A stretch of 64,000 nucleotides of DNA from Deltaproteobacteria bacterium (GTDB taxonomy: Bacteria > Desulfobacterota > Desulfomonilia > UBA1062). Each line of letters starts with the position of its first letter. Position 1 is the stretch's first letter. A program made the translations under genes and the position numbers. The notes beneath the pieces are model-generated. The model was given only the letters and a program-made list of their open reading frames with translations, did not search any database and was not told the origin of the DNA. The stretch spans positions 24,919 to 88,918 of the forward strand of contig JAGOOG010000011.1 of NCBI GenBank assembly GCA_017992605.1, in the 5' to 3' direction. Below, one piece after another: positions 1 through 64,000 of this stretch.

Positions 1-900
1 ATGAAGACCGGTGCCCTTGTCCTGTCGTCATCCAAGGCCAACATCACCATCAACTTCGAGAACGGAATCATCGTCGGCATAGCATCCGACCAATGGGAGC
101 GGGACCCGAGAGCCGACGTGCTCATCAAGGCGGGCTGCATCAGCGAAAAGGAGCTCAAGGCCGCACTGGAGACCGAGAAGAAGAACTCCCAGAGCTGGCA
201 TGAGATCCTCATCTCCAAGGGCCAGCTGAAAAAGGCCTTCCTCGAGCGGTCATCGAATGTCGTCATCAAGCAGACCCTGCTCGAGGTGTTCCAGTGGAGA
301 GAAGGCGGCTATAAATTCGAGGACTGGAATACCGAGCATCAGAGCATGCTGTTGTGCCACATACCGACCGAGGGGGCGATACTGGATACCCTTCGCATCA
401 TCGATGAATGGCCCATGATAAAACAGCGGATCCCTCCGGTGGATTACTGCCCGGTGACCATTATCCCCATAACCGAGGAACTCGTCCGCCACCATGGCCT
501 GTCCGAGGTTGACCTGCACATCTATGACCTCATCGACGACAGGCGGAATGTGGAGAGGATCGTCCGCGAATCACTGGAACCGCCCTTCGAAGCACTGAGC
601 TCGCTTGTCCGGCTCATCGACAACGGTCTCGTGGAGGTCTTCCCCGAGGGCGCCACCGACATACGGGACACCTCGATAGCGCGCAATCTCTTCATGTCGA
701 GGGTCAGGAAGGTGGCGCTGTACGCCGTACTCGTGCTGTGTGTAGTCGGCCTCGCGGTGATCGGCCAGCCGAGGATGCTCACGGAAATCGTACCGGCAGA
801 AATCAAGAACCAGATCCAGCACCAGAAGGTTCTCGCCGAGCGGTTCAGCGGGAAGCTGCCAGGGCTTTCAACGACAGGTACAGGTAGTCATGCCCATTGA
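1..900 (+). CDS. DUF4388-like domain protein, 5'-truncated by window edge
   Basis: The first residues (KTGALVLSSS followed by an INFENGIIVG segment) look like the core of a DUF4388/PATAN-type domain, which normally begins some 15-20 residues earlier. The first ATG is therefore probably internal, and the true start lies to the left of the window. Residues ~1-135 carry this domain, ~150-220 look like a second small helical or winged domain, and one membrane helix spans about residues 239-258, leaving a short Gly/Thr/His-rich tail. DUF4388 proteins are found near two-component and motility regulators in deltaproteobacteria, usually without a defined biochemical role. Its 3' end overlaps the convergent recJ by 56 bp. 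I assign no specific function. Confidence 0.6.
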   Translation: MKTGALVLSSSKANITINFENGIIVGIASDQWERDPRADVLIKAGCISEKELKAALETEKKNSQSWHEILISKGQLKKAFLERSSNVVIKQTLLEVFQWREGGYKFEDWNTEHQSMLLCHIPTEGAILDTLRIIDEWPMIKQRIPPVDYCPVTIIPITEELVRHHGLSEVDLHIYDLIDDRRNVERIVRESLEPPFEALSSLVRLIDNGLVEVFPEGATDIRDTSIARNLFMSRVRKVALYAVLVLCVVGLAVIGQPRMLTEIVPAEIKNQIQHQKVLAERFSGKLPGLSTTGTGSHAH

Positions 901-2536
901 GGCGCATCTTTACCGGCGTGAAGGCCACGTCCAGGTAACTCCCCGTTTCGCATAACCCATTTCCCACCGGGCTTCTGAGCGTGTGGAACAGCCTGTTTGA
1001 ATGTCTCAGGACGAGCTTCGTCTGCCCGTTGTCGAAGACCTTGCTCCCCACGATCTCCATGGAGGGTATGAGGAAGACTGGCTCCGGGTTGCCTTCGCCG
1101 AAAGGCGCAAGGAGCTCGAGTTCATCGAGCAGCGTCGGGGTGAGGTCGTACGGGGAGATCTTCAGGTCAACCTCAAAAGGACTCTCCTTTACGTGAACCT
1201 GAGATCCTATGATCTCGTCCATGGCAGTCGGCAGCAGGGGTATCCTCTCTTCGGCGATGCTCAGGCCGACGGCCATCTTGTGCCCGCCAAAGGTGTTCAG
1301 CAGCGATGATGCCCGGGCCAGGGCGCCATGGAGGTCCACCCCGGGAATCGACCGGCCTGACCCGATACCGATGCCGTCCATGACGGATATGACCAGGGCG
1401 GGCCGGGAATAGAGGCTCGCCAGTCTCGACGCCACGATGCCCAGGACCCCGATGTGCCAGTCCCTGCCCCACGCCACGATCACGTTGGCAGGAGGAGAAC
1501 TGTTTCTCAACTGCCCAAGGGCCAATCCCAGGACGCGCTGTTCGTGGACCTGTCTCTGCCTGTTGAGGCTGTCGAGTTCCTGAGCCAGCAGGTGCGCGCG
1601 CCCGGCATCATCGGTCGTGAGCAGGTCAAAGGCCTTCCTGGCATCCGCAATACGGCCTGCGGCATTGATCCTGGGGCCGAGGATATAGCCGAGATCCCGC
1701 GATATGAGTTCCTTTCGAATGCCTGCCACCTTGACCAGGGCTGCGAGCCCCACCCGCAGCGTCGAATTCAGGACGGCAAGTCCCTCCTTGACCAGCACAC
1801 GGTTCAATCCGGAGAGTGCCACTGCATCGGCGACCGTTGCCATGGCGACGATATCGAGTTCCTCCTTCAGGTTTGGGAGGTTCGCAATGCCGCGCTCCCG
1901 CAGGTGCGCCCGAAGGGCGACGATGAGGTGGAATACGACCCCGGCACCGCAGAGATCTTCGCCGAAGAAAAGACAGTCGGACTGCTTCGGGTTTATGACG
2001 GAGCAGGCATCTGGGACCTGCTGGTCCACTTCGTGGTGGTCGGTGACGATGACATCCATGCCCAGGGAGTTTGCGTAGCCCACCTCTTCCCGTGCCGTGA
2101 TGCCGCAGTCGGCTGTCAGCATCAGGGTGACACCGAGGCCGTGCAACTCGTCGATGCCGCGTGTGTTCAGCCCGTATCCGTCACTGGTCCGGTCCGGTAT
2201 GAAGATGACCGGGGGTTTGCAGCCGACTCCCACCAGGAAACGGTGTATGAGTGCCGCGGAGCAGACCCCGTCCACATCGTAATCGGAGAACACGCCGATC
2301 GTCTCAGCGGTGTCTATCGCCTTCATGATGCGCTGGCATGCCTCGTCCATGCCTTTCATGACCCGGGGGTCCTTGAGCTGGCCGAGGTTCGGCGAGAGAA
2401 AGCTCATCACCTCATCGGGATCACGCATCCCCCTGCATCTCATGAGGGAACGGAAGGCAGGCGTGAAGTCCAGGGAGGGGAGCGCATGGTCGTCCACGTG
2501 CCCGCGGATCACCCATTCAGGAGCAATGCATACCAT
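845..2536 (-). CDS. recJ: Single-stranded-DNA-specific exonuclease RecJ
   Basis: RecJ is a 5'-3' ssDNA exonuclease acting in recombination and mismatch or base-excision repair. The 563-residue product has the DHH-family motifs in order: DYDVDG at residues 85-90, a TADCG segment near 141, TDHH at 165-168, then a DHHA1 part with a GPRINAAGR segment and a late GGH motif. Length fits bacterial RecJ (about 560-580 residues). The start is set by an AAGGAG about 7 bases before the ATG. The C-terminal end overlaps the convergent DUF4388-like gene by 56 bp. A TIM-barrel gene lies 86 bp upstream in the same direction, so co-transcription is possible but not shown. Confidence 0.95.
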   Translation of the reverse strand: MVCIAPEWVIRGHVDDHALPSLDFTPAFRSLMRCRGMRDPDEVMSFLSPNLGQLKDPRVMKGMDEACQRIMKAIDTAETIGVFSDYDVDGVCSAALIHRFLVGVGCKPPVIFIPDRTSDGYGLNTRGIDELHGLGVTLMLTADCGITAREEVGYANSLGMDVIVTDHHEVDQQVPDACSVINPKQSDCLFFGEDLCGAGVVFHLIVALRAHLRERGIANLPNLKEELDIVAMATVADAVALSGLNRVLVKEGLAVLNSTLRVGLAALVKVAGIRKELISRDLGYILGPRINAAGRIADARKAFDLLTTDDAGRAHLLAQELDSLNRQRQVHEQRVLGLALGQLRNSSPPANVIVAWGRDWHIGVLGIVASRLASLYSRPALVISVMDGIGIGSGRSIPGVDLHGALARASSLLNTFGGHKMAVGLSIAEERIPLLPTAMDEIIGSQVHVKESPFEVDLKISPYDLTPTLLDELELLAPFGEGNPEPVFLIPSMEIVGSKVFDNGQTKLVLRHSNRLFHTLRSPVGNGLCETGSYLDVAFTPVKMRLNGHDYLYLSLKALAASR

Positions 2537-2622
2537 GGTTCTCTCCTTAACCCTGCATCACGATCAAGTCAAGGGATGCCGGTGCCCGACGTCCGCACGC
2601 AGTTCGACGTATCACGCCACGA

Positions 2623-3378
2623 TCATGTGTTCCTGTCCATGCAGCCACAGCGCATGATGGCCTCCATGGTTCGAGGCATGTCGGCGGGCTTCACCTCCAT
2701 GGTCACGGTTGAGTCGTAGCCTCCCGCAACGAGTGCGGAGAGGATGGCCCGGTAATCGACCGCCCCCTCCCCGAGGGCAAGGTGGAGATCATCCCTGACG
2801 CTGGTCCCTCCATGGTTGTCATGCACGTGCACGTGCCCGATCCTGCTCATGCAGTGCTCGATGAACCGGTGCGAGGTGTTCTCCCTGGCCAAGAGCTGTG
2901 CATGGCCGATGTCCAGGGTCATCATGAGGTCCGGTATCATCTCGAAGGCCGGCTGGAAGCTGTCATGGCGCTCGCTCAGATTCTCGATGCACAGGACGAC
3001 GCCCGCCTGCACGGCATAGGATACGATCTCCCGGAGCAGTTCGAGCTTCCGGGGAATGAGTCCCGCCGGAGCCCAGCGTCTGTCGATCCAGAAGTGCATG
3101 GTAGCCTTGCCGATCCCGAGGGTTTCAGAGAGATCGATCAGCGCCTTGATCCTGGGCAGGAACCGTTCCCTGAGCACGGCCACGTCAAAGGGATTGTCCT
3201 CGTTGGGGTAATGGGCAAGGTACGATATTCCCCGGCCCCTTCTGACCTCGAGCAATTCCGGGATCTGTCCGGAAACTGCCTGCGGGTCGTCCAGGGACAC
3301 CTCGACAAAGGGGTACCCCAGCCCGGCCACCTGGTGGACCTCCGGCATGGTGTGCGCCCTGCCGCCGATAGTGATCAT
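2623..3378 (-). CDS. Sugar phosphate isomerase/epimerase-like TIM-barrel protein
   Basis: This 251-residue protein resembles the xylose isomerase-like / AP-endonuclease family 2 TIM barrel: an early VEVSLDD segment, CIENLSE in mid-protein, TLDIGHA, and a GHVHVHDN metal-ligand motif followed by a late MEVKP strand. These conserved His, Asp and Glu residues normally bind a divalent metal. Substrate cannot be read from sequence; family members act on sugars, inositols or DNA. The start has an AAGG-type Shine-Dalgarno site about 7 bases upstream. It lies between mnmA (58 bp upstream) and recJ, all leftward. Confidence 0.7.
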   Translation of the reverse strand: MITIGGRAHTMPEVHQVAGLGYPFVEVSLDDPQAVSGQIPELLEVRRGRGISYLAHYPNEDNPFDVAVLRERFLPRIKALIDLSETLGIGKATMHFWIDRRWAPAGLIPRKLELLREIVSYAVQAGVVLCIENLSERHDSFQPAFEMIPDLMMTLDIGHAQLLARENTSHRFIEHCMSRIGHVHVHDNHGGTSVRDDLHLALGEGAVDYRAILSALVAGGYDSTVTMEVKPADMPRTMEAIMRCGCMDRNT

Positions 3379-3436
3379 TGATCCTTCACCTCTCTCTTAC
3401 GGGATGAGCCAAGGATATGCGCCGGGATATCGCCGG

Positions 3437-4495
3437 TCAAGAAAGACATGACGCCCGTGCCCCGCAGTCCCCCTGCAGGAGCTCGATGGTGCCTGCACAG
3501 AGCACGGCACCATCGCTGTCATAGAAGACCGCGAGCTGACCAGGCGCAAAGAGGTCATCGAAATCGACCCGTGCGCCCGTTTTCCCTTCGGGGTGGAGGA
3601 CTGCGGGCCGGGCATCCTGCTTGTAGCGCACCTTCACGTGGCAGGCCACTGAATGCTGAAGCCCGGGCATCTTCATGAAGTTGAGTTCCGGGACAAGAAA
3701 ACCTTTGTGCCGCCAGTTCCCTGATTCGCCGACCGTGATCGTGTTTCGTGCAGCATCGACGGCGAGGACATAGACCCTTCTGCCGAGCCCGATGCCGAGC
3801 CCCTTGCGTTGTCCAACGGTATAACGCAGGGCCCCCCTGTGAAAACCGACGGTCCTGCCCCCTGCATCCAGGATGGTCCCTCGGTGAGGCCTGTATCCGG
3901 TGTGGGCCTCTATGAATGCGGCATACCCCCCCTGACCGATGAAGCACACGTCCTGAGAACCCCTCGTGGCCGGCACATCCAGGCCGGCGGGTGCCACAAT
4001 CCGTCGTGCCTCGGTGCGCGAGAGCTCCCCGAGGGGGAAGATGGCCCTGGCCAGCGCTCGCTGCCCGACCAGGCCCAGGAAGTATTCCTGGGAGTTCGTC
4101 TCGCTTGCCCGCGCGACGTAACGCCTTCCGGCGTGGAAACCCGCCTTCACGTAATGGCCCGTGGCGATCCGATCCGCACCCAGCGCCATGGCTCGGTCGA
4201 GCAGCAGGCCGAATTTCATGTCCCGGTTGCAGACGACGCAGGGATTCGGCGTCCTGCCCGCGAGGTACTGCTGGCAGAAGTAGTCCTTCACCGCCTTGAA
4301 CTCGCGGCCAACAGGCAGGACATGGTGGGGAACACCAAGATGGCGGCAGAGCATCCTCGCCCGGTCAACCTGCCGAGCGACGGGAGTCGTCTCATCCAGT
4401 GCAAGGGTCAGCCCGATGAGGTGCTGGCGCTGCTCATGGAGGAGTATGGCGGCAGCGGAGGAGTCGAGCCCCCCGGACAGTGCTACCGCGATCAT
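3437..4495 (-). CDS. mnmA: tRNA-specific 2-thiouridylase MnmA
   Basis: MnmA thiolates U34 of tRNA-Glu, -Gln and -Lys using ATP and a sulfur relay. The 352-residue product starts MIAVALSGGLDSS, which is the PP-loop ATP-binding motif. It has the nucleophile Cys86 in NPCVVCN, an ATGHY motif near 111-115, the second redox Cys184 in SQDVCFIG, and the C-terminal beta-barrel region with GQRKGLG. A much longer open frame extends upstream, but it is the shadow of nfeD; the ATG at 4495 gives a 4-bp ATGA overlap with the nfeD stop and places the PP-loop at the N-terminus as in the family. It is probably last in the coaBC-udg-nfeD-mnmA run. Confidence 0.93.
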   Translation of the reverse strand: MIAVALSGGLDSSAAAILLHEQRQHLIGLTLALDETTPVARQVDRARMLCRHLGVPHHVLPVGREFKAVKDYFCQQYLAGRTPNPCVVCNRDMKFGLLLDRAMALGADRIATGHYVKAGFHAGRRYVARASETNSQEYFLGLVGQRALARAIFPLGELSRTEARRIVAPAGLDVPATRGSQDVCFIGQGGYAAFIEAHTGYRPHRGTILDAGGRTVGFHRGALRYTVGQRKGLGIGLGRRVYVLAVDAARNTITVGESGNWRHKGFLVPELNFMKMPGLQHSVACHVKVRYKQDARPAVLHPEGKTGARVDFDDLFAPGQLAVFYDSDGAVLCAGTIELLQGDCGARASCLS

Positions 4496-5850
4496 CCTTC
4501 CTGCTCGATCTTTTCCGGGATCGGCTTGACTACGAGATCCAGTCCGGTCAGGTCCGTCACCAAAACCTTTTCCCCCGGCTTCAGCGTGACCGGCCCCTTG
4601 GCGTTCCAGTATTCCCCATGGCAGAAGACCTTGCCCGTGCCGTCCTCGTTCCAGGCATAGACCTCGGCCGTCTCCCCGAGGAGACCGCCCGCCCCGACCC
4701 TGGATGTCGTTCTCTGGGCCTTGACTACCAGATAGATGGTCACGGCGAAGAATGCGGCGAAGAAGAGGGTGACCGGGAGAATGACCCCGAGGGACACCTG
4801 GGCATAGAGCTCGGGAGTCCTGAAGAGCAGGATCGAACCCAGCACCATGGACACGATGCCGCCGACCGTGAGCAACCCATAGCTCGGCACCTTGATCTCC
4901 GCTATGAACATGATCACGGCCAGGAGAATGAGACCGAACCCGGCGTAGTTCACCGGCAGGGACTGGAAGGCGAAGAAGGCGAGGATCAGCGATATGGCCC
5001 CGATGACCCCCGGCAGGATGGCGCCGGGATTCGACAGCTCGAAGTAGATGCCCGCCAGCCCTATGAGCATGAGGATATAGGCGATGTTGGGATTCGACAG
5101 GGTCGCCAGCAACCGCTCCCTGAACCCCATGGATTTCTTCACGACATTGGCTTCCTTGGTCTTCAGGGTGAAGGTGGCCCCGCCCTTTTTTATCTTTCTC
5201 CCGTCGAGCTGGGCAAGGAGATCCTCCATGTCCTCGGCCACGATATCGATGACGCCCTTCTCCAGGGCCTCCTGGGCAGGGGTGGAGATGCTCTTGCGCA
5301 CGATATCCTCGGCCCACTGTTCGCTCCTGCCACGCTCCCGGGCAATGCTGCGCGCATAGGCCACGGCATCGTTGGTCACCTTCTCCGCCATGGTGCTGTC
5401 CTTGCCCTCCGAGTCACCGGATCCACCGATGTTCACGGGGTGTGCCGCGCCGATGTTGGTTCCCGGGGCCATGGCGGCCACATCGGAGGCGAGCACGATG
5501 AGAGCCCCTGCAGAGGCAGCCCGCGCCCCCTTCGGGGCGACGTAGACGATCACCGGGATATGGGCGTTCAGCTCCTTCTGGATGATATCGCGCATGGCCG
5601 TGTCCAGGCCGCCCGGAGTGTCCAGCCTGATGATCATGGCCGACTTGTTGGTCTCCACCGCCTCATCGACATTCTCCACGATATAGGTTGCAATGGGCGG
5701 CGATATGGCGTCTTTCACCTCGATGACCAGGATGTCCGAGGCCATCAGCGGGACGGGCCCCAAGAGAAAGAATGCGGTCAGCGCCCGGAGGATTACGCGT
5801 GCTGCAGCGGCAGGCCGAGCACATCCATGACCTTCTTGATATCTTCCCAT
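4492..5850 (-). CDS. NfeD-type membrane serine protease (ClpP-class)
   Basis: Long-form NfeD protein: a hydrophobic signal (ending near LMAS), then a ClpP-like serine protease domain with LDTPGGLD, GARAASAGALIVLASD (probable nucleophile Ser in AASAG) and a GTNIGAAHPV segment. After it come about four to five membrane helices and a C-terminal OB-fold NfeD domain (GLLGETAEVY ... GEKVLVTDLTGL). The family cleaves stomatin-like membrane partners; no stomatin gene is visible nearby. The start is uncertain: the ATG at 5850 gives 452 residues and overlaps the UDG gene by 58 bp, while a non-ATG start nearer the signal peptide is possible. mnmA follows with an ATGA overlap. Confidence 0.85.
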   Translation of the reverse strand: MGRYQEGHGCARPAAAARVILRALTAFFLLGPVPLMASDILVIEVKDAISPPIATYIVENVDEAVETNKSAMIIRLDTPGGLDTAMRDIIQKELNAHIPVIVYVAPKGARAASAGALIVLASDVAAMAPGTNIGAAHPVNIGGSGDSEGKDSTMAEKVTNDAVAYARSIARERGRSEQWAEDIVRKSISTPAQEALEKGVIDIVAEDMEDLLAQLDGRKIKKGGATFTLKTKEANVVKKSMGFRERLLATLSNPNIAYILMLIGLAGIYFELSNPGAILPGVIGAISLILAFFAFQSLPVNYAGFGLILLAVIMFIAEIKVPSYGLLTVGGIVSMVLGSILLFRTPELYAQVSLGVILPVTLFFAAFFAVTIYLVVKAQRTTSRVGAGGLLGETAEVYAWNEDGTGKVFCHGEYWNAKGPVTLKPGEKVLVTDLTGLDLVVKPIPEKIEQEG

Positions 5851-6464
5851 ACGTCCCTCTTTTTCGACGGGTTCTGGAGCAGATAGCTCGGATGGTAGGT
5901 GGGCATCACCGCTATCCCCCGGTACTCCCGGAAGGCTCCCCGGAGCCTGCCGATGGGCGTGGCGTCCCCAAGGAGCGTCTGCGAGGCAATCCTGCCCAGG
6001 GTCACGATGACCTTCGGCGAAATGGCGTCGATCTGCGCGTGAAGGTACCCGATGCACGCCGCGATCTCCTCGGGGTGCGGGTCCCTGTTTCCCGGTGGCC
6101 TGCATTTCACGATGTTGGCGATGAACACGTCTTCACGCGTGAGACCCATTGCCCCTATTATCTTCGTGAGGAGTTCCCCCGCGGGGCCTACGAAGGGCCT
6201 GCCGGTTTCGTCCTCCACCGCACCGGGGCCCTCGCCGACGAACATGACGAGCGCCTCCGGATTGCCTTCCCCGAACACCATGTGCTTCCTGGTGATGCCC
6301 AGGGGACACGCCCTGCACTCCCTTATGCCCAGGTGCAACTGCTCCATCTCCGTGGTGCCATGCCGGGTTCTGGGGGCGGTCTCCGCCCGCACGCCCGGCA
6401 TGATGAGAAGAGACCCAGCCCAGGCGACTTCATCTCTGAGGAGCTGGATGATCTGTTCCCTCAC
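5793..6464 (-). CDS. Family 4 uracil-DNA glycosylase (Fe-S)
   Basis: Removes uracil from DNA, the first step of base excision repair. The 223-residue protein has the type 4 (Fe-S) features: cysteines at 50 and 53 in RECRACPLG and at 121 and 137 (KCRPPGNRDPHPEEIAAC), which bind a 4Fe-4S cluster. It also has the GEGPG motif at 77-81 with the following TGRPFVGPAG loop, and the C-terminal HPSYLL motif at 191-196. The first ~40 residues are a less conserved extension common in this family. It overlaps the coaBC stop by 4 bp (ATGA), which indicates translational coupling in the coaBC-udg-nfeD-mnmA operon. Confidence 0.93.
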   Translation of the reverse strand: MREQIIQLLRDEVAWAGSLLIMPGVRAETAPRTRHGTTEMEQLHLGIRECRACPLGITRKHMVFGEGNPEALVMFVGEGPGAVEDETGRPFVGPAGELLTKIIGAMGLTREDVFIANIVKCRPPGNRDPHPEEIAACIGYLHAQIDAISPKVIVTLGRIASQTLLGDATPIGRLRGAFREYRGIAVMPTYHPSYLLQNPSKKRDVWEDIKKVMDVLGLPLQHA

Positions 6465-7675
6465 AGTCTCTCTTTCACGAGATCCAGGATCTTGTGGGCC
6501 AGAACGTCCTTTTCCATGTGCTCGAAGTCGTAGATCACACCCTCCGGCGAGAGGATGACCCCGCTGTTGGTATCAGAGGCGAACCCGGTGCTCGTCTCGC
6601 CCACCCGGTTGGCCACGATCATGTCGAGCCCCTTTCTGACCATCTTGTCCTGGGCATAACTCTTGAGGTTCTCCGTCTCCGCGGCGAAACCGACGAAGAT
6701 CTTCGATTCCTTCAGGGTCCGAATCGTCGCGAGGATGTCGGGGGTCGAGGTGAGTTCTATGTGCGCCGTCTTTTCGCCCTTCTTGATCTTGCTCTTGGAA
6801 TAGGTGTGGGGGGTGTAGTCGGCCACCGCGGCAGCCATGATGAGCACATCGGTCTCCGGGAGATTCTCCTTCACGGACGAGAGCATGTCCTGGGCGGAAC
6901 GCACGTCGAGGATCGTTGCCCAGGGTGCATAACCGGTCATGACCGGCCCGCTGACCACCTTGACCCGGGCTCCCCTAATACATGCGGCCTCCACGAGGGC
7001 GGCCCCCATCTTCCCGGTGGACCGGTTGGTGATGAATCTCACCGGATCGATATCCTCGCAGGTTGGTCCCGACGTGATGAGAATGTTGATGCCTGCAAGG
7101 TCATGCTCGCTGAGGAGCATCTTCACTTCCGCCACTATTCTCTCAGGCTCAGGCAGCCTGCCCGAGCCTTCCCATCCGCAGGCGAGTTCTCCCGAAACCG
7201 GGTCGAGGACGTGGATGCCTCGTGCCCTGACCCTGTCCAGGTTTTCCTGGGTTGCCCTGTTCTGCAGCATGTTCACGTTCATGGACGGGCAGATGAGCAC
7301 CGGCGCCCCGGTGGCCAGGACAGTGCAGGACAGGAGGTCGTCTGCAATGCCCTGCGCGAGTTTGGCGATGAAGTTGGCCGTGGCTGGTGCCACGAGGAAG
7401 AGGTCCGCCCTGTCGGCGAGGGCGATATGATCTATGTCGTAGGCCTGATGCGACGGACCGGGAAACATCTCCGTGTGGACAGGGCGTCCTGTCAGCGTCT
7501 GGAGAACCATGGGAGTAACAAAGTGGTGAGCGGCCTCGGTCAGGACCGCATGCACATCGAGACCGATCTTCTTGAGACCCCTGACGAGAAGCGGGGCCTT
7601 GTATGCAGCAATACCGCCTGTTATGCCGAAGACGACGGTCTTGCCTTCTAGATCTTCTCCTGCGGTACCACCCAT
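6461..7675 (-). CDS. coaBC: Bifunctional phosphopantothenoylcysteine decarboxylase/synthetase
   Basis: Two steps of coenzyme A synthesis: CTP-dependent joining of 4'-phosphopantothenate to cysteine (CoaB) and FMN-dependent decarboxylation (CoaC). The N-terminal flavoprotein half has GITGGIAAYKA, SHQAYDIDHIALADRAD, APATANFIAK and PSMNVNM; the active-site cysteine lies in the GELACGWEGSGRL segment. The C-terminal half has TSGPTCEDIDPVRFITN and STGKMG of the synthetase. 404 residues is the usual size. The ATG lies 28 bp inside the upstream lipoprotein gene; no better start is seen before the flavin fold begins. The udg gene is coupled downstream. Confidence 0.95.
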   Translation of the reverse strand: MGGTAGEDLEGKTVVFGITGGIAAYKAPLLVRGLKKIGLDVHAVLTEAAHHFVTPMVLQTLTGRPVHTEMFPGPSHQAYDIDHIALADRADLFLVAPATANFIAKLAQGIADDLLSCTVLATGAPVLICPSMNVNMLQNRATQENLDRVRARGIHVLDPVSGELACGWEGSGRLPEPERIVAEVKMLLSEHDLAGINILITSGPTCEDIDPVRFITNRSTGKMGAALVEAACIRGARVKVVSGPVMTGYAPWATILDVRSAQDMLSSVKENLPETDVLIMAAAVADYTPHTYSKSKIKKGEKTAHIELTSTPDILATIRTLKESKIFVGFAAETENLKSYAQDKMVRKGLDMIVANRVGETSTGFASDTNSGVILSPEGVIYDFEHMEKDVLAHKILDLVKERL

Positions 7676-8067
7676 AACTCCACCCTTGTCGAGAGAGGAT
7701 CTTCAGCGATGAGGATAGATGCGAACTTATCCTGCTTCTTGAAGAAGAGCTTGACGGACCCCTGATACTTGTACTGGTTCAGGGCTATCCATCCTTCAGA
7801 ATTCATTGAGGTAATAAAGAACTGGGCCAGGGATTCGCTCTGAACCCGTCCAGAGACGACGAGCCTTCCGAACCCGTTCGTGATGAAGCACTCCTTGGAT
7901 ACCCGTTCCAGTTCTCCGGGGATGAGGATGTCGGGGAACTCGAGGTACCTGGGTGCAGGCCGGGTCTCCTCGGCGGACGTGGCGTCTGCGCCGGCGCCTT
8001 TCAGCTGGGCGCAACCGGAAAGCAACAGCAGGACAGCTAGGCTTATCAGTACGGCTCTTCTCATCAT
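7648..8067 (-). CDS. Small lipoprotein of unknown function
   Basis: A 139-residue protein with a typical lipoprotein signal: two basic residues, a hydrophobic stretch and the lipobox LLSGC (Cys19), so it is predicted to be lipid-anchored. The mature part has a pattern of a short N-terminal linker, an IPGELERV segment, then a compact domain (GRLVVSGRVQSESLAQFF ... GWIALNQYKY ... KLFFKKQDKFASILI). I know similar small lipoproteins next to coaBC in deltaproteobacteria but no function. Its 3' end overlaps coaBC by 28 bp, and the MBL-fold gene ends 8 bp upstream, so the three are probably co-transcribed. Confidence 0.75.
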   Translation of the reverse strand: MMRRAVLISLAVLLLLSGCAQLKGAGADATSAEETRPAPRYLEFPDILIPGELERVSKECFITNGFGRLVVSGRVQSESLAQFFITSMNSEGWIALNQYKYQGSVKLFFKKQDKFASILIAEDPLSTRVELWVVPQEKI

Positions 8068-8075
8068 GGGCCTCC

Positions 8076-8702
8076 CTAAAGGAATGGATTATACCTGCGC
8101 TCGGTCCCCAGGGTCGTCGCCGGACCGTGACCGGGCAGCACTCTGACGTCGTCTCCCAGTGGAAGCAGCTTGGTCTTGATGGAGGTGATGAGGGTGTGGT
8201 AGTCCCCCCCCGGCAGGTCGGTCCTGCCGATGGACCCTGCAAAGAGGGTGTCGCCCGCGAAGCACAGATCACCCCCTGATGTCACCAGGGCGATACCGCC
8301 CGGAGAATGGCCCGGGGTTTCGATAACTTTCAGGGAAAGGCCATTGCCGAGAGAAACCTCGTCGCCCTCTTCGAGGAAACGGTCCGGGTCGGGCGGCTGC
8401 TCGACATGGATTCCGAAAATCCTGCCCATGCGCGACGCCGACTGCAGGAGCGGCAGCTCAAGGCGGTGCATCATGATCTGGGCGCCCGTGGCATCCCTTA
8501 TCTCGCGGATCGCTCCGATGTGGTCCACGTGGGCATGGGTGTTCACGATGGCGACTATCTCGAGCCCGAGGGACTCTATCTGGTGGAGGATCTTTTCCGC
8601 CTCCCCTCCAGGATCTACCACAAAGGCCTTCTTCGTCTGCTCGTCACCCAGAATGAAGCAGTTGGTCATGAACTCCGTAACGACGACAGTCTTCAGCAGC
8701 AT
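8076..8702 (-). CDS. MBL-fold metallohydrolase (glyoxalase II-like)
   Basis: A 208-residue metallo-beta-lactamase-fold hydrolase. It has the metal-binding THAHVDH motif (His56, His58, Asp60, His61), a second-sphere GHSPGG motif with the third His, AGDTLF with the bridging Asp, and a late LPGHGP with the last His. This size and motif set fits the small hydroxyacylglutathione-hydrolase-like group found in anaerobes, which act on thioesters or persulfides; the substrate cannot be read here. It is the first gene of the leftward run into coaBC. Its upstream region (8703-8880) is shared with the divergent NtrC-type regulator. Confidence 0.85.
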   Translation of the reverse strand: MLLKTVVVTEFMTNCFILGDEQTKKAFVVDPGGEAEKILHQIESLGLEIVAIVNTHAHVDHIGAIREIRDATGAQIMMHRLELPLLQSASRMGRIFGIHVEQPPDPDRFLEEGDEVSLGNGLSLKVIETPGHSPGGIALVTSGGDLCFAGDTLFAGSIGRTDLPGGDYHTLITSIKTKLLPLGDDVRVLPGHGPATTLGTERRYNPFL

Positions 8703-8819
8703 CTATGTACCCCGCTTTTCCCACGCTCACACCGCGATGTCGACTCCCACCACGATATGGACCCGCACACACCATAGTATACCGGTCCGTTCAGGTCAAC
8801 TCCATCTCTACCGGACGGA

Positions 8820-8855
8820 TTGTAACCAGGGTTACAAAAAGTAAAGTTTTGTAAC
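8820..8855. promoter_or_regulatory. TTGTAACC palindrome plus third half-site (operator candidate)
   Basis: Seen directly: TTGTAACC-AG-GGTTACAA, a perfect 8-bp inverted repeat at 8820-8837, followed by a third TTGTAAC at 8849-8855 in direct orientation to the first arm. The cluster ends 25 bp before the ATG of the NtrC-type regulator, in the region divergent from the MBL gene. Palindromes in this position are typical autoregulatory or repressor operators; which protein binds is inference. No other feature is seen in 8703-8819. Confidence 0.5.
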
Positions 8856-8880
8856 TGCAAAACCGATCAAGTCAGCATCT

Positions 8881-10272
8881 ATGGCACATATCCTTATAGT
8901 AGAAGACGATATCAACCTAGGCCAGGTGATCTTCCAGGAGCTGAAGCGGCACAACCACGAGGTCGAACTCGTGGAAAACGCCGAAGCGGCGCTTGTGCGG
9001 GTGAACAAGTACATTTATGATATCATGCTCACCGACCTCAAGCTGCCGGGAATAGACGGCATCGAGCTCCTCAAGCGGGTAAAGGCGATAAACCAGACCA
9101 CGATCGTGCTCGTCATGACCGGCTATGCATCGGTGGACACCGCCGTGGTGGCCATGAAGAACGGTGCCCAGGACTTTATCCAGAAGCCTTTCGGCCTGCA
9201 TGAGCTGGTTCAGAAGATCGACGATGCTCTGTCCATCAAGCGCATGAAGAACGAGATCGATTACCTGAGGCATACCCAGGAGGACATCATCTACCGAACA
9301 AGCGACATCATCGGGGTAAGCTCTGCCCTCAAGAAGGTCCTGAAGATGGTGGAGAAGGTTGCAAAGGCCGACTCCACACTCCTCATAACCGGTGAAACGG
9401 GTGTCGGCAAGGGGCTCATCGCCGGTGCGATCCACCACAACTCCGGCAGGTCCGCCAACAACTTCGTGCAGGTCAACTGCGCCGCGCTTCCCCAGAACAT
9501 ACTGGAGAGCGAGCTCTTCGGACACGAAAAGGGCGCCTTCACCGGTGCTGTCCGCACGAGGATCGGCAGGGTCGAGCAGGCGAATATGGGGACCATCTTC
9601 CTTGACGAGATCGGAGACATGGATATCGGCCTGCAGTCGAAGATCCTCAGGGTGCTTGAAGACCGTGAATTCGAGAGGGTCGGCGGTGAACGCACCATCA
9701 AGGTCGATGTCCGGGTCATCACGGCAACCAACCAGGACCTCTATACGCTCGTCGAGCGGAACAGGTTCAGGGAAGACCTTTTCTACCGCATCAACGTGGT
9801 CAATATCCACATACCGCCCATCCGCCAGCGCAAGGAGGACATCGAACCGCTGGTGACCTACTTCATCAGGAAGTACTGCAGGGAGTTCAACAAGCCCCAG
9901 ATGGGCATCGACCCCCAGGCCCTCCAGTCGATCGTCGACTATGACTGGCCGGGCAATGTCCGCGAGATCAGGAACTGCATCGAGCGTGCCGTGCTGCTTG
10001 CAGACGGCGAACTGGTGAAACCACAGGACATCTCCATCCTCCATGCGAGCCCCGCCCAGGGACAGCCGGCCACGCCCGACGACGACGGTGATCACAAAAA
10101 GTCCATGTCCTCGCTGGCACTGTCCGAGCGTGAAATGATCCTCGACGCGCTGCGCAAGAACGACTGGATACAGAAGGAAGCAGCATCCATGCTGGGGATC
10201 AGCAAGCGGGTCATCCACTACAAGATCAGGAAGTACGGTATCACGCACCCGAGGTGGATCAAGAACCGATAA
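8881..10272 (+). CDS. NtrC-family sigma-54-dependent response regulator
   Basis: A 463-residue transcription activator. Receiver domain 1-120 has phospho-acceptor Asp52 (MLTDLKLPG) with the acidic pair near EDD and Lys in the QKPF motif. The AAA+ domain (~140-380) has Walker A GETGVGKG (171-178), the sigma-54 contact loop GAFTGA (218-223) and Walker B FLDEIGDM. A Fis-type HTH lies at ~430-455 (EAASMLGISKRVIHYKIRKYGI). It would activate sigma-54 promoters after phosphorylation. No histidine kinase lies next to it, so it is an orphan within this window. Its last 14 bp overlap the convergent HD-GYP-like gene. A strong palindrome upstream suggests autoregulation. Confidence 0.93.
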   Translation: MAHILIVEDDINLGQVIFQELKRHNHEVELVENAEAALVRVNKYIYDIMLTDLKLPGIDGIELLKRVKAINQTTIVLVMTGYASVDTAVVAMKNGAQDFIQKPFGLHELVQKIDDALSIKRMKNEIDYLRHTQEDIIYRTSDIIGVSSALKKVLKMVEKVAKADSTLLITGETGVGKGLIAGAIHHNSGRSANNFVQVNCAALPQNILESELFGHEKGAFTGAVRTRIGRVEQANMGTIFLDEIGDMDIGLQSKILRVLEDREFERVGGERTIKVDVRVITATNQDLYTLVERNRFREDLFYRINVVNIHIPPIRQRKEDIEPLVTYFIRKYCREFNKPQMGIDPQALQSIVDYDWPGNVREIRNCIERAVLLADGELVKPQDISILHASPAQGQPATPDDDGDHKKSMSSLALSEREMILDALRKNDWIQKEAASMLGISKRVIHYKIRKYGITHPRWIKNR

Positions 10273-12115
10273 GGTCCACGTAAAGGGATGTTATCTCCGG
10301 GTCAAGCCCCTTACCCGACATGGCACACAACTCCCTGAGCGCGTCCTTGTGCTTCATGTGCGGGCGATAGAGTCTCGGGCTCGTGATGGCATTGTACGTG
10401 TCCACTACCCTCATGGCCCGTGCCGAGATGGGAATGTCCTGCCCGCTGAGACCACGCGGGTAGCCGGTGCCGTCGAAGTTCTCATGATGGAAGCTCAGAA
10501 GGTCGTCATCGAGGTCGATCACCGCTACATCCTTCAGGATACGCGTGGTGATGATGGGGTGTGTATTGATCTTTTTCTTGTCGAACGGGGTCAGGTCACC
10601 CTTGGTGAACAGGGTCGTGGGGATGCCGAGATACCCTATGTTGGCCACGAGTGACGATATCGCCCACTGGTTGGCCAGGACGTCACCCATGCCCATCTCC
10701 TTGGCGAGGGTATAGGTCTGGTCGGATACCTTGAGGGAATAGCCCATGGGGTACCCGGCGCGAAGGTCACTCATGATGGACAGCGTGTTGAGGACCCCCA
10801 TGTACCAGTCGTGGATATCCGAATCGAAGCCTGCGGCCACCGCCCATGCCGGGGTTATGTAGGAGGAAATCCACTCGAAGATATCCTGGGGGAGGCCATC
10901 CTGACGGAGGTACCCGAGTTCGTGTCCATCCCAGCATATCTGGTTTCCCGGCGCGTCGTACCGGATCGAAATATCGTCGGCCTGGCACTGGATCTTGACG
11001 AGGTGGAGCAGTTCTGCGAGGGCCTTCATGCAGGGTCCTGCCTGGAGCAGTTTTCGTATGCCGAGCTCCAGGGACAGGTTGACCTTCTTCATGGCCCCTG
11101 CCTGGGAATATGTTGCCAGGCGTATTCCCTTCTTTCTCGCGTGGGAGAGGGTCTGGTGGACGTCATGGATGATGCCCTTGGCATCCTGGGCATCGTCGGG
11201 CAGGGTTGCCACCCCTATGGTCATGGTGTCGGCAAGATCAGCCCCGAGGCTCTGCGTGGCCTTGTGCAGCGCCGTGACGGCATCTCCAGAGGAACAGCCG
11301 GGCAGTATCACAAAGAAGCTGAGCTCCTCGTACCGGAGGACCTTGTCGTAGCAGCGCAGGCATCCCTGGATCCTCTTCGCGAGGGATTTGAGGGTCCTGA
11401 TTCCTTCGGGAATGTGCTGGTAGAGGCCGAACTTGTCACGGTCTTCAATCTCGATGATGGCGACGGAAAGCGGGAAGCCCAGGCGCTTTGCGAGCTCCTC
11501 GTACTGGTGCAGGACGTCCAGGAGGATGTGTCTCTGGGGAACGTCGATGCGTACATCCAGCGCATCATCGAAGTCCCTTTCCGGAGAAAGGACCTCCCTG
11601 AGAACCTTTTCAGAGCTCAGCAGAAGGTGCTTGGTCAGAACGAGGTCATCGATAGAGAAGGATTTGTCCTTCTTCCGGAAGAGTTCGAGGCACCCGATGA
11701 CCTTGGTGTCCCTGTATATGGGGAGCCCGATCATCGAGGAGCAGTGAATCGGCAGCTCATCGGGCTTGATGCCCGCGAGATTCACGTCCGGGACGAGGAT
11801 CGGCTTTGCCATATCACGTATGGCGCTCGTGAATATGTCCCCCTTTTCGATGTCTACCGGAATCTCTCCCTGCAGCCCCCTGCAGAACCACGTGTCCTGG
11901 GGATCCCAGATATAGACGAAGGCGACATCATACGGGGTCACATGACCGAGGAAGTTCAGGAAAAGATCCGATATCTTCTCGATCCTGACCTCGACGTCGG
12001 ACAGGAGCGACACCTGGAAAAGCAGCGGGATGATGTCTGCATTGCTCTTTATGAATTCCGGGGAGAGCTCCAGTGTTCGGTCGACTATGTATTCGTTCAA
12101 TCGTTCAGGCCACAT
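10259..12115 (-). CDS. GAF, degenerate GGDEF and degenerate HD-GYP protein
   Basis: 618 residues in three recognisable parts. GAF-like domain ~30-170. A GGDEF-like fold ~195-340 in which the signature is replaced by RYEELSFFVILPG (261-273), so diguanylate cyclase activity is unlikely. An HD-GYP-like domain ~440-610 keeps HHENFDGTGYPRG (543-555) and a DxxxN version of the late Asp motif (DTYNA, 572-576), but the HD metal pair expected before IGxxGIP is replaced by Ala-Asn (VANIGYLGIP, 490-499). c-di-GMP hydrolysis is therefore doubtful, and a binding or sensory role is more likely. The ~345-435 region is not recognised. A small ORF starts upstream in the same direction. Confidence 0.8.
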   Translation of the reverse strand: MWPERLNEYIVDRTLELSPEFIKSNADIIPLLFQVSLLSDVEVRIEKISDLFLNFLGHVTPYDVAFVYIWDPQDTWFCRGLQGEIPVDIEKGDIFTSAIRDMAKPILVPDVNLAGIKPDELPIHCSSMIGLPIYRDTKVIGCLELFRKKDKSFSIDDLVLTKHLLLSSEKVLREVLSPERDFDDALDVRIDVPQRHILLDVLHQYEELAKRLGFPLSVAIIEIEDRDKFGLYQHIPEGIRTLKSLAKRIQGCLRCYDKVLRYEELSFFVILPGCSSGDAVTALHKATQSLGADLADTMTIGVATLPDDAQDAKGIIHDVHQTLSHARKKGIRLATYSQAGAMKKVNLSLELGIRKLLQAGPCMKALAELLHLVKIQCQADDISIRYDAPGNQICWDGHELGYLRQDGLPQDIFEWISSYITPAWAVAAGFDSDIHDWYMGVLNTLSIMSDLRAGYPMGYSLKVSDQTYTLAKEMGMGDVLANQWAISSLVANIGYLGIPTTLFTKGDLTPFDKKKINTHPIITTRILKDVAVIDLDDDLLSFHHENFDGTGYPRGLSGQDIPISARAMRVVDTYNAITSPRLYRPHMKHKDALRELCAMSGKGLDPEITSLYVDLIGS

Positions 12116-12176
12116 AACACATCCCGCTCACTCTCCCCACAAAACCATTCACTCACGGCAAAGAAAACCAAGGTGC

Positions 12177-12302
12177 CTACATGCGCGCGCGCTGCGAATG
12201 CCAGTATGACTCGAACTCCCTGCAGGCCCTCTTCAGGTCGCGTAACGTCCTGATGCCAAGACGCCCCAGCTGTTCGAGTATCTCCCTTCTCGTGAGCCAC
12301 AT
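12177..12302 (-). CDS. Small 41-residue basic protein, unknown
   Basis: A short reading frame below usual length cut-offs. The product begins MWLTRREILEQLGRLGIRTL and ends SYWHSQRARM. It is predicted to be helical and is strongly basic, with two helix-like segments separated by GIRTL, a layout seen in HTH-like or Spo0E-like miniproteins. An AGGGG lies about 8 bases before the ATG. It sits between murJ and the GAF/HD-GYP-like gene, 61 bp upstream of the latter and in the same direction, so it may be its leader partner. The 230 bp upstream (12303-12532) is unusually AT-rich for this window, with a 7-bp AT hairpin at 12445-12465. Coding status is inferred, not proven. Confidence 0.45.
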   Translation of the reverse strand: MWLTRREILEQLGRLGIRTLRDLKRACREFESYWHSQRARM

Positions 12303-12532
12303 GATGAAGACCCCTGCGCATGAAGCATGTATGCTGTCTCAAGGTAGCAAACATGGTGCCATCCACTGAATGCCGGTCAACATTACGAAATCACGATATT
12401 ATTTGGTATCCTGCGGAGATGAGTGCCGATTCACGAATAGAACTTTTCTTACTCTTTATAAGAAATATATTTCATACGGCATTTCGGCTGTGCTGTCATA
12501 AGAAGCGAGCCACCACAGAGCTGTCGATGAAC

Positions 12533-14074
12533 TCAGCGAGGACGACGTCCAGTCAGGAATCCCCGCATCCCCAGGAGCCACAGGAGTGCGAAGTACAGAG
12601 CCCCTCCGAGAATGACGGCAGCAGCCAAGAGCCCGCCAGTGGCAGGACTCAGCCCCGACTCCCATACCTCCATGCGGGCAAAGGGCACCAGGACCACCCC
12701 CATTATCGCAGACGCGACGAGCATCTTGCCGACCTGCTTGCGGTGCTCTCCGGTCATGCGGATGCCCGATCTCAGGACATAGCGGTGCTGGATGAACAGC
12801 TGGACGAGGACGGAAAGGCTGCTGGCAAGGGCTATGCCCGCGTGCCGCAGGCACGGCATGAAGATGAGGCAGAACAGCACGTTCGCCGCCAGGGATACCC
12901 AGGATATGTTGACCACCACCTTTGCCTTCTGCATGGCGTAGAGGGCCTGCGTCTGTATCCGCGTGTAACCCACGGCCCAGAGGCTCAACCCGTACATCTG
13001 CAGCGCATACGCCGATGCGAGGGTATCTGCGTAGGTAAAGGCCCCCCGCATGAAAAGCACGGCGAATATGGGTTTTGCCAGAACAACGGCGCCGACCGTG
13101 GCGGGTATGGTGAAGAGGAGCACGGAAAGCACGCCGCGCCCCATGAGAAAGGAAAAATGCCCTGTGTCCATACGTGCCGAGGCAGAGCTCATGGACGGCA
13201 GCATCACGTTCCCCACGGCAAAGGCGAAGACCCCCAGGGGGAGTTCGAGAATCCTGTTGGCATAGTAGAGGTAGGACACGCTCCCCTGGGCAAGGAGCGA
13301 TGCGAGCAGGGTCCCCACGAGCACGTTGATCTGGTAGATGGACGCCCCGATGGCTGCGACACCGACCAGGCGCACCACCTTCCGGACACGGGTTGAACGG
13401 AATTTCCTGAGGAATCCGATGGGCACACCCCGCCTCTTCAGCGGAGGTATCTGCAGGAGAATCTGTGCGACTCCACCTGCGACCACCCCCCATGCCAGGG
13501 CGTCTGCCGGCGACGGGATCAGGGGAAAGGCGACATGCAGGACAACAGGAACGCCGATCATGAAGACGTTCATGACGATGGGGGCTGCAGCAGGCATGGC
13601 GAAATGCCCCAGGGAGTTGAGGATCCCCATGAACAGGGCGGCTATCCCGATGAGCATGATGTAGGGGAACATGATGCGGGTCAGATGCACCGTGGTGTCA
13701 AAGACCGGGAGATGGAGGAAGCCCGGTGCGATAACCGTCACGAGGACCGGCGCTGCAATCTCGCCGATCAGCACGATGACGGTGAGCGCCACGAACATGA
13801 GGGTGAGGACCTCGCGGGCCATGCGGTATGCCTGCTCCACGCCCTCTCGTTCCTTTACCTCGCTGAAGACGGGTACAAAGGCCACGCTCACGGCACCCTC
13901 GGCCATGAACCGCCTCAGCAGGTTCGGAAGCCTGAAGGCGACGACAAAGGCATCGGCAAGGGGACCCGCGCCGAGCAGCCAGGCCATGACCATGTCACGG
14001 ACAAAGCCGAGGACGCGGCTGATGGCGGTGAGGCCGCCGACCGTGGCAACGTTCTTCCGGAAGCCATCCCTCAT
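12533..14074 (-). CDS. murJ: Lipid II flippase MurJ (MviN)
   Basis: MurJ moves lipid II across the inner membrane for peptidoglycan synthesis. The 513-residue protein is almost entirely membrane helices (about 14), with the family N-terminus (NVATVGGLTAISRVLGFVRD), FRLPNLLRRFMAEGA, and conserved charged residues in the cavity helices. The length fits. It starts 45 bp downstream of the DUF1573-type gene, so the two could be co-transcribed. No clear terminator is seen after its stop. Confidence 0.95.
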   Translation of the reverse strand: MRDGFRKNVATVGGLTAISRVLGFVRDMVMAWLLGAGPLADAFVVAFRLPNLLRRFMAEGAVSVAFVPVFSEVKEREGVEQAYRMAREVLTLMFVALTVIVLIGEIAAPVLVTVIAPGFLHLPVFDTTVHLTRIMFPYIMLIGIAALFMGILNSLGHFAMPAAAPIVMNVFMIGVPVVLHVAFPLIPSPADALAWGVVAGGVAQILLQIPPLKRRGVPIGFLRKFRSTRVRKVVRLVGVAAIGASIYQINVLVGTLLASLLAQGSVSYLYYANRILELPLGVFAFAVGNVMLPSMSSASARMDTGHFSFLMGRGVLSVLLFTIPATVGAVVLAKPIFAVLFMRGAFTYADTLASAYALQMYGLSLWAVGYTRIQTQALYAMQKAKVVVNISWVSLAANVLFCLIFMPCLRHAGIALASSLSVLVQLFIQHRYVLRSGIRMTGEHRKQVGKMLVASAIMGVVLVPFARMEVWESGLSPATGGLLAAAVILGGALYFALLWLLGMRGFLTGRRPR

Positions 14075-14118
14075 GTCAGCAGAGGTTGTCAGAATCCAGC
14101 TCGGACAGAGTCACTCTG

Positions 14119-14853
14119 TCAATCACCCACGACCGATGCCCTCACCTGGACTGTTTTCACCTTGAGTCCTTCCAGGTTGGTTTCGAACTGCAAGAGCCCG
14201 AGGAACCGATCATCCTTGCGCAAGGGCTTAAAACTCACCGTAATCGATGTTGCTTTTCCTTTTTCGAGCATGATGTTCCCGTTGTGCGATATCGAGAGCA
14301 GCGTATCCGGGAAGGCGGAAACCTTCGACAGCATGATCGGCCCGTTACTTTTGTTCGTTATGGTCACCTCTCGGGTATTGACTGAGCGGGGTCTCACCGT
14401 CCCGAAGTTTACCACCTGAGGGTCTATTCTGAGGATATCAACTACCTTAAGATTCACGGAAAGTCGGATGACCGCTGCATCAGGATCGTTCGTCTCGACC
14501 TCGACACTCTTCGTGAAGGGATCCCTGCCCCTGACATATTTCGTCGGAACGGTCACGACGACCTTCTGCGTCTTCCCCGGCTCAATCGATGTCCTTCCGT
14601 CCTCGATCTGCCGCCCCCCCGGGACGGTCACCTGCGCCCCTCAACAGGGTTTGGGCTTGATGAGGAGGTTCCTGTCTCCGATATTCCTGAACATGAATTC
14701 ATGGGTGACATCCATGCCCTCGGGGACTGTCCCGGCATCGTACACGGTCTTCCCCACCTGCACCCTGGGAGATGCGTGGCATGAGAGCTCCATGAGCACG
14801 ATGATTGTCAGGCTCAGGATAAACATGCCTGTATACCTTGAGGTTTTCACCAT
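14119..14853 (-). CDS. DUF1573-family protein, probable selenoprotein (in-frame TGA at 14641-14643)
   Basis: Reading the single TGA at codon 71 as selenocysteine gives a 244-residue exported protein. The start at 14853 has GGAGG 7 bases upstream. Residues ~8-27 form a signal peptide; then VYDAGTVPEG and HEFMFRNIGDRNLLIKPKP match the DUF1573 fold, where the family normally has an SCGC redox motif. Here the sequence is Pro-Cys-Sec-Gly-Ala, so Sec takes the place of the first cysteine. The frame is open for 70 codons before and 173 after the TGA, including a second Ig-like repeat. A hairpin follows the TGA at SECIS distance. The alternative is a nonsense-mutated pseudogene. The redox partner and role are unknown. 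murJ follows by 45 bp. Confidence 0.65.
14611..14643 (-). promoter_or_regulatory. Bacterial SECIS-like hairpin after in-frame TGA
   Basis: Immediately 3' of the TGA (minus strand) is CCGUCCC (14627-14621), loop GGG (14620-14618), GGGGCGG (14617-14611): a 7-bp stem with one G-U pair. Twenty nucleotides separate the TGA from the loop, and the loop begins with G. Known bacterial SECIS elements lie within the coding region with the apical loop roughly 16-37 nt after UGA and a G at the first or second loop position, so this fits. The hairpin overlaps coding sequence, as expected for bacteria. Confidence 0.5.
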
Positions 14854-14965
14854 GAATCCACCTCCGTTTTCCGCTAGCATAAAATATTTCCCATTTCCAG
14901 AGGGTATTTGGCCATCTCTCTGCGAACCGGTTGACTTTTCAGGCTCCGCAGCATACATCTTACGC

Positions 14966-16105
14966 ATGCGCGGCAAACTTGAACACCCCAGAGGACTTAT
15001 CGAACTCATCTCAGTGGAAGTCGAGCGTATCGACACCGAATACCGAGAACTCTGGCTGAGCTTCGAGTATACCTGCCCGGGCGGCGAATACAAGTCTGCA
15101 ATGGTGCTGCCCATAAGCAATTCCAAGGAAATGGCGAACTTCTTTTTCAAGGAACTCATCAGCGAGGCCAAGCATCTTTCCGAAATAGAGAAGAACGAGG
15201 CACTGAGCGTGGGCCTGTATGTGGCAAACAAGACCGACACCATGCTTCCCATCAAGAACCTGTGCCAGCGTGTCATCGATGCCCTCAATGCAGATGGCGA
15301 CCTCCAGGAGAACAGGGAGTTCATCGACCTGTGCACCTCGGGTTTCCACTTCAAGGACGGCACAAGCAGCCTCAGCTCGAAGGGGTTCGAGGAGCGCTTC
15401 AAGATATTCATGAGCAGGGCCACTCAGAAGATGTCCCAGGGGTACTACACCATAGCGGCGGATGATCTCGAGAAGGCCAATGTCCTGTGCTCCACGAGCC
15501 CCCTGATCTCCAAGCTCATCGGCATCTGTCACCGGGAGCTGGGGCACCTCGACCTTGCCCTGGAGATGTTCAACCGGGCCATGGACCTGGGCGACAAGGA
15601 GAAAGAGACCTACCTGTACCTCTCCGAAATACATTTCTTTCTCAACGACATGGAGCAGGCGTACGAGATCCTCGAAAAGATGCTCCATGAGCACAGGGAT
15701 GACATCAGGGCCCTCGTCGAGCTTGCGAACATCAACTATCAGATGGACAGGGAGTACCTGCCCCTCCTGGACAGGGCATATGCCCTCGACACGGAGCAGA
15801 CCCGGGACACCATCCTCCAGACCTTCGTGTTCAAGAAGGTCGGAGGGGGCAGAAGAACGAGGATATCCATCGGGGATGCGGCCGGTCTCCTCGGGATACC
15901 CGAGCAGAGTATCAGACAGCTGGTCCTCTCCAACAAGATCCCGGTGAGGGCCTTCCCCGACAACGAGGAACTGATACTGGACGAAAACGAGCTCAAGGCC
16001 TGGGCTCATGTATACAGGAGATACAAGCTGCTGCAGGATGAGATCGAGAGAGTTAACACTCAGCAGGGAGGGGATAAAAATCAGGGCATGGCTCTACTTT
16101 CCTGA
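14966..16105 (+). CDS. TPR protein with C-terminal helix-turn-helix
   Basis: About 379 residues. An N-terminal ~130-residue unrecognised domain is followed by tetratricopeptide repeats (~150-290), including YYTIAADDLEKAN, GHLDLALEMFNRAMDLGDKE and MEQAYEILEKMLHEHRDD. It ends with a MerR/excisionase-like HTH segment (ISIGDAAGLLGIPEQSIRQLVLSNKIP) and a basic helix. TPRs bind protein partners and the HTH suggests DNA binding; a scaffold or regulator role is inference. The start is uncertain: the ATG at 14966 has no good Shine-Dalgarno site, and a TTGACT-N17-TACATC promoter-like pair lies directly before it. The hydrolase gene begins within its 3' end. Confidence 0.65.
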   Translation: MRGKLEHPRGLIELISVEVERIDTEYRELWLSFEYTCPGGEYKSAMVLPISNSKEMANFFFKELISEAKHLSEIEKNEALSVGLYVANKTDTMLPIKNLCQRVIDALNADGDLQENREFIDLCTSGFHFKDGTSSLSSKGFEERFKIFMSRATQKMSQGYYTIAADDLEKANVLCSTSPLISKLIGICHRELGHLDLALEMFNRAMDLGDKEKETYLYLSEIHFFLNDMEQAYEILEKMLHEHRDDIRALVELANINYQMDREYLPLLDRAYALDTEQTRDTILQTFVFKKVGGGRRTRISIGDAAGLLGIPEQSIRQLVLSNKIPVRAFPDNEELILDENELKAWAHVYRRYKLLQDEIERVNTQQGGDKNQGMALLS

Positions 16106-16796
16106 GCCGGCACCGACAAGACTCTTACCCGCCCTCATCTTCTGCCACGGTATTCCAGGCTCGAAACCAGACCCTCACGACAGGGGGTACATTCCCCTCT
16201 TTGAAGAATGTACAGGGCTTGGATTCGCCTGTGCTACGTTCAATTTCAGGGGGTGCGGTCTGTCCGGGGGGAACATCGACATGAGGGGATGGCACCAGGA
16301 CCTGGATGCCGTGATCGACGCAGTGCAGGGGCACCCCGGCATCGATCCGTCCTCCGTCCACTGCATAGGCTTCTCGGCGGGCGGGGCCATAGCGGCAAAG
16401 ATCGTGTCCTACCAGAAGGAGGTGGCGAGCCTGCTCCTGGTGGCCTCGCCGCAGAACTTCTCCGATATCCTGCCTGCCGACCCCTCGATCCTGAAGGATC
16501 ACTTCCTGTCCATCGGGCTCATCCGCGACGAGTCGTTTCCCCACGACCTCGAAGGGTGGTACCGTGATTTCCTGGGAGTGGATCCCGCCCACTGGCTGCC
16601 GTTCATCCACCCCCGCCCCGTGGGCGTCGTACATGGGGACTGCGACGGGACCGTGCCTGTCAACCATGCCGAGAAGCTCTTCGATGCTGCGTGGGAGCCG
16701 AAGAAGCTGACCATCCTGAGAGGCGCCGGGCACCAGCTGAGAAAGGACCCCCGTATCATGCAGGTGCTCCGGGACTGGCTGAGCGCGGTCTGCTGA
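16038..16796 (+). CDS. Alpha/beta-fold hydrolase
   Basis: A 252-residue serine hydrolase of the dienelactone-hydrolase/aminopeptidase-like type. It has an oxyanion HGIPGS motif, FRGCGLSGG, the nucleophile elbow GFSAGG, a GDCDGTVP segment with the catalytic Asp, and GAGHQL with the catalytic His. No signal peptide, so cytosolic. Substrate unknown. The chosen ATG at 16038 overlaps the end of the TPR gene by 68 bp; an ATG at 16008 is the alternative. The next gene starts immediately after its stop, so it sits in the same transcript as the heme genes without an obvious part in that pathway. Confidence 0.75.
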   Translation: MRSRELTLSREGIKIRAWLYFPEPAPTRLLPALIFCHGIPGSKPDPHDRGYIPLFEECTGLGFACATFNFRGCGLSGGNIDMRGWHQDLDAVIDAVQGHPGIDPSSVHCIGFSAGGAIAAKIVSYQKEVASLLLVASPQNFSDILPADPSILKDHFLSIGLIRDESFPHDLEGWYRDFLGVDPAHWLPFIHPRPVGVVHGDCDGTVPVNHAEKLFDAAWEPKKLTILRGAGHQLRKDPRIMQVLRDWLSAVC

Positions 16797-17471
16797 ATGC
16801 ACATGGACACCATGGAAAACAACTACATGCCGATCTTCATCGACCTCAGGGGCAAGCCCGTGGTGGTCGTAGGAGGCGGGACCGTCGCCGCCCGCAAGAT
16901 AGAGACCCTCCTGAAGGCGGGTGCACAGGTAAAGGTCATAGCCCCGGGGGTGACCGATGAGATCGCCTCGTTCGAGGGTCTCGAAATTGAGACGCGAGAA
17001 TATGAAGAGGACGACCTCGAGAAGGCCTTCCTGGTCATCGCTGCGACCGACGACGAGAAGACCAATCGGGCAGTGAGCGAAGAGGCCCGGCAGAGGCGCA
17101 TCTTCTGCAATGTGGTGGACAGGCCCGAGCTCTGTTCATTCATCGTGCCCTCGATCGTGGAGCGCGGGCCCATCAAGGTGGCCATCTCGACGGGGGGGCT
17201 TTCGCCGGCCCTCTCCAGGAGGCTTCGCCACGTCATCGGGAAGACAATCGGAGACGAGTACGTGGCACTGGCAGCCGTTCTCGGCAAGGTCCGCCCTCTT
17301 GTCCGTTCGCAGCCGGGAACCGCCGACGAGCACAAGAGGGTCTTCGAGCTTCTCATCGACTCGGAGCTCATCGAGGCGATCCGTGCAGGGAACCGGGGCA
17401 TGGCCGAGGACATACTCTTCCAGGCGCTCGGTCAGCGCATCGACCTCTCGGAGGTCATCCCATGGGCATAG
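16797..17471 (+). CDS. Precorrin-2 dehydrogenase / sirohydrochlorin ferrochelatase-like (CysG N-terminal type)
   Basis: A 224-residue Met8p/CysG-B-like protein. It has the Rossmann motif VVVVGGGTVAARK, then VIAATDD, FCNVVDRPELCSFIVPS and GLSPALSRRLR, all typical of NAD-dependent precorrin-2 dehydrogenases that also insert Fe2+ into sirohydrochlorin. It would convert the CobA product (precorrin-2) toward siroheme. Only the dehydrogenase part is present; the methyltransferase is fused to HemD downstream. Starts at 16797, 16803 and 16812 are all possible. The 3' end overlaps the HemX-like gene by 10 bp. In this cluster siroheme would serve as the precursor for heme. Confidence 0.9.
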   Translation: MHMDTMENNYMPIFIDLRGKPVVVVGGGTVAARKIETLLKAGAQVKVIAPGVTDEIASFEGLEIETREYEEDDLEKAFLVIAATDDEKTNRAVSEEARQRRIFCNVVDRPELCSFIVPSIVERGPIKVAISTGGLSPALSRRLRHVIGKTIGDEYVALAAVLGKVRPLVRSQPGTADEHKRVFELLIDSELIEAIRAGNRGMAEDILFQALGQRIDLSEVIPWA

Positions 17472-18274
17472 CCGTTGCGTTCATCCTCTACACCCTGACC
17501 GGCCTCGGTTTCATCGCCTATCTCTTTGTCAGGGCGAACGCCTTTCTGGTTGTTCTGAGGGCCCTCTACGGTCTGAGCGTCGCCGCCCATGCCGTATCGT
17601 TCATCTCCCTCTGGTGGGCATCCGGCCAGCTTCCCGTGGAGACCCCCATGGAATCCCTCAACATGCTCGTCCTCTTCTCGTCGCTTGCATTCATACCCTT
17701 CGTCCTCAAGAGGAAGACCGCCATCCTTGCCGCCTTCTTCCTGCCGGCCGCCTCCATCGTGCTGGCGTTCATCGCCCCGACCCTGCAGGCAGGCACCGAG
17801 GTCCTGAGCAACCCCCACAGGACCTGGCACGTGCTGCACACCCTGAGTGTCATCGCCGGAGAGGCGTTTTTCGTGGTCGCAGCCATTGCGTCCATCGTGT
17901 ACCTCATCCATGAACGGATCATCCGGAAAGGCACCATCCACCTGAGCATCTCCCCCCTGCCACCTCTGGCCCTGCTCGACGGAATCCTCTACGGCTCGCT
18001 TGCCCTGGGCTTTTTCGCCATCACGGTCGGCATGATCCTGGGTGGTCTCTGGGCCTCTGCACTGGGAATAGCATTCTCCAGCATCGCACCCAAGGTCGCG
18101 GCAGGGGCTTTGTTGTGGCTCGTCTTCGGGCTGAGCCTGCACCAGAGATTCGCCCTCGGATGGAAAGGGAAACGCACCGCCATCATCACCCTCATAGGGT
18201 TCTTCCTCATGGTGCTGCTCTTCGTCGGGATCAACGTCGCCTTCCCCGAATCACACGGGATCAGGCTCATCTGA
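17462..18274 (+). CDS. HemX/CcsA-like membrane protein lacking the Trp-rich heme motif
   Basis: A 270-residue integral membrane protein with about eight helices, resembling the CcsA/CcsB cytochrome c assembly family: ETPMESLNML, the conserved His in HVLHTLSVIAGEAFF, and the late LLWLVFGLSLHQRF with its His. The WGxYWxWDPKE-type tryptophan motif that precedes the last His in CcsA is absent; the region reads LGIAFSSIAPK instead. Position directly before hemA and overlapping it (TGATG) matches HemX, known in Bacillus to lower HemA level. A HemX-type regulatory role is more likely than heme export, but this is inference. Confidence 0.75.
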   Translation: MGIAVAFILYTLTGLGFIAYLFVRANAFLVVLRALYGLSVAAHAVSFISLWWASGQLPVETPMESLNMLVLFSSLAFIPFVLKRKTAILAAFFLPAASIVLAFIAPTLQAGTEVLSNPHRTWHVLHTLSVIAGEAFFVVAAIASIVYLIHERIIRKGTIHLSISPLPPLALLDGILYGSLALGFFAITVGMILGGLWASALGIAFSSIAPKVAAGALLWLVFGLSLHQRFALGWKGKRTAIITLIGFFLMVLLFVGINVAFPESHGIRLI

Positions 18275-19509
18275 TGGAACGGATCAACTGCATCAGCATA
18301 AACCACCGGACCGCACCGGTGGACATCCGGGAGCGGATCAGGGTGGATCACACCGACCTGAAGGACGTCGTTGCCGGGGGTGTCGAGGCCTTTGCGCTGA
18401 ACACCTGCAACCGGACCGAGGTGTATTGGACGGTCCTCGACAGTGAACCGGTCTACCGCCTGCTCGAGAGGGTCTCCCCCTACGAGGAGGACAGAATACG
18501 GGGGGCTTCCGAATTCCTCTCCGGGAGAGACGCCGTCCGCCATCTCTTCATGGTGGCATCCGGCCTTGACTCGCTGGTCCTCGGCGAGCCCCAGATCCTG
18601 GGCCAGATGAAGGACGCCTACCGGGACGCCCTGGCATCGGGCACCACGGACACCATCCTGAACAAGGCCCTGCACCGGGCCTTCAGGTCGGCGAAACGTA
18701 TCCGCACCGAGACCGCCATCGGGTCGTATTCCGTGTCGGTGGCGTCGGAGGCCGTGGAGCTGGCGGAACATATCTTCGGGGATATCGGCGAGAGCATCGT
18801 GCTCGTGGTGGGCGCGGGTGACATGGCAGGCATAGCGGCCAGGCGCCTGAAGGACAGGGGAGCACGGCACCTGCGCATCGTGAACAGAACCCACGCCGCC
18901 GCTTGCCAGCTCGCAGGAGACCTGGGCGGCATCGCGAGACCTTTCGAGAGCCTCGCCGAAGAGCTCATGACGAGCGACATCGTCATCACCTCCACGGGGT
19001 CCGCCCGTCCCATCATCACCAGGGAAATGGTCGTCGCTGCCATGAAGCGCAGGAAGAACAAGCCAATCATCATCATAGACATCGCGGTGCCGCGTGATGT
19101 GGAAGAGGCCGCGGGCAAGTGCTACAACTGCTACCTCTATGACATCGACGCATTGAAGGCCATCGTGGACAGGCACTTCGCCCACCGCGAGGCCGAGGCA
19201 CAAAAGGCGCTGTCCATCATCGAAGAGGAGGCGGACAAGTTCCAGACATGGCTGTCTTCGCTTTCCGCCCAGAACACCATCAAGGATCTCTTCTCCCTGA
19301 TGGATTCACAGATCGCCGACCAGATCAGGGGGCAGTCCATGACCGAAGAGGAAAGAGCCCTTCTGGCGCAGCATCTGAGGTCGGCCTACAAACGCCTGCT
19401 CCACCGGCCCGTGAGCTTCCTGAAGGAACACCCGATGGCCAAGTACATCGAACACGTGAGGAGGATCTTCCAGCTCGATGAGGACTATCCGGATCGGCAC
19501 AAGGGGTAG
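18274..19509 (+). CDS. hemA: Glutamyl-tRNA reductase HemA
   Basis: Reduces glutamyl-tRNA(Glu) to glutamate-1-semialdehyde, the first committed step of C5-pathway tetrapyrrole synthesis. The 411-residue protein begins MERINCISINHRTAPVDIRE, has the catalytic Cys45 in ALNTCNRTEVY, GEPQILGQMK, the NADPH fold VLVVGAGDMAG, and the C-terminal dimerisation helices. An in-frame upstream extension exists, but the ATG at 18274 overlaps the HemX-like stop as TGATG and gives the family N-terminus. hemC starts 32 bp before its stop. Confidence 0.96.
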   Translation: MERINCISINHRTAPVDIRERIRVDHTDLKDVVAGGVEAFALNTCNRTEVYWTVLDSEPVYRLLERVSPYEEDRIRGASEFLSGRDAVRHLFMVASGLDSLVLGEPQILGQMKDAYRDALASGTTDTILNKALHRAFRSAKRIRTETAIGSYSVSVASEAVELAEHIFGDIGESIVLVVGAGDMAGIAARRLKDRGARHLRIVNRTHAAACQLAGDLGGIARPFESLAEELMTSDIVITSTGSARPIITREMVVAAMKRRKNKPIIIIDIAVPRDVEEAAGKCYNCYLYDIDALKAIVDRHFAHREAEAQKALSIIEEEADKFQTWLSSLSAQNTIKDLFSLMDSQIADQIRGQSMTEEERALLAQHLRSAYKRLLHRPVSFLKEHPMAKYIEHVRRIFQLDEDYPDRHKG

Positions 19510-20368
19510 CGCACTCGCCCTTGCCCAGACAGAGTCGGTCAGACAGGCGCTGCAGAGCGCCGTGCCGCAGATCGAGACCGAGGTCGTCACCATCAGGACC
19601 GCCGGCGACATCCTGGCCGACGCACCGCTGGATGCCATCGGCGGGAAGGGCGTCTTCGTCAAGGACATCGAGCGCCGCCTCCTTCAGGACCGTATCGACA
19701 TGGCCGTTCACAGCCTCAAGGACATGCAGGCCGCCCTGCCCGAGGGTCTCGTGATCGGCGCATACCTGGAACGGGAAGACCCCCGCGACATGCTCTTTTC
19801 GGCCGGCGATTACAGCCTGGGGACGCTCCCGCAGGGCTGCCGCATCGGGACGTCGAGCATGCGTCGCCGCTGCCAGATCAGGGAGGCCAGGCCCGATCTG
19901 GAGGTGGTCAACATCAGGGGGAACGTGACCACCCGCCTGAACAAGGTGGGCTCCTCGGTGGACGCGGTCATCCTGGCCGCGGCCGGGGTCATGAGGCTCG
20001 GCCTTCCCGTCGGCGTTGCCATCGATACCGGTACAATGATACCGTCTCCGGGCCAGGGCATCATCGCCGTGGAGTGCAGGGAGACGGACCGGGAGATCCT
20101 GGAAATGCTCGATGCCCTCGATCATGCACCCACGAGGGCCTGTGCCGAGGCCGAACGCGCGTTCCTCGCCACGCTGGGCCAGGACTGCACCCTTCCGGCC
20201 GGTGCGCTGGCCGAGGTTTCCGGTGGGGAAATCTATATGGCGGGCATGCTGGGATCTACGGACGAGGCGACAAGTGTACGGATGTCCCTGAGGGGACCCT
20301 CCCCGACCGTGGGGAGCACCCTGGCCAGAAAACTCCAGGAACACATGCACAGGGGGAGTGTCTCATGA
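19478..20368 (+). CDS. hemC: Porphobilinogen deaminase HemC
   Basis: Joins four porphobilinogen units into hydroxymethylbilane. The 296-residue protein starts MRTIRIGTRGSALALAQ and has VHSLKDMQ, GTSSMRRRCQI, VNIRGNV and PSPGQGIIAVE. Its C-terminal domain keeps the dipyrromethane-cofactor cysteine, in LGQDCTLPAGA. The start lies 32 bp inside hemA, and the stop overlaps the ATG of cobA-hemD (ATGA). hemB is not in this window, so porphobilinogen synthesis is encoded elsewhere. Confidence 0.96.
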   Translation: MRTIRIGTRGSALALAQTESVRQALQSAVPQIETEVVTIRTAGDILADAPLDAIGGKGVFVKDIERRLLQDRIDMAVHSLKDMQAALPEGLVIGAYLEREDPRDMLFSAGDYSLGTLPQGCRIGTSSMRRRCQIREARPDLEVVNIRGNVTTRLNKVGSSVDAVILAAAGVMRLGLPVGVAIDTGTMIPSPGQGIIAVECRETDREILEMLDALDHAPTRACAEAERAFLATLGQDCTLPAGALAEVSGGEIYMAGMLGSTDEATSVRMSLRGPSPTVGSTLARKLQEHMHRGSVS

Positions 20369-21846
20369 AAGTCTACCTCATCGGGGCGGGTCCCGGAGAC
20401 CCGGAGCTCATCACGGTCAAGGCCCGGCGCATCCTTCAGGAATGCGACGCCGTGGTCTACGACGATCTCATACCCGTGGAGATCCTCGGGCTCGCCCCCC
20501 CAAACGCCCGACGGCTCTATGTGGGCAAGCGCGGGGGCAAGGACTACATGAAGCAGCCCCAGATAAACGAGCTCCTGGTGAATCTCGCCAGGGAAGGTCT
20601 CACCATAGCCAGGGTCAAGGGGGGCGACCCCTGCATCTTCGGACGTGGCGGCGAAGAGGCTCTTCATCTGCACGAGAACGGCATCCCCTTCGAGATCGTA
20701 CCGGGCATCTCCTCCGCCACGGCGGGGCCGGTCGCGGCCGGCATCCCCCCCACCCACCGCGGCATGGCGGCCTCGGTCACCTTTGTCACGGCCCACGAGG
20801 ACCCGGCCAAGGAATCCGGGTTCCTCGACTGGTCCCTGCTCGCAAAAGAGCCCGGCACCATCGTTTTCCTCATGGGTGCAGGGCGCATCTCGGCCATAGC
20901 GGACAGGCTCATGGATCAGGGCATGTCCCCTGAGACCCCCTGCGCACTGGTTCAGGAAGCCACCACACCAAGGCAGCGCCACGTCGTCTCCACGCTCTCG
21001 TCGGTGGGTGCTCAGGCGGAGAGAAACCGCATAGGTTCGCCGTGCATCGTGGTGGTGGGGCAGGTTGTGACCCTGAGCGAACGACTCTACCGGGAGCCCG
21101 ACCTCCCCCTGTCCGGCATGTCCGTGCTCATTACCCGGCCGGACCACCTGGCCGCGGAGACCTCCGCCCTCTTCGCCTCGAAGGGCGCCCGCGCCGTGGT
21201 CTATCCCCTCATCGAGATCTCGGCTGTGCCCTTCGAACTGCCCGACATGAGCACCTATGACATGCTCATCTTCACGTCCCAGAATGCGGTAGGCCTGTTC
21301 CTCGAGCGGTACTTCGCAGCCGGGAACGATGCCCGTTCACTGGCAGGAACCGAGATCTTCTGCATAGGACCCAAGACGAGGGCCGCCCTGCGGGGCTTCG
21401 GGATCGTCGCTGACGGCATGGCGGCCGAATTCCGGGCCGAGGGCATCGTGGATCTGCTCAAGGACAGGAACCTCGCCGGCAGCAGGGTGTGCCTTCCCCG
21501 GGCCAGGGGCGCACGCCCCGTGCTCGTGGAGGCGCTCGCGAACAAGGGTGCGACGGTGGACGAGGTCATAGTCTACGACACCGTCATCCCCGGGGAGGCG
21601 GACGCCGAATCGTTCGCTTCCGCACTGGATACGGTGGACACCGCCGTGTTCACGAGCCCGTCCGGGGTCAGGCATGCGGTGGCGCTGCTCAGCGGCACTA
21701 CGGAGAGGCTCGCCGCCAAGAGGCTCGTGGCCATCGGCCCGGTCACGGCAAAGGCACTGGAAGACTGCGGACTGAAACCTGCCTTGGTGGCGGGAGAATA
21801 CACCGATGAGGGCATCCTGAAGGCCCTCACAGGAGCATCGTCATGA
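20365..21846 (+). CDS. CobA-HemD fusion: uroporphyrinogen III methyltransferase/synthase
   Basis: A 493-residue bifunctional enzyme. The N-terminal half (~1-245) is SAM-dependent uroporphyrinogen III C-methyltransferase: VYLIGAGPGDPELITVKA, VYDDLI, ARVKGGDPCIFGRGGEE, PGISSATAGP and THRG motifs. The C-terminal half (~250-493) is uroporphyrinogen III synthase: MSVLITRP, FTSQNAVGLF, IGPKTRAAL, FTSPSGVRHAV, and a late AIGPVTAKALE. This fusion is common in deltaproteobacteria and Firmicutes. It takes hydroxymethylbilane to precorrin-2, feeding siroheme, heme and possibly cobalamin. It overlaps hemC (ATGA) and ahbC (ATGA), so the cluster is translationally coupled. Confidence 0.95.
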   Translation: MKVYLIGAGPGDPELITVKARRILQECDAVVYDDLIPVEILGLAPPNARRLYVGKRGGKDYMKQPQINELLVNLAREGLTIARVKGGDPCIFGRGGEEALHLHENGIPFEIVPGISSATAGPVAAGIPPTHRGMAASVTFVTAHEDPAKESGFLDWSLLAKEPGTIVFLMGAGRISAIADRLMDQGMSPETPCALVQEATTPRQRHVVSTLSSVGAQAERNRIGSPCIVVVGQVVTLSERLYREPDLPLSGMSVLITRPDHLAAETSALFASKGARAVVYPLIEISAVPFELPDMSTYDMLIFTSQNAVGLFLERYFAAGNDARSLAGTEIFCIGPKTRAALRGFGIVADGMAAEFRAEGIVDLLKDRNLAGSRVCLPRARGARPVLVEALANKGATVDEVIVYDTVIPGEADAESFASALDTVDTAVFTSPSGVRHAVALLSGTTERLAAKRLVAIGPVTAKALEDCGLKPALVAGEYTDEGILKALTGASS

Positions 21847-23015
21847 TAGGCATATCAAAACTCTACTGCGGCACCGTGGAGGCGTCCGATCCCCTGCGCT
21901 ATGGCCGCTCGTCGAAGGAGCTCCCCTCCCACCTGCTCCAGTTCTCGGCGGACAAGAAACCCGTGATCGTGTGGAACATCACGAGCGCGTGCAACCTGCG
22001 CTGCGTGCACTGCTACGCCTCGGCGGGCAAGGCGTCCGGGGAGCTCTCGACCAGGCAGGGGATCGAGCTGATCGCAACGCTGGCCGGCTACGGGGCGCCC
22101 GTGGCCCTCTTCTCCGGCGGCGAACCCACCCTGCGCGAGGACCTCCCCACCCTCATCGACGCGGCGGTGAAGTCCGGCATGCGGGCGGTCATCTCCACCA
22201 ACGGCACCCTCATCACGAGGGACATGGCCATGAGGTTCGCCGACCTCGGGCTGTCCTACATCGGGGTGAGCCTGGACGGCATGGAAGAGGTCAACGACCG
22301 CTTCCGTGGTGTTGGCGGCGCCTTCGCTCAGGCGATGAACGGCATCTACAACGCCATGCGCGAGGGGATCAAGGTCGGCCTGCGCTTCACCATGAACCGC
22401 CGCAACGTCGACGAGATCCCCGAGATCTTCGACCTCATGGCGTCCGAGGGCATACCCCGTATCTGTTTCTATCACCTGGTCTACACGGGCAGGGCACAGG
22501 AGCTCATGGCCGAGGACCTCTCCCATGACCAGACCCGGAGGACCCTGGACCTCATCATGGACCGGACCAGGGAGATGATCGACGCCGGACGCGATGTCGA
22601 GGTGCTCACGGTGGACAATCACGCAGACGGTCCGTACGTGTACCTGCGCATGGTGAAGCAGGGCGACCCCCGGGCCGAGGAGGTGCTCGAACTCCTCAGG
22701 ATGAATGCGGGCAACTCGAGTGGCCTGGGCATCGGGTGCATCAACTGGGATGGAGACGTCTACCCCGACCAGTTCTGGCGTCACCGGGTGCTTGGCAACG
22801 TCCTGGAAAAACCCTTCCCCGCCATCTGGGACAACCCGGACAACGACTTCCTCATGAAGCTCAAGGGCAAGAAGCATCACGTGCAGGGCAGGTGCAGGAC
22901 CTGCCGCTGGCTCGATGTCTGTGCGGGCAATTTCAGGGCCCGCGCCGAGGCGGCGACAGGAGATCCCTGGGCCGAGGACCCGGCATGCTACCTGAGCGAA
23001 GAGGAGATCTCGTGA
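21843..23015 (+). CDS. ahbC: Radical SAM 12,18-didecarboxysiroheme deacetylase (AhbC-like)
   Basis: A 390-residue radical SAM protein with the cluster motif at Cys50/54/57 (TSACNLRCVHCYAS), the SAM motif FSGGEPT, and a SPASM-like C-terminal cysteine set (GRCRTCRWLDVCAG ... DPACYL). The N-terminus MIGISKLYCGTVEASDPLRY is, as I recall, the mark of AhbC, which removes two acetate side chains from didecarboxysiroheme to give Fe-coproporphyrin III in the alternative heme pathway. Position right after cobA-hemD supports this. AhbD and NirJ-type paralogues are the alternatives. AhbA/B and AhbD are not in the window. Confidence 0.85.
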   Translation: MIGISKLYCGTVEASDPLRYGRSSKELPSHLLQFSADKKPVIVWNITSACNLRCVHCYASAGKASGELSTRQGIELIATLAGYGAPVALFSGGEPTLREDLPTLIDAAVKSGMRAVISTNGTLITRDMAMRFADLGLSYIGVSLDGMEEVNDRFRGVGGAFAQAMNGIYNAMREGIKVGLRFTMNRRNVDEIPEIFDLMASEGIPRICFYHLVYTGRAQELMAEDLSHDQTRRTLDLIMDRTREMIDAGRDVEVLTVDNHADGPYVYLRMVKQGDPRAEEVLELLRMNAGNSSGLGIGCINWDGDVYPDQFWRHRVLGNVLEKPFPAIWDNPDNDFLMKLKGKKHHVQGRCRTCRWLDVCAGNFRARAEAATGDPWAEDPACYLSEEEIS

Positions 23016-23024
23016 TGCCTCGCA

Positions 23025-23615
23025 TCACAGGATCTCGATGATCCTCTGCTGGAATCGCCTGATCACCTCCTCGATGCCCAGCGATCCCGACGGGAATATG
23101 GTGGAGAACAGGGCCATGCCCTCCCAGAAGGCCACCATGGCGATGCTCATGTTCCGGGCAAAGTCCTTGTCGTCGATGTACCCCGAGATCATGGACCCCA
23201 TCTCATCGATCCAACGCAGATAGGCCTCCCGGAGCTTCGCGCGGACCTCGCCGTTGTACAGCGAGATCTCCCAGATCTCCACGAAGATCCTGGACAGGCC
23301 CCTGTTCAGGGTGATGCGGTTGTTGATGAACCCGAAGACCTCGTCGATGAAGCCGGTTTTCGTGTAGGTACTGAGATCCTTGCTGCCGAGCCACTCCCTG
23401 GCCTGTCCCTGGTAATCGGCTATCACGTAATCGATATAGTTCAGGAGGATGTCCTCCTTGCCGGTGAAGTAGTAGTGCAGCACCCCGTGATTCACCCCGG
23501 CGACCCGGGCGATGTCCTTGATGGAGGTCTTCTCGAAGGACTTCTCCTGGAGGCATTCATCCAGGGCCTTCAGGATCTGCCGCTTCCTCTCTTCCTGCAC
23601 CTTTTTCCGCGCCAT
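23025..23615 (-). CDS. TetR/AcrR-family transcriptional regulator
   Basis: A 196-residue repressor-type protein. The N-terminal HTH (KRQILKALDECL ... TSIKDIARVAGVNHGVLHYYFTGKEDIL) is a clear TetR DNA-binding domain. The C-terminal helices (FVEIWEISLYNGEVRAKLREAY, MVAFWEGMALFSTI) resemble BetI-like ligand domains. It lies 55 bp downstream of two aminotransferase-like genes in the same orientation. A 16-bp palindrome upstream of that pair is a plausible operator. The ligand is unknown. Confidence 0.9.
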   Translation of the reverse strand: MARKKVQEERKRQILKALDECLQEKSFEKTSIKDIARVAGVNHGVLHYYFTGKEDILLNYIDYVIADYQGQAREWLGSKDLSTYTKTGFIDEVFGFINNRITLNRGLSRIFVEIWEISLYNGEVRAKLREAYLRWIDEMGSMISGYIDDKDFARNMSIAMVAFWEGMALFSTIFPSGSLGIEEVIRRFQQRIIEIL

Positions 23616-23670
23616 GAGCGCCTGTCCCCTTGCGTGTGGATGACCCCCACATACCGTCGGGAATCGGTCA

Positions 23671-24915
23671 CTAGAGGGCCCCCAGGGTCGTCTCGACGAT
23701 GCCGCCTATTCTGCCTGCATCCTCCTGGTCGATGAGGAGGCTCGGCCTGATGAGCACGGTCGTCCTGTCCATCCTGCCGGCGTCGACCAGCAGCCCTTCC
23801 CGTTGTGCCACCGCACAGAACCGCGTCGCCTGGTCTTCAGCCTTCAGCTTCATCGAGATGAGCAGCCCCTTTCCGGTGACAGAGACGACCTTTTTCGTGT
23901 GGCCGGCAGCAAGGGCACAGAGGTCTTTCATGAGTTTCCCTCCGAGGACCGCCGCATTCTCCCAGGGGGCGAGCCGGTCATATTCGTCCAGGGCGGCCAT
24001 GGCCACCAGGCAGCCGAGGTCGTGGCCGCCGAAGGTGCACAGGTGGATGAGGGGATGGGCGTCGAAGAATCTCTTGAGCTCAGAGGTGAAGACCATGGCG
24101 GTCATGGGGAACATGCCGGACGTGACCGCCTCGCCGACGATCAGGATATCGGGCTGCACCCCGAGCTGTTCGAAGAAGAACCTCGTCCCGGTCCTCCCGA
24201 AACCGCTCTGCGTCTCGTCGAAGATGAGCTTCGCCCCGTTCGAATCGCACAGGTCCCGTACCCGGCGGTAGTACCCCTCATCGGCCGTGCGGCAGTGGTT
24301 CTCGGCCTGGACGGGCTCCATGACGAACGCCGCGGTGCGCGACGTGACGGCCTTCCGGGCTGCCTCGACGTCACCGAAGGGCACGGTCTTCACACCCGGG
24401 ATGAGGCCTCCGAACTGCTCCCTGCCCGCCCTCTCCGAGAGCGACAGGGCGAAGCCGCACTCCCCGTAGAGCCCGCCGTCCACCGTGACGAGCTCGGGCC
24501 TCGTGGTGAACCCCCTGGCCAGCTTGCACGCGGCATCCATGGACTCGCCCCGGGTCACCCCGAACAGGACGCAGTCCAGGATGCCCGGCACGAACTCCGA
24601 CAGCCTCCTGGCGAGCAGGGCCTTGTAATCGGACGGCATGACGAAGTTCCCCTGGTCGGTCTCGTCGATGGCTTTCCTGAATCGGCCGGCAATGACCTCG
24701 TTTCTCCTTCCGAGGTTGAACGTCCCGCCCGATGTGTAGCAGTCGATACAGTCGTTCCCCGCAGCGTCGACGACCCGCGAACCACGCCCCTCCTGCTCGA
24801 CGAAATCATGCCCCTTTGCCCGGAGCATGTCCACGTAACTTCTGGAGAACACCTTTTCGGCGCCACGGAACACGTCGTCGACCAGATTCTTTTTCGCTGA
24901 CTTGGTTTTCTTCAT
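23671..24915 (-). CDS. Class III aminotransferase-like protein, PLP lysine replaced by Glu
   Basis: 414 residues, same fold as class III (acetylornithine/glutamate-semialdehyde type) aminotransferases. It keeps FDETQSGFGRTG with the PLP-ring Asp233, but the segment that should hold the Schiff-base lysine reads ILIVGEAVTSG: Glu262 stands where its neighbour has Lys. The aromatic-His stacking motif (YHG in the neighbour) is LYG here, and the SGA phosphate loop is TRGE. It starts 12 bp after the stop of a paralogue that has all these residues. A pseudoenzyme or a partner subunit of a hetero-oligomer seems likelier than an independent transaminase. Confidence 0.85.
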   Translation of the reverse strand: MKKTKSAKKNLVDDVFRGAEKVFSRSYVDMLRAKGHDFVEQEGRGSRVVDAAGNDCIDCYTSGGTFNLGRRNEVIAGRFRKAIDETDQGNFVMPSDYKALLARRLSEFVPGILDCVLFGVTRGESMDAACKLARGFTTRPELVTVDGGLYGECGFALSLSERAGREQFGGLIPGVKTVPFGDVEAARKAVTSRTAAFVMEPVQAENHCRTADEGYYRRVRDLCDSNGAKLIFDETQSGFGRTGTRFFFEQLGVQPDILIVGEAVTSGMFPMTAMVFTSELKRFFDAHPLIHLCTFGGHDLGCLVAMAALDEYDRLAPWENAAVLGGKLMKDLCALAAGHTKKVVSVTGKGLLISMKLKAEDQATRFCAVAQREGLLVDAGRMDRTTVLIRPSLLIDQEDAGRIGGIVETTLGAL

Positions 24916-24927
24916 GGCTTCACCCCC

Positions 24928-26331
24928 CTACTTCTTCGGCACGAACCGGAGAACGAGCTCTTCTATGTCTCGAACCAGATTGAAGGCGATGATCTGGACA
25001 TGGATGTTGTCCAGGAGCATTCTGATCGGCGGCACCTTGGCCAGGGGCAGGAGCGGGAGCAGGTACCACCGCATCGTCTTCACCGCGGCCCTGATGCGGC
25101 GCAGGAGCTCGTCGATCTCGCCCTCGCCGGCGGTGATGGGGATCTGGAACCGCATGACCTGGGGGGCATTGCCCGAGTACACGGCCCACACCCCCTGCTT
25201 GGCGAGGCAGTCGGCCATGAGTGCACCTATGAACTCGTACTTGTACTCGATGCCGATCATGAGACCGAGGCCCCTGACCTCTTTGACGCAGTCTTCGTTC
25301 TCGCTCCAGATCCTCTCGAGGCCTTCCTTGAAGCGTTTCCCCGCCTTTGCAGCATTCTCCCAGATCCTGTTCTCCACGATATAATCGAGCACCGCCGAGG
25401 AGACGATGCAGCCGAGGTCAGACCCGCCCCCGTGGGAGGTGTGAAACAGGGGATTGGCCTCCACGTAGCCGACGAGCGGCTCGATCTCCCTGTAGACCAC
25501 CGCCCCATTGGGGTAGAGCCCCCCGCTGATGGACTTCGCCGTGAACATGATGTCCGGCGTGACACCGTAATGCTCCATGGCCCACAGGGTGCCCGTTCTT
25601 CCGAAGCCCGTCTGCACCTCGTCGAAGATGAGCATGATGCCATGCTCGTCGCAGATCTTCCGAAGGCCTCTGATGTACTCGGTGGTGGCCACGTGGATTC
25701 CACCCTCACCCTGTATGGGCTCCAGCACGATGGCGGCGATGTCCTTTGAGGCGAGGCGCCTGACCGCCTCCAGATCGTTGAAGTCCACGATGTGGAATCC
25801 CGGCATGAGCGGCAGGAAAAGTTCCTTGTAGTAGTCCTTGCCATTGGCAGACAGGCTGTACCCTTCATGACCATGGTATGCCTTGTTCATGGTGATGACG
25901 TCGTTCCTCCCCGTGGCGCCCTTTGCGAGCTTGATGGCCCCGGCGCAGGCATCCGCCCCGCTGGCACAGAGCACGACCTTGTTCAGATCCCCAGGGCAGA
26001 GCGACGACAGTTTCGTTGCGAACCGCACCTTGTGCTCGGACAGGAGCAGGTGGGAGCCCATGTCGTGCCCGTCCAGCGCACATTTCAGGGCATCCCTGAT
26101 GATCTCGTTCCCCCGGCCCACATTGAAACACCCTGCGGAACTGAAGCAGTCGAAGAACTGCCTGCCGCTCACCGCATCGGTGAAGGTGGCGCCCCTTCTT
26201 AAGCGCTCGTACACATCGAGGTGAGCACACCTGAGGTACCTCACCTGCCCGTGCGAGATGTGCTTGCCGAAGAGGTGCTGCATGTAGTCCCGCTCTTGCC
26301 TGTCCATCCTGAAGCCTGAACCGTCTGTCAT
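24928..26331 (-). CDS. Class III aminotransferase with intact PLP site
   Basis: A 467-residue PLP-dependent enzyme. It has SSAGCFNVGRGN, CASGADACAGAIKLAK, AYHGHEG (151-157), FDEVQTGFGRTG (Asp237) and the Schiff-base Lys266 in FTAKSISGGLYPNGA. A ~55-residue C-terminal hydrophobic extension (RWYLLPLLPLAKVPP onward) goes beyond the usual fold and may contact a membrane or partner. Substrate not identifiable. The start at 26331 has GGAGG 6 bases upstream; a longer in-frame extension is ignored. The lysine-less paralogue follows after 12 bp and a TetR gene after that. Confidence 0.9.
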   Translation of the reverse strand: MTDGSGFRMDRQERDYMQHLFGKHISHGQVRYLRCAHLDVYERLRRGATFTDAVSGRQFFDCFSSAGCFNVGRGNEIIRDALKCALDGHDMGSHLLLSEHKVRFATKLSSLCPGDLNKVVLCASGADACAGAIKLAKGATGRNDVITMNKAYHGHEGYSLSANGKDYYKELFLPLMPGFHIVDFNDLEAVRRLASKDIAAIVLEPIQGEGGIHVATTEYIRGLRKICDEHGIMLIFDEVQTGFGRTGTLWAMEHYGVTPDIMFTAKSISGGLYPNGAVVYREIEPLVGYVEANPLFHTSHGGGSDLGCIVSSAVLDYIVENRIWENAAKAGKRFKEGLERIWSENEDCVKEVRGLGLMIGIEYKYEFIGALMADCLAKQGVWAVYSGNAPQVMRFQIPITAGEGEIDELLRRIRAAVKTMRWYLLPLLPLAKVPPIRMLLDNIHVQIIAFNLVRDIEELVLRFVPKK

Positions 26332-26496
26332 GTGCTCCTCCTTCATTGCATGAACTGGCCCATGCGCGGCATGTCCGTGCGATCTCATGTCGGCACCCCG
26401 ACACGTCATGGATGCGGGCCTCCAAGGACTCCCCCCTGCCGTTTCTTGGGCTGGCTGAGTGAGTTCACGCAGGGGGAGATCCCGTCGGCTGTTATC

Positions 26497-26512
26497 TTAG
26501 ACGATCGACTAA
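26497..26512. promoter_or_regulatory. 16-bp palindrome, candidate TetR operator
   Basis: TTAGACGATCGACTAA is an inverted repeat with 14 of 16 positions symmetric (only the fifth base pair breaks it). It lies 165 bp upstream of the aminotransferase start and between that gene and the terminator of ald. The TetR gene at the end of the same operon is the obvious candidate binder. Binding is inference; the remaining sequence 26332-26496 shows no gene. Confidence 0.45.
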
Positions 26513-26521
26513 TGAACTGCA

Positions 26522-26565
26522 AGGCCCTTTCCCGCCGGGACGGGAAAACCTGCGGGAAAGGGCCT
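26522..26565 (-). terminator. Strong hairpin downstream of ald (probable terminator)
   Basis: A perfect 14-bp stem (AGGCCCTTTCCCGC paired with GCGGGAAAGGGCCT) with a 16-nt loop, 35 bp after the ald stop on the minus strand. The run following it is only weakly T-rich (TTGCAGTT), so termination may be partial. It separates ald from the aminotransferase operon. Confidence 0.6.
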
Positions 26566-26600
26566 GGGAAAGACCCTCCGGGAGACAGGATGGCGGGCCC

Positions 26601-27710
26601 TCAGTGCAGCACGTACTCGACGAAGTCCATGCCGAAGGCCTCGGCGACATGCTGATTCGTCAGCACCCCCCTGACCATGTTGAGGCCCTTGGACAGGGCG
26701 CGGTTGTCCCTCATGGCATGTTCCCAGCCCTTTTCGGCAAGCTCCAGCACGTAGGGGAACGTCGCGTTGGTGAGCGCATAGGTGGAGGTTCGCGGAACGG
26801 CGCCGGGCATGTTTGCAACGCAGTAGTGGACGATGCCTTCCTCGATGAAGGTCGGTGCGTCATGGGTCGTGGCCCTGCTCGTCTCAGCGCATCCGCCCTG
26901 GTCGATGGCGATGTCGACGAGCACAGAGCCCGGCTCCATCATGCGCAGCAGCTCCCGGTCGATGAGGTGGGGGGTCTGCCCCCCCGGAATAAGGACCGAT
27001 CCGATGATGAGGTCGGCATCGATGACGCTCTGCCGGACATTCTCAGGACTTGCCAGGAGAACCTCGGCCCGGGGGTGGAAGATGTTCTCGAGGTCCGCGA
27101 GCCGCCTCTTGTTGATGTCGAGGATAGTGACACGGGCACCGAGACCCACGGCAAGCTGGGCCGCATTCATCCCGGAGACCCCGGCACCGATGATGACGAC
27201 CTTGCCCGGGCGCACGCCCGGTACACCTGCCAGGAGGGAACCCTTGCCGCCGTGGATGGTTTCCAGGCAGGTGCAGCCCACATGGATGGCGAGCCTGCCC
27301 GCCACGGCGCTCATGGGCGCGAGCAGCGGCAGCGAGCCGTCTTCGAGCTGGATCGTCTCGTAGGCTATGCCGACGATCCCCCGGGCCAGGAGTTCCCTGG
27401 TCAGGGCCATGTCGGCCGCCAGATGGAGATAGGTGAAGACGATGAGGCCATCCCGCAGATGTCCGTATTCCGACTCCACGGGTTCCTTGACCTTCACGAT
27501 CATCTCGGCTTCAGACCACACCCCGGCCGCGCCGTCTACCATGATCGCCCCTGCCTGCTCGAAGGCCCCATCGGTGATGCCCGAGCCGAGGCCTGCCCCC
27601 TTTTCCACCAGCACTTCGTGGCCGTGCTGAACCAGGGACTTCACCCCTGCAGGGGTCATGGAAACCCGGCCCTCCCGGGTCTTCACCTCTCGGGGAATAC
27701 CTATCTTCAT
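26601..27710 (-). CDS. ald: Alanine dehydrogenase
   Basis: Catalyses NAD-dependent interconversion of alanine with pyruvate and ammonia. The 369-residue product begins MKIGIPREVKTREGRVSMTP and has the NAD fold VVIIGAGVSGMNAAQLAVGLGA, DINKRRL, LIIGSVLIPGG and DIAIDQGGCAETSR, all standard for the family. The start at 27710 has AGGAG 7 bases upstream; a 12-residue in-frame extension is not supported. It appears to be a single-gene unit ending in the hairpin at 26522-26565. A link to the neighbouring aminotransferases through pyruvate/alanine is only suggestive. Confidence 0.96.
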   Translation of the reverse strand: MKIGIPREVKTREGRVSMTPAGVKSLVQHGHEVLVEKGAGLGSGITDGAFEQAGAIMVDGAAGVWSEAEMIVKVKEPVESEYGHLRDGLIVFTYLHLAADMALTRELLARGIVGIAYETIQLEDGSLPLLAPMSAVAGRLAIHVGCTCLETIHGGKGSLLAGVPGVRPGKVVIIGAGVSGMNAAQLAVGLGARVTILDINKRRLADLENIFHPRAEVLLASPENVRQSVIDADLIIGSVLIPGGQTPHLIDRELLRMMEPGSVLVDIAIDQGGCAETSRATTHDAPTFIEEGIVHYCVANMPGAVPRTSTYALTNATFPYVLELAEKGWEHAMRDNRALSKGLNMVRGVLTNQHVAEAFGMDFVEYVLH

Positions 27711-27812
27711 GACACGCTCCTTTTTATGTGAAGTGATTAGCATTGAACCAGGCCCGCACTCGATGTCAAGGCTTATGTCAGGGATAGCGTGTGTGTCCGG
27801 AGCAAAGGAGCG

Positions 27813-27838
27813 AAAAGGCCCCGGGTGATCCGGGGCCT
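27813..27838 (-). terminator. Rho-independent terminator of chemoreceptor gene
   Basis: On the minus strand, 43 bp after the chemoreceptor stop: a 9-bp stem AGGCCCCGG/CCGGGGCCT with a 5-nt loop, followed by TTTTCG. Typical intrinsic terminator. Confidence 0.75.
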
Positions 27839-27880
27839 CTGCGAAGGGCTCACGGGTCGATCAGATCGAGAAAGGGTGTG

Positions 27881-29530
27881 TCATGCTCCCGTGCTCGATG
27901 TCTTGAACTTCTGGACATCGTCCGCGAGTACGGTGGCCATGGTCCTGAGATTCTCCAGGGTTCCTGCGAGTTCCTCCACTGTGGACGCGTTGTGCTGGGT
28001 GGAACCATCGATCTGGGAGATGGCCCTGCTCAGCTCCCCGATGTTCTGGGTCTGCTCGACGCTGGATGCGCTGATCACCTCCATCATCCTGAAGAAGATC
28101 TCCATCTGGGACATGAGCTCCTCCAGGGATGCCGAGGTCTTCTTCATCATCTCGTCGCCGTTCTTGATGCCGCCGACCGTACCATCGATCAGCGTCTTGA
28201 TCTCGCTCGCCGCCGCTGCGGACCGCTGGGCCAGGGACCTCACCTCTCCGGCCACCACCGCGAATCCCTTGCCGTGTTCGCCGGCCCGGGCCGCTTCCAC
28301 GGATGCGTTGAGCGCGAGCAGGTTCGTGTGGAAGGCCACCTCATTGACCGTCACCACGATATCCCCGATCCTCCTGGAGTTCACCGATATCCCCTCGATG
28401 GCCCTGAGGAGGTCGGAAAAGACCTGCTTGCTCTGGGCAATGAGCTGCGTGATGGTGTTCGAGCTCTCTTGCCCCCCCCTGATGAGGTCGCCATTGTGCC
28501 TGACCGTGCCGTTCATCTCCTCGATGGATGCCGAGATCTGTTCCACCGATGCCGCCTGTTCCTGGGTCGACTGCGAGAGCCCTATGGACCCGGCGCTCAC
28601 GTCCTCGATGGCCAGGTGCAGCTGCATGGACGTCTCCCGGACATGCCCGATGATCCGCTCGATGTCGTCCATGAATCGATTGAACCAGTACGCCAGCTCT
28701 CCGACCTCGTTCAGACCAGTCACGTAAAGGCGCTTCGTCAGGTCACCCTGTCCCTTGGCCATGTCCTGGAACATCAAGGACATCCTGCCCACGGACATGG
28801 ACAGGCTCTTCATGAGCAAAAGACCGTTGATGAAGGTCAGGAGGGTGGTCTGAAGGAGCAGGATGACGAAGCCGAATTTCATGGATACCAGGTTGAGCCC
28901 GGATACGACGGAGAGGTAAATGGTGCCGAGTATGAGCCCGATGGGCGGAATGGCGATGAGCAGAACGGTGGCCAGGAGCTTCTGGTTGAGGCTCAAGCGG
29001 AACAGCCTCTCTTTGCCGTCCAGAACCCCCTGCAGGCCGCACTTCTGGTAGAAGGGCACCAGGCTGTTCTCTGCGGCGAGGTAGAAGAACGGCATGGAGA
29101 GCAGGCCCGTCATGACGAGCGCATTGAGGCCGGCATAGGTCTCCGAGAGGGTGACATACCCTTTCAGGTACACGGGCATCACTGCGATGAGATTCCCGAA
29201 CAGGGCGAACCGCAGGAAGATCGTGATGGATTCCATCAGCGGGAGCAGGGAGACCGACCGCAGTGCGCGCTTGAGCTCGTGGGGCTCCCACGACTCCTTA
29301 TCCATGAGGTCCCGGGCAGGCCTTACCAGCAGGTACTTGACGAGAAATCCCAGCGCCAGCCCCAGGTTCGCGGCATTCATGCCTCCCAGTGCCGTGGTGA
29401 GGAAGTGGTTCTTCACGCCCTCGGAAACATTGAGGAAGAAGAAGAGCAGCATGGGGACGACCACGAGCGCCGTGATCGTCTCCTGGAAGATGAACGGCCT
29501 GAGAAACAACGCCTTGGTGCTTTCTTTCAT
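27881..29530 (-). CDS. Methyl-accepting chemotaxis protein with polytopic membrane input domain
   Basis: A 549-residue chemoreceptor-type protein. The N-terminal ~240 residues hold about six membrane helices rather than the usual two helices flanking a periplasmic sensor. A HAMP-like segment follows (FQDMAKGQGDLTKRLY ... FNRFMDDIERI), then a long coiled-coil signalling domain with the hairpin tip VAFHTNLLALNASVEAARAGE. No C-terminal pentapeptide is evident. The start has AGGGGGA upstream; a longer open frame exists but is unsupported. A FliA-like promoter lies upstream. It would signal to CheA/CheW, which are not in the window; the stimulus is unknown. Confidence 0.9.
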   Translation of the reverse strand: MKESTKALFLRPFIFQETITALVVVPMLLFFFLNVSEGVKNHFLTTALGGMNAANLGLALGFLVKYLLVRPARDLMDKESWEPHELKRALRSVSLLPLMESITIFLRFALFGNLIAVMPVYLKGYVTLSETYAGLNALVMTGLLSMPFFYLAAENSLVPFYQKCGLQGVLDGKERLFRLSLNQKLLATVLLIAIPPIGLILGTIYLSVVSGLNLVSMKFGFVILLLQTTLLTFINGLLLMKSLSMSVGRMSLMFQDMAKGQGDLTKRLYVTGLNEVGELAYWFNRFMDDIERIIGHVRETSMQLHLAIEDVSAGSIGLSQSTQEQAASVEQISASIEEMNGTVRHNGDLIRGGQESSNTITQLIAQSKQVFSDLLRAIEGISVNSRRIGDIVVTVNEVAFHTNLLALNASVEAARAGEHGKGFAVVAGEVRSLAQRSAAAASEIKTLIDGTVGGIKNGDEMMKKTSASLEELMSQMEIFFRMMEVISASSVEQTQNIGELSRAISQIDGSTQHNASTVEELAGTLENLRTMATVLADDVQKFKTSSTGA

Positions 29531-29596
29531 TGAATCCCCCTGTACATGGTGCGTTGGATCGTCCACGAGCGCACGCCAGTATAATAACCTGAATGT

Positions 29597-29624
29597 GTAT
29601 CGGAATTTCGGATCACTATCTTTA
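29597..29624 (-). promoter_or_regulatory. Sigma-28 (FliA)-like promoter of chemoreceptor gene
   Basis: On the minus strand TAAAGATA, 12 bases, then TCCGATAC. This is close to the flagellar consensus TAAAGTTT-N11-GCCGATAA, with one extra spacer base. It lies 67 bp before the chemoreceptor ATG. Class-appropriate but imperfect. Confidence 0.4.
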
Positions 29625-29668
29625 CTATGCATGCATTCTTATTCGGGGCCTGCCTGCCGTGGAGTCGC

Positions 29669-30250
29669 TCATTCCAGCATGATGCTGTATCTGCCGAGCT
29701 CTTTCCTCAGTGCCCGGGCATCCCCGACCAGCATGTCGAGCCTTTGCCAGAACTCCCTGCCGTGTCCCCTTACTCTGGTATGGAGGAGTTCATGGAGGAT
29801 CACGTAATCCATCAGCTCGGACGGGAGCCTTGCAAGGTTGATGTTCAGACTGATCGACCCGTGCATGCCGCAGCTGCCCCAGCGGGTCCTCTGCCTGCGC
29901 ACCGAAACCCGCCGGTAGGGCATGGCATAACGTTCAGAGAGCTCCTTCAGGCGTTTTATGATCTTCTGCCGGGCTGCCGCGGGGTCATCCAGCGATGGCA
30001 GTCCCGTCATCGTTTCCACCCACGTCCTGTGAAGTGATCCCATGCGTTCAAGGTGGCTGCGGATCCAGTCCCGCCTGGCCAGGGCGAATTCCCTTCCCAG
30101 GGAAAGCGGCATGGCTGAAGGCACGGCGACCCTCACCCGCGATGGCTGCACTGTGATGCTCATCCTGCGGGCCTTTGTGCTGTGCTCAACGATCACTTCC
30201 GTGATACCATCCAGGAAGACTGTCACGGGAGACCTTGTACCAGCACACAC
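29669..30250 (-). CDS. YgjP-like metallopeptidase domain protein (DUF45/WLM)
   Basis: 193 residues. Typical of the YgjP/DUF45 family: an N-terminal beta region with basic residues, a RRQRTRWGSCG motif, then the zinc motif HELLHTRVRGHGREFW (HExxH with a third His), and a C-terminal helix. The family is predicted zinc-dependent proteases of unknown substrate, often near DNA-processing genes. A GTG start at 30250 is used; a GTG eight codons later is an alternative. Divergent from the peptidase MA-like gene, 53 bp away. Confidence 0.85.
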   Translation of the reverse strand: MCAGTRSPVTVFLDGITEVIVEHSTKARRMSITVQPSRVRVAVPSAMPLSLGREFALARRDWIRSHLERMGSLHRTWVETMTGLPSLDDPAAARQKIIKRLKELSERYAMPYRRVSVRRQRTRWGSCGMHGSISLNINLARLPSELMDYVILHELLHTRVRGHGREFWQRLDMLVGDARALRKELGRYSIMLE

Positions 30251-30303
30251 CCGAGCGTTCCAGTGGAATGTGCATGATTCTTTGGTATATACTCACCTGA
30301 CCC

Positions 30304-31266
30304 ATGCGTATCCTGAACTTCGCCTGCATACATTGGAGAGCGAACCTCTCCACGCACCGCCATGGCGTCTTCCTGATGCTGTTCCTCCTCGCCGCGGTAA
30401 CGCCGTTGCCGTCTGCAGACGCACAAGAGCTGGCGTCGTTCAGGGGTACCGCTGTCGATGTCTACCACACCCGGACCCTGGCCGATGCGGCACGGGAGAC
30501 AGCAGCGGTCTATCCGGCAGTGAAGGCCGAGCTCGAGGCGACGCTGGGCCTCCGGGCGGATTTCAGACCCGCCGTGATCCTCCTGGCAGACCGTGCGGCC
30601 TTCGAGCAGGTGACCGGCAGCCGGCTCATCGTGGCCTATGCCGTCCCTTCGAAGATGCTCATGGTGATCGACTTTCCCCGGGCCAGCAAGGAGCCCTTCA
30701 GCGCCCGGGGCATCCTGAAGCACGAGCTCTGCCACCTGATTCTCCACCGGCATGTCCCCTCCATACCCCGCTGGCTCGACGAGGGCATCTGCCAGTGGGC
30801 CAGCGACGGCCTCGCCGAGATCCTCTCGGGGAGCAGCGGGGCTTCCCTTTCCTGGTTGAGCGTGAGCGGCTCCGTGATGCCCCTGAAGTCCCTGGACATC
30901 TCCTTCCCCCAGGATGGCCGCGGCATGGCACTGGCCTATGAACAGAGCAGGAGCGTGGTCGACTTCATAACCTCGCGGTACGGGAGGAACAGCGTGCAGA
31001 ACATTCTGACGTCACTGGGCCAGGGGCTGTCCGTTGATGAGGCCTTCCAGGTTTCCCTCCGGACATCCCTCCCGGCGCTCGAGCGGGACTGGCAGAGCAG
31101 CCTCGGGACCTGGCCCAGGCTGGTGGCTTATCTCATGGCCCATATCTACACCGTCCTCTTCGCCTTCGCCGCCCTGTCCACCGTGGCCGGCTACGTGCGA
31201 TACCGCATCAGGAAGAGGCGCCTGCGGGAAGAGGACGAGGAGGGGATGTTTCCGGACCGGCCGTGA
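30304..31266 (+). CDS. Exported peptidase MA-like gluzincin with C-terminal membrane helix
   Basis: 320 residues. A signal peptide (~18-40, hydrophobic LFLLAAVTPL ending in ADA-Q) is followed by an extracytoplasmic domain with the zinc motif HELCHLILH and WLDEGICQW, which supplies the third metal ligand Glu. This is the arrangement of peptidase MA-like gluzincins. A single membrane helix (~282-300) is followed by a short basic/acidic cytoplasmic tail. Substrate unknown. A TATACT box lies about 10 bp before the ATG, so the start may be slightly downstream or the transcript nearly leaderless. Confidence 0.75.
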   Translation: MRILNFACIHWRANLSTHRHGVFLMLFLLAAVTPLPSADAQELASFRGTAVDVYHTRTLADAARETAAVYPAVKAELEATLGLRADFRPAVILLADRAAFEQVTGSRLIVAYAVPSKMLMVIDFPRASKEPFSARGILKHELCHLILHRHVPSIPRWLDEGICQWASDGLAEILSGSSGASLSWLSVSGSVMPLKSLDISFPQDGRGMALAYEQSRSVVDFITSRYGRNSVQNILTSLGQGLSVDEAFQVSLRTSLPALERDWQSSLGTWPRLVAYLMAHIYTVLFAFAALSTVAGYVRYRIRKRRLREEDEEGMFPDRP

Positions 31267-31278
31267 CGGATCCGCCGC

Positions 31279-32202
31279 TCAGCTGAATCGCCGCCTTCTC
31301 CGGGGAAAAGGGACGGTCTGCCCGTCGAGGGCCACGATGACATCCTTGTGGAAGGCCGAGGCCTCCCTGATGAACTCTTCTGTTGACCCGTAGCGCTGCG
31401 AATAGTGCGTAAGCACGAGTCTCTTCACCCCCGCATCCCTGGCGATGCGTGCCGCCTGAGCGGCTGTGAGGTGCGCATATTCCCGGGCGGTCTGCTCCAT
31501 CTCGGACAGGAAGGTGGCCTCCATCACGCACAGGTCCGTATCCCGCGCGAGCTCGACGGCTGCATCACACACGCCGGTATCCATGACGAAGGCAAAGCGC
31601 TGGCCCCTTCGAAGAACGCCGAAGCTCTCGATGCGGAGCGTCTCGCCCCCCCGGGTGATCTTTCCCCTTGATTTGAGGACCCCCACATCGGTGGCCCTTA
31701 TGCCGGCCTCCTGCAGTCTCTCCGGGTCGAGGGTGTAGGTGTCCTGCTCCACGATTCGATAACCGAAGGTGTCCACGGTGTGCTCGAGCTTCCTGGCCGT
31801 GATGACCATCCGGCCGTCCGTAAAGACGGTCCCGTCCTCGAACACCGGGCACTGCCTGAGGCGGGCCGCATGGTAGTACTGGCAGGAGTCCCGCAGGCGC
31901 TCGTAGTAGACCTGACCGGAGGCGGGATAGTACACCTCGATCTCGTGCGGCACCCGGTCGAGCGATATCCTCTGGATGATGCCCGCCAGGCCCAGGCAGT
32001 GGTCACCGTGAAAGTGGGTGATGAAGACCTTCGTGATCTCGCTCACGGATACCCCTGCCATGATCATCTGGCGCTGGGTCCCCTCGCCCGGGTCGAAGAG
32101 AAACCCCTCCCGGTCGAACCTGAGCATGTACCCGTTCTGGTTCCTGGTCCGGCCGGGAACCTGGCTTGCGGTCCCCAGCACGATGAGTTTGCGCTCCGAC
32201 AT
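31279..32202 (-). CDS. rnz: Ribonuclease Z-like MBL-fold nuclease
   Basis: RNase Z removes 3' trailers from tRNA precursors. The 307-residue protein has LGTASQVPGRTRNQNGYMLRF near the N-terminus, DPGEGTQRQ, the metal motif THFHGDHCLGLAG, a MDTG motif with the second Asp, EATF, HLTA and a final LTHYSQRY motif. The start at 32202 is chosen because family members begin close to the LGTAS strand. No CCA-less tRNA is visible in this window (the five tRNAs encode CCA), so its main role here may be maturation of other transcripts. Confidence 0.9.
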   Translation of the reverse strand: MSERKLIVLGTASQVPGRTRNQNGYMLRFDREGFLFDPGEGTQRQMIMAGVSVSEITKVFITHFHGDHCLGLAGIIQRISLDRVPHEIEVYYPASGQVYYERLRDSCQYYHAARLRQCPVFEDGTVFTDGRMVITARKLEHTVDTFGYRIVEQDTYTLDPERLQEAGIRATDVGVLKSRGKITRGGETLRIESFGVLRRGQRFAFVMDTGVCDAAVELARDTDLCVMEATFLSEMEQTAREYAHLTAAQAARIARDAGVKRLVLTHYSQRYGSTEEFIREASAFHKDVIVALDGQTVPFPRRRRRFS

Positions 32203-32265
32203 GGGAGGTTTCACCTTCCCACATATTCCACGAAAGAACAATCCTTTCCAGGCGCCCCGCGTCGC

Positions 32266-32293
32266 TTGACATCGGATGCAGTCATTGTAGAAT
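32266..32293 (+). promoter_or_regulatory. Sigma-70 promoter for MaoC/GIY-YIG/channel operon
   Basis: TTGACA (32266-32271), 16-bp spacer, TAGAAT (32288-32293): perfect -35 and five of six -10 bases, 88 bp before the MaoC start and pointing rightward. Confidence 0.65.
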
Positions 32294-32381
32294 CTGCTTG
32301 CAGTATCATGAGCCTGGATTCATGATAGACATCTGCGGGCTCGAGTCGATGACGAATCGCCCGCGCGAGGGGACAGACAGG

Positions 32382-32873
32382 ATGAACAACCCCATCCGGA
32401 TCCATGCCATCAGAGGACTCAGGGAAGGGGACACGTTCAGCTACCGGCGTGTCTTCAGCAGGGAGGAAACGGAGACCTTCGGCGACCTGACGCGGGACTA
32501 CAACCCTGTCCACTACGATCACCGCTGGGTACGGGGGAAGGGGTACAAGGACCTCATCTGCCACGGGCTGCTCGTCGGGTCCATGATCTGCGAGTTCGGC
32601 GGCCAGGTGGGGTGGCTCGCCACGGGCATGAACTTCAAATTCACCAGAGCAGTGTACCCGGGGGACACCATCACGTGCTCCATCCGCGTATTGAAGATCG
32701 AGGATTCGGGCCGTGCCGAGGCCGAGGCTTCCCTGACGAACCAGGATGGGCATCAGGTCTGCTCTGCCCTGGTTACGGGGATACTGCCGCTGGACGGTGA
32801 GCGGGAAATCCTCAGAACGATGGTGAGCGAGGGCGACCCGTCGAACAAGATCTCGGATGAAGAGTACCTCTGA
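32382..32873 (+). CDS. MaoC-like (R)-specific enoyl-CoA hydratase
   Basis: A 163-residue hot-dog-fold protein. The motif FGDLTRDYNPVHYDHRWVRGKGYKDLICHGLLVGSM matches MaoC/PhaJ hydratases, with the catalytic Asp-His pair in DYNPVHYD and the ICHGLL loop. It would hydrate trans-2-enoyl-CoA (or an acyl-ACP equivalent) to the (R)-3-hydroxy product. The ATG at 32382 has GAGGGG about 10 bases upstream; longer in-frame starts exist. Its 3' end overlaps the GIY-YIG gene by 17 bp. Confidence 0.85.
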   Translation: MNNPIRIHAIRGLREGDTFSYRRVFSREETETFGDLTRDYNPVHYDHRWVRGKGYKDLICHGLLVGSMICEFGGQVGWLATGMNFKFTRAVYPGDTITCSIRVLKIEDSGRAEAEASLTNQDGHQVCSALVTGILPLDGEREILRTMVSEGDPSNKISDEEYL

Positions 32874-33276
32874 TCAAGAAGCGGCGCAGGGTCCCCCGGC
32901 GTGCTGGTACCTCTACGTCATCCGCACCGTCGACGGTTCCCTGTACACGGGCATTTCCACCGATGTCGCCAGGCGTTTCAGGGAGCATCTGGTCCAGGGC
33001 CGGAAAACCGCTCGTTACCTCCGCGCGCGCAAGCCTCTGCACGTTGCGTTCTCGCAGGCCATCGGAGACAGGCCCCTGGCGCTGAGGGTGGAGAACCGGT
33101 TCAAGAGGCTTCCGAAAGGAAGAAAGGAACAGGTCGTGGCTTCAGGCCGGCTCTGCTATGACCACGATACAGGGATCATCGTGTTCCCACAAGGGCGCAA
33201 CGACGCCATTGCACCTGCACCGCATTTCAGGCATACTGCACCGAGACGAACCTTTGAGAAAAATCTACCGAGATGA
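32857..33276 (+). CDS. GIY-YIG nuclease family protein (UPF0213/YhbQ-like)
   Basis: 139 residues. The GIY-YIG core appears as YLYVIRTVDGSLYTGISTDVARRFREHL: YVI and YTG strands followed by the conserved Arg. A later Glu sits in LRVENRFKRLPKGRKEQVV. This matches the small stand-alone YhbQ/YazA nucleases of unknown physiological role. The last ~30 residues are not conserved. It overlaps both the MaoC gene and the ion channel gene (ATGA), so translation of the three is coupled even though their functions look unrelated. Confidence 0.85.
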   Translation: MKSTSDQEAAQGPPACWYLYVIRTVDGSLYTGISTDVARRFREHLVQGRKTARYLRARKPLHVAFSQAIGDRPLALRVENRFKRLPKGRKEQVVASGRLCYDHDTGIIVFPQGRNDAIAPAPHFRHTAPRRTFEKNLPR

Positions 33277-34970
33277 AGTTCCTACCATCAATTCTCACAA
33301 CCGTGGCCAAGGGCAGAGTCATGAAGGCCAACATACGCCTGCTTCTGAAGTACCTGACCGCCCTCGTTCTCATGATAGTCACGTACAGCACGGTCTTTCA
33401 CTACATCATGGCCGCCGAGGGGCAGAAGCACTCCTGGATCACCGGTTTCTACTGGACCCTGGTGGTCATGTCCACCCTGGGCTTCGGAGACATCACCTTC
33501 ACGAGTGACCTCGGACGGGCTTTCTCCATCCTCGTGCTCCTGTCCGGGGTCGTCTTTCTCCTCATCCTCCTCCCGTTCATCTTCATCAAATTCTTCTTCG
33601 CGCCCTGGATGGAGGCGGAGTCGAGGAACCGTGCCCCCCGTGAGCTGCCGCCGGAGACCCGAGAGCACGTCATCATAACGAACTATGATGCGGTGACCGC
33701 ATCGCTCATCGACAAGCTCCGCGGCTACAGGCGGGAATACGTGGTCATCGTCGAGGACCTTGTTCGGGCGCTGGAGCTCTATGACATCGGAGTACGGGTG
33801 GCCATCGGCAGCATGGACGATCCCGAGACCTACCGCCGGATGCATGCCGACCAGGCGGCACTCGTGGTCGCCTCCAGCACGGACCAGGTGAACACCAACA
33901 TCGCCTTTACGGTCCGTGAGGTCAGCGACAGCGTGCCCATCATCACCACCGCGGATTCCCCCCACTCGCTTGACATACTCATGATGGCGGGAAGCTCCCG
34001 GGTGCTGCAGATCTATGACCTCCTGGGGAGCTCCCTGGCAGGCTGGACCATAGCCGGCGACTGCAAGGCCAACATGATCGGGCATTATCAGGAGCTCGTC
34101 ATCGTCCAGTCCCCCGCCTTGGGCACCCCCCTGGTGGGAAAGACCCTGGCCGAGAGCAGGCTGCGCGAAACCTTCGGGCTCACGGTGGTCGGGATCTGGG
34201 ACCGGGGCCGGTTCACCATCCCGGCACCCGACACCCTCATCGCCAGGACGAGCGTCCTCGTCCTGGCGGGTTCACAGAAGTCCGTGGCCGACTATGACGA
34301 GGTGTACTCCTTCTACCACATCTACAAGATCGCCGGAGACCCGGTCATCATCATCGGCGGGGGGCGCATCGGCAGGGCCATTGCCGAGCGTTTCGACGAG
34401 CGGGATATCCCCTATATGATCGTGGAGAAGACCCGCAAGAAGGGCCTGGGTGACGAACACTACGTGATCGGCGATGCGGCGGACATCGAGACCCTCCAGA
34501 AGGCCTGGGTGGAAAAGGCGCCGGCAGCGCTCATCACCACCCGTGACGACGACATGAACATCTACCTCACCAAGTACCTGAGGAGCCTCAGGCAGGACCT
34601 GCAGATCCTGTCCCGGGCGAACCAGGACCGGAACGTGTCAACGCTGCACCGTGCAGGGGCTGATTTCGTGATGTCCTACGCATCGCTGGGAGCCAATGCC
34701 ATCTTCAACTTCCTCAGGAAGGAGGACACCCTGCTGCTGGCCGAGGGGCTGAACATCTTCCACCTGAAGACACCGCGTTCACTGTCGGGAAAAACCCTCG
34801 CCGAATCCGGCATCAGACAGAGGTCGGGCTGCACCGTGATTGCCGTGCAGCGCAACGGCACCACCATTACCGACCCCGAGCCCGACAGGCCCCTGGACAG
34901 AACCGACGAGCTGATCCTCATCGGCACTTACGACGCGGAGCGGTCCTTCCTGCGCGAATTCGTAGCTTGA
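33273..34970 (+). CDS. Two-helix potassium channel with two RCK (TrkA) units
   Basis: 565 residues. Two membrane helices (~25-45 and ~80-105) flank a pore with the selectivity sequence TLGFGD, as in K+ channels. Two RCK modules follow: the first TrkA-N (~120-230) with TrkA-C (~260-345), the second TrkA-N beginning PVIIIGGGRIGRAIAERFDE with TrkA-C at ~490-565. Tandem RCK in one chain resembles BK-type gating rings and some prokaryotic MthK/GsuK relatives. Ligand (Ca2+, nucleotide) cannot be read. The gene overlaps the GIY-YIG stop by 4 bp; an ATG 16 codons later is an alternative start. Confidence 0.88.
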   Translation: MKFLPSILTTVAKGRVMKANIRLLLKYLTALVLMIVTYSTVFHYIMAAEGQKHSWITGFYWTLVVMSTLGFGDITFTSDLGRAFSILVLLSGVVFLLILLPFIFIKFFFAPWMEAESRNRAPRELPPETREHVIITNYDAVTASLIDKLRGYRREYVVIVEDLVRALELYDIGVRVAIGSMDDPETYRRMHADQAALVVASSTDQVNTNIAFTVREVSDSVPIITTADSPHSLDILMMAGSSRVLQIYDLLGSSLAGWTIAGDCKANMIGHYQELVIVQSPALGTPLVGKTLAESRLRETFGLTVVGIWDRGRFTIPAPDTLIARTSVLVLAGSQKSVADYDEVYSFYHIYKIAGDPVIIIGGGRIGRAIAERFDERDIPYMIVEKTRKKGLGDEHYVIGDAADIETLQKAWVEKAPAALITTRDDDMNIYLTKYLRSLRQDLQILSRANQDRNVSTLHRAGADFVMSYASLGANAIFNFLRKEDTLLLAEGLNIFHLKTPRSLSGKTLAESGIRQRSGCTVIAVQRNGTTITDPEPDRPLDRTDELILIGTYDAERSFLREFVA

Positions 34971-35040
34971 TCCCGGTTGCCAGGGATCATGCCCCCGTCT
35001 CGGGCCTCACCATGCGCCCCCGGTCTCTCCTGTCGCGGGA

Positions 35041-35463
35041 TCACTCATCGCCCTTCACGCCGTGCCGCATGCCCTTCTTGAGCGCCGCCCTGCGCTTCGA
35101 TGCGAGCCGGGCGGCACGGGACGCCGCGGTGGGACGCGTCCTGACCCTTTTCCTCGGTTTCCGGAGCGCCTCCATGATGAGCTCCCGCAGGCGGGAAAGG
35201 GCATCCTCGCGATTGCGTTCCTGGGACCTGAAGCGCTGGGCCCTGATGACGATCACACCGTCGTCGGTCATGCGTGATCCCGCAAGCCTGGACAGGCGTT
35301 CCTTCACCTCCTGAGGCAGTGACGGGGAGCCCGTCACGTCGAACCTGAGCTGCACCGCTGTGGCGACCTTGTTGACGTTCTGGCCCCCGGGTCCGCCCGA
35401 ACGGACGAAGTCCCACTGGAGCTCGCTGTCCTTCAGAGCGATGGTTTCCGTCACGGGTATCAT
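35041..35463 (-). CDS. arfB: Alternative ribosome-rescue factor ArfB-like (YaeJ)
   Basis: A 140-residue peptidyl-tRNA hydrolase that rescues stalled ribosomes. It has the catalytic GGQ within FVRSGGPGGQNVNK, the class I release-factor-like fold, and a strongly basic C-terminal tail (RKPRKRVRTRPT ... RAARLASKRRAALKK) that enters the empty mRNA channel. The start at 35463 is chosen by comparison with the family; no clear Shine-Dalgarno site is seen. The gene is convergent with the RCK channel gene, with 70 bp between them. Confidence 0.9.
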   Translation of the reverse strand: MIPVTETIALKDSELQWDFVRSGGPGGQNVNKVATAVQLRFDVTGSPSLPQEVKERLSRLAGSRMTDDGVIVIRAQRFRSQERNREDALSRLRELIMEALRKPRKRVRTRPTAASRAARLASKRRAALKKGMRHGVKGDE

Positions 35464-35517
35464 GGGTGAACAAAGGCGGGCCGGGACGAAAGCCCGCAAC
35501 TTTTCTGCCGGTCTCTC

Positions 35518-36276
35518 CTACATCATCGACCTGACGAACTCCAGGGCGGCGCGGACATCCTCCTTGAAAAAGCAGTTCAGGGTGTCCTGCCAGTTCTCCG
35601 CCCTGATGCGTTCCCTGATCCTGTCGGCCACGGGCTTCTTCAGCCCTTCCTTGAGCTTGATGAAGGCCCGGCCGGGGTTGTCGATCCATGCCGCGATGAC
35701 CTCCTTGGCACGGGGCATGAGCTGGTCCTCCTCCACGATCTCGTCCACGATGGCCAGATCCTTGGCTTCGTTGACATTGAGCATCCTGCCGAAGTACATG
35801 AGGTCGGTGAACTTCTTGTCGCTGTCGTAGCCGAACCGCATGACACCCGACTGGGCCAGGGAAAGGGGCAGTCCGATCTTGATCTCGGACATACCGATGG
35901 TGATCTTGGGGTGGTTCTTCACGATCCGGTAGTCCGCAGCCATGGCAAAGATGAGCCCCCCCGCGACGGCGGCTCCGTTCAAGGCGGAGATCACCGGCTT
36001 CCTGCACGTGAACAGCTCCAGGAGAATCTCCTCTTCCTCGTGAAAGAACGTCACGATCTCGTCGACATTCTTGAACCCCAGGAACATGGGGAGGTCGAAC
36101 CCGCTGCAGAAGACCCTCCCTGCACCCGTGAGGATGATGCCCCTGATGCCGTCGTCCTCGTTGGCCTTCTTCACGATGTCCCTGAGCCTGCGAAGCGTCT
36201 CAAGGGTGATGGAGTTCGTCTTTCCGTGTTCAAACGTCGCAATGATGATCCCGTCCTCGATCCTCTCGTTCAGCAT
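35518..36276 (-). CDS. Enoyl-CoA hydratase/isomerase (crotonase) family protein
   Basis: 252 residues. It has the crotonase oxyanion-hole segments GAGRVFCSGFDL and NGAAVAGGLIFAMAADYRI and an acidic residue in IGMSEIKIGLP. The usual PGxG turn after that motif is absent (LPLSLAQSG), so exact reaction (hydratase, isomerase or thioesterase-like) is uncertain. The start at 36276 has AGGAGG 6-7 bases upstream. It lies between ArfB (54 bp downstream) and the MATE transporter. Confidence 0.85.
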   Translation of the reverse strand: MLNERIEDGIIIATFEHGKTNSITLETLRRLRDIVKKANEDDGIRGIILTGAGRVFCSGFDLPMFLGFKNVDEIVTFFHEEEEILLELFTCRKPVISALNGAAVAGGLIFAMAADYRIVKNHPKITIGMSEIKIGLPLSLAQSGVMRFGYDSDKKFTDLMYFGRMLNVNEAKDLAIVDEIVEEDQLMPRAKEVIAAWIDNPGRAFIKLKEGLKKPVADRIRERIRAENWQDTLNCFFKEDVRAALEFVRSMM

Positions 36277-36365
36277 GATTCCCTCCTGTTCTCGTGTGAA
36301 TCGGCGAAGAGCCCGGGTCCAGGTTCCGGATACCGGCGGCACGGATCCATATACCTCATTTGGCC

Positions 36366-37748
36366 TCAGATGTCATGGTGCAATCGGTCACGCCTGCCTG
36401 CCGGGTACAGGATCTTCCGGAGCCTGCCCCGCGTGTAGAGCACGGTCAGGGCGGCGGCGAACCAGTTGATGATGAATATCCCCCACCAGATCCCCTTGAG
36501 TTCGAGATGGAAGAACCGGGAGAGGAGCGGGAAGACCACCAGGGGCAGGACGATCTGCCTCAGCATGCCGATGGCAAGGCCGTACCCGGGCTCCTTCATC
36601 CCCTGGAGCGCGGCCACGTTCACGTACAGGATCACGTAGGAATACAGCAGGAACGCGGCAATACGCAGGTAATACGTCCCTATCCCGACCACCGCGGCGT
36701 CATCGGTGAACAGGCCCATGAGGTGGCCTGCGCCGAGGAAGAGCACGATGGTCCCCGCGGCCATGACGAGGCCGCCGTACCGCAATGCAGCGCCGACAGT
36801 ATCGAAGATCCTTTCGAACAGCCGGGCGCCGTTGTGCTGTGCCACGATGGTGAGCGTGGCGATGTTCAGACCGAGGACAGGCAGCAGGAGGATCTGCTCG
36901 ATCCTGGTCGCCACGCCGTAGGCCGCCACTGCCTCCTTGCCGTAGCTGCTGATGAAATACGTGATCACGAAGATGCCGAGGCCCACGGTGATGAAGTTCA
37001 TGCTCGTCGGAAGGCCCTGAGCGAAGATCTCCCTGAAGGCATGTGCCTTCGGGACAGCCTCCCTGATGCAGTCCCTGCACATGAGGTCGGTGCGGTAGAC
37101 GCGGTACCCGAGGTACAGGCAGCCGATGACCTGACAGACCACCGTGGCAAGCGCGATGCCCCTGATGCCCAAGGCGGGGAAACCGAACCACCCGTAGATG
37201 AACCAGGGGTCCAGGAGGATGTTGAGAAAAAAGGTCGCTACGAGAACGTTGCGGAAGGACCGGGTGTCGCCGAGCGCATTGAGCACGGCATTGAGCATGT
37301 ATGCCATGATGAAGAAGAAGGCGCCGTGGAAGATCGTTTCCATGTAGAGCAGGGCCGTCTCCATGTAGTTCCCCGATGCACCGAGGACCGAGAAGACCGG
37401 CTGCGAGGCGACCAGGCCGACGGCGGTGAGGATTATCGACAGGAGCCCCCCGAAGACGAAGCCCTGGACGGCGAACATCCTCGCCCTGTCGATCTCGCCG
37501 GCACCCAGGGCAGTGGCCATGAGCGCGGTCGTTCCGGTGGCGACACCGCTGCCGAGCGCGATGATGATGAAGAAGACCGGGAAGGAGAGTGACAGGGCGG
37601 CCAGCGCCTGGGTGGATATGACACCGGCGAAGTACGTGTCCACCACGTTGAACATGGTGTTGAAGAAGAACCCGACGCTCGCGGGCACGGCTATGGCGCC
37701 GATGACCCGGGGCACCGGGTCAGTGGTGATATTGACCGCCGTGTTCAT
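36366..37748 (-). CDS. MATE-family efflux transporter
   Basis: A 460-residue, twelve-helix multidrug/toxin extrusion antiporter. Two homologous halves are visible; the N-terminal half carries ASVGFFFNTMFNVVDTYFAG and LGSGVATGTTALMATALGAG, and the second has its counterpart around residues 240-300. Substrate unknown. The ADP-ribosylglycohydrolase gene ends 9 bp upstream, so the two are probably co-transcribed. Confidence 0.92.
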   Translation of the reverse strand: MNTAVNITTDPVPRVIGAIAVPASVGFFFNTMFNVVDTYFAGVISTQALAALSLSFPVFFIIIALGSGVATGTTALMATALGAGEIDRARMFAVQGFVFGGLLSIILTAVGLVASQPVFSVLGASGNYMETALLYMETIFHGAFFFIMAYMLNAVLNALGDTRSFRNVLVATFFLNILLDPWFIYGWFGFPALGIRGIALATVVCQVIGCLYLGYRVYRTDLMCRDCIREAVPKAHAFREIFAQGLPTSMNFITVGLGIFVITYFISSYGKEAVAAYGVATRIEQILLLPVLGLNIATLTIVAQHNGARLFERIFDTVGAALRYGGLVMAAGTIVLFLGAGHLMGLFTDDAAVVGIGTYYLRIAAFLLYSYVILYVNVAALQGMKEPGYGLAIGMLRQIVLPLVVFPLLSRFFHLELKGIWWGIFIINWFAAALTVLYTRGRLRKILYPAGRRDRLHHDI

Positions 37749-37757
37749 GTCACCCCG

Positions 37758-38678
37758 TCAACTCCGGGCCGATATCCGATCAACGAGCATCCCGATCTGA
37801 CGGCCCTTCTTCAGCCCGGCGACCCACTCGGGGGGAATGGCATCCATGCCGCCACGGGCGCCCAGCACCATGCCGGCCATCATGCCCCTGCCCGCGGAAT
37901 CGCCGCCCGCCATGACGCACTGGACAAGGGCCTCCCTCAGGTCATCCTCGTACCTGCTGACAAGATGGATCACCCCGGGAAAGGCATCCGGGATGTGGCA
38001 GCTCTGCCCGTAGGCCTTGATCGTGGCCACCGAATCTCCTTGGGCCGCGGACATGCCCTTGCCGGTCCATTCCTCGAGCATGGATCCGCCGAAACGCTCC
38101 CGTGCTGTCTGTGCGGCAGCCATGGAAGGCCGTTCGCCCTGGAGAACACGGCATGTCACCCGGGCAAAGAACTCGGCCGCATCGACGACCAGGGGGTCAT
38201 CGTGGGTCATTGCCGTCTGTGTCCTGGCGGCCTCGACGAGCGTCTCCTCGTCGCCGTGGTACATGCACACGAGCGGGGCTATGCGTGATGCGGCCGAAAG
38301 ATCGGAAGACAAAGACCCGGCACGAAGGGGATTCAGGCCGGAAGCGAGGTTGGCAAGGGTGGCCCTGGTGGCCTGGTCGTAGTATCCCGGATAGTCCCTG
38401 AAAAGACTCTGCCATCGCCGGGAAAAGTCCTCGGGGTCGAACCTGCCCACGGCGGCGACGGATTCCAGGAGCACGAAGGTCTGGTCTCCGTAGTGGGTGA
38501 ACTCGCCACTGTCCTTGGTGCCGTGGTAGGAGTCGGGTCCGGGCTTGAGATATCGCTCCACTCTGCCGTACTGCTCCGCGATCTTCCTGGTGGAATAGAT
38601 CCAGTGGACCCCGAGCGCCAGCGCGTCGCCGGCGAAGGATGCCAGGACCATGGCCTTGATCGTGTCGTTCATACGCAC
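37758..38678 (-). CDS. ADP-ribosylglycohydrolase family protein
   Basis: 306 residues with the family's magnesium-binding pattern: ASFAGDALALGVHW at the N-terminus, GEFTHYGDQT in place of the first acidic motif, and AGGDSAGRGMMAGMVLGARGG near the C-terminus. The canonical late GNDTD motif is GGDSA here, so one metal ligand may differ. Relatives remove ADP-ribose from proteins (DraG) or act on other N- or O-glycosides. No DraT or nitrogenase genes are seen, so a DraG role is not indicated. Confidence 0.8.
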   Translation of the reverse strand: MRMNDTIKAMVLASFAGDALALGVHWIYSTRKIAEQYGRVERYLKPGPDSYHGTKDSGEFTHYGDQTFVLLESVAAVGRFDPEDFSRRWQSLFRDYPGYYDQATRATLANLASGLNPLRAGSLSSDLSAASRIAPLVCMYHGDEETLVEAARTQTAMTHDDPLVVDAAEFFARVTCRVLQGERPSMAAAQTARERFGGSMLEEWTGKGMSAAQGDSVATIKAYGQSCHIPDAFPGVIHLVSRYEDDLREALVQCVMAGGDSAGRGMMAGMVLGARGGMDAIPPEWVAGLKKGRQIGMLVDRISARS

Positions 38679-38712
38679 CTCCCGGATATGGGTTGGGACA
38701 ATGAATAGGGCG

Positions 38713-39351
38713 TTACAGGGTCAGGGCCCTGTGCATGCCGCTCCAGGCGAACCAGCACGCGAGGGCGAGGAGGAAGGCCGCACAGGACCCGATGATCACC
38801 CGGTAGGACCTGTCGCTCAGGAACTTCCTGCCCTTGCCGATGGCCAGCGAGATGGCGGAATACCAGACAAGGTCGCCGAGGATGTGCCCGACAAAGAAGA
38901 CCGCCACGCCCGCCGGACCGAGCCGTGCGCTGTACAGGATGTACCCGAGCCCTATGGTGGCCCACCACAGGGTCCAGTAGGGGGTGGACAGGCTGAGAAC
39001 GGCACCGGTCACCATGAGGTTCGCCCCGGTCTGTTCCCGGACATCCGCATGTATGCTCAGGGAGGGGATCGACCGGAACATGGACCAGGCCATCCGGGCG
39101 AGCATGAGGGACCCGACCAGCGCGATGGTCGCGAAGACCCATCCCTTCTGGAGAAACGGCGCCAGGCCCAGCATGATCAGGATCACCAGCACGAGCTCCA
39201 GCACGGCATGGCCTGCCACGATGAGGGGGCCGGCCACGGGTCCCCTTCGGGCACTCTCGCTTATGGTGGCGGTCATCACGGGCCCGGGCATGGCGGCTCC
39301 GGAGAAGGCGATGACGAACGAGGTGCCGAATATGGCGAGAAGCGCCGACAT
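38713..39351 (-). CDS. LysE/RhtB-family amino acid exporter
   Basis: 212 residues with six membrane helices. The N-terminus has the family feature GAAMPGPVMTATISESARRG, and a central STPYWTLWW segment replaces the usual NPK/NP motif region. LysE-type proteins export amino acids. The ATG overlaps the stop of the upstream one-domain asparaginase by one base (TGATG), so production of the pair is coupled. Export of aspartate, asparagine or a related product is a reasonable inference. Confidence 0.85.
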   Translation of the reverse strand: MSALLAIFGTSFVIAFSGAAMPGPVMTATISESARRGPVAGPLIVAGHAVLELVLVILIMLGLAPFLQKGWVFATIALVGSLMLARMAWSMFRSIPSLSIHADVREQTGANLMVTGAVLSLSTPYWTLWWATIGLGYILYSARLGPAGVAVFFVGHILGDLVWYSAISLAIGKGRKFLSDRSYRVIIGSCAAFLLALACWFAWSGMHRALTL

Positions 39352-39845
39352 CAGGCCTCCTCGAACCGGTGCAGCCTGCGGTTCTTCTTGACCCGGTCCG
39401 GATCGAGGACGCGGCCGTTCATCACGATGTACACCCCGGGGGACAGGAGCTGCACGGCTGTTGCGGCGGCACCGATATTGAACTCGGCGTCCGAGCTCTT
39501 GAACCGGGCGGGCTGCATGGCACCGGTGAGCACGATGACCTTGCCCGGTATCCCCTTGAGCGTCCTGGCGGTCTCGACCATGGTGTCCGTCCCGTGCGTG
39601 ATGACGATGAGGGAGCCCTTCTCCCCGCTGACGCGGTCATATATCTTCTGCCGGTCCTTGTCGGTCATGTAGAGGCTGTCCTTGCGCAGGATGGATTCGC
39701 ACTCATAGGCAAAACCCACGTTCGCCTCCTGGAGGATCCCGGCCACGCCGGGCTCGCCCACCTTGTATGTGCTCATACGGTCGAAATAGACCTTGTCGAT
39801 GGTGCCCCCCACGGCGAAGAACTTGATGGTCACGTCTTTACCCAT
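39351..39845 (-). CDS. Single-domain asparaginase-like protein
   Basis: 164 residues that cover only the N-terminal catalytic domain of L-asparaginases (normally ~330 residues in two domains). It has the nucleophile motif AVGGTIDK, the second motif ITHGTDTMVETAR, and VLTGAM, and ends after NGRVLDPDRVKKNRRLHRF. The start at 39845 has AAGGTG 9-10 bases upstream. Stand-alone N-domains are known as 'asparaginase domain-containing proteins', but their substrate is uncertain. Coupling to a LysE exporter suggests a small-amide or amino acid route. Confidence 0.8.
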   Translation of the reverse strand: MGKDVTIKFFAVGGTIDKVYFDRMSTYKVGEPGVAGILQEANVGFAYECESILRKDSLYMTDKDRQKIYDRVSGEKGSLIVITHGTDTMVETARTLKGIPGKVIVLTGAMQPARFKSSDAEFNIGAAATAVQLLSPGVYIVMNGRVLDPDRVKKNRRLHRFEEA

Positions 39846-39962
39846 GTGCTGTTCACCTTTCGCGGCGGGATCCCTTGACCCCCCATATGCACCCGGCATT
39901 TGCCTGGCACACCATGCCCGTGGACGAATATGCTACCCTCGCACGACCCTGTTATGGAACAG

Positions 39963-40997
39963 TCAATCTCGGGCCTGCCCGGCGAACCACCTCAGTATGG
40001 CGTCGTTCTCCTCGCGCGGGTATGCATGGGAGAGGTCGGGGATGATCCTGAGCCTCACGTCGGCCCCTGCCTTCGAGAGGTCCTCGCATGCCCGGGCGGC
40101 ACGGCCCACCGGGAACATCCAGTCCTGCGCCCCGTGCACCCAGAGGATGCGCCTGCCCCTCGCGTGGGCCAGGTCGACCGGCGGCAGCACACACGAGACC
40201 GGGGCTATGGCGGCTGTAGGGCTGTCAGGCCCCAGGCCGCAGCCCAGGGCAAAGGTCCCGCCGTCGGACATGCCGGTGAGCAGGATGCGGTCGGGATCCA
40301 CGGCATACCGGGAGCTCACCTCCTCCAGGTGGTCTCGAAGGATACGGGCATCCGCTCCGATGTCCGCAAGCGACCATGTCTGACCCCTGGAGGTGGGGGC
40401 CATGAGCAGGAAGACCCTGCTGCGGGCCTCCCGCAGCCAGGTCCAGAGGAAGTCCCGGCCGTGGCCGTACCCGCCGTGCAGTGCCACCACGAGGGGCCAT
40501 GAACGACCGGACGGAGCGGCCTCCGGTACAAAGAGGGAATACCCACCCCTTTCGTAGGGGTCCTGGCCGGGGACCTGGCGGACTTCCCCGGCGTCATGTC
40601 CTTTGCCCTGCGTTTCGGCACCGGGTTCAAGAAAGAAGAGGTCGATCTCCGGGAGCTCATGGCGCAGGGGGAACAGGAGTTCCTGGGCCCGGCAGCACGT
40701 GCGCAGCGATCTGAGCACTGACATGAAGGCCTGGGCCATGTCCTCGCCCCCACCGAAGCGCTCCACCGCCTCGAGGACGAGCCGGGCAGCCTCCAAGAGC
40801 CTCCCTTGCGCACCATCGTCATCGCGCAGGCCGCTCTTCATGAGCCTGTCCCTGGACGCCTCGACCGCTTCCGCATGCGACAGGAGCCGTTCCCTGAGTA
40901 CGGGCAGGGACAGGGGACTCAGTGCGCGCGAGGCGGCCTCGAAGGCCCCGAGGGCATCCGTGACGGCCCGGACCAGTCCCGCAAGGAGGTCATTCAT
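39963..40997 (-). CDS. Alpha/beta hydrolase (phospholipase/carboxylesterase-like) with helical N-terminus
   Basis: 344 residues. The first ~140 are helical with no recognised domain. The rest (~145-344) is a carboxylesterase-type hydrolase: VVALHGGYGHGRDF, the nucleophile elbow TGMSDGGTFALG, WVHGAQDWMFPV with the catalytic Asp, and LSHAYPREEN with the His. No signal peptide. It overlaps the upstream beta-propeller-like gene by 4 bp (ATGA), suggesting joint production. Substrate unknown. Confidence 0.75.
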   Translation of the reverse strand: MNDLLAGLVRAVTDALGAFEAASRALSPLSLPVLRERLLSHAEAVEASRDRLMKSGLRDDDGAQGRLLEAARLVLEAVERFGGGEDMAQAFMSVLRSLRTCCRAQELLFPLRHELPEIDLFFLEPGAETQGKGHDAGEVRQVPGQDPYERGGYSLFVPEAAPSGRSWPLVVALHGGYGHGRDFLWTWLREARSRVFLLMAPTSRGQTWSLADIGADARILRDHLEEVSSRYAVDPDRILLTGMSDGGTFALGCGLGPDSPTAAIAPVSCVLPPVDLAHARGRRILWVHGAQDWMFPVGRAARACEDLSKAGADVRLRIIPDLSHAYPREENDAILRWFAGQARD

Positions 40998-42169
40998 GGC
41001 GCCGGGATCGCCTCGGAACCGCTGCAGGGTTCAGGTCTGCCGTCGTGCCGCTTCACGAGGATCTCACCCTTGAGCACCACGGGGTAGTAGAGCTCCATGT
41101 CGTTCATGAGCTGCTCAGCGCTGGTCGTGTTGACCGCATAGGTAAACGCCAGGTCGGTCCCCTCGAACACCTTGTGGGCCTTGCCGGCATAGATGAGCAG
41201 CCCGCTCGATGCACCCTCGGGCGGCCTGTAGAAGCATGCAGGCTGTGACCAGGACCGGGAGACGGCAGGGGAGACCCGCACGGCCAGGCACGGCTCGAGG
41301 AGAGAGAGGGTCTGCACCTGGAGGAAAACCTTGAGATCCGACTCGTAGTGCACGGTGAACTCCACCTGACCGCCCTGAAACACCGGGACGGGCTTCTCGT
41401 TGAGGGCCAGGTTCCTGACCCACTGCCGGTCGGGACCCATCCACCACTGGGGCGCGGCGAGGGACCCGGCTGCGGCCTCAGCCAGGGGCCACCTCACGGC
41501 ATGGACAGCTTCTCCTTTCGTGTCGCTCCCGAAGGCGTAGAGAAAACCATCCAGGGCAAGCGCGCTTGCCGAGCCGACGAGAACCCCGCGGGTCGCGGGT
41601 TTTTCCAGAGGGATCATTCCCCACAGGGTGGGCGTGCTGTCCGGGTTGGGCACGAGCACCGCCTTCCAGCCCGTCGCTTCGAAGCCGAGGGCATTGTCCG
41701 ACCAGCCGGTCCTCACGAGGAAGACGAGGAGGGCATCCCCGAGACGGATGCCGGACCCGGGCCAGAACCAGTCTTCCCCCTCTTCCCGGAACATTGCCCG
41801 GGGACGGTTCCCCAGTACCTTCCAGGAAAACGACATCCGGGCGGTCTCCGGTCGATACCCCGTCTGGATGGCCACGCTGTTCCTCACGATGGTGGCGTTG
41901 TGCCTCGAACCCGAGCCCGAGGGATCGATGAAGCTGTCGCCGAAGAGCCAGAGGACGCGCCCGTCACCCAGCTCCACGGAGGACGCCCCGTCTCCCCCCA
42001 GCCAGCAGGGATCTCCCCTGAAGAGCTCCCGGGCCTCTTTCCAGGGCTGTATCGAGATCTTGAGGCCGGTCTCCGGAGGGTTCTCTCCGGCATGAAGAAA
42101 CCCTGCCCCGCAGAGGGCAACGAGGCAGAGAATGAAAGCGGCTGAGAATAAACGGTGCGTTCGATCCAT
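40994..42169 (-). CDS. Exported protein resembling DUF4185/DUF5005 beta-propeller families
   Basis: 391 residues with a cleavable signal peptide (MDRTHRLFSAAFILCL ... FLHA). The mature part opens with CWLGGDGASSVELGDGRVLWLFGDSF, a pattern (glycine-rich, then DGR-LWLFGD) seen in DUF4185/DUF5005 and other five-bladed glycosidase-like propellers. Repeating Trp/Phe-rich strands follow. The DUF assignment is from memory and tentative. The start at 42169 gives the signal peptide; a longer open frame upstream lies over the HDOD gene's end. A cytosolic esterase gene is coupled downstream. Confidence 0.55.
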   Translation of the reverse strand: MDRTHRLFSAAFILCLVALCGAGFLHAGENPPETGLKISIQPWKEARELFRGDPCWLGGDGASSVELGDGRVLWLFGDSFIDPSGSGSRHNATIVRNSVAIQTGYRPETARMSFSWKVLGNRPRAMFREEGEDWFWPGSGIRLGDALLVFLVRTGWSDNALGFEATGWKAVLVPNPDSTPTLWGMIPLEKPATRGVLVGSASALALDGFLYAFGSDTKGEAVHAVRWPLAEAAAGSLAAPQWWMGPDRQWVRNLALNEKPVPVFQGGQVEFTVHYESDLKVFLQVQTLSLLEPCLAVRVSPAVSRSWSQPACFYRPPEGASSGLLIYAGKAHKVFEGTDLAFTYAVNTTSAEQLMNDMELYYPVVLKGEILVKRHDGRPEPCSGSEAIPAP

Positions 42170-42251
42170 CGGAACAGGCGCCTCCGGTGATCGTGGCCCG
42201 GTGCCCGTGGCATCGCAGGAGGGTGCGGGCCTCAGGAAAGAACCCGGAGAT

Positions 42252-43256
42252 TCAGCTTCCCTGGGTGGCCCTGTCCACATAATCGGCAATGGCGCCCATG
42301 ATCTCGCCGATGTCGTCCCCGGTGAGCCTCAGGACCTTGGCGGCTTCAGGGTGCATGGAGTACAGCAGCCCGTCGAGGCCAGCACCTATGCCGCTCATCA
42401 GGGCTATGGCATCGGCCATGTGGACGATGAAGGAGAGCTGGTCTCCTCCCGACGGTGCGGGATCGTGGTGATACCTTATGGCCGTGGCGATATGGGACGG
42501 TATGTGCCACTGCTCGCAGGCATCGGATGCGAGCTGCGCATGGTCGAAGCCGAGGATGTGCTGCTCGGCGCTCAGGAAAGTCCTGGCTCCCTCGTTCACG
42601 AAGGCCTTGAAGGTGTCCTTGCGCTCGAGGATGTACGGGTCGAGAATGATCTTGCCGGCATCGTGGATCAGGCCCGCTGAGAACGCATCCTGCTCCAGGG
42701 ATGGATTGATCCTCCGGGCGATGATCTGCGATGCCGATGCCACGGCCATCGAATGCTTCCAGAGGTCGCCTGCATCCAGGTCATACCCGGGAAGCGTCCG
42801 GCCCAGGATCTCGGATGAGCAGGCCAGGGTGAGGACCTCCATGAGGGTCTTCATGCCGAGCACCACGGACGCGTGCTGAACCGACGACACCTTCCCGGAA
42901 AGGCCATAGAACGGTGAATTGGCTATCTTGAGGATACGGGTGACGATGGCCTGGTCGGTCTCGACGACTTCAGCGAGGTCCTTGAAGCTCGAGGCCGGAT
43001 TGGCGATGACCTCCCGGGCCTTTTGGGCCACCTGGGGCATGGGGGGAAGGTCTTTGAGCGTCTTCAGGATGCGTTCCCTCAGTGCGCCGCCGTCAACCCG
43101 CGCCGGGGATTCGCGGGCCGATGCTTCGGACGGGGCCTGCACCACGATGCCCTCCCTGCAGCTGGGACAGGGAATGGTGATGTCCCCCCTGAACGCCTTC
43201 AGACGTTCGTCCGGGATCTCGTATTCCTTACGGCAGTGGGGACAGCGGATCTTCAT
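42252..43256 (-). CDS. HDOD domain protein with N-terminal zinc ribbon
   Basis: 334 residues. The N-terminus is a MJ0042-type zinc finger (IRCPHCRKEYEIPDERLKAF ... IPCPSCREG). Residues ~60-320 are an HDOD domain: LPPMPQVAQKAREVI, NSPFYGL, HSMAVASASQIIAR, LIHDAGKIIL and AIRYHHDP. HDOD proteins are signalling outputs, often without phosphodiesterase activity, in motility and second-messenger pathways. The CheD-like gene lies 25 bp upstream in the same orientation, which fits a chemotaxis or motility theme. Confidence 0.88.
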   Translation of the reverse strand: MKIRCPHCRKEYEIPDERLKAFRGDITIPCPSCREGIVVQAPSEASARESPARVDGGALRERILKTLKDLPPMPQVAQKAREVIANPASSFKDLAEVVETDQAIVTRILKIANSPFYGLSGKVSSVQHASVVLGMKTLMEVLTLACSSEILGRTLPGYDLDAGDLWKHSMAVASASQIIARRINPSLEQDAFSAGLIHDAGKIILDPYILERKDTFKAFVNEGARTFLSAEQHILGFDHAQLASDACEQWHIPSHIATAIRYHHDPAPSGGDQLSFIVHMADAIALMSGIGAGLDGLLYSMHPEAAKVLRLTGDDIGEIMGAIADYVDRATQGS

Positions 43257-43281
43257 GCCGTTCTTCCTCCCGCGGCGCTCG

Positions 43282-43719
43282 CTACGAGATCTTGATCTTT
43301 CCCTCGTCGATGTTCAGAATCATGGTGCGCAGCCTCGTGCCGCCGATGTTCTCCAGCTTCACGCTGAGCTTTCTCCCGGCAAGGATATCCTTGACCTGGT
43401 TCACCAGGGCCGAACCCACCTCGTCCTGTCCCGAACCCGCCAGCAGCGATGCCCCGCCTGCAATGGCGACCGAAACGCTCAAGGGGATGCCCCGGCGGGT
43501 GAATTCACCTAGGGCATACTCCAGGGCCGTGTCGGCGAAATAGGCCGGACTGTCTGGACGCTGCCCCCTGGACTGCCCCCTGAGGACATGGAACCCGGCG
43601 GCGAACTTGCGCTGGGGATTGTACAGGATCACGCCCACGCCCGTGGCGATCTTGTCGATCCAGAGGATCCCCTCTTCGGCGAACTCGCACTTCATGGGTT
43701 TGACTGCGGTTGTCTTCAT
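43282..43719 (-). CDS. CheD-like protein lacking the catalytic cysteine
   Basis: 145 residues that follow the CheD fold end to end: an N-terminal strand, GVGVILYNPQRKFAAGFHVLRG, YFADTALEYALGEFTRRGI, AIAGGASLL, and a C-terminal ENIGGTRLRTMILNIDEGKI. In CheD the catalytic Cys sits in a GSCVAV-type motif; here the aligned stretch is ATGVGV, with Gly27 in place of Cys, while the catalytic His (His44, FHVL) is kept. Glutamine deamidation of chemoreceptors is therefore unlikely; a CheC-binding or scaffold role is possible. Adjacent to an HDOD gene. Confidence 0.75.
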   Translation of the reverse strand: MKTTAVKPMKCEFAEEGILWIDKIATGVGVILYNPQRKFAAGFHVLRGQSRGQRPDSPAYFADTALEYALGEFTRRGIPLSVSVAIAGGASLLAGSGQDEVGSALVNQVKDILAGRKLSVKLENIGGTRLRTMILNIDEGKIKIS

Positions 43720-43808
43720 GGTGCCTTCGGTGACTTCCCGTTCGTTCTGGACCTCGTGGCACTATGGCCTATCACATTCCCTTCCAGGTGACAAAGCATA
43801 TTTCACCC

Positions 43809-44312
43809 TCACGAGGTCTCGTCATCCCTGACCCTGGCCGGCAGAATGAGCGGCTCCTTCCCCGACCTGCGACGGATCCAGTTGACTGCCCTGAGCACTT
43901 GAGGGCGCCGCACGAGCCGCATCTCCAGGGCCCGCTTCCGGGGAAAGCTCACCAGGGTCATCCCGACGAGTATGGTGAGCACCCCCTGACCGGGGATGAA
44001 GAGCATGATGAAGCCGGCCATGATGAGAACGAGGCCGAGAACGTTCTTCAGGACGACTGAAAAGAGGCGGAACACGGGGTGCTGCTTCCGGTATTCCCTG
44101 AGGTCCGCCCTGTCGTAGAGGAAGTAGTCCTGGGGCATCCTGACCACCATCATGGGTATGACCAGGATCGTGCCGAAAAATGTCACGAGAGAAAGCCCCC
44201 ACAGCCACGCCAGGAAGAACGGGTGCTCGGTGGCCCAGCCAATGGCCGGGTGGAGAAGATCCACGATCGACGACGGCATGGCCATCCTGGACCCTATCCT
44301 CGCCCCGGGCAT
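43809..44312 (-). CDS. PGPGW-family membrane protein
   Basis: 167 residues, two to three membrane helices (AWLWGLSLVTFFGTILVIPM and LVLIMAGFIMLFIPGQGVLTILVGM). The FIPGQGVLTILVG turn is a PGPGW-like motif in which the second PG is GQ-containing. The C-terminus is basic, with RRPQVLRAVNWIRRRSGK typical of the family. Function unknown. The start is uncertain: ATGs at 44312, 44285 and 44279 are in frame. A TTGACA-N17-CATAGA promoter (44446 to 44418, minus strand) lies upstream. Confidence 0.65.
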   Translation of the reverse strand: MPGARIGSRMAMPSSIVDLLHPAIGWATEHPFFLAWLWGLSLVTFFGTILVIPMMVVRMPQDYFLYDRADLREYRKQHPVFRLFSVVLKNVLGLVLIMAGFIMLFIPGQGVLTILVGMTLVSFPRKRALEMRLVRRPQVLRAVNWIRRRSGKEPLILPARVRDDETS

Positions 44313-44417
44313 CTGATCGCGGCATGCCAGTCCTCGCGGGGCGGCGCACTCCGTGCGCTGCGGGTGCAGGCACAGAGATATGCCCGTCTCTGTATCGATA
44401 AGAACATCTTTCCTCTA

Positions 44418-44446
44418 TCTATGGGAGTTTGTCCGCACCCTGTCAA
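44418..44446 (-). promoter_or_regulatory. Possible sigma-70 promoter of PGPGW gene
   Basis: Minus strand TTGACA (44446-44441), 17-bp spacer, CATAGA (44423-44418). The -35 is perfect and the -10 weak. It is about 105 bp before the likely start. The rest of 44313-44551 shows no gene. Confidence 0.35.
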
Positions 44447-44551
44447 GACGGCTGAGGCCTCTTCCCGACCAGTCGTGCCTCGAGATGCCGTTGCGGGGGG
44501 AGATGGCTATTCAGCAAACAGGCCTTCACCATGGCGATGCCTTTATGCATG

Positions 44552-44581
44552 AAAAAGCCAAGGCCTTCCGACCTTGGCTTT
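44552..44581 (-). terminator. Intrinsic terminator of tRNA operon
   Basis: Minus strand: stem AAAGCCAAGG / CCTTGGCTTT (10 bp, loop 8) ending in a T run (TTTTT), starting 3 bp after the CCA end of tRNA-Lys. Confidence 0.85.
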
Positions 44582-44584
44582 CCT

Positions 44585-44660
<76 letters not shown>

Positions 44661-44673
44661 AAATCCTGACATC

Positions 44674-44750
44674 TGGTACGCCCGGGGCGACTCGAACGCC
44701 CGACCTGCGGATTCGAAGTCCGACGCTCTATCCGACTGAGCTACGGGCGC
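44674..44750 (-). tRNA. tRNA-Arg(UCG)
   Basis: 77-nt cloverleaf. Acceptor GCGCCCG pairs with CGGGCGT (one G-T), discriminator A, encoded CCA. Anticodon loop CTTCGAA gives TCG (Arg, CGA). The outermost anticodon-stem pair (T-C) is mismatched; the other four pair. Confidence 0.95.
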
Positions 44751-44766
44751 ATCCGTCATTCTCGTG

Positions 44767-44843
44767 TGGGGTGAGTGAAGGGGATCGAACCCTCGGCCAC
44801 AGGAGCCACAATCCTGCGCTCTACCATCTGAGCTACACTCACC
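44767..44843 (-). tRNA. tRNA-His(GUG)
   Basis: Minus-strand tRNA with acceptor GTGAGTG/CACTCAC, C73 discriminator and the genomically encoded G-1 (44843) that marks tRNA-His. Encoded CCA. Anticodon stem CAGGA/TCCTG, loop TTGTGGC, anticodon GTG. Confidence 0.97.
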
Positions 44844-44853
44844 ATATATTCTC

Positions 44854-44930
<77 letters not shown>

Positions 44931-44946
44931 CCACGACGCATCCTGC

Positions 44947-45025
<79 letters not shown>

Positions 45026-45034
45026 TAGACGAGC

Positions 45035-45063
45035 CTTATAGCAGAGGGTATAGGGCATGGCAA
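45035..45063 (-). promoter_or_regulatory. Sigma-70 promoter of tRNA operon
   Basis: Minus strand TTGCCA (45063-45058), 17-bp spacer, TATAAG (45040-45035), ending 9 bp before the 5' end of tRNA-Pro. Five of six bases match at each box. Confidence 0.75.
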
Positions 45064-45121
45064 GCACTTTTTCCACAGCCTGTGCACCATGCAACTATAA
45101 GATATGACTGATCATAATGAT

Positions 45122-45568
45122 TTATACGGGCTCGCCGTCGAGCAGCGACAACACCCTCCGCTCGGCCTCTTCCATCTCCCGTGCGGTCTCTTCGGGCACG
45201 TCCTCGTGGTCGTACCCGCAGAGGTGACAGATCCCGTGCACCAGGAGCTGCTTCAGCCGCACCAGGGTCTCCATGCCGGCATCATGAGCCTCTTCGGCGG
45301 CGCGCTCCACGGAGATCACGACATCGCCCAGATGGTTTCCTGCAGGCCCTTCTCCCTCCTGCTGGGGAAAGGATATCACGTTGGTGGCCCGGTCACGGCC
45401 CAGATAGTCGCGGTTGAGCGCCCTGATCTGCTCGTTGTCGATGAGGACCACGGAGAGTTCCGTTTCCTCCCTGCCCAGGATGGCGAGGATCCGCACGGTC
45501 CACTGCCCCACGAGGTCGGTGTCGACCGGGACGATCTCCTGCTCGTTGATGATGTCGATGACGTTCAT
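45122..45568 (-). CDS. ybeY: rRNA maturation endonuclease YbeY
   Basis: A 148-residue zinc-dependent RNase involved in 16S rRNA 3'-end maturation and ribosome quality control. The zinc motif is HGICHLCGYDH (three His), preceded by the family LNRDYLGRDRATNVISFP and GDVVIS. Its start overlaps the phoH stop by 4 bp, the usual phoH-ybeY order. Downstream (58 bp from the tRNA promoter) no terminator is evident. Confidence 0.95.
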   Translation of the reverse strand: MNVIDIINEQEIVPVDTDLVGQWTVRILAILGREETELSVVLIDNEQIRALNRDYLGRDRATNVISFPQQEGEGPAGNHLGDVVISVERAAEEAHDAGMETLVRLKQLLVHGICHLCGYDHEDVPEETAREMEEAERRVLSLLDGEPV

Positions 45569-46509
45569 CTGCCGTTCTTCTCGTAGGCCCGGATGATCTT
45601 GGCCACCACCTTGTGGCGGACCACGTCGTCCTCGCTGAAGAAGACAAAGCCGATCTCGTCGATGTCCTTGAGGATCTGGGAGGCCTCCACGAGACCGGAC
45701 TTCATCCCCTGGGGCAGGTCGATCTGGGTGATGTCACCGGTGATGAGGGCCTTGGAGTTGAACCCGAGGCGGGTGAGGAACATCTTCATCTGCTCGGAGG
45801 TGGTGTTCTGGGCCTCGTCCAGGATGATGAAGGCGTCGTTCAGGGTGCGGCCGCGCATGAATGCCAGCGGCGCGATCTCGATGTTGTCGCGGGCCATGAG
45901 GCGCAGCACGTGGTCGCGGTCCAGCATGTCGTACAGGGCGTCATAGAGCGGCCTCAGGTAGGGGTTCACTTTTTCCTGCAGGTCTCCGGGCAGAAAGCCC
46001 AGCCGTTCGCCGGCCTCCACGGCCGGCCTGGTCAACACGATGCGCTCCACCTTCTTCTTGAGCAGGTAGTGGACGCCCATGGCCAGGGCCAGGTACGTCT
46101 TGCCCGTGCCCGCCGGGCCGATGCCGAAGAGTATGTCCTTGCAGCGCATGGCATCGATGTACCGCTTCTGCTGAAGGCTCTTGGGCACGATGATCTTCTT
46201 GGTGGAGGAGATGTAGATGCTGTCCTTGAACACGTCTTCAAGATCCACGTTGCGATCCTTGGCGAGCATGCGAACCGCGTACCACACATCGTCCTGGTAT
46301 ACGGGGAACCCTCCCTTGATGAGCTTGTAAAGGTCCCTGAGGGCATGCTCGGCAAGCTCCACGTCAAAGCTCTCGCCGGCCAGTTCGACGGTATTGCCCT
46401 TCAGAGAGCACCTCACCCCGATGGATTCCTCGAGGATCTTCAGGTGGGAACAGCTGTCGCCGGCGAGCTGCCGCAATATGTGCGTGTCTGCGAATTCGAT
46501 CGTGGGCAT
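45565..46509 (-). CDS. phoH: PhoH-family ATPase
   Basis: 314 residues. An N-terminal KH-like region (~10-85) is followed by a RecA-type ATPase with Walker [43 protein letters not shown] (Walker B) and [13 protein letters not shown] motif ([11 protein letters not shown]). PhoH/YbeZ works with YbeY in RNA metabolism, which matches the coupled downstream ybeY. The start at 46509 has a purine-rich but distant GGAGG. Confidence 0.95.
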
Positions 46510-46659
46510 GTCCTTGCGCGCCTGAACCTCTTTCCTCCTGCTCCTGCCTGATGACTGGATATACCAAATCAGCGCGTCTTACAAGGTCATTCGCCGCCTC
46601 CCGGCCCCTGCGGGCAATCTCATGTTGAACTCGGCATGGGGTTGTATTATGTACTCACC

Positions 46660-47040
46660 ATGTTCAGGGCAAAGGTTCTCGGTAGCTTCAGCGCAGCCCA
46701 CAGCCTCAGGGAATACCGGGGGGACTGCGAACGGCTCCACGGCCACAACTACCGCGTGGAGGTATCGGTCGAGTCCGATGTCCAGAATGCAACGGGCCTC
46801 GTCATGGACTTCCGCGACCTCAAGGGCCTGCTCAAGTCGGTCCTTGACGGTCTCGACCACCACTACCTGAACGACCTCGACGCCTTCGCCACGGTGAACC
46901 CGTCGGCGGAGAACATCGCCAGGTACATCTTCGATACCCTCCGGAGCGAGGTGAACCCGCCCGTGGTGCTCAGAGAGGTGACCGTCTGGGAGAACGACAC
47001 CTGCTGTGTGACCTATTCGCGACGGGGCGGCAAGTCATGA
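46660..47040 (+). CDS. queD: 6-carboxytetrahydropterin synthase QueD
   Basis: Converts dihydroneopterin triphosphate to 6-carboxytetrahydropterin for queuosine. The 126-residue product has the zinc ligands His14 (SAAHSL), His27 and His29 (LHGHNY), catalytic Cys23 (GDCERLHGH), LVMDFRDLK, LDHHYLND, PSAENIAR and the late Glu in VTVWEND. The ATG at 46660 places the first strand as in the family; an upstream in-frame ATG at 46636 also exists and neither has a strong Shine-Dalgarno site. The stop overlaps the folE2 start (ATGA). Confidence 0.93.
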   Translation: MFRAKVLGSFSAAHSLREYRGDCERLHGHNYRVEVSVESDVQNATGLVMDFRDLKGLLKSVLDGLDHHYLNDLDAFATVNPSAENIARYIFDTLRSEVNPPVVLREVTVWENDTCCVTYSRRGGKS

Positions 47041-47816
47041 AGGACGTGCAGAAGCAGAGGCCGGACAATCCCCTGAGGATAGAAAAGGTCGGGGTCAAGG
47101 GCATCAGCTACCCCATCGTGGTCTCGGACAGGAAGAAGGGCACCCAGCACACCGTGGCATCCATCAACCTGTACGTGGACCTGCCACGGGAGTTCAAGGG
47201 AACCCACATGAGCCGCTTCATCGAGGTGCTCAACGAGTACCGCGAGGATATCCACATCAAGAACTTCGAGCACATCCTCAACGAGATAAAGCGCACGCTG
47301 GAGGCCCAGAGCGCCCATATGGAGGTGGAGTTCCCCTACTTCATCGAGAAGACCGCACCGGTGACCGGATCGGCGGGCCTCATGGAATACCGCTGCACGC
47401 TCATGGGCATGGTGGGGGCGAGGCGGGAGTTCAAGGTGGGCGTCAAGGTCCCGATCCAGACCCTGTGCCCGTGCTCCAAGGAGATCAGCGACTTCGGCGC
47501 CCACAACCAGCGGGGCATCGTGACGGTGGTGGTGCGTTACGAGAAGTTCTTCTGGATGGAAGACCTCATCGAGATCATCGAGGGGTGCGGCTCCAGCCAG
47601 GTCTACCCGCTGCTGAAAAGGCCCGACGAGAAGTACGTCACCGAGGAGGCCTATGCAAACCCCAGGTTCGTGGAAGACGTGGTCCGGCAGGCCGCCCACC
47701 TGCTGAGCGGGCGCAGCGAGTTTTCCTGGTTCTCGGTCGAGGCCGAGAACATCGAGAGCATCCATAACCACAGCGCCTACGCCTACATAGAAAGCGAGCA
47801 GCCCCATGGCCGATGA
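47037..47816 (+). CDS. folE2: GTP cyclohydrolase FolE2
   Basis: GTP cyclohydrolase IB, which makes dihydroneopterin triphosphate with alternative metals instead of zinc. 259 residues: GVKGISYPIVV, GTHMSRFIEVLNE, the metal/catalytic Cys region TLCPCSKEISDFGAHNQRG, and ESIHNHSAYA near the end. It supplies the QueD substrate, and the coupled queD-folE2 order supports a queuosine role in addition to folate. It overlaps the HypE-like gene by 11 bp. Confidence 0.95.
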   Translation: MKDVQKQRPDNPLRIEKVGVKGISYPIVVSDRKKGTQHTVASINLYVDLPREFKGTHMSRFIEVLNEYREDIHIKNFEHILNEIKRTLEAQSAHMEVEFPYFIEKTAPVTGSAGLMEYRCTLMGMVGARREFKVGVKVPIQTLCPCSKEISDFGAHNQRGIVTVVVRYEKFFWMEDLIEIIEGCGSSQVYPLLKRPDEKYVTEEAYANPRFVEDVVRQAAHLLSGRSEFSWFSVEAENIESIHNHSAYAYIESEQPHGR

Positions 47817-48825
47817 CACCCTGCCGCTGGGCAAGCTCCCCGTGCCGCTCCTGAGGCAATTCCTGAACGGACTGCCCGGGGACAACCCCGACGTCGTCGT
47901 GGGACCGGGCATCGGCGAGGATGCCGCAGTGATCAGGTTCGGCGAGACCATGCTCGTCTTCAAGACCGACCCCATCACCTTTGCCGTGGACGACATCGCC
48001 TGGTACCTCGTCACCATCAACGCCAACGACATCGCCTGCATGGGGGGCATCCCGGAATACCTCCTGGTGACCTTCCTCCTGCCCCAGGGTTCCACCACGC
48101 CGCAGAGCGCACAGGCCCTGTTCTCGTCGCTCACGAGCGCATGCGAGAGGAACGCCGTCACCCTGGTCGGCGGGCACACCGAGATCACCCGCGGCATCGA
48201 CCGCCCCATCGCCATCGGCTTCATGGTGGGGACCCTCTCCCAGCACGGGGTCATCCGCTCTTCGGACGCCCGGCCAGGCGATGCAATCCTCCTGAGCAAG
48301 GGTATCCCCATCGAGGCCACCTCTCTGCTGGCCAGGGAATTCCCGGGAAAGCTGGGCCTCGATGATGCCGCCCTGCGGCGTGCACAAAACCTCATCTACG
48401 ACCCCGGCATAAGCATCACCAGGGATGCCCTCATCGCCCTGAGCTGCGGGGGCGTGACCGCCATGCACGACCCCACCGAGGGGGGGCTCGCCACCGGTCT
48501 CTCCGAGCTTTCGAGCGCCTCGGGCTGCGGCATGGAGGTACACGGCGAGAGCATCCGCCTCGTCGACCTCGCCGAGAAGATCCTTCCAGCCTTCTCCATC
48601 GATCCCCTGGGCGCGCTTGCCTCGGGCTCGCTCATCGTGTGCTGCCGCTCCGAGAGCGCAGAGGCGATACTCGCGGCGTGGGACCAGGCGGGCATCCCCG
48701 GGACGCGCATCGGCACCGTGACCGCCGCACCCGGGATCATCCTCTACCGGGACGGGAAACCAGGACCCCTGCCGGTCTTCCCCGCCGACGAGATCACGAA
48801 GGCCTTCTCAGCTCCGGGATCGTGA
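47806..48825 (+). CDS. AIR-synthase-related (HypE-like) protein
   Basis: 339 residues of the PurM/HypE/SelD superfamily. It has GPGIGEDAAVIRFGE, the paired Asp metal site KTDPITFAVDDIAWYLVTINANDIACMGGIP, LVGGHTEITRGIDRP, and AMHDPTEGGLATGLSELS near the middle. The N-terminus lacks the Cys/Sec of SelD and the C-terminus lacks the PRIC-type Cys of true HypE, so it is neither clear SelD nor clear hydrogenase HypE. Related proteins occur as 'AIR synthase family' orphans. It overlaps folE2, but a link to pterins is not established. Confidence 0.75.
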   Translation: MADDTLPLGKLPVPLLRQFLNGLPGDNPDVVVGPGIGEDAAVIRFGETMLVFKTDPITFAVDDIAWYLVTINANDIACMGGIPEYLLVTFLLPQGSTTPQSAQALFSSLTSACERNAVTLVGGHTEITRGIDRPIAIGFMVGTLSQHGVIRSSDARPGDAILLSKGIPIEATSLLAREFPGKLGLDDAALRRAQNLIYDPGISITRDALIALSCGGVTAMHDPTEGGLATGLSELSSASGCGMEVHGESIRLVDLAEKILPAFSIDPLGALASGSLIVCCRSESAEAILAAWDQAGIPGTRIGTVTAAPGIILYRDGKPGPLPVFPADEITKAFSAPGS

Positions 48826-48927
48826 ACATGACCGTGCCTGCCGGGCACACCACGCCACCGACGGAGAACACCACGTCGATGCCGAAGACATCCATCACCA
48901 TCCTGGAAAGCATCAGGGCCAGCGTCG

Positions 48928-50262
48928 TTACTTGCTCATGAGCTGGGTCACCAGGGACGTGTCACCGTTGCCTGCCAGGAACCGCTCGTTGTTGAGGAGC
49001 TTGTAGAGCAGGTCCCTGTTTGTGGTGAGCCCTTCGATGACTGTCTCGTCGAGCATCCTGTTCATGCGCCGCAGTGCCGCGCTGCGGCTGGTGTGGTGGG
49101 CGATGAGCTTGACGAGCAGGGGGTCGTAGAACGGTGTGACGATGCACCCGGGGAAGAGATGCGTATCGACCCGGGTCCCGGGACCGCTCGGCAGGCGGAG
49201 CTTCGTGATGGTGCCCGTGGTGGGCATGAAGTTTCTGGAAGGGTTCTCCGCATTGATCCGGCACTCGATGGCATGGCCGGCGGTGGTGACCGGTGCCGGC
49301 TCGATTTCCGCCCCCGCGGCCACCATGATCTGCTCCCTGATCATGTCGGTCCCGGTGATCATCTCCGTGACCGGGTGCTCGACCTGCAGCCTGCCGTTGA
49401 TTTCCAGGAAGCAGATCGTCCCTTCCTGGTCCATGAGAAACTCAACGGTGCCGAGCCCCCTGAACCCTATGGACCGGATGATCTGGGCCGACCATTCCCA
49501 CAGGCTCCTGCGGACCTCCTCGTCGATGTTGGGGATGGGGGCCTCCTCGATGATCTTCTGGTGACGCCTCTGGATCGAGCATTCACGGTCCGAGAAGACG
49601 CGTATGTGCCCGCATGCATCGGCGAGCACCTGCACCTCGAGGTGCCGGGGGGAGGCGATGTAGTGCTCGACATAGATCTCGTTGCGGCCGAAGGCGGCGC
49701 TCGCTTCGCTGCTCACGCTGGCGAAATGGGCCCTGAGCTGGTCGTCGCTGTAGGCCACCTTCATACCCCTCCCGCCCCCGCCGTAGAGCGACTTCAGGAT
49801 CACGGGATAGCCGAGGTCGGTGGCGAGATGGATGGTGTGTTCGACATCGGACACCATGCCGTAGGATCCGGGGATAGTGGGAATGTCGAGGGATCGCGCC
49901 ACCTCCTTGGTGCGCGACTTGTTCCCGATGGTCCTGAGCGTCGCGCTCGACGGCCCGATGAACTCGATGCCGTTCTCCTCGCAGAGGGAAGCGAACTGCG
50001 GATTCTCCGAGAGGAACCCGTAACCGGGGTGGATGGCGTTGGCCTTCCATGCACGGGCGGCGGAGATGATGGCCTCGATGTTGAGGTAGCTCCTGGAGGA
50101 CTGTTCGGGCCCTATCCTGACCGCCTCGTCCGCCATGGCGAGATATTCCATGTCCTTGTCGGCTTCGGAGTAGACGACGATGGTCTCCAGCCCGAGTTCG
50201 CGGGCTGTCCGTATGATGCGGAGAACGACCTCGCCCCGGTTGGCAATCAGGATCCTCTTCAT
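48928..50262 (-). CDS. accC: Biotin carboxylase (AccC-type)
   Basis: 444 residues: MKRILIANRGEVVLRIIRTA, AIHPGYGFLSEN, the ATP-grasp glycine loop YGGGGRGMKV, ECSIQRRHQK, LEINGRLQVEHPVTE and ECRINAENP. This is the ATP-dependent carboxylation of biotin in acetyl-CoA carboxylase or a pyruvate/propionyl carboxylase. No biotin carrier or carboxyltransferase lies nearby, so which complex it serves is open. The start at 50262 is by family homology. The gene is convergent with the HypE-like gene; 48826-48927 shows nothing beyond a weak hairpin. Confidence 0.93.
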   Translation of the reverse strand: MKRILIANRGEVVLRIIRTARELGLETIVVYSEADKDMEYLAMADEAVRIGPEQSSRSYLNIEAIISAARAWKANAIHPGYGFLSENPQFASLCEENGIEFIGPSSATLRTIGNKSRTKEVARSLDIPTIPGSYGMVSDVEHTIHLATDLGYPVILKSLYGGGGRGMKVAYSDDQLRAHFASVSSEASAAFGRNEIYVEHYIASPRHLEVQVLADACGHIRVFSDRECSIQRRHQKIIEEAPIPNIDEEVRRSLWEWSAQIIRSIGFRGLGTVEFLMDQEGTICFLEINGRLQVEHPVTEMITGTDMIREQIMVAAGAEIEPAPVTTAGHAIECRINAENPSRNFMPTTGTITKLRLPSGPGTRVDTHLFPGCIVTPFYDPLLVKLIAHHTSRSAALRRMNRMLDETVIEGLTTNRDLLYKLLNNERFLAGNGDTSLVTQLMSK

Positions 50263-50369
50263 AGCGTGCTTGTATGACGCACCCGGCCGCAAGTCAAGCC
50301 GGGCGTTGAAATGCATAAAGAGGCATTCGCCCTTGAGAACCGGCCATGATGGGTATAGTATGCCAACCG

Positions 50370-51329
50370 ATGAAGCTGAGATATGTTTCCTGGCTCATGA
50401 TCATCGTCTCTCTGAGCTTCTGCCCCTGTCTCCACTGCGATGAGCTTCAGCCACCAGACGCGGACCGGGATGTCCAGGCGGCTCCACCGCTGCCGTCCAC
50501 GGGGGTCCGGCCGGAGCGGATGGACCCCGAGGATGAGATCAAGGCCTATCTCGTCCGTATCCTCGGGGAAAAGGGGCTCGAGCCGGGCTATGCCAGGGTG
50601 CTCGTCGAGGACCCCCGGCTCGTCTTCGACCCCGGATTCATCCTGAAGAACCTCCGTACAGCACCTCCGAAGGCGTCACCGAAGACGCCGGGCATCATGG
50701 AGTACGACCCCGTCTACGTGACGAGGGGCAGGGATTTCATGGAAACTTACCGGGAACAGCTCCGGATCATCGAGGAGCGGTTCGGGACCTCGCCGGAGAT
50801 CATCACCTCCATCCTCATCGTCGAGACGAGGCTCGGCACCTATCCCCTGAAGTACCGGGCCATGAGGGTCTTCGCCAACATGACCCTCGCCCAGGACCCC
50901 GTCTTCATCGCCTCCCTGGAGGGACACTACTCGGCCCTGTCCAGACTGCTCAAGGAAGAGGAAACGCTGAAGGCGGCCACGGCAAAGGCGAAATGGGCAT
51001 CCGGAGAGCTCTACGAGCTCATCGTCCTGGCCGGGAGCCTGGGTCTCGACCCCCATGAGATCATAGGATCCGTGTCCGGGGCACTGGGACCGGCCCAGTT
51101 CATCCCCTCCACCTTCCGGAAGTACGGGGTTGACGGGAACGGGGACGGCAGGAAAGACCCCTTCGACATGGCCGACGCAATGGCGAGCATCGGCAGCTAC
51201 CTCAGCACATCCGGATGGAGGGAGGGCGCGGACGAGCAGAGACTGCGCACCGCCATCTGGCGGTACAACCACAGCGACATCTACGTGAACACCATCCTGA
51301 AGCTCTACCGGGAGCTCTCGGACACCTGA
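50370..51329 (+). CDS. Lytic murein transglycosylase, MltB/SLT_2 family
   Basis: 319 residues. An N-terminal hydrophobic export signal ends in SFCPCLHC, possibly a lipobox. The catalytic Glu is in SILIVETRLGTYPLKYRAMRV, followed by LYELIVLAGSLGLDPHEIIGS, SGALGPAQFIPSTFRKYGVDGNGDGRKDPF and IWRYNHSDIYVNTILK. This is the standard motif order for GH103 lytic transglycosylases, which cleave peptidoglycan with 1,6-anhydro product formation. An upstream in-frame ATG at 50346 is the alternative start. ispA follows after 51 bp. Confidence 0.9.
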   Translation: MKLRYVSWLMIIVSLSFCPCLHCDELQPPDADRDVQAAPPLPSTGVRPERMDPEDEIKAYLVRILGEKGLEPGYARVLVEDPRLVFDPGFILKNLRTAPPKASPKTPGIMEYDPVYVTRGRDFMETYREQLRIIEERFGTSPEIITSILIVETRLGTYPLKYRAMRVFANMTLAQDPVFIASLEGHYSALSRLLKEEETLKAATAKAKWASGELYELIVLAGSLGLDPHEIIGSVSGALGPAQFIPSTFRKYGVDGNGDGRKDPFDMADAMASIGSYLSTSGWREGADEQRLRTAIWRYNHSDIYVNTILKLYRELSDT

Positions 51330-51380
51330 GCGCTCGTCCCCCTCGGCTGTTGAAGATTGTCCGTGCACGTGCTATCTCCT

Positions 51381-52277
51381 ATGAAAGAGGATGTATCAGT
51401 GGACATCGGCGACGTGATCGCGGCCAGAAGGGCCGTCTTCGAAGACTATCTGAGCGGATACCTCGATGAGCCCCGCATGGAATCGGGGGTCATCGAGGCC
51501 TGCGCGTACAGCCTGAGAGCGGGAGGCAAAAGGATACGGCCGGTTCTCTCCATGCTCGCAGCGGAAGCGGCGGGTGGCCACGGCCGTGACGCGTTGCCGG
51601 CAGGCCTCGCCATCGAGATGATCCACACATTCAGCCTCATCCACGACGACCTCCCGGCCCTCGACAACGACGACCTGAGGAGGGGCATGCCCACGTGCCA
51701 CAAGAAATTCGGCGAGGCCACGGCGATCCTGGCCGGTGACGCGCTCATCTTCCAGGCCCTTTCCGTGATCAGCTCCGCACCCTACCCCCCGCAGGTCAAG
51801 GTGGACCTCTGCGCCGCCCTCGCCGACGTATGCGGGGCGAACGGGCTCGTCCAGGGCGAGTACGAGGACGTCATGGCCGAGGGGGCCGATATCTCCCTGG
51901 ACCGGATAGAGCGCATCTACACGAGGAAGACATCCCGCCTGTTCGAGCTGTGCATGTACGCAGGAGCCCGCACGGCCGGTGAGGACCAGGACCTCCCGCG
52001 CCGTCTCGCGGCCTACGGGACGCACCTGGGACAGGCGTTCCAGGCCATCGACGACATCCTGGACGTGACGGCCGACAGCCATACCCTGGGCAAGAGCGCC
52101 GGCAAGGATGTCGCACAGAAAAAGGCCACGGTGGTGAAGGTCCTGGGTCTCGACGGTGCCAGGTCATGGGCCGAGCAGGCCACTGACCGGGCCGTGAAGG
52201 CCCTTGAAGGCCTCCCCCGGGAAAGCTCCGGGATGCTCAGGGAACTCGCCTTCTGGATGCTGAAGCGGATCATGTAG
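51381..52277 (+). CDS. ispA: Geranyl/farnesyl diphosphate synthase IspA
   Basis: A 298-residue trans-isoprenyl diphosphate synthase making C15 (or C20) chains from IPP and DMAPP. It has GGKRIRPVL, the first Asp-rich motif HDDLPALDNDDLRRG (two extra residues, the usual bacterial FPP/GGPP form), CHKKFGEATAILAGDAL, and the second motif QAIDDILDVT. The start at 51381 is preferred over an in-frame ATG at 51357. The dxs gene begins 2 bp after its stop. Confidence 0.93.
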   Translation: MKEDVSVDIGDVIAARRAVFEDYLSGYLDEPRMESGVIEACAYSLRAGGKRIRPVLSMLAAEAAGGHGRDALPAGLAIEMIHTFSLIHDDLPALDNDDLRRGMPTCHKKFGEATAILAGDALIFQALSVISSAPYPPQVKVDLCAALADVCGANGLVQGEYEDVMAEGADISLDRIERIYTRKTSRLFELCMYAGARTAGEDQDLPRRLAAYGTHLGQAFQAIDDILDVTADSHTLGKSAGKDVAQKKATVVKVLGLDGARSWAEQATDRAVKALEGLPRESSGMLRELAFWMLKRIM

Positions 52278-52279
52278 CC

Positions 52280-54133
52280 ATGGGAATCCTCCGGACCATC
52301 TCCTGCCCCGCCGACCTCAAGGGCCTGAGCACCGTCGAGCTCGAAACCCTTGCCCGGGAGGTCAGGGATTTCATCATTACCACCGTGAGCCGCACGGGCG
52401 GTCACCTGGCGTCGAGCCTGGGCACCGTGGAGCTCACCATAGCCCTGCACCGTGTCTTCAACGCCCCCAGGGACAAGATCGTCTGGGACGTGGGGCACCA
52501 GGCATACACGCACAAGATCCTCACCGGCAGGAGGGACCTTTTCCCCACCCTGCGCCAGCACGGTGGCCTGTGCCCCTTCATCAGCCCTGCCGAGAGCCCC
52601 TATGACGCGTTCATATCCGGTCACACGGGAAACGCCCTGCCGGCGGCCAGCGGCATCTGCGAGACCATGAGCAAGGCCGAGAGTCCGAGCAGGGTCGTCG
52701 CAGTCATCGGCGACGGGTCGCTGTCCAACGGGCTCACCTTCGAGGGGCTGAACTTCGCGGGCATGAGGAAACAGAACCTCATCGTGGTGCTCAACGACAA
52801 CACCATGTTCATTTCCAAGCGGGTGGGGGCGGTGGCCGACTACCTGAGCCGGACCATGACCTCCAGGCGGGCCAGGGACGTCCGCGAGGGCGTCAAGCAG
52901 GCGCTCAAGCGCATCCCGGTCTTCGGCAACGCGGTCTACAGGGCGGCCAAGCTCATCGAGGGCAACCTGAAGAGTGCGGTGACCGAGGGGCTTCTCTTCG
53001 AGGAAATGGGATTCCGCTACGTGGGCCCGATAGACGGGCACAACATGGCGCATCTGGTGGAGGCGTTCCAGAACGTCGCCGCATGGGACGAGCCCATCCT
53101 CCTCCATGTCATCACCCAGAAGGGCCGCGGCTACCATCCGGCCGTGAGGGACCCCGAACACTACCACGGCGTCGGGAAGTTCGACCTGGAGAACGGGAAC
53201 AGCATCAAGGGTGCTGCCGCGACCGAGACGACCTATTCGGACGTTTTCGGCAGGGCCCTCATCGAGCTCGCCGGCCGGGACCCCCGCATCATCGCCATGA
53301 GCGCGGCCATGACGACCGGTACGGGGCTCAAGGAATTCGCCGCACGCTATCCCGAACGGTTCTACGATGTGGGGATCGCGGAAGGCCATGCCGTCACCAT
53401 GGCGGCGGCCATGTCGCTGTACGGTCTGAGGCCGGTGGTGGCCATCTACTCCACGTTCCTCCAGCGGGGATTCGACTCCATCATTCTCGACGTGGCCCTG
53501 CAGAACGCCCCGGTCGTCTTCGCCGTCGACCGGGCCGGGCTCGTGGGGGCCGACGGTCCGACACACCACGGGACCTTCGACCTGGCCTACCTGAGGAGCA
53601 TCCCCAACCTCACCGTCATGGTCCCCCGGGACCAGGGCATGCTCGAGAGGATGCTCGAGATGGGATTGAACCTTCACCGGCCGGTGGTCATCAGGTACCC
53701 CCGGGACAGGGTCGTCGATCACCCGCTCAAGGGAAGCCGGCTGAGGCACGGAAAGTGCGATGTCCTCAAGAAAGGCACGGGGGCTGTCGTCTTCTGCGCC
53801 GGCCCCCTATGCTATACCGCGCTGGAGGCCGTTTCAGACCTCGAGGACGTCGCGGTGGTCGACCTCGTCTTCGCCAGGCCCCTGGATGCGAAGGCGGTCA
53901 GGGACCACGTGGCCGCCTGCAACGGCAGGTTCGTGGTCGTGGAGGACGGCTGCGTCCACGGCGGCATCGGATCCGCGGTCCTCGAGGTGCTGCAGGACAT
54001 GGACGTCCCGCTGAGGTTCAGGCTGCTCGGCATACCCGACCGGTTCGTCGAGCACGGCCCGGTTGCAGACCTGCGCAGGATCATCGGGCTGGATGCACAG
54101 GGCATTCGCACGGCCGTCGGGGAGGTCCTGTGA
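52280..54133 (+). CDS. dxs: 1-deoxy-D-xylulose-5-phosphate synthase
   Basis: First enzyme of the MEP isoprenoid pathway. 617 residues: SRTGGHLASSLGTVELTIALH, WDVGHQAYTHKILTGR, the thiamine-diphosphate motif IGDGSLSNGLTFEGLN, PIDGHNMAHLV, VGIAEGHAVTMAAAM, DRAGLVGADGPTHHGTFDL and a C-terminal transketolase-C domain. The catalytic Glu segment is AEGHAV where AEQHAV is more usual; the Glu itself is kept. It is coupled downstream to tlyA (GTGA overlap) and then ispH, so isoprenoid genes are interrupted by one rRNA methylase gene, a common arrangement. Confidence 0.95.
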   Translation: MGILRTISCPADLKGLSTVELETLAREVRDFIITTVSRTGGHLASSLGTVELTIALHRVFNAPRDKIVWDVGHQAYTHKILTGRRDLFPTLRQHGGLCPFISPAESPYDAFISGHTGNALPAASGICETMSKAESPSRVVAVIGDGSLSNGLTFEGLNFAGMRKQNLIVVLNDNTMFISKRVGAVADYLSRTMTSRRARDVREGVKQALKRIPVFGNAVYRAAKLIEGNLKSAVTEGLLFEEMGFRYVGPIDGHNMAHLVEAFQNVAAWDEPILLHVITQKGRGYHPAVRDPEHYHGVGKFDLENGNSIKGAAATETTYSDVFGRALIELAGRDPRIIAMSAAMTTGTGLKEFAARYPERFYDVGIAEGHAVTMAAAMSLYGLRPVVAIYSTFLQRGFDSIILDVALQNAPVVFAVDRAGLVGADGPTHHGTFDLAYLRSIPNLTVMVPRDQGMLERMLEMGLNLHRPVVIRYPRDRVVDHPLKGSRLRHGKCDVLKKGTGAVVFCAGPLCYTALEAVSDLEDVAVVDLVFARPLDAKAVRDHVAACNGRFVVVEDGCVHGGIGSAVLEVLQDMDVPLRFRLLGIPDRFVEHGPVADLRRIIGLDAQGIRTAVGEVL

Positions 54134-54873
54134 GATCGCGCCTGGACAAGGTGCTCGTCGACCGCGGCCTGGCACAGACACGGGCCAAGGCGCTGGGTCT
54201 CATCATGGCGGGCCAGGTCGTGGTGGACGGCAGGGCCGTCACCAAGGCCGGCACACCGGTGGGTGAAGGGGCGACCATCACGCTGGCACCGCACCGGGAG
54301 TTTGTCGGACGGGGGGCTCTCAAGCTGGAGGCGGCCCTCGACGCATTCCTCGTCGACGTGAAGGGTATGACGGTCGTCGATGTGGGTTCCTCCACGGGCG
54401 GTTTCACCGAGGTCCTCCTGAAACGTGGTGCCAGAAGGGTCTATGCGGTGGATGTCGGTCATGGCCAGCTCCACTGGCGCCTCAGGAACGACCCGCGGGT
54501 CGTCTGCCGCGAGGGGGTCAACGCCCGGTTCATATCCCGCGAGCATGTCCCGGAAGACTGCGACATGGCTGTCTTCGACGTCTCGTTCATCTCGCTGAAG
54601 CTCGTCATCCCCCCGGTCCTCGAGCTCCTGAGGGATCTCTCGTCCCTCGTAGCGCTCATCAAGCCGCAGTTCGAGGCGGGCAGGGGCCAGGTAGGCAGGG
54701 GCGGAATCGTGAGAGACCCCGCCGTGCAGGACCTCGTCGTCGCCGACATGACGACCTTCTTCCAGGGGCTCCGTCTGGACGTCTCGGGGGTGATCCCCTC
54801 TCCCGTCAAGGGCGCCCGGGGAAACCAGGAATACCTCATCCATGCGACCAGAAAGGTGGTGCCTGGGCAATGA
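54130..54873 (+). CDS. tlyA: TlyA-family rRNA 2'-O-methyltransferase
   Basis: 247 residues with a GTG start that overlaps the dxs stop and has GGAGGT upstream. An N-terminal S4 domain (SRLDKVLVDRGLAQTRAKALGLIMAGQVVVDG) is followed by an FtsJ-like methyltransferase: SRGALKL-type GRGALKLEAAL, VDVGSSTGGFTEVLL, DVGHGQLHW, FDVSFISLKL and ALIKPQFEAG. In other bacteria TlyA methylates 16S/23S rRNA cytidines. It lies in the dxs-tlyA-ispH group. Confidence 0.92.
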   Translation: MRSRLDKVLVDRGLAQTRAKALGLIMAGQVVVDGRAVTKAGTPVGEGATITLAPHREFVGRGALKLEAALDAFLVDVKGMTVVDVGSSTGGFTEVLLKRGARRVYAVDVGHGQLHWRLRNDPRVVCREGVNARFISREHVPEDCDMAVFDVSFISLKLVIPPVLELLRDLSSLVALIKPQFEAGRGQVGRGGIVRDPAVQDLVVADMTTFFQGLRLDVSGVIPSPVKGARGNQEYLIHATRKVVPGQ

Positions 54874-56498
54874 AGATAACCATCGCCCGTCACGCAGGGT
54901 TCTGCTTCGGGGTCCGCAGGGCCATCGACATCACTTTCAAGGTGAGGCAGAGCAATCCGGACAAGAGGATCTACACCCTCGGGCAGATCATCCACAATCC
55001 CCAGGTCATCGATGCCCTGACCAGGCGGGGGATCGGGATCGTCCACGACATCAGCGACCCCACGCTCAGACCAGGCGACATCGCCATCGTCCGCGCCCAC
55101 GGGATCTCCCCGGACAAGAAGACGGCGCTGAACGAACGCGGCGTGGAGGTGATCGACGCGGCGTGTCCCATGGTGCTCAAGCTGCACAGCGTGATCAAGA
55201 AGGCCAGCAGGAACGCGGACCTCATCGCCATCGTGGGGGACAAGGACCATCCCGAGATGGATGCCCACATGGGCGTCGCGGGGAGCAAGGGGGTCATCAT
55301 CCAGAGCCTGGAGGACGCCCGCGCGGTCCCCGCGGTCAAGAGGCTTGCCGTGGTCGCCCAGACCACCTTCGACGTGGCCCTGTACAGGGACATCATAGAC
55401 ATCCTGAGGGAAAAGTGCGAGGTGCTCGACGTGTCGGACACCATCTGCCGCTCCACCGTGGACCGGCAGAGCGAGGTGAGGGAACTGGCGAAGGACCACG
55501 ACACCTTCATCGTCATCGGCGGCAGGAACTCCGCCAACACGAAACGCCTCGCCGAGATCGCGGCCAAGGACAGCCCGAACGTCATCAGGATCGAGTCGCC
55601 GGAGCAGCTCAAGGGAATCAACCGCTCCCAGATGAAGCGGGTGGCGGTCATCGCAGGCGCGTCGACCCCCCATTGGGTCATCGAGGAGTGCATCGAGGCG
55701 CTCCGGAGCATCCACGCCTCCTCCTCCATCGAGAGCGCCGTGCTCGACACCCTGGCCGAATCCCCGCTGCTGCCGTCCCTGGGCGCCCTGGGCGTGGCCA
55801 TGGCGAGCCTGGTCTTCAGCTCCCTGACCTACCGGTGGGATGTGCTGCTGGCCGTGTTCTTCCTCGCCTTCTCCTCCACGGCCCACACGAAACGTCAGCG
55901 GCAGTGGCCCACGTGGGCCATATCCACGGGCATCGCCATCTCCCTGAGCCTCGTGGCGAGCGGGCTGGTGGGCGGGCTCATGGTCATCGGCGTCTCGCTG
56001 CTGCGGCCGCTTCTGGACGTGGCGGACGTGAGTGACTACCTGAAGAGCATCTTCGGGGCGACCATCTTCATCCTCATCTCCATCGTGATCCCGCTGAGCC
56101 TCACGCAGTCCGCCGTGCACCCGAGCATCGGGCTCCTCTCGGGGTACGTGGCTACCCACTACCTCGGAGCCGAGATCCTGCTCGGGCTCAAGAACATGGA
56201 GAAGGACGCCATCATGGGCCACATGAGCCTGGCCCGGTACATCAGCGAGGACAAGGCCATCATGCTGCTCGAGTACACCATCATGGGCCTCGCCCTCATG
56301 CTCTTCCTGAGCTTCCCCCTGAAGGTCGCGCCGGCCCTGGCGTACGGGCTGTTGCCGCCGCTGTTCTTCCTGGCCAAGGGCATCGACTTCTACAACGAGC
56401 AGACCATCTTCGACAACCGCATGTACACGATCTACGTCATGGGTCTCTGGGCCATCGTGCCGGTCATGGGCCTGCTGTGGCTGGCGACCATGATGTGA
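54870..56498 (+). CDS. ispH: IspH (HMBPP reductase) fused to C-terminal membrane domain
   Basis: 542 residues, almost twice a normal IspH (~290). Residues 1-~290 are complete IspH: 4Fe-4S cysteines Cys12 (GFCFGVRRA), Cys99 (DAACPM) and Cys193 (DTICRST), substrate His42, His77 and the HPEMD motif with Glu129, SANTKRL, and a TPHWVIEE ending. Residues ~305-542 form six to seven membrane helices. A late segment NMEKDAIMGHMSLARYISEDKA weakly recalls the second Asp motif of UbiA prenyltransferases, but the first is not clear. It makes IPP and DMAPP; the membrane part might tether it or act on prenyl products. Confidence 0.9.
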   Translation: MKITIARHAGFCFGVRRAIDITFKVRQSNPDKRIYTLGQIIHNPQVIDALTRRGIGIVHDISDPTLRPGDIAIVRAHGISPDKKTALNERGVEVIDAACPMVLKLHSVIKKASRNADLIAIVGDKDHPEMDAHMGVAGSKGVIIQSLEDARAVPAVKRLAVVAQTTFDVALYRDIIDILREKCEVLDVSDTICRSTVDRQSEVRELAKDHDTFIVIGGRNSANTKRLAEIAAKDSPNVIRIESPEQLKGINRSQMKRVAVIAGASTPHWVIEECIEALRSIHASSSIESAVLDTLAESPLLPSLGALGVAMASLVFSSLTYRWDVLLAVFFLAFSSTAHTKRQRQWPTWAISTGIAISLSLVASGLVGGLMVIGVSLLRPLLDVADVSDYLKSIFGATIFILISIVIPLSLTQSAVHPSIGLLSGYVATHYLGAEILLGLKNMEKDAIMGHMSLARYISEDKAIMLLEYTIMGLALMLFLSFPLKVAPALAYGLLPPLFFLAKGIDFYNEQTIFDNRMYTIYVMGLWAIVPVMGLLWLATMM

Positions 56499-56567
56499 CC
56501 GATCGAATCATGCACCAACGGGCGGGCCGGTCTTTTGCCCATCGTGGATACCGGGACAGAGTTCGTA

Positions 56568-56595
56568 TTGATTTTCCCCCGTCATCCACTATATT
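56568..56595 (+). promoter_or_regulatory. Sigma-70-like promoter of ferritin-like gene
   Basis: TTGATT (56568-56573), 16-bp spacer, TATATT (56590-56595), 28 bp before an ATG that has AAGGAGA at proper spacing. Confidence 0.5.
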
Positions 56596-56623
56596 TATTC
56601 TATCTTGCTGAAGGAGAATCCGC

Positions 56624-57091
56624 ATGGAACAGAAAAGGCTGGGTGACTACATCAACATTGCCATTCAACGTGAAGAGGAGGCCTATGCATTCTACATGGA
56701 CCTCACGTCCAAGGTGCTGGACAGCAGCGCAAAGGACGCCCTGAAGCTTCTCGCCGGAGAGGAAAAGAAGCACAAGGCCTTCCTTGAGAGCTACCGCGAC
56801 GGCGGATACGGTTCCGAGGCACTGCGTCTGAGCCGCCCCATCGACTACAAGATCGCTGAACACATGGACAAGCCGGACATCAAGAAGGACCTGGCATCCA
56901 AGGACGTCTTCCTCATCGCCGCCCACCGGGAACTCAACTCGTACAATTTCTACCAGGGGCTTGCGGACCTCCACCCCGAGGGCGAGCTCAAGCAGATCTT
57001 CCTCAAGATGGCGAGCGAAGAACTCAACCACAAGGAGAAGGTCGAGTACCTCTACTCGAACGCGGCCTTTGCCCAGACCGACGGCGGGTAG
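56624..57091 (+). CDS. Ferritin-like diiron protein (rubrerythrin erythrin domain only)
   Basis: 155 residues, a four-helix bundle with diiron ligands: Glu in QREEEAYAFYMDL, LLAGEEKKHKAFL (ExxH), AHRELNSYNFYQGL and ASEELNHKEKVEYLY (second ExxH). The C-terminal rubredoxin domain of full rubrerythrin is absent. Such short forms are common in anaerobes, and are thought to act in peroxide reduction or iron handling. Own promoter and strong AAGGAGA ribosome site; it is separated from ispH by 125 bp. Confidence 0.88.
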   Translation: MEQKRLGDYINIAIQREEEAYAFYMDLTSKVLDSSAKDALKLLAGEEKKHKAFLESYRDGGYGSEALRLSRPIDYKIAEHMDKPDIKKDLASKDVFLIAAHRELNSYNFYQGLADLHPEGELKQIFLKMASEELNHKEKVEYLYSNAAFAQTDGG

Positions 57092-57155
57092 TATCGTACG
57101 GGCAGACGCCGGTCCCTGATCGAACCTATCTTCTCCCAGGGGGAACACCACGTCC

Positions 57156-58430
57156 ATGTTGCGCTGGAATGCTCTGCTCGCAGCCTTCGTTGCGATCTTC
57201 GCCCTGAGCCTGGCCTTCCGGCTGGGCCTGAGATGGCTCAACGTCCGCCATCTCAAGGCCCGGGGACACCTGGTGCCCGAGGTCTTCCGGGACCAGATCG
57301 AGCCCGAGACCCTGTCCCGCATGCGGGACTACACCGTTGCCACCAGTTCCCTGGGTTCCCTGGAGATGCTGGTGGATGAGCTGGCGGTCCTCGTGCTCAT
57401 CCTGAGCGGGTTTCTCCCCTTCCTCGCCGGGACGGGCCTGCTGTCCGGCCTCCACCCGGTAGCGGCGGGACTCCTGTTCATCCTGGCATGTTCGCTCCTG
57501 CTCGGCCTCCTCGAGATCCCCTTCGACCTCTACGGAACCTTCGTCATCGAGCGGAGGTTCGGCTTCTCAACCATCACGCCGGCCCTGTGGCTCAAGGACC
57601 TCGCCAAGACCTTCGCGCTCTCCTGCATCATCATGGGGAGTGTCCTGGCCGTGTTCCTGGCGCTTCTCTACTCCCTGCCCCGCATGTGGTGGCTGCCCGC
57701 CTGGGTGTGTTTCGTGGCCTTCCAGCTGACCCTCACCTGGCTGTACCCGAGCGTCATCGCCCCGCTCTTCAACAGGTTCGAGCCCGTCCAGGACGAATCC
57801 CTCAGGGGGCGTATCGATACCCTGCTCGAGCGGGCAGGATTCCACCTGAAGGGATTGTTCAAGATGGACGCGAGCACGAGGAGCAGGCACTCCAACGCCT
57901 ACTTCACCGGCATCGGCAGGTCCAAGCGCATCGTCCTCTTCGACACCCTCCTCAACACCCACAGCGCCGAGGAGATCTCCGCGGTCCTTGCACACGAACT
58001 CGGCCACCTCACGAAGGGTCACATCAGAAAGCAGCTCGCTGCATCGATCATCGTCTCGCTGCTCGTGCTCTATGCCGCTTCGAAGCTCCTCGCCTGGCCG
58101 CACCTGTACGAAACCTTCGGGTTCGAGGGGCCCGTCCCCTATGCGGGGCTGTTCCTCCTCAGCCTCGTCGCGCGGCCGTTCACCTTCTTCTTCGTGCCTG
58201 CTGGCTCGATGATATCCCGCTGGTTCGAGCGCCAGGCCGATGTCTACGCGTGGCAGCTCACCGGGACGACGACACCCCTGGTCCAGGCCCTCAAGCGGCT
58301 CGCCAGGGAGAACCTCGCCAACCTCCACCCTCACCCGTTCTATGCCTGGTTCTATTACTCCCACCCGCCGCTCGTCGACCGCATCGAGACGCTCCAGCGC
58401 CTCGGCGGGCAGCGGCAGGGGGCTCGATGA
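57156..58430 (+). CDS. M48 family (Ste24-type) membrane zinc protease
   Basis: 424 residues with about seven membrane helices. The zinc motif is AHELGHLTKGH with third ligand in RQADVYAWQLTG (Glu in the preceding SRWFERQAD). DASTRSRHSNAYFTGIG and HPPLVDRIETL are typical of Ste24/CAAX prenyl protease 1 homologues. In bacteria these act in membrane protein turnover; CAAX processing is not implied. The start at 57156 is 65 bp after the ferritin-like gene. 58431-58634 shows no gene. Confidence 0.92.
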   Translation: MLRWNALLAAFVAIFALSLAFRLGLRWLNVRHLKARGHLVPEVFRDQIEPETLSRMRDYTVATSSLGSLEMLVDELAVLVLILSGFLPFLAGTGLLSGLHPVAAGLLFILACSLLLGLLEIPFDLYGTFVIERRFGFSTITPALWLKDLAKTFALSCIIMGSVLAVFLALLYSLPRMWWLPAWVCFVAFQLTLTWLYPSVIAPLFNRFEPVQDESLRGRIDTLLERAGFHLKGLFKMDASTRSRHSNAYFTGIGRSKRIVLFDTLLNTHSAEEISAVLAHELGHLTKGHIRKQLAASIIVSLLVLYAASKLLAWPHLYETFGFEGPVPYAGLFLLSLVARPFTFFFVPAGSMISRWFERQADVYAWQLTGTTTPLVQALKRLARENLANLHPHPFYAWFYYSHPPLVDRIETLQRLGGQRQGAR

Positions 58431-58634
58431 AAAAGACCGTCCCTCTCTCCGGTGAGCCGTACTCGATGCCGTTGTATTTCAAGAATAACAGAATGAATTC
58501 CGAAGAGGAGCCTTGACTGCTCCGAAGGCCGCATTAATTAATGGCATCAAGGGCACCAGTGGACACACTTCCCGTTTCATTGATCCTGTTTTTCAGGGCA
58601 GGCGCCAGAACAGGGAATCCTTCAAAAGGGGGTA

Positions 58635-59204
58635 ATGGATGTGAAAGACAAGGAAAAGAACTACTTCTCTGCACTGTATGATGTCGTACGGATGGTTCAC
58701 GCCTCCCTCGACGTAAGCACGGTTCTCCAGGAGATCGTCAGGGCCGTGGTGGAGACCATGGGTGTGAAGGCCTCGGCCATCAGGCTCCTCGACGCCCGGA
58801 AGCGCTCGCTGGTCATGGGGGCGTCCTTCGGGCTCTCCAAGGGATACCTGAAGAAGGGCCCCGTCCTCGTGAAGGAGAGCGGGATCGATCAGAAGGCCCT
58901 CAAGGGCGAGCTCATCTATATCAAGAACGCCCAGACCGACCCCGATTTCCAGTACAGCGCCGGGGCCAAGGCCGAAGGCATCAAGTCGGTCACCGTGGCA
59001 CCCCTTGTCACCGGGAAGAAGGTCATCGGCGTTCTGCGCATCTACTCGGACAGGGTGCGGGAATTCAGTGCCCAGGAGCTCCAGTTCCTCGAAGCGGTCG
59101 CGAGCCTCAGCGCGATGGCCCTCGAGAACGCCCGGTACCACCAGGCCCTGCAGACCAATTTCGACCTGCTCGTGGCGCACAAGTACCGCCTCGACGACAA
59201 TTGA
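58635..59204 (+). CDS. GAF domain protein
   Basis: 189 residues consisting of one GAF domain: an N-terminal linking helix ([21 protein letters not shown]), ASAIRLLD, the mid-domain [39 protein letters not shown], and a C-terminal helix [20 protein letters not shown]. No catalytic domain follows, so it is a stand-alone ligand-binding or partner module. GGGGGT lies just before the ATG. It precedes gapA by 19 bp, and the pair is probably co-transcribed, so a metabolic sensing role is possible but unproven. Confidence 0.85.
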
Positions 59205-59223
59205 CGACAAGGGGAGGCACATT

Positions 59224-60240
59224 ATGATCCGCGTTGGAATCAACGGTTTCGGCCGCATCGGCAGACAGGTACTCAAGGCTATCCTGGAACGCGCCGGCGA
59301 CACGCTGCAGGTGGTCGGCGTCAACGACCTCTTCGACGTGAACACCAATGCCCACCTCTTCCAGTACGACACGAACTACGGCCACTTCCCCGGAGAGGTC
59401 AAGGTGAAGGGTGACGCGTTCATCATCAACGGTCACACCATCAAGAGCTTCTCCGAGCGTGACCCGGCCAACATCCCCTGGGAGGAGGAGGGCGTAGAGA
59501 TCGTGATCGAGTCGACCGGCCTGTTCACCGCCAAGGCCGAGGCCGAGGCCCACATCTACGGCGGGGCCAAGAAGGTCATCATCACTGCCCCGGCCAAGCA
59601 GGAGGACCTCACCGTGGTCATGGGCGTGAACCAGGGCAGGTACAGCCCGTCCAGGCACCACATCATCTCGAACGCATCCTGTACCACCAACTGCCTTGCC
59701 CCGCCGGCACTCGTCGTCCACAAGGCCTTCGGCATCGAGAAGGGCTGGATGACCACGGTGCACTCCTACACCAACGACCAGCGCATCCTGGACATGCCCC
59801 ACAAGGACCTTAGGCGCGCGCGCGCCGCAGCCATGAGCATCATCCCCACCTCCACCGGGGCGGCCAGGGCGCTCTCGCTCGTCATCCCCGACCTCAAGGG
59901 CAAGGTGGACGGCTTCGCCCTTCGCGTCCCGACCTCCACGGTGTCGGTGGTGGACCTCACGGTGCAGCTCAGGAAGAACACCACCACCGACGAACTCAGG
60001 GCGGTGCTCAAACGGGCGTCGAGAACCTCGCTCAGGGGTATCATGGGCTGCGAGGAGCGGCCGCTCGTGTCCGTAGACTTCAAGGGGAACGAGCTGTCGT
60101 CCATCGTGGACATCGAGTACGTCAAGGTCATGCAGGACAACCTGGCCAAGATAGTCACCTGGTACGACAACGAGTGGGGCTACTCCTGCAGGGTGGCCGA
60201 CCTGGCACGGTTCATCGCCAGAAAGGGCCTGCCGGACTAG
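59224..60240 (+). CDS. gap: Glyceraldehyde-3-phosphate dehydrogenase (type I)
   Basis: 338 residues. [20 protein letters not shown] is the NAD-binding fold; VNDLFD carries an Asp favouring NAD. The catalytic Cys153 is in [12 protein letters not shown], with His in the later THSYT-type VHSYTNDQ and [15 protein letters not shown], then YDNEWGYS near the end. The start at 59224 has GGGAGG 8 bases upstream; an in-frame extension lies over the GAF gene. Reversible glycolytic step. An intrinsic terminator follows. Confidence 0.96.
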
Positions 60241-60269
60241 GCGCCAGCATCTCCTGAAAGGAACACGCC

Positions 60270-60316
60270 ATCCGGGCCGGGGGCACCGTGCCGGTCCCCG
60301 GCCCGGATGTCTTTTC
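60270..60316 (+). terminator. Intrinsic terminator after gap
   Basis: 13-bp stem ATCCGGGCCGGGG / CCCCGGCCCGGAT (60270-60282 with 60296-60308), 13-nt loop, followed by GTCTTTTC, 29 bp after the gap stop. Confidence 0.85.
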
Positions 60317-60353
60317 GTCGCGTTGACTCCCTCTGGGGGCCCTCCATTTTGTC

Positions 60354-60383
60354 TTGACTGACCTCCGGGGCTTTCCCTATAGT
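60354..60383 (+). promoter_or_regulatory. Sigma-70 promoter of carB
   Basis: TTGACT (60354-60359), 18-bp spacer, TATAGT (60378-60383), 30 bp before the carB ATG. The short leader CTCAATTTTTCGCTGGGGG contains the ribosome site. Confidence 0.65.
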
Positions 60384-60413
60384 GCTGTAGCTCAATTTTT
60401 CGCTGGGGGTTGT

Positions 60414-63614
<3,201 letters not shown>

Positions 63615-63749
63615 GGGGCGATCGCGCCGGCCAGGGGCAGACCCGCTGTTTTATCGTAAGACATTCATGCAGGACAGTGGATCCACGACCCCGGTGGCCG
63701 CAGGCGATTTTGTTCCCTATCTTAATGATTATACGAGATTAATTCCGGG

Positions 63750-63778
63750 TTGATTTTTCATATTCCCAAGGGTATAAA
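63750..63778 (+). promoter_or_regulatory. Sigma-70 promoter leading into structured leader
   Basis: TTGATT (63750-63755), 17-bp spacer, TATAAA (63773-63778). The predicted start of transcription (~63785) is the first base of the following hairpin arm. 63615-63749 shows no gene. Confidence 0.6.
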
Positions 63779-63784
63779 TGCCTT

Positions 63785-63914
63785 GTCTCCTGTGCAGGTC
63801 TCGGATAGAAGGGGGCTAAGAGCTTAAAGAAATCCGGTGCAATACCTGCATGATTGATCGCTTTGACATAGGGCATGAGCATTTATTGATGATTGGAATC
63901 ATGCACAGGAGACC
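63785..63914 (+). promoter_or_regulatory. Structured leader with B12-box-like end (possible cobalamin riboswitch)
   Basis: Seen: GTCTCCTGTGCA (63785-63796) and its exact complement TGCACAGGAGAC (63902-63913) enclose ~105 nt. TGCATGATT (63847-63855) pairs with AATCATGCA (63897-63905). Cobalamin riboswitches carry, in order, GGU, a UUAA...GGGAA...CCGGUGcAA..UCC core and a closing CAGGAGACC B12 box. Here the order is GGTCTC (63797), CTTAAAGAAATCCGGTGCAA, then CAGGAGACC (63906-63914). The GGGAA and GCAACUG parts are poorly matched and the element is short, so it would be divergent. No downstream gene is visible before the window ends. Confidence 0.4.
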
Positions 63915-64000
63915 ATCCTTTATTATTCATGTTCCTTGTTGTCCTGGGAAAACTCGCTGACATCTCCTCCTCACTTTTTTTGCGCGAACGGAACCCTGCC

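Follow-up and report, generated by a model that had tools for sequence, protein, structure and literature searches.

Known DUF1573 selenoproteins and related systems

The first description of a DUF1573 selenoprotein family with the motif UGC is said to be the Olavius symbiont paper of 2007. This family, OS_HP2, is already in print (PMC9312934, PMC13188914, and PMC2398784), which amends the initial annotation of this DNA, to which no established DUF1573 selenoprotein family was known but which did not exclude one; the protein described here nevertheless belongs to a different subfamily. It is encoded in a stretch of 64,000 nucleotides, referred to here as the window, from a bacterium of an order of the former Deltaproteobacteria. 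Like the members of OS_HP2 (NCBIfam NF041425), the window protein has a DUF1573 Ig-like domain with its predicted selenocysteine (Sec) at the same alignment column, but OS_HP2 proteins have a Cys two residues after Sec, whereas the window protein has an Ala there and a Cys directly before Sec (C-U-G-A). Against NF041425, which has a cutoff of 100 bits, the window protein scores 49.6 bits and further proteins of the order's clade (L028, L038, L039, L042, and L043) score 59.6 to 72.6 bits, all of them below the cutoff, in contrast to the U-G-C paralogues L045 and L046, which score above it (110.2 and 116.4). In an unrooted tree of 73 rows, built with the motif columns kept in and Sec read as Cys, the 28 rows of the order (25 with Sec and 3 without) form one side of a split supported at 100/99, with the remaining 45 rows on the other side; 18 of the U-G-C rows make up a group that has a 100/99 branch to itself. 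Given the subcutoff NF041425 score, the separate clade, and the presence of C-U-G instead of U-x-C, the window protein is, as far as its sequence tells, a DUF1573 subfamily distinct from OS_HP2. DUF1573 selenoproteins as such are known in their UGC form; the C-U-G type was not found in a literature search whose coverage did not extend to the original UGC paper or to Haft and Tolstoy 2025, and a full-text search returned nothing joining a PCUG motif with a selenoprotein or MurJ with DUF1573.

Three further systems are close enough to be compared. DUF1573 proteins with the motif SCGCT share the domain and the alignment column with the window protein and differ from it by having Cys-x-Cys without Sec. 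Animal thioredoxin reductase carries a C-terminal Gly-Cys-Sec-Gly, and its Cys-Sec pair can form a selenenylsulfide. The window protein resembles it in the adjacent Cys-Sec pair followed by Gly, a likeness that we use for a comparison of mechanism only: animal thioredoxin reductase is a flavoprotein with its motif at the C-terminal end, whereas the window protein carries it in an internal loop of an Ig-like scaffold, and Pfam gave no match to the flavin or pyridine-nucleotide domains of thioredoxin reductase in it. Finally, the predicted fold is held in common with HYDIN/VesB/ASH/MSP-like Ig domains, in which we know of no Cys-Sec motif.

A predicted selenoprotein gene with an internal TGA

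The predicted DUF1573-type selenoprotein gene occupies positions 14119 to 14853 on the minus strand and runs from an ATG to a terminal TGA, comprising 244 codons plus the stop. Its sole internal TGA (14641 to 14643, minus strand) is codon 71, the predicted Sec codon, which lies between Cys70 and Gly72 and is flanked by 70 open codons before and 173 after it, confirming on the minus-strand frame the intact gene with a single in-frame TGA that had been described from the sequence. A ribosome-binding-like site, GGAGGT, is present in the sequence ahead of the ATG (14860 to 14865, minus strand), and a scan for promoters and terminators gave nothing that exceeds chance. The read-through protein of 244 residues matches Pfam DUF1573 (PF07610) with 60.6 bits versus a cutoff of 26.1, in agreement with the family named in the initial annotation. 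For the part after the TGA, comparison with three relatives from the same genus gave dN/dS values of ∼0.25 to 0.33, at dS values (1.5 to 1.7) that are near saturation.

Residues 1 to 28 (14770 to 14853, minus strand), as read by eye, likely form the signal peptide that had also been claimed for this gene, and residues 2 to 24 are helical in the predicted model. This model of the read-through protein, in which Cys stands for Sec, has a mean pLDDT of 91.5 and contains two Ig-like domains. The first of them, residues 29 to 131 (14461 to 14769, minus strand), holds residue 71 and the adjoining Cys in a loop between the strands at 63 to 67 and 74 to 76. The fold of the model resembles HYDIN, MSP, and PapD-like domains, a likeness that gives no information on function. 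In the protein database searched, the gene appears mostly in part, as was expected of an annotation that would split it at the TGA: 15 of the 17 matches are downstream pieces of this gene or its relatives, 158 to 172 residues long. The list of open reading frames of the window shows positions 14119 to 14631 as a separate frame of 170 residues with a GTG start at 14631.

Conservation of the TGA codon and the C-U-G motif

A six-frame search of 24 genomes of the order, from 10 genera, identified a relative with one internal TGA at the codon-71 column in every genome (24/24). The 25 full-length genes that we aligned from the order all have TGA at this column, and the codon is common to 10 genera at 27 to 56% protein identity. 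The search for TGA or Cys at codon 71 that the initial annotation had proposed thus found TGA throughout the order and, as described below, Cys in homologues outside it. The motif, first noted as Pro-Cys-UGA-Gly, is C-U-G in 22 of the 24 genomes ([PRG]-C-U-G-[AV]), mostly PCUGV or PCUGA, with R or G instead of P before C-U-G in L035 and L041. The other two genomes (G001 and G002) have H-T-U-G-V, without a Cys adjoining Sec, showing that the vicinal Cys-Sec pair is not essential in all members; these lone-Sec proteins suggest that Sec would be the essential residue and the Cys a helper. In the alignment of the order, Cys70 and position 71 are the only nearly invariant Cys/Sec columns, and H51 is the only nearly invariant His. 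Close paralogues without TGA in the order carry DCGCGG (L039 and L208), TCTCGG (L043), or SCESCNG (L042), odd Cys motifs that are possibly losses or rearrangements of Sec inside the clade, and more distant ones carry DCGCT (L209) and ACCGT (L210). A few weaker TGA-less matches from the order search (in G006 and G013) were left out of this reading of motifs.

Elsewhere in the phylum, the codon-71 column is the first Cys of [SAT]CGCT in all 14 Cys homologues examined, and in the sister family of the class it is the first Cys of [SDT]CGCT in 10 of 10 examined; 17 of 18 sister-family genomes had a match, with no TGA among the sister-family matches listed. A search of 395 genomes, with no more than seven candidates scored per genome, yielded at least 63 TGA homologues outside the order. 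The 63 listed were all read: 62 have U-G-C and one has U-A-C (L188), with no C-U-G among these matches. Rarer C-U-G cases outside the order may exist. Three in-frame stops from this search that had looked odd (L205 to L207) are ordinary gene ends. Some members of the order have separate U-G-C paralogues as well (L045, L046, and L198 to L204), and all nine of these were read as U-G-C.

Ahead of the motif, most of the order's rows lack one residue, and the order's paralogues with C-x-C align their second Cys with the Sec column. Given this one-residue gap and the paralogues that have their second Cys at the Sec column (L039, L208, and L043), C-U could alternatively have arisen from C-x-C when the middle residue was lost, with Sec replacing the second Cys. 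In L034 and L035, which have no such gap, Sec falls opposite the first Cys, and we favor the reading in which Sec took the place of this first Cys.

A conserved hairpin downstream of the UGA

Bacterial SECIS elements are hairpins located just downstream of the UGA, with a G early in the loop. The window gene has a hairpin of this kind (CCGUCCC-GGG-GGGGCGG; 14611 to 14627, minus strand), with a stem of 7 bp and a GGG loop that lies 20 nt after the UGA, as had been noticed from the sequence. Taken alone, however, the hairpin is not more stable than expected by chance in this G+C-rich stretch (z = −1.13, with 29 of 200 shuffles as good), and neither is the shorter piece (z = +0.42; 134 of 200 shuffles as good). 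Under an energy criterion, 23 of the 25 genes of the order have a hairpin whose loop starts 19 to 20 nt downstream of the UGA; L026 and L034 lack a hairpin at the common place, and that of L027 has only 4 bp. A value of −5 kcal/mol or lower is reached at 28 of 29 Sec sites, versus 13.3% of 5,288 overlapping control windows from the same genes and just 2 of 17 Cys forms.

In the 25-row alignment, 87.4% of the hairpin cells pair, compared with 30 to 56% for slid versions of the hairpin. Compensatory change was assessed with five covariation measures in all, in shuffle tests that related rows inflate: 16 cells are changed on both sides, a count that none of 500 shuffles reached (mean of the shuffles, 4.3). 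Two measures are weaker: 5 of the 7 stem pairs are changed on both sides (7 of 500 shuffles as high), and further pair types in the stem do not exceed the shuffled values, 96 of 500 being as high. RNAalifold, unaided, recovered six of the seven stem pairs, and a search of Rfam gave no useful match. At the level of sequence, the hairpin has the features of a bacterial SECIS element, and its signal beyond chance lies in its conservation, not in the stability of the single sequence.

Selenocysteine machinery

Of the selenocysteine genes that the initial annotation had named for a search, three were found in this genome (G000): selB (329 bits versus a cutoff of 242), tRNA-Sec (selC; 72.6 bits versus a gathering score of 47, anticodon TCA), and selD (373 bits; G000 contig C24:130880-131806, L153). 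The selD gene carries an in-frame TGA of its own, read GAGUACK, which makes it a second predicted selenoprotein gene of this genome. Searches of this draft assembly for the remaining gene, selA, by family and by a protein from the same genus, came back empty, and the 2.6 kb ahead of selB showed no selA either, so that one of the conditions which the initial annotation had set against its own proposal holds in part. The selA gene is present in 17 of the 24 genomes of the order and missing in 7 assemblies, three of which are 98 to 99% complete (G000, G012, and G007); the TGA genes are kept in all. Two genes from the selA neighborhood of G014, which belongs to the same genus, one of them adjacent to selA and one two genes away on the other side, were also not found in G000. 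We take the absence of selA from G000 as a probable assembly gap; the absence of these two genes fits a missing stretch without proving it, since an empty search result is uninformative. Archaeal-type Sec synthesis by SepSecS as a substitute for selA was rejected, with a match in 0 of the 24 genomes in a search whose control was positive in two archaea as well as two bacteria.

Support for the original proposal, a DUF1573 selenoprotein whose Sec occupies the place of the first Cys in the SCGC motif, comes from the presence of TGA throughout the order, the alignment of Sec with Cys, the covarying hairpin, and the Sec machinery, and we regard insertion of Sec at codon 71 as highly likely.

Linkage to murJ

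The lipid II flippase gene murJ (12533 to 14074, minus strand; MurJ, 365.7 bits), which is essential in E. coli, starts 44 nt past the selenoprotein stop codon. A murJ gene lies directly downstream on the same strand in 23 of the 24 genomes, and at the codon-71 place the murJ-linked gene of each of these 23 carries TGA, with no instance of a Cys codon. The selenoprotein gene is probably cotranscribed with murJ. The exception is G008, which has two full-length copies with no murJ match in the surrounding DNA examined; its C-U-G genes stand in tandem (L041 and L026 on contig C96; L154), with a third copy cut by the contig end. Around 31 non-C-U-G loci that we checked, SCGCT Cys homologues included, there was no match to murJ (within flanks of up to 1.5 kb for most). 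MurJ itself was considered as a thiol substrate and rejected: among 19 aligned MurJ rows, two of them fragments, no Cys is shared by all, the maximum being 9 of 19 per column, so that MurJ is not an obvious thiol substrate. A small palindrome, CAGAGTCACTCTG, is located at positions 14109 to 14121, beside the selenoprotein stop codon and before murJ.

Proposed function and alternative explanations

The account that we consider probable is that the TGA is read as Sec in a DUF1573 protein that is probably exported and in which Cys70-Sec71 would likely serve as a periplasmic thiol/selenol redox center. The tRNA-Sec/SelB complex would recode the UGA via the hairpin, and the signal peptide would export the protein. 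Sec71 would then act as the nucleophile and Cys70 would resolve it as an eight-membered-ring selenenylsulfide, similar to the Cys-Sec pair of animal thioredoxin reductase, a role that would take the place of the Sec-x-Cys pair found in the DUF1573 selenoproteins already described. Given that residue 71 and its Cys lie in a loop of a confident model and that Cys-Sec pairs can form a selenenylsulfide, we favor periplasmic redox chemistry for this center, by analogy and with chances that appear about balanced. More tentatively, and with more doubt than expectation, we propose that within this one order of the former Deltaproteobacteria the resolving Cys of a periplasmic DUF1573 protein may have shifted from a place two residues behind Sec to the one immediately ahead, which would have placed a Cys-Sec-Gly vicinal selenenylsulfide center, like that of animal thioredoxin reductase, on an unrelated Ig-like scaffold, in an operon with murJ that would link the redox state of the envelope to cell wall synthesis.

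Retention of Sec in the two H-T-U-G genomes where the adjoining Cys was lost would also be expected if the protein, still a selenoprotein, used Sec71 and Cys70 to bind a metal or metalloid such as copper or mercury in the periplasm, without thiol redox chemistry. The C-x-C and C-x-x-C motifs of the Cys paralogues fit this idea, the nearly invariant H51 could serve as a ligand, and several cataloged prokaryotic selenoproteins are metal binding or mercury related. We nevertheless consider it unlikely: other Cys or His residues do not form a conserved cluster, H51, Cys70, and position 71 being the only nearly invariant ones, and none of the six window neighbors scanned falls into a metal transport family, one of them being a cytochrome c assembly (heme) protein.

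Two further explanations turn on the TGA itself. The conserved position of the gene, immediately before murJ and in the same orientation (23/24 genomes, with a gap of 44 nt here) and the constancy of TGA in place of a Cys codon in those genomes would suit a selenium-dependent switch, in which low selenium leads to a stop at codon 71 and to less expression of murJ, the protein being secondary. This is improbable, since purifying selection acts on the 173 codons that follow the TGA and these encode predicted domains, arguing that the full protein matters, and since G008 keeps two full-length copies with no murJ match in the DNA examined. Least credible of all is a pseudogene or a pair of genes in which translation truly ends at the TGA and the frame of 170 residues from the GTG at 14631 is a gene of its own. 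Gene calling agrees with such a split, both in the database matches and in the frame list of the window, but the sharing of the TGA by 10 genera at the protein identities given above, the purifying selection after it, and the covarying hairpin all speak against it, as does the fact that the downstream piece would be without the signal peptide and without part of the first Ig domain. If the selenoprotein with a Cys-Sec redox center is the true reading, a whole order would have a selenoprotein which gene callers split into two pieces, with an active-site chemistry unlike that of the described DUF1573 selenoproteins; U-x-C, C-U, and lone-U centers would offer a natural comparison on one fold, and a selenium-dependent protein would be set beside the cell wall gene murJ.

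Other genes of the window

On the other side of the selenoprotein gene lies a divergent TPR-repeat gene (14966 to 16105, plus strand), which is found beside the selenoprotein gene in 21 of the 24 genomes and was not found near those of G008, G009, and G010. Beyond it follow genes for a hydrolase and a siroheme-synthase-like protein (both named by eye), a cytochrome c assembly protein gene, and hemA. Farther along the window, five tRNA genes (Lys, Arg, His, Arg, and Pro) are clustered on the minus strand at positions 44585 to 45025.
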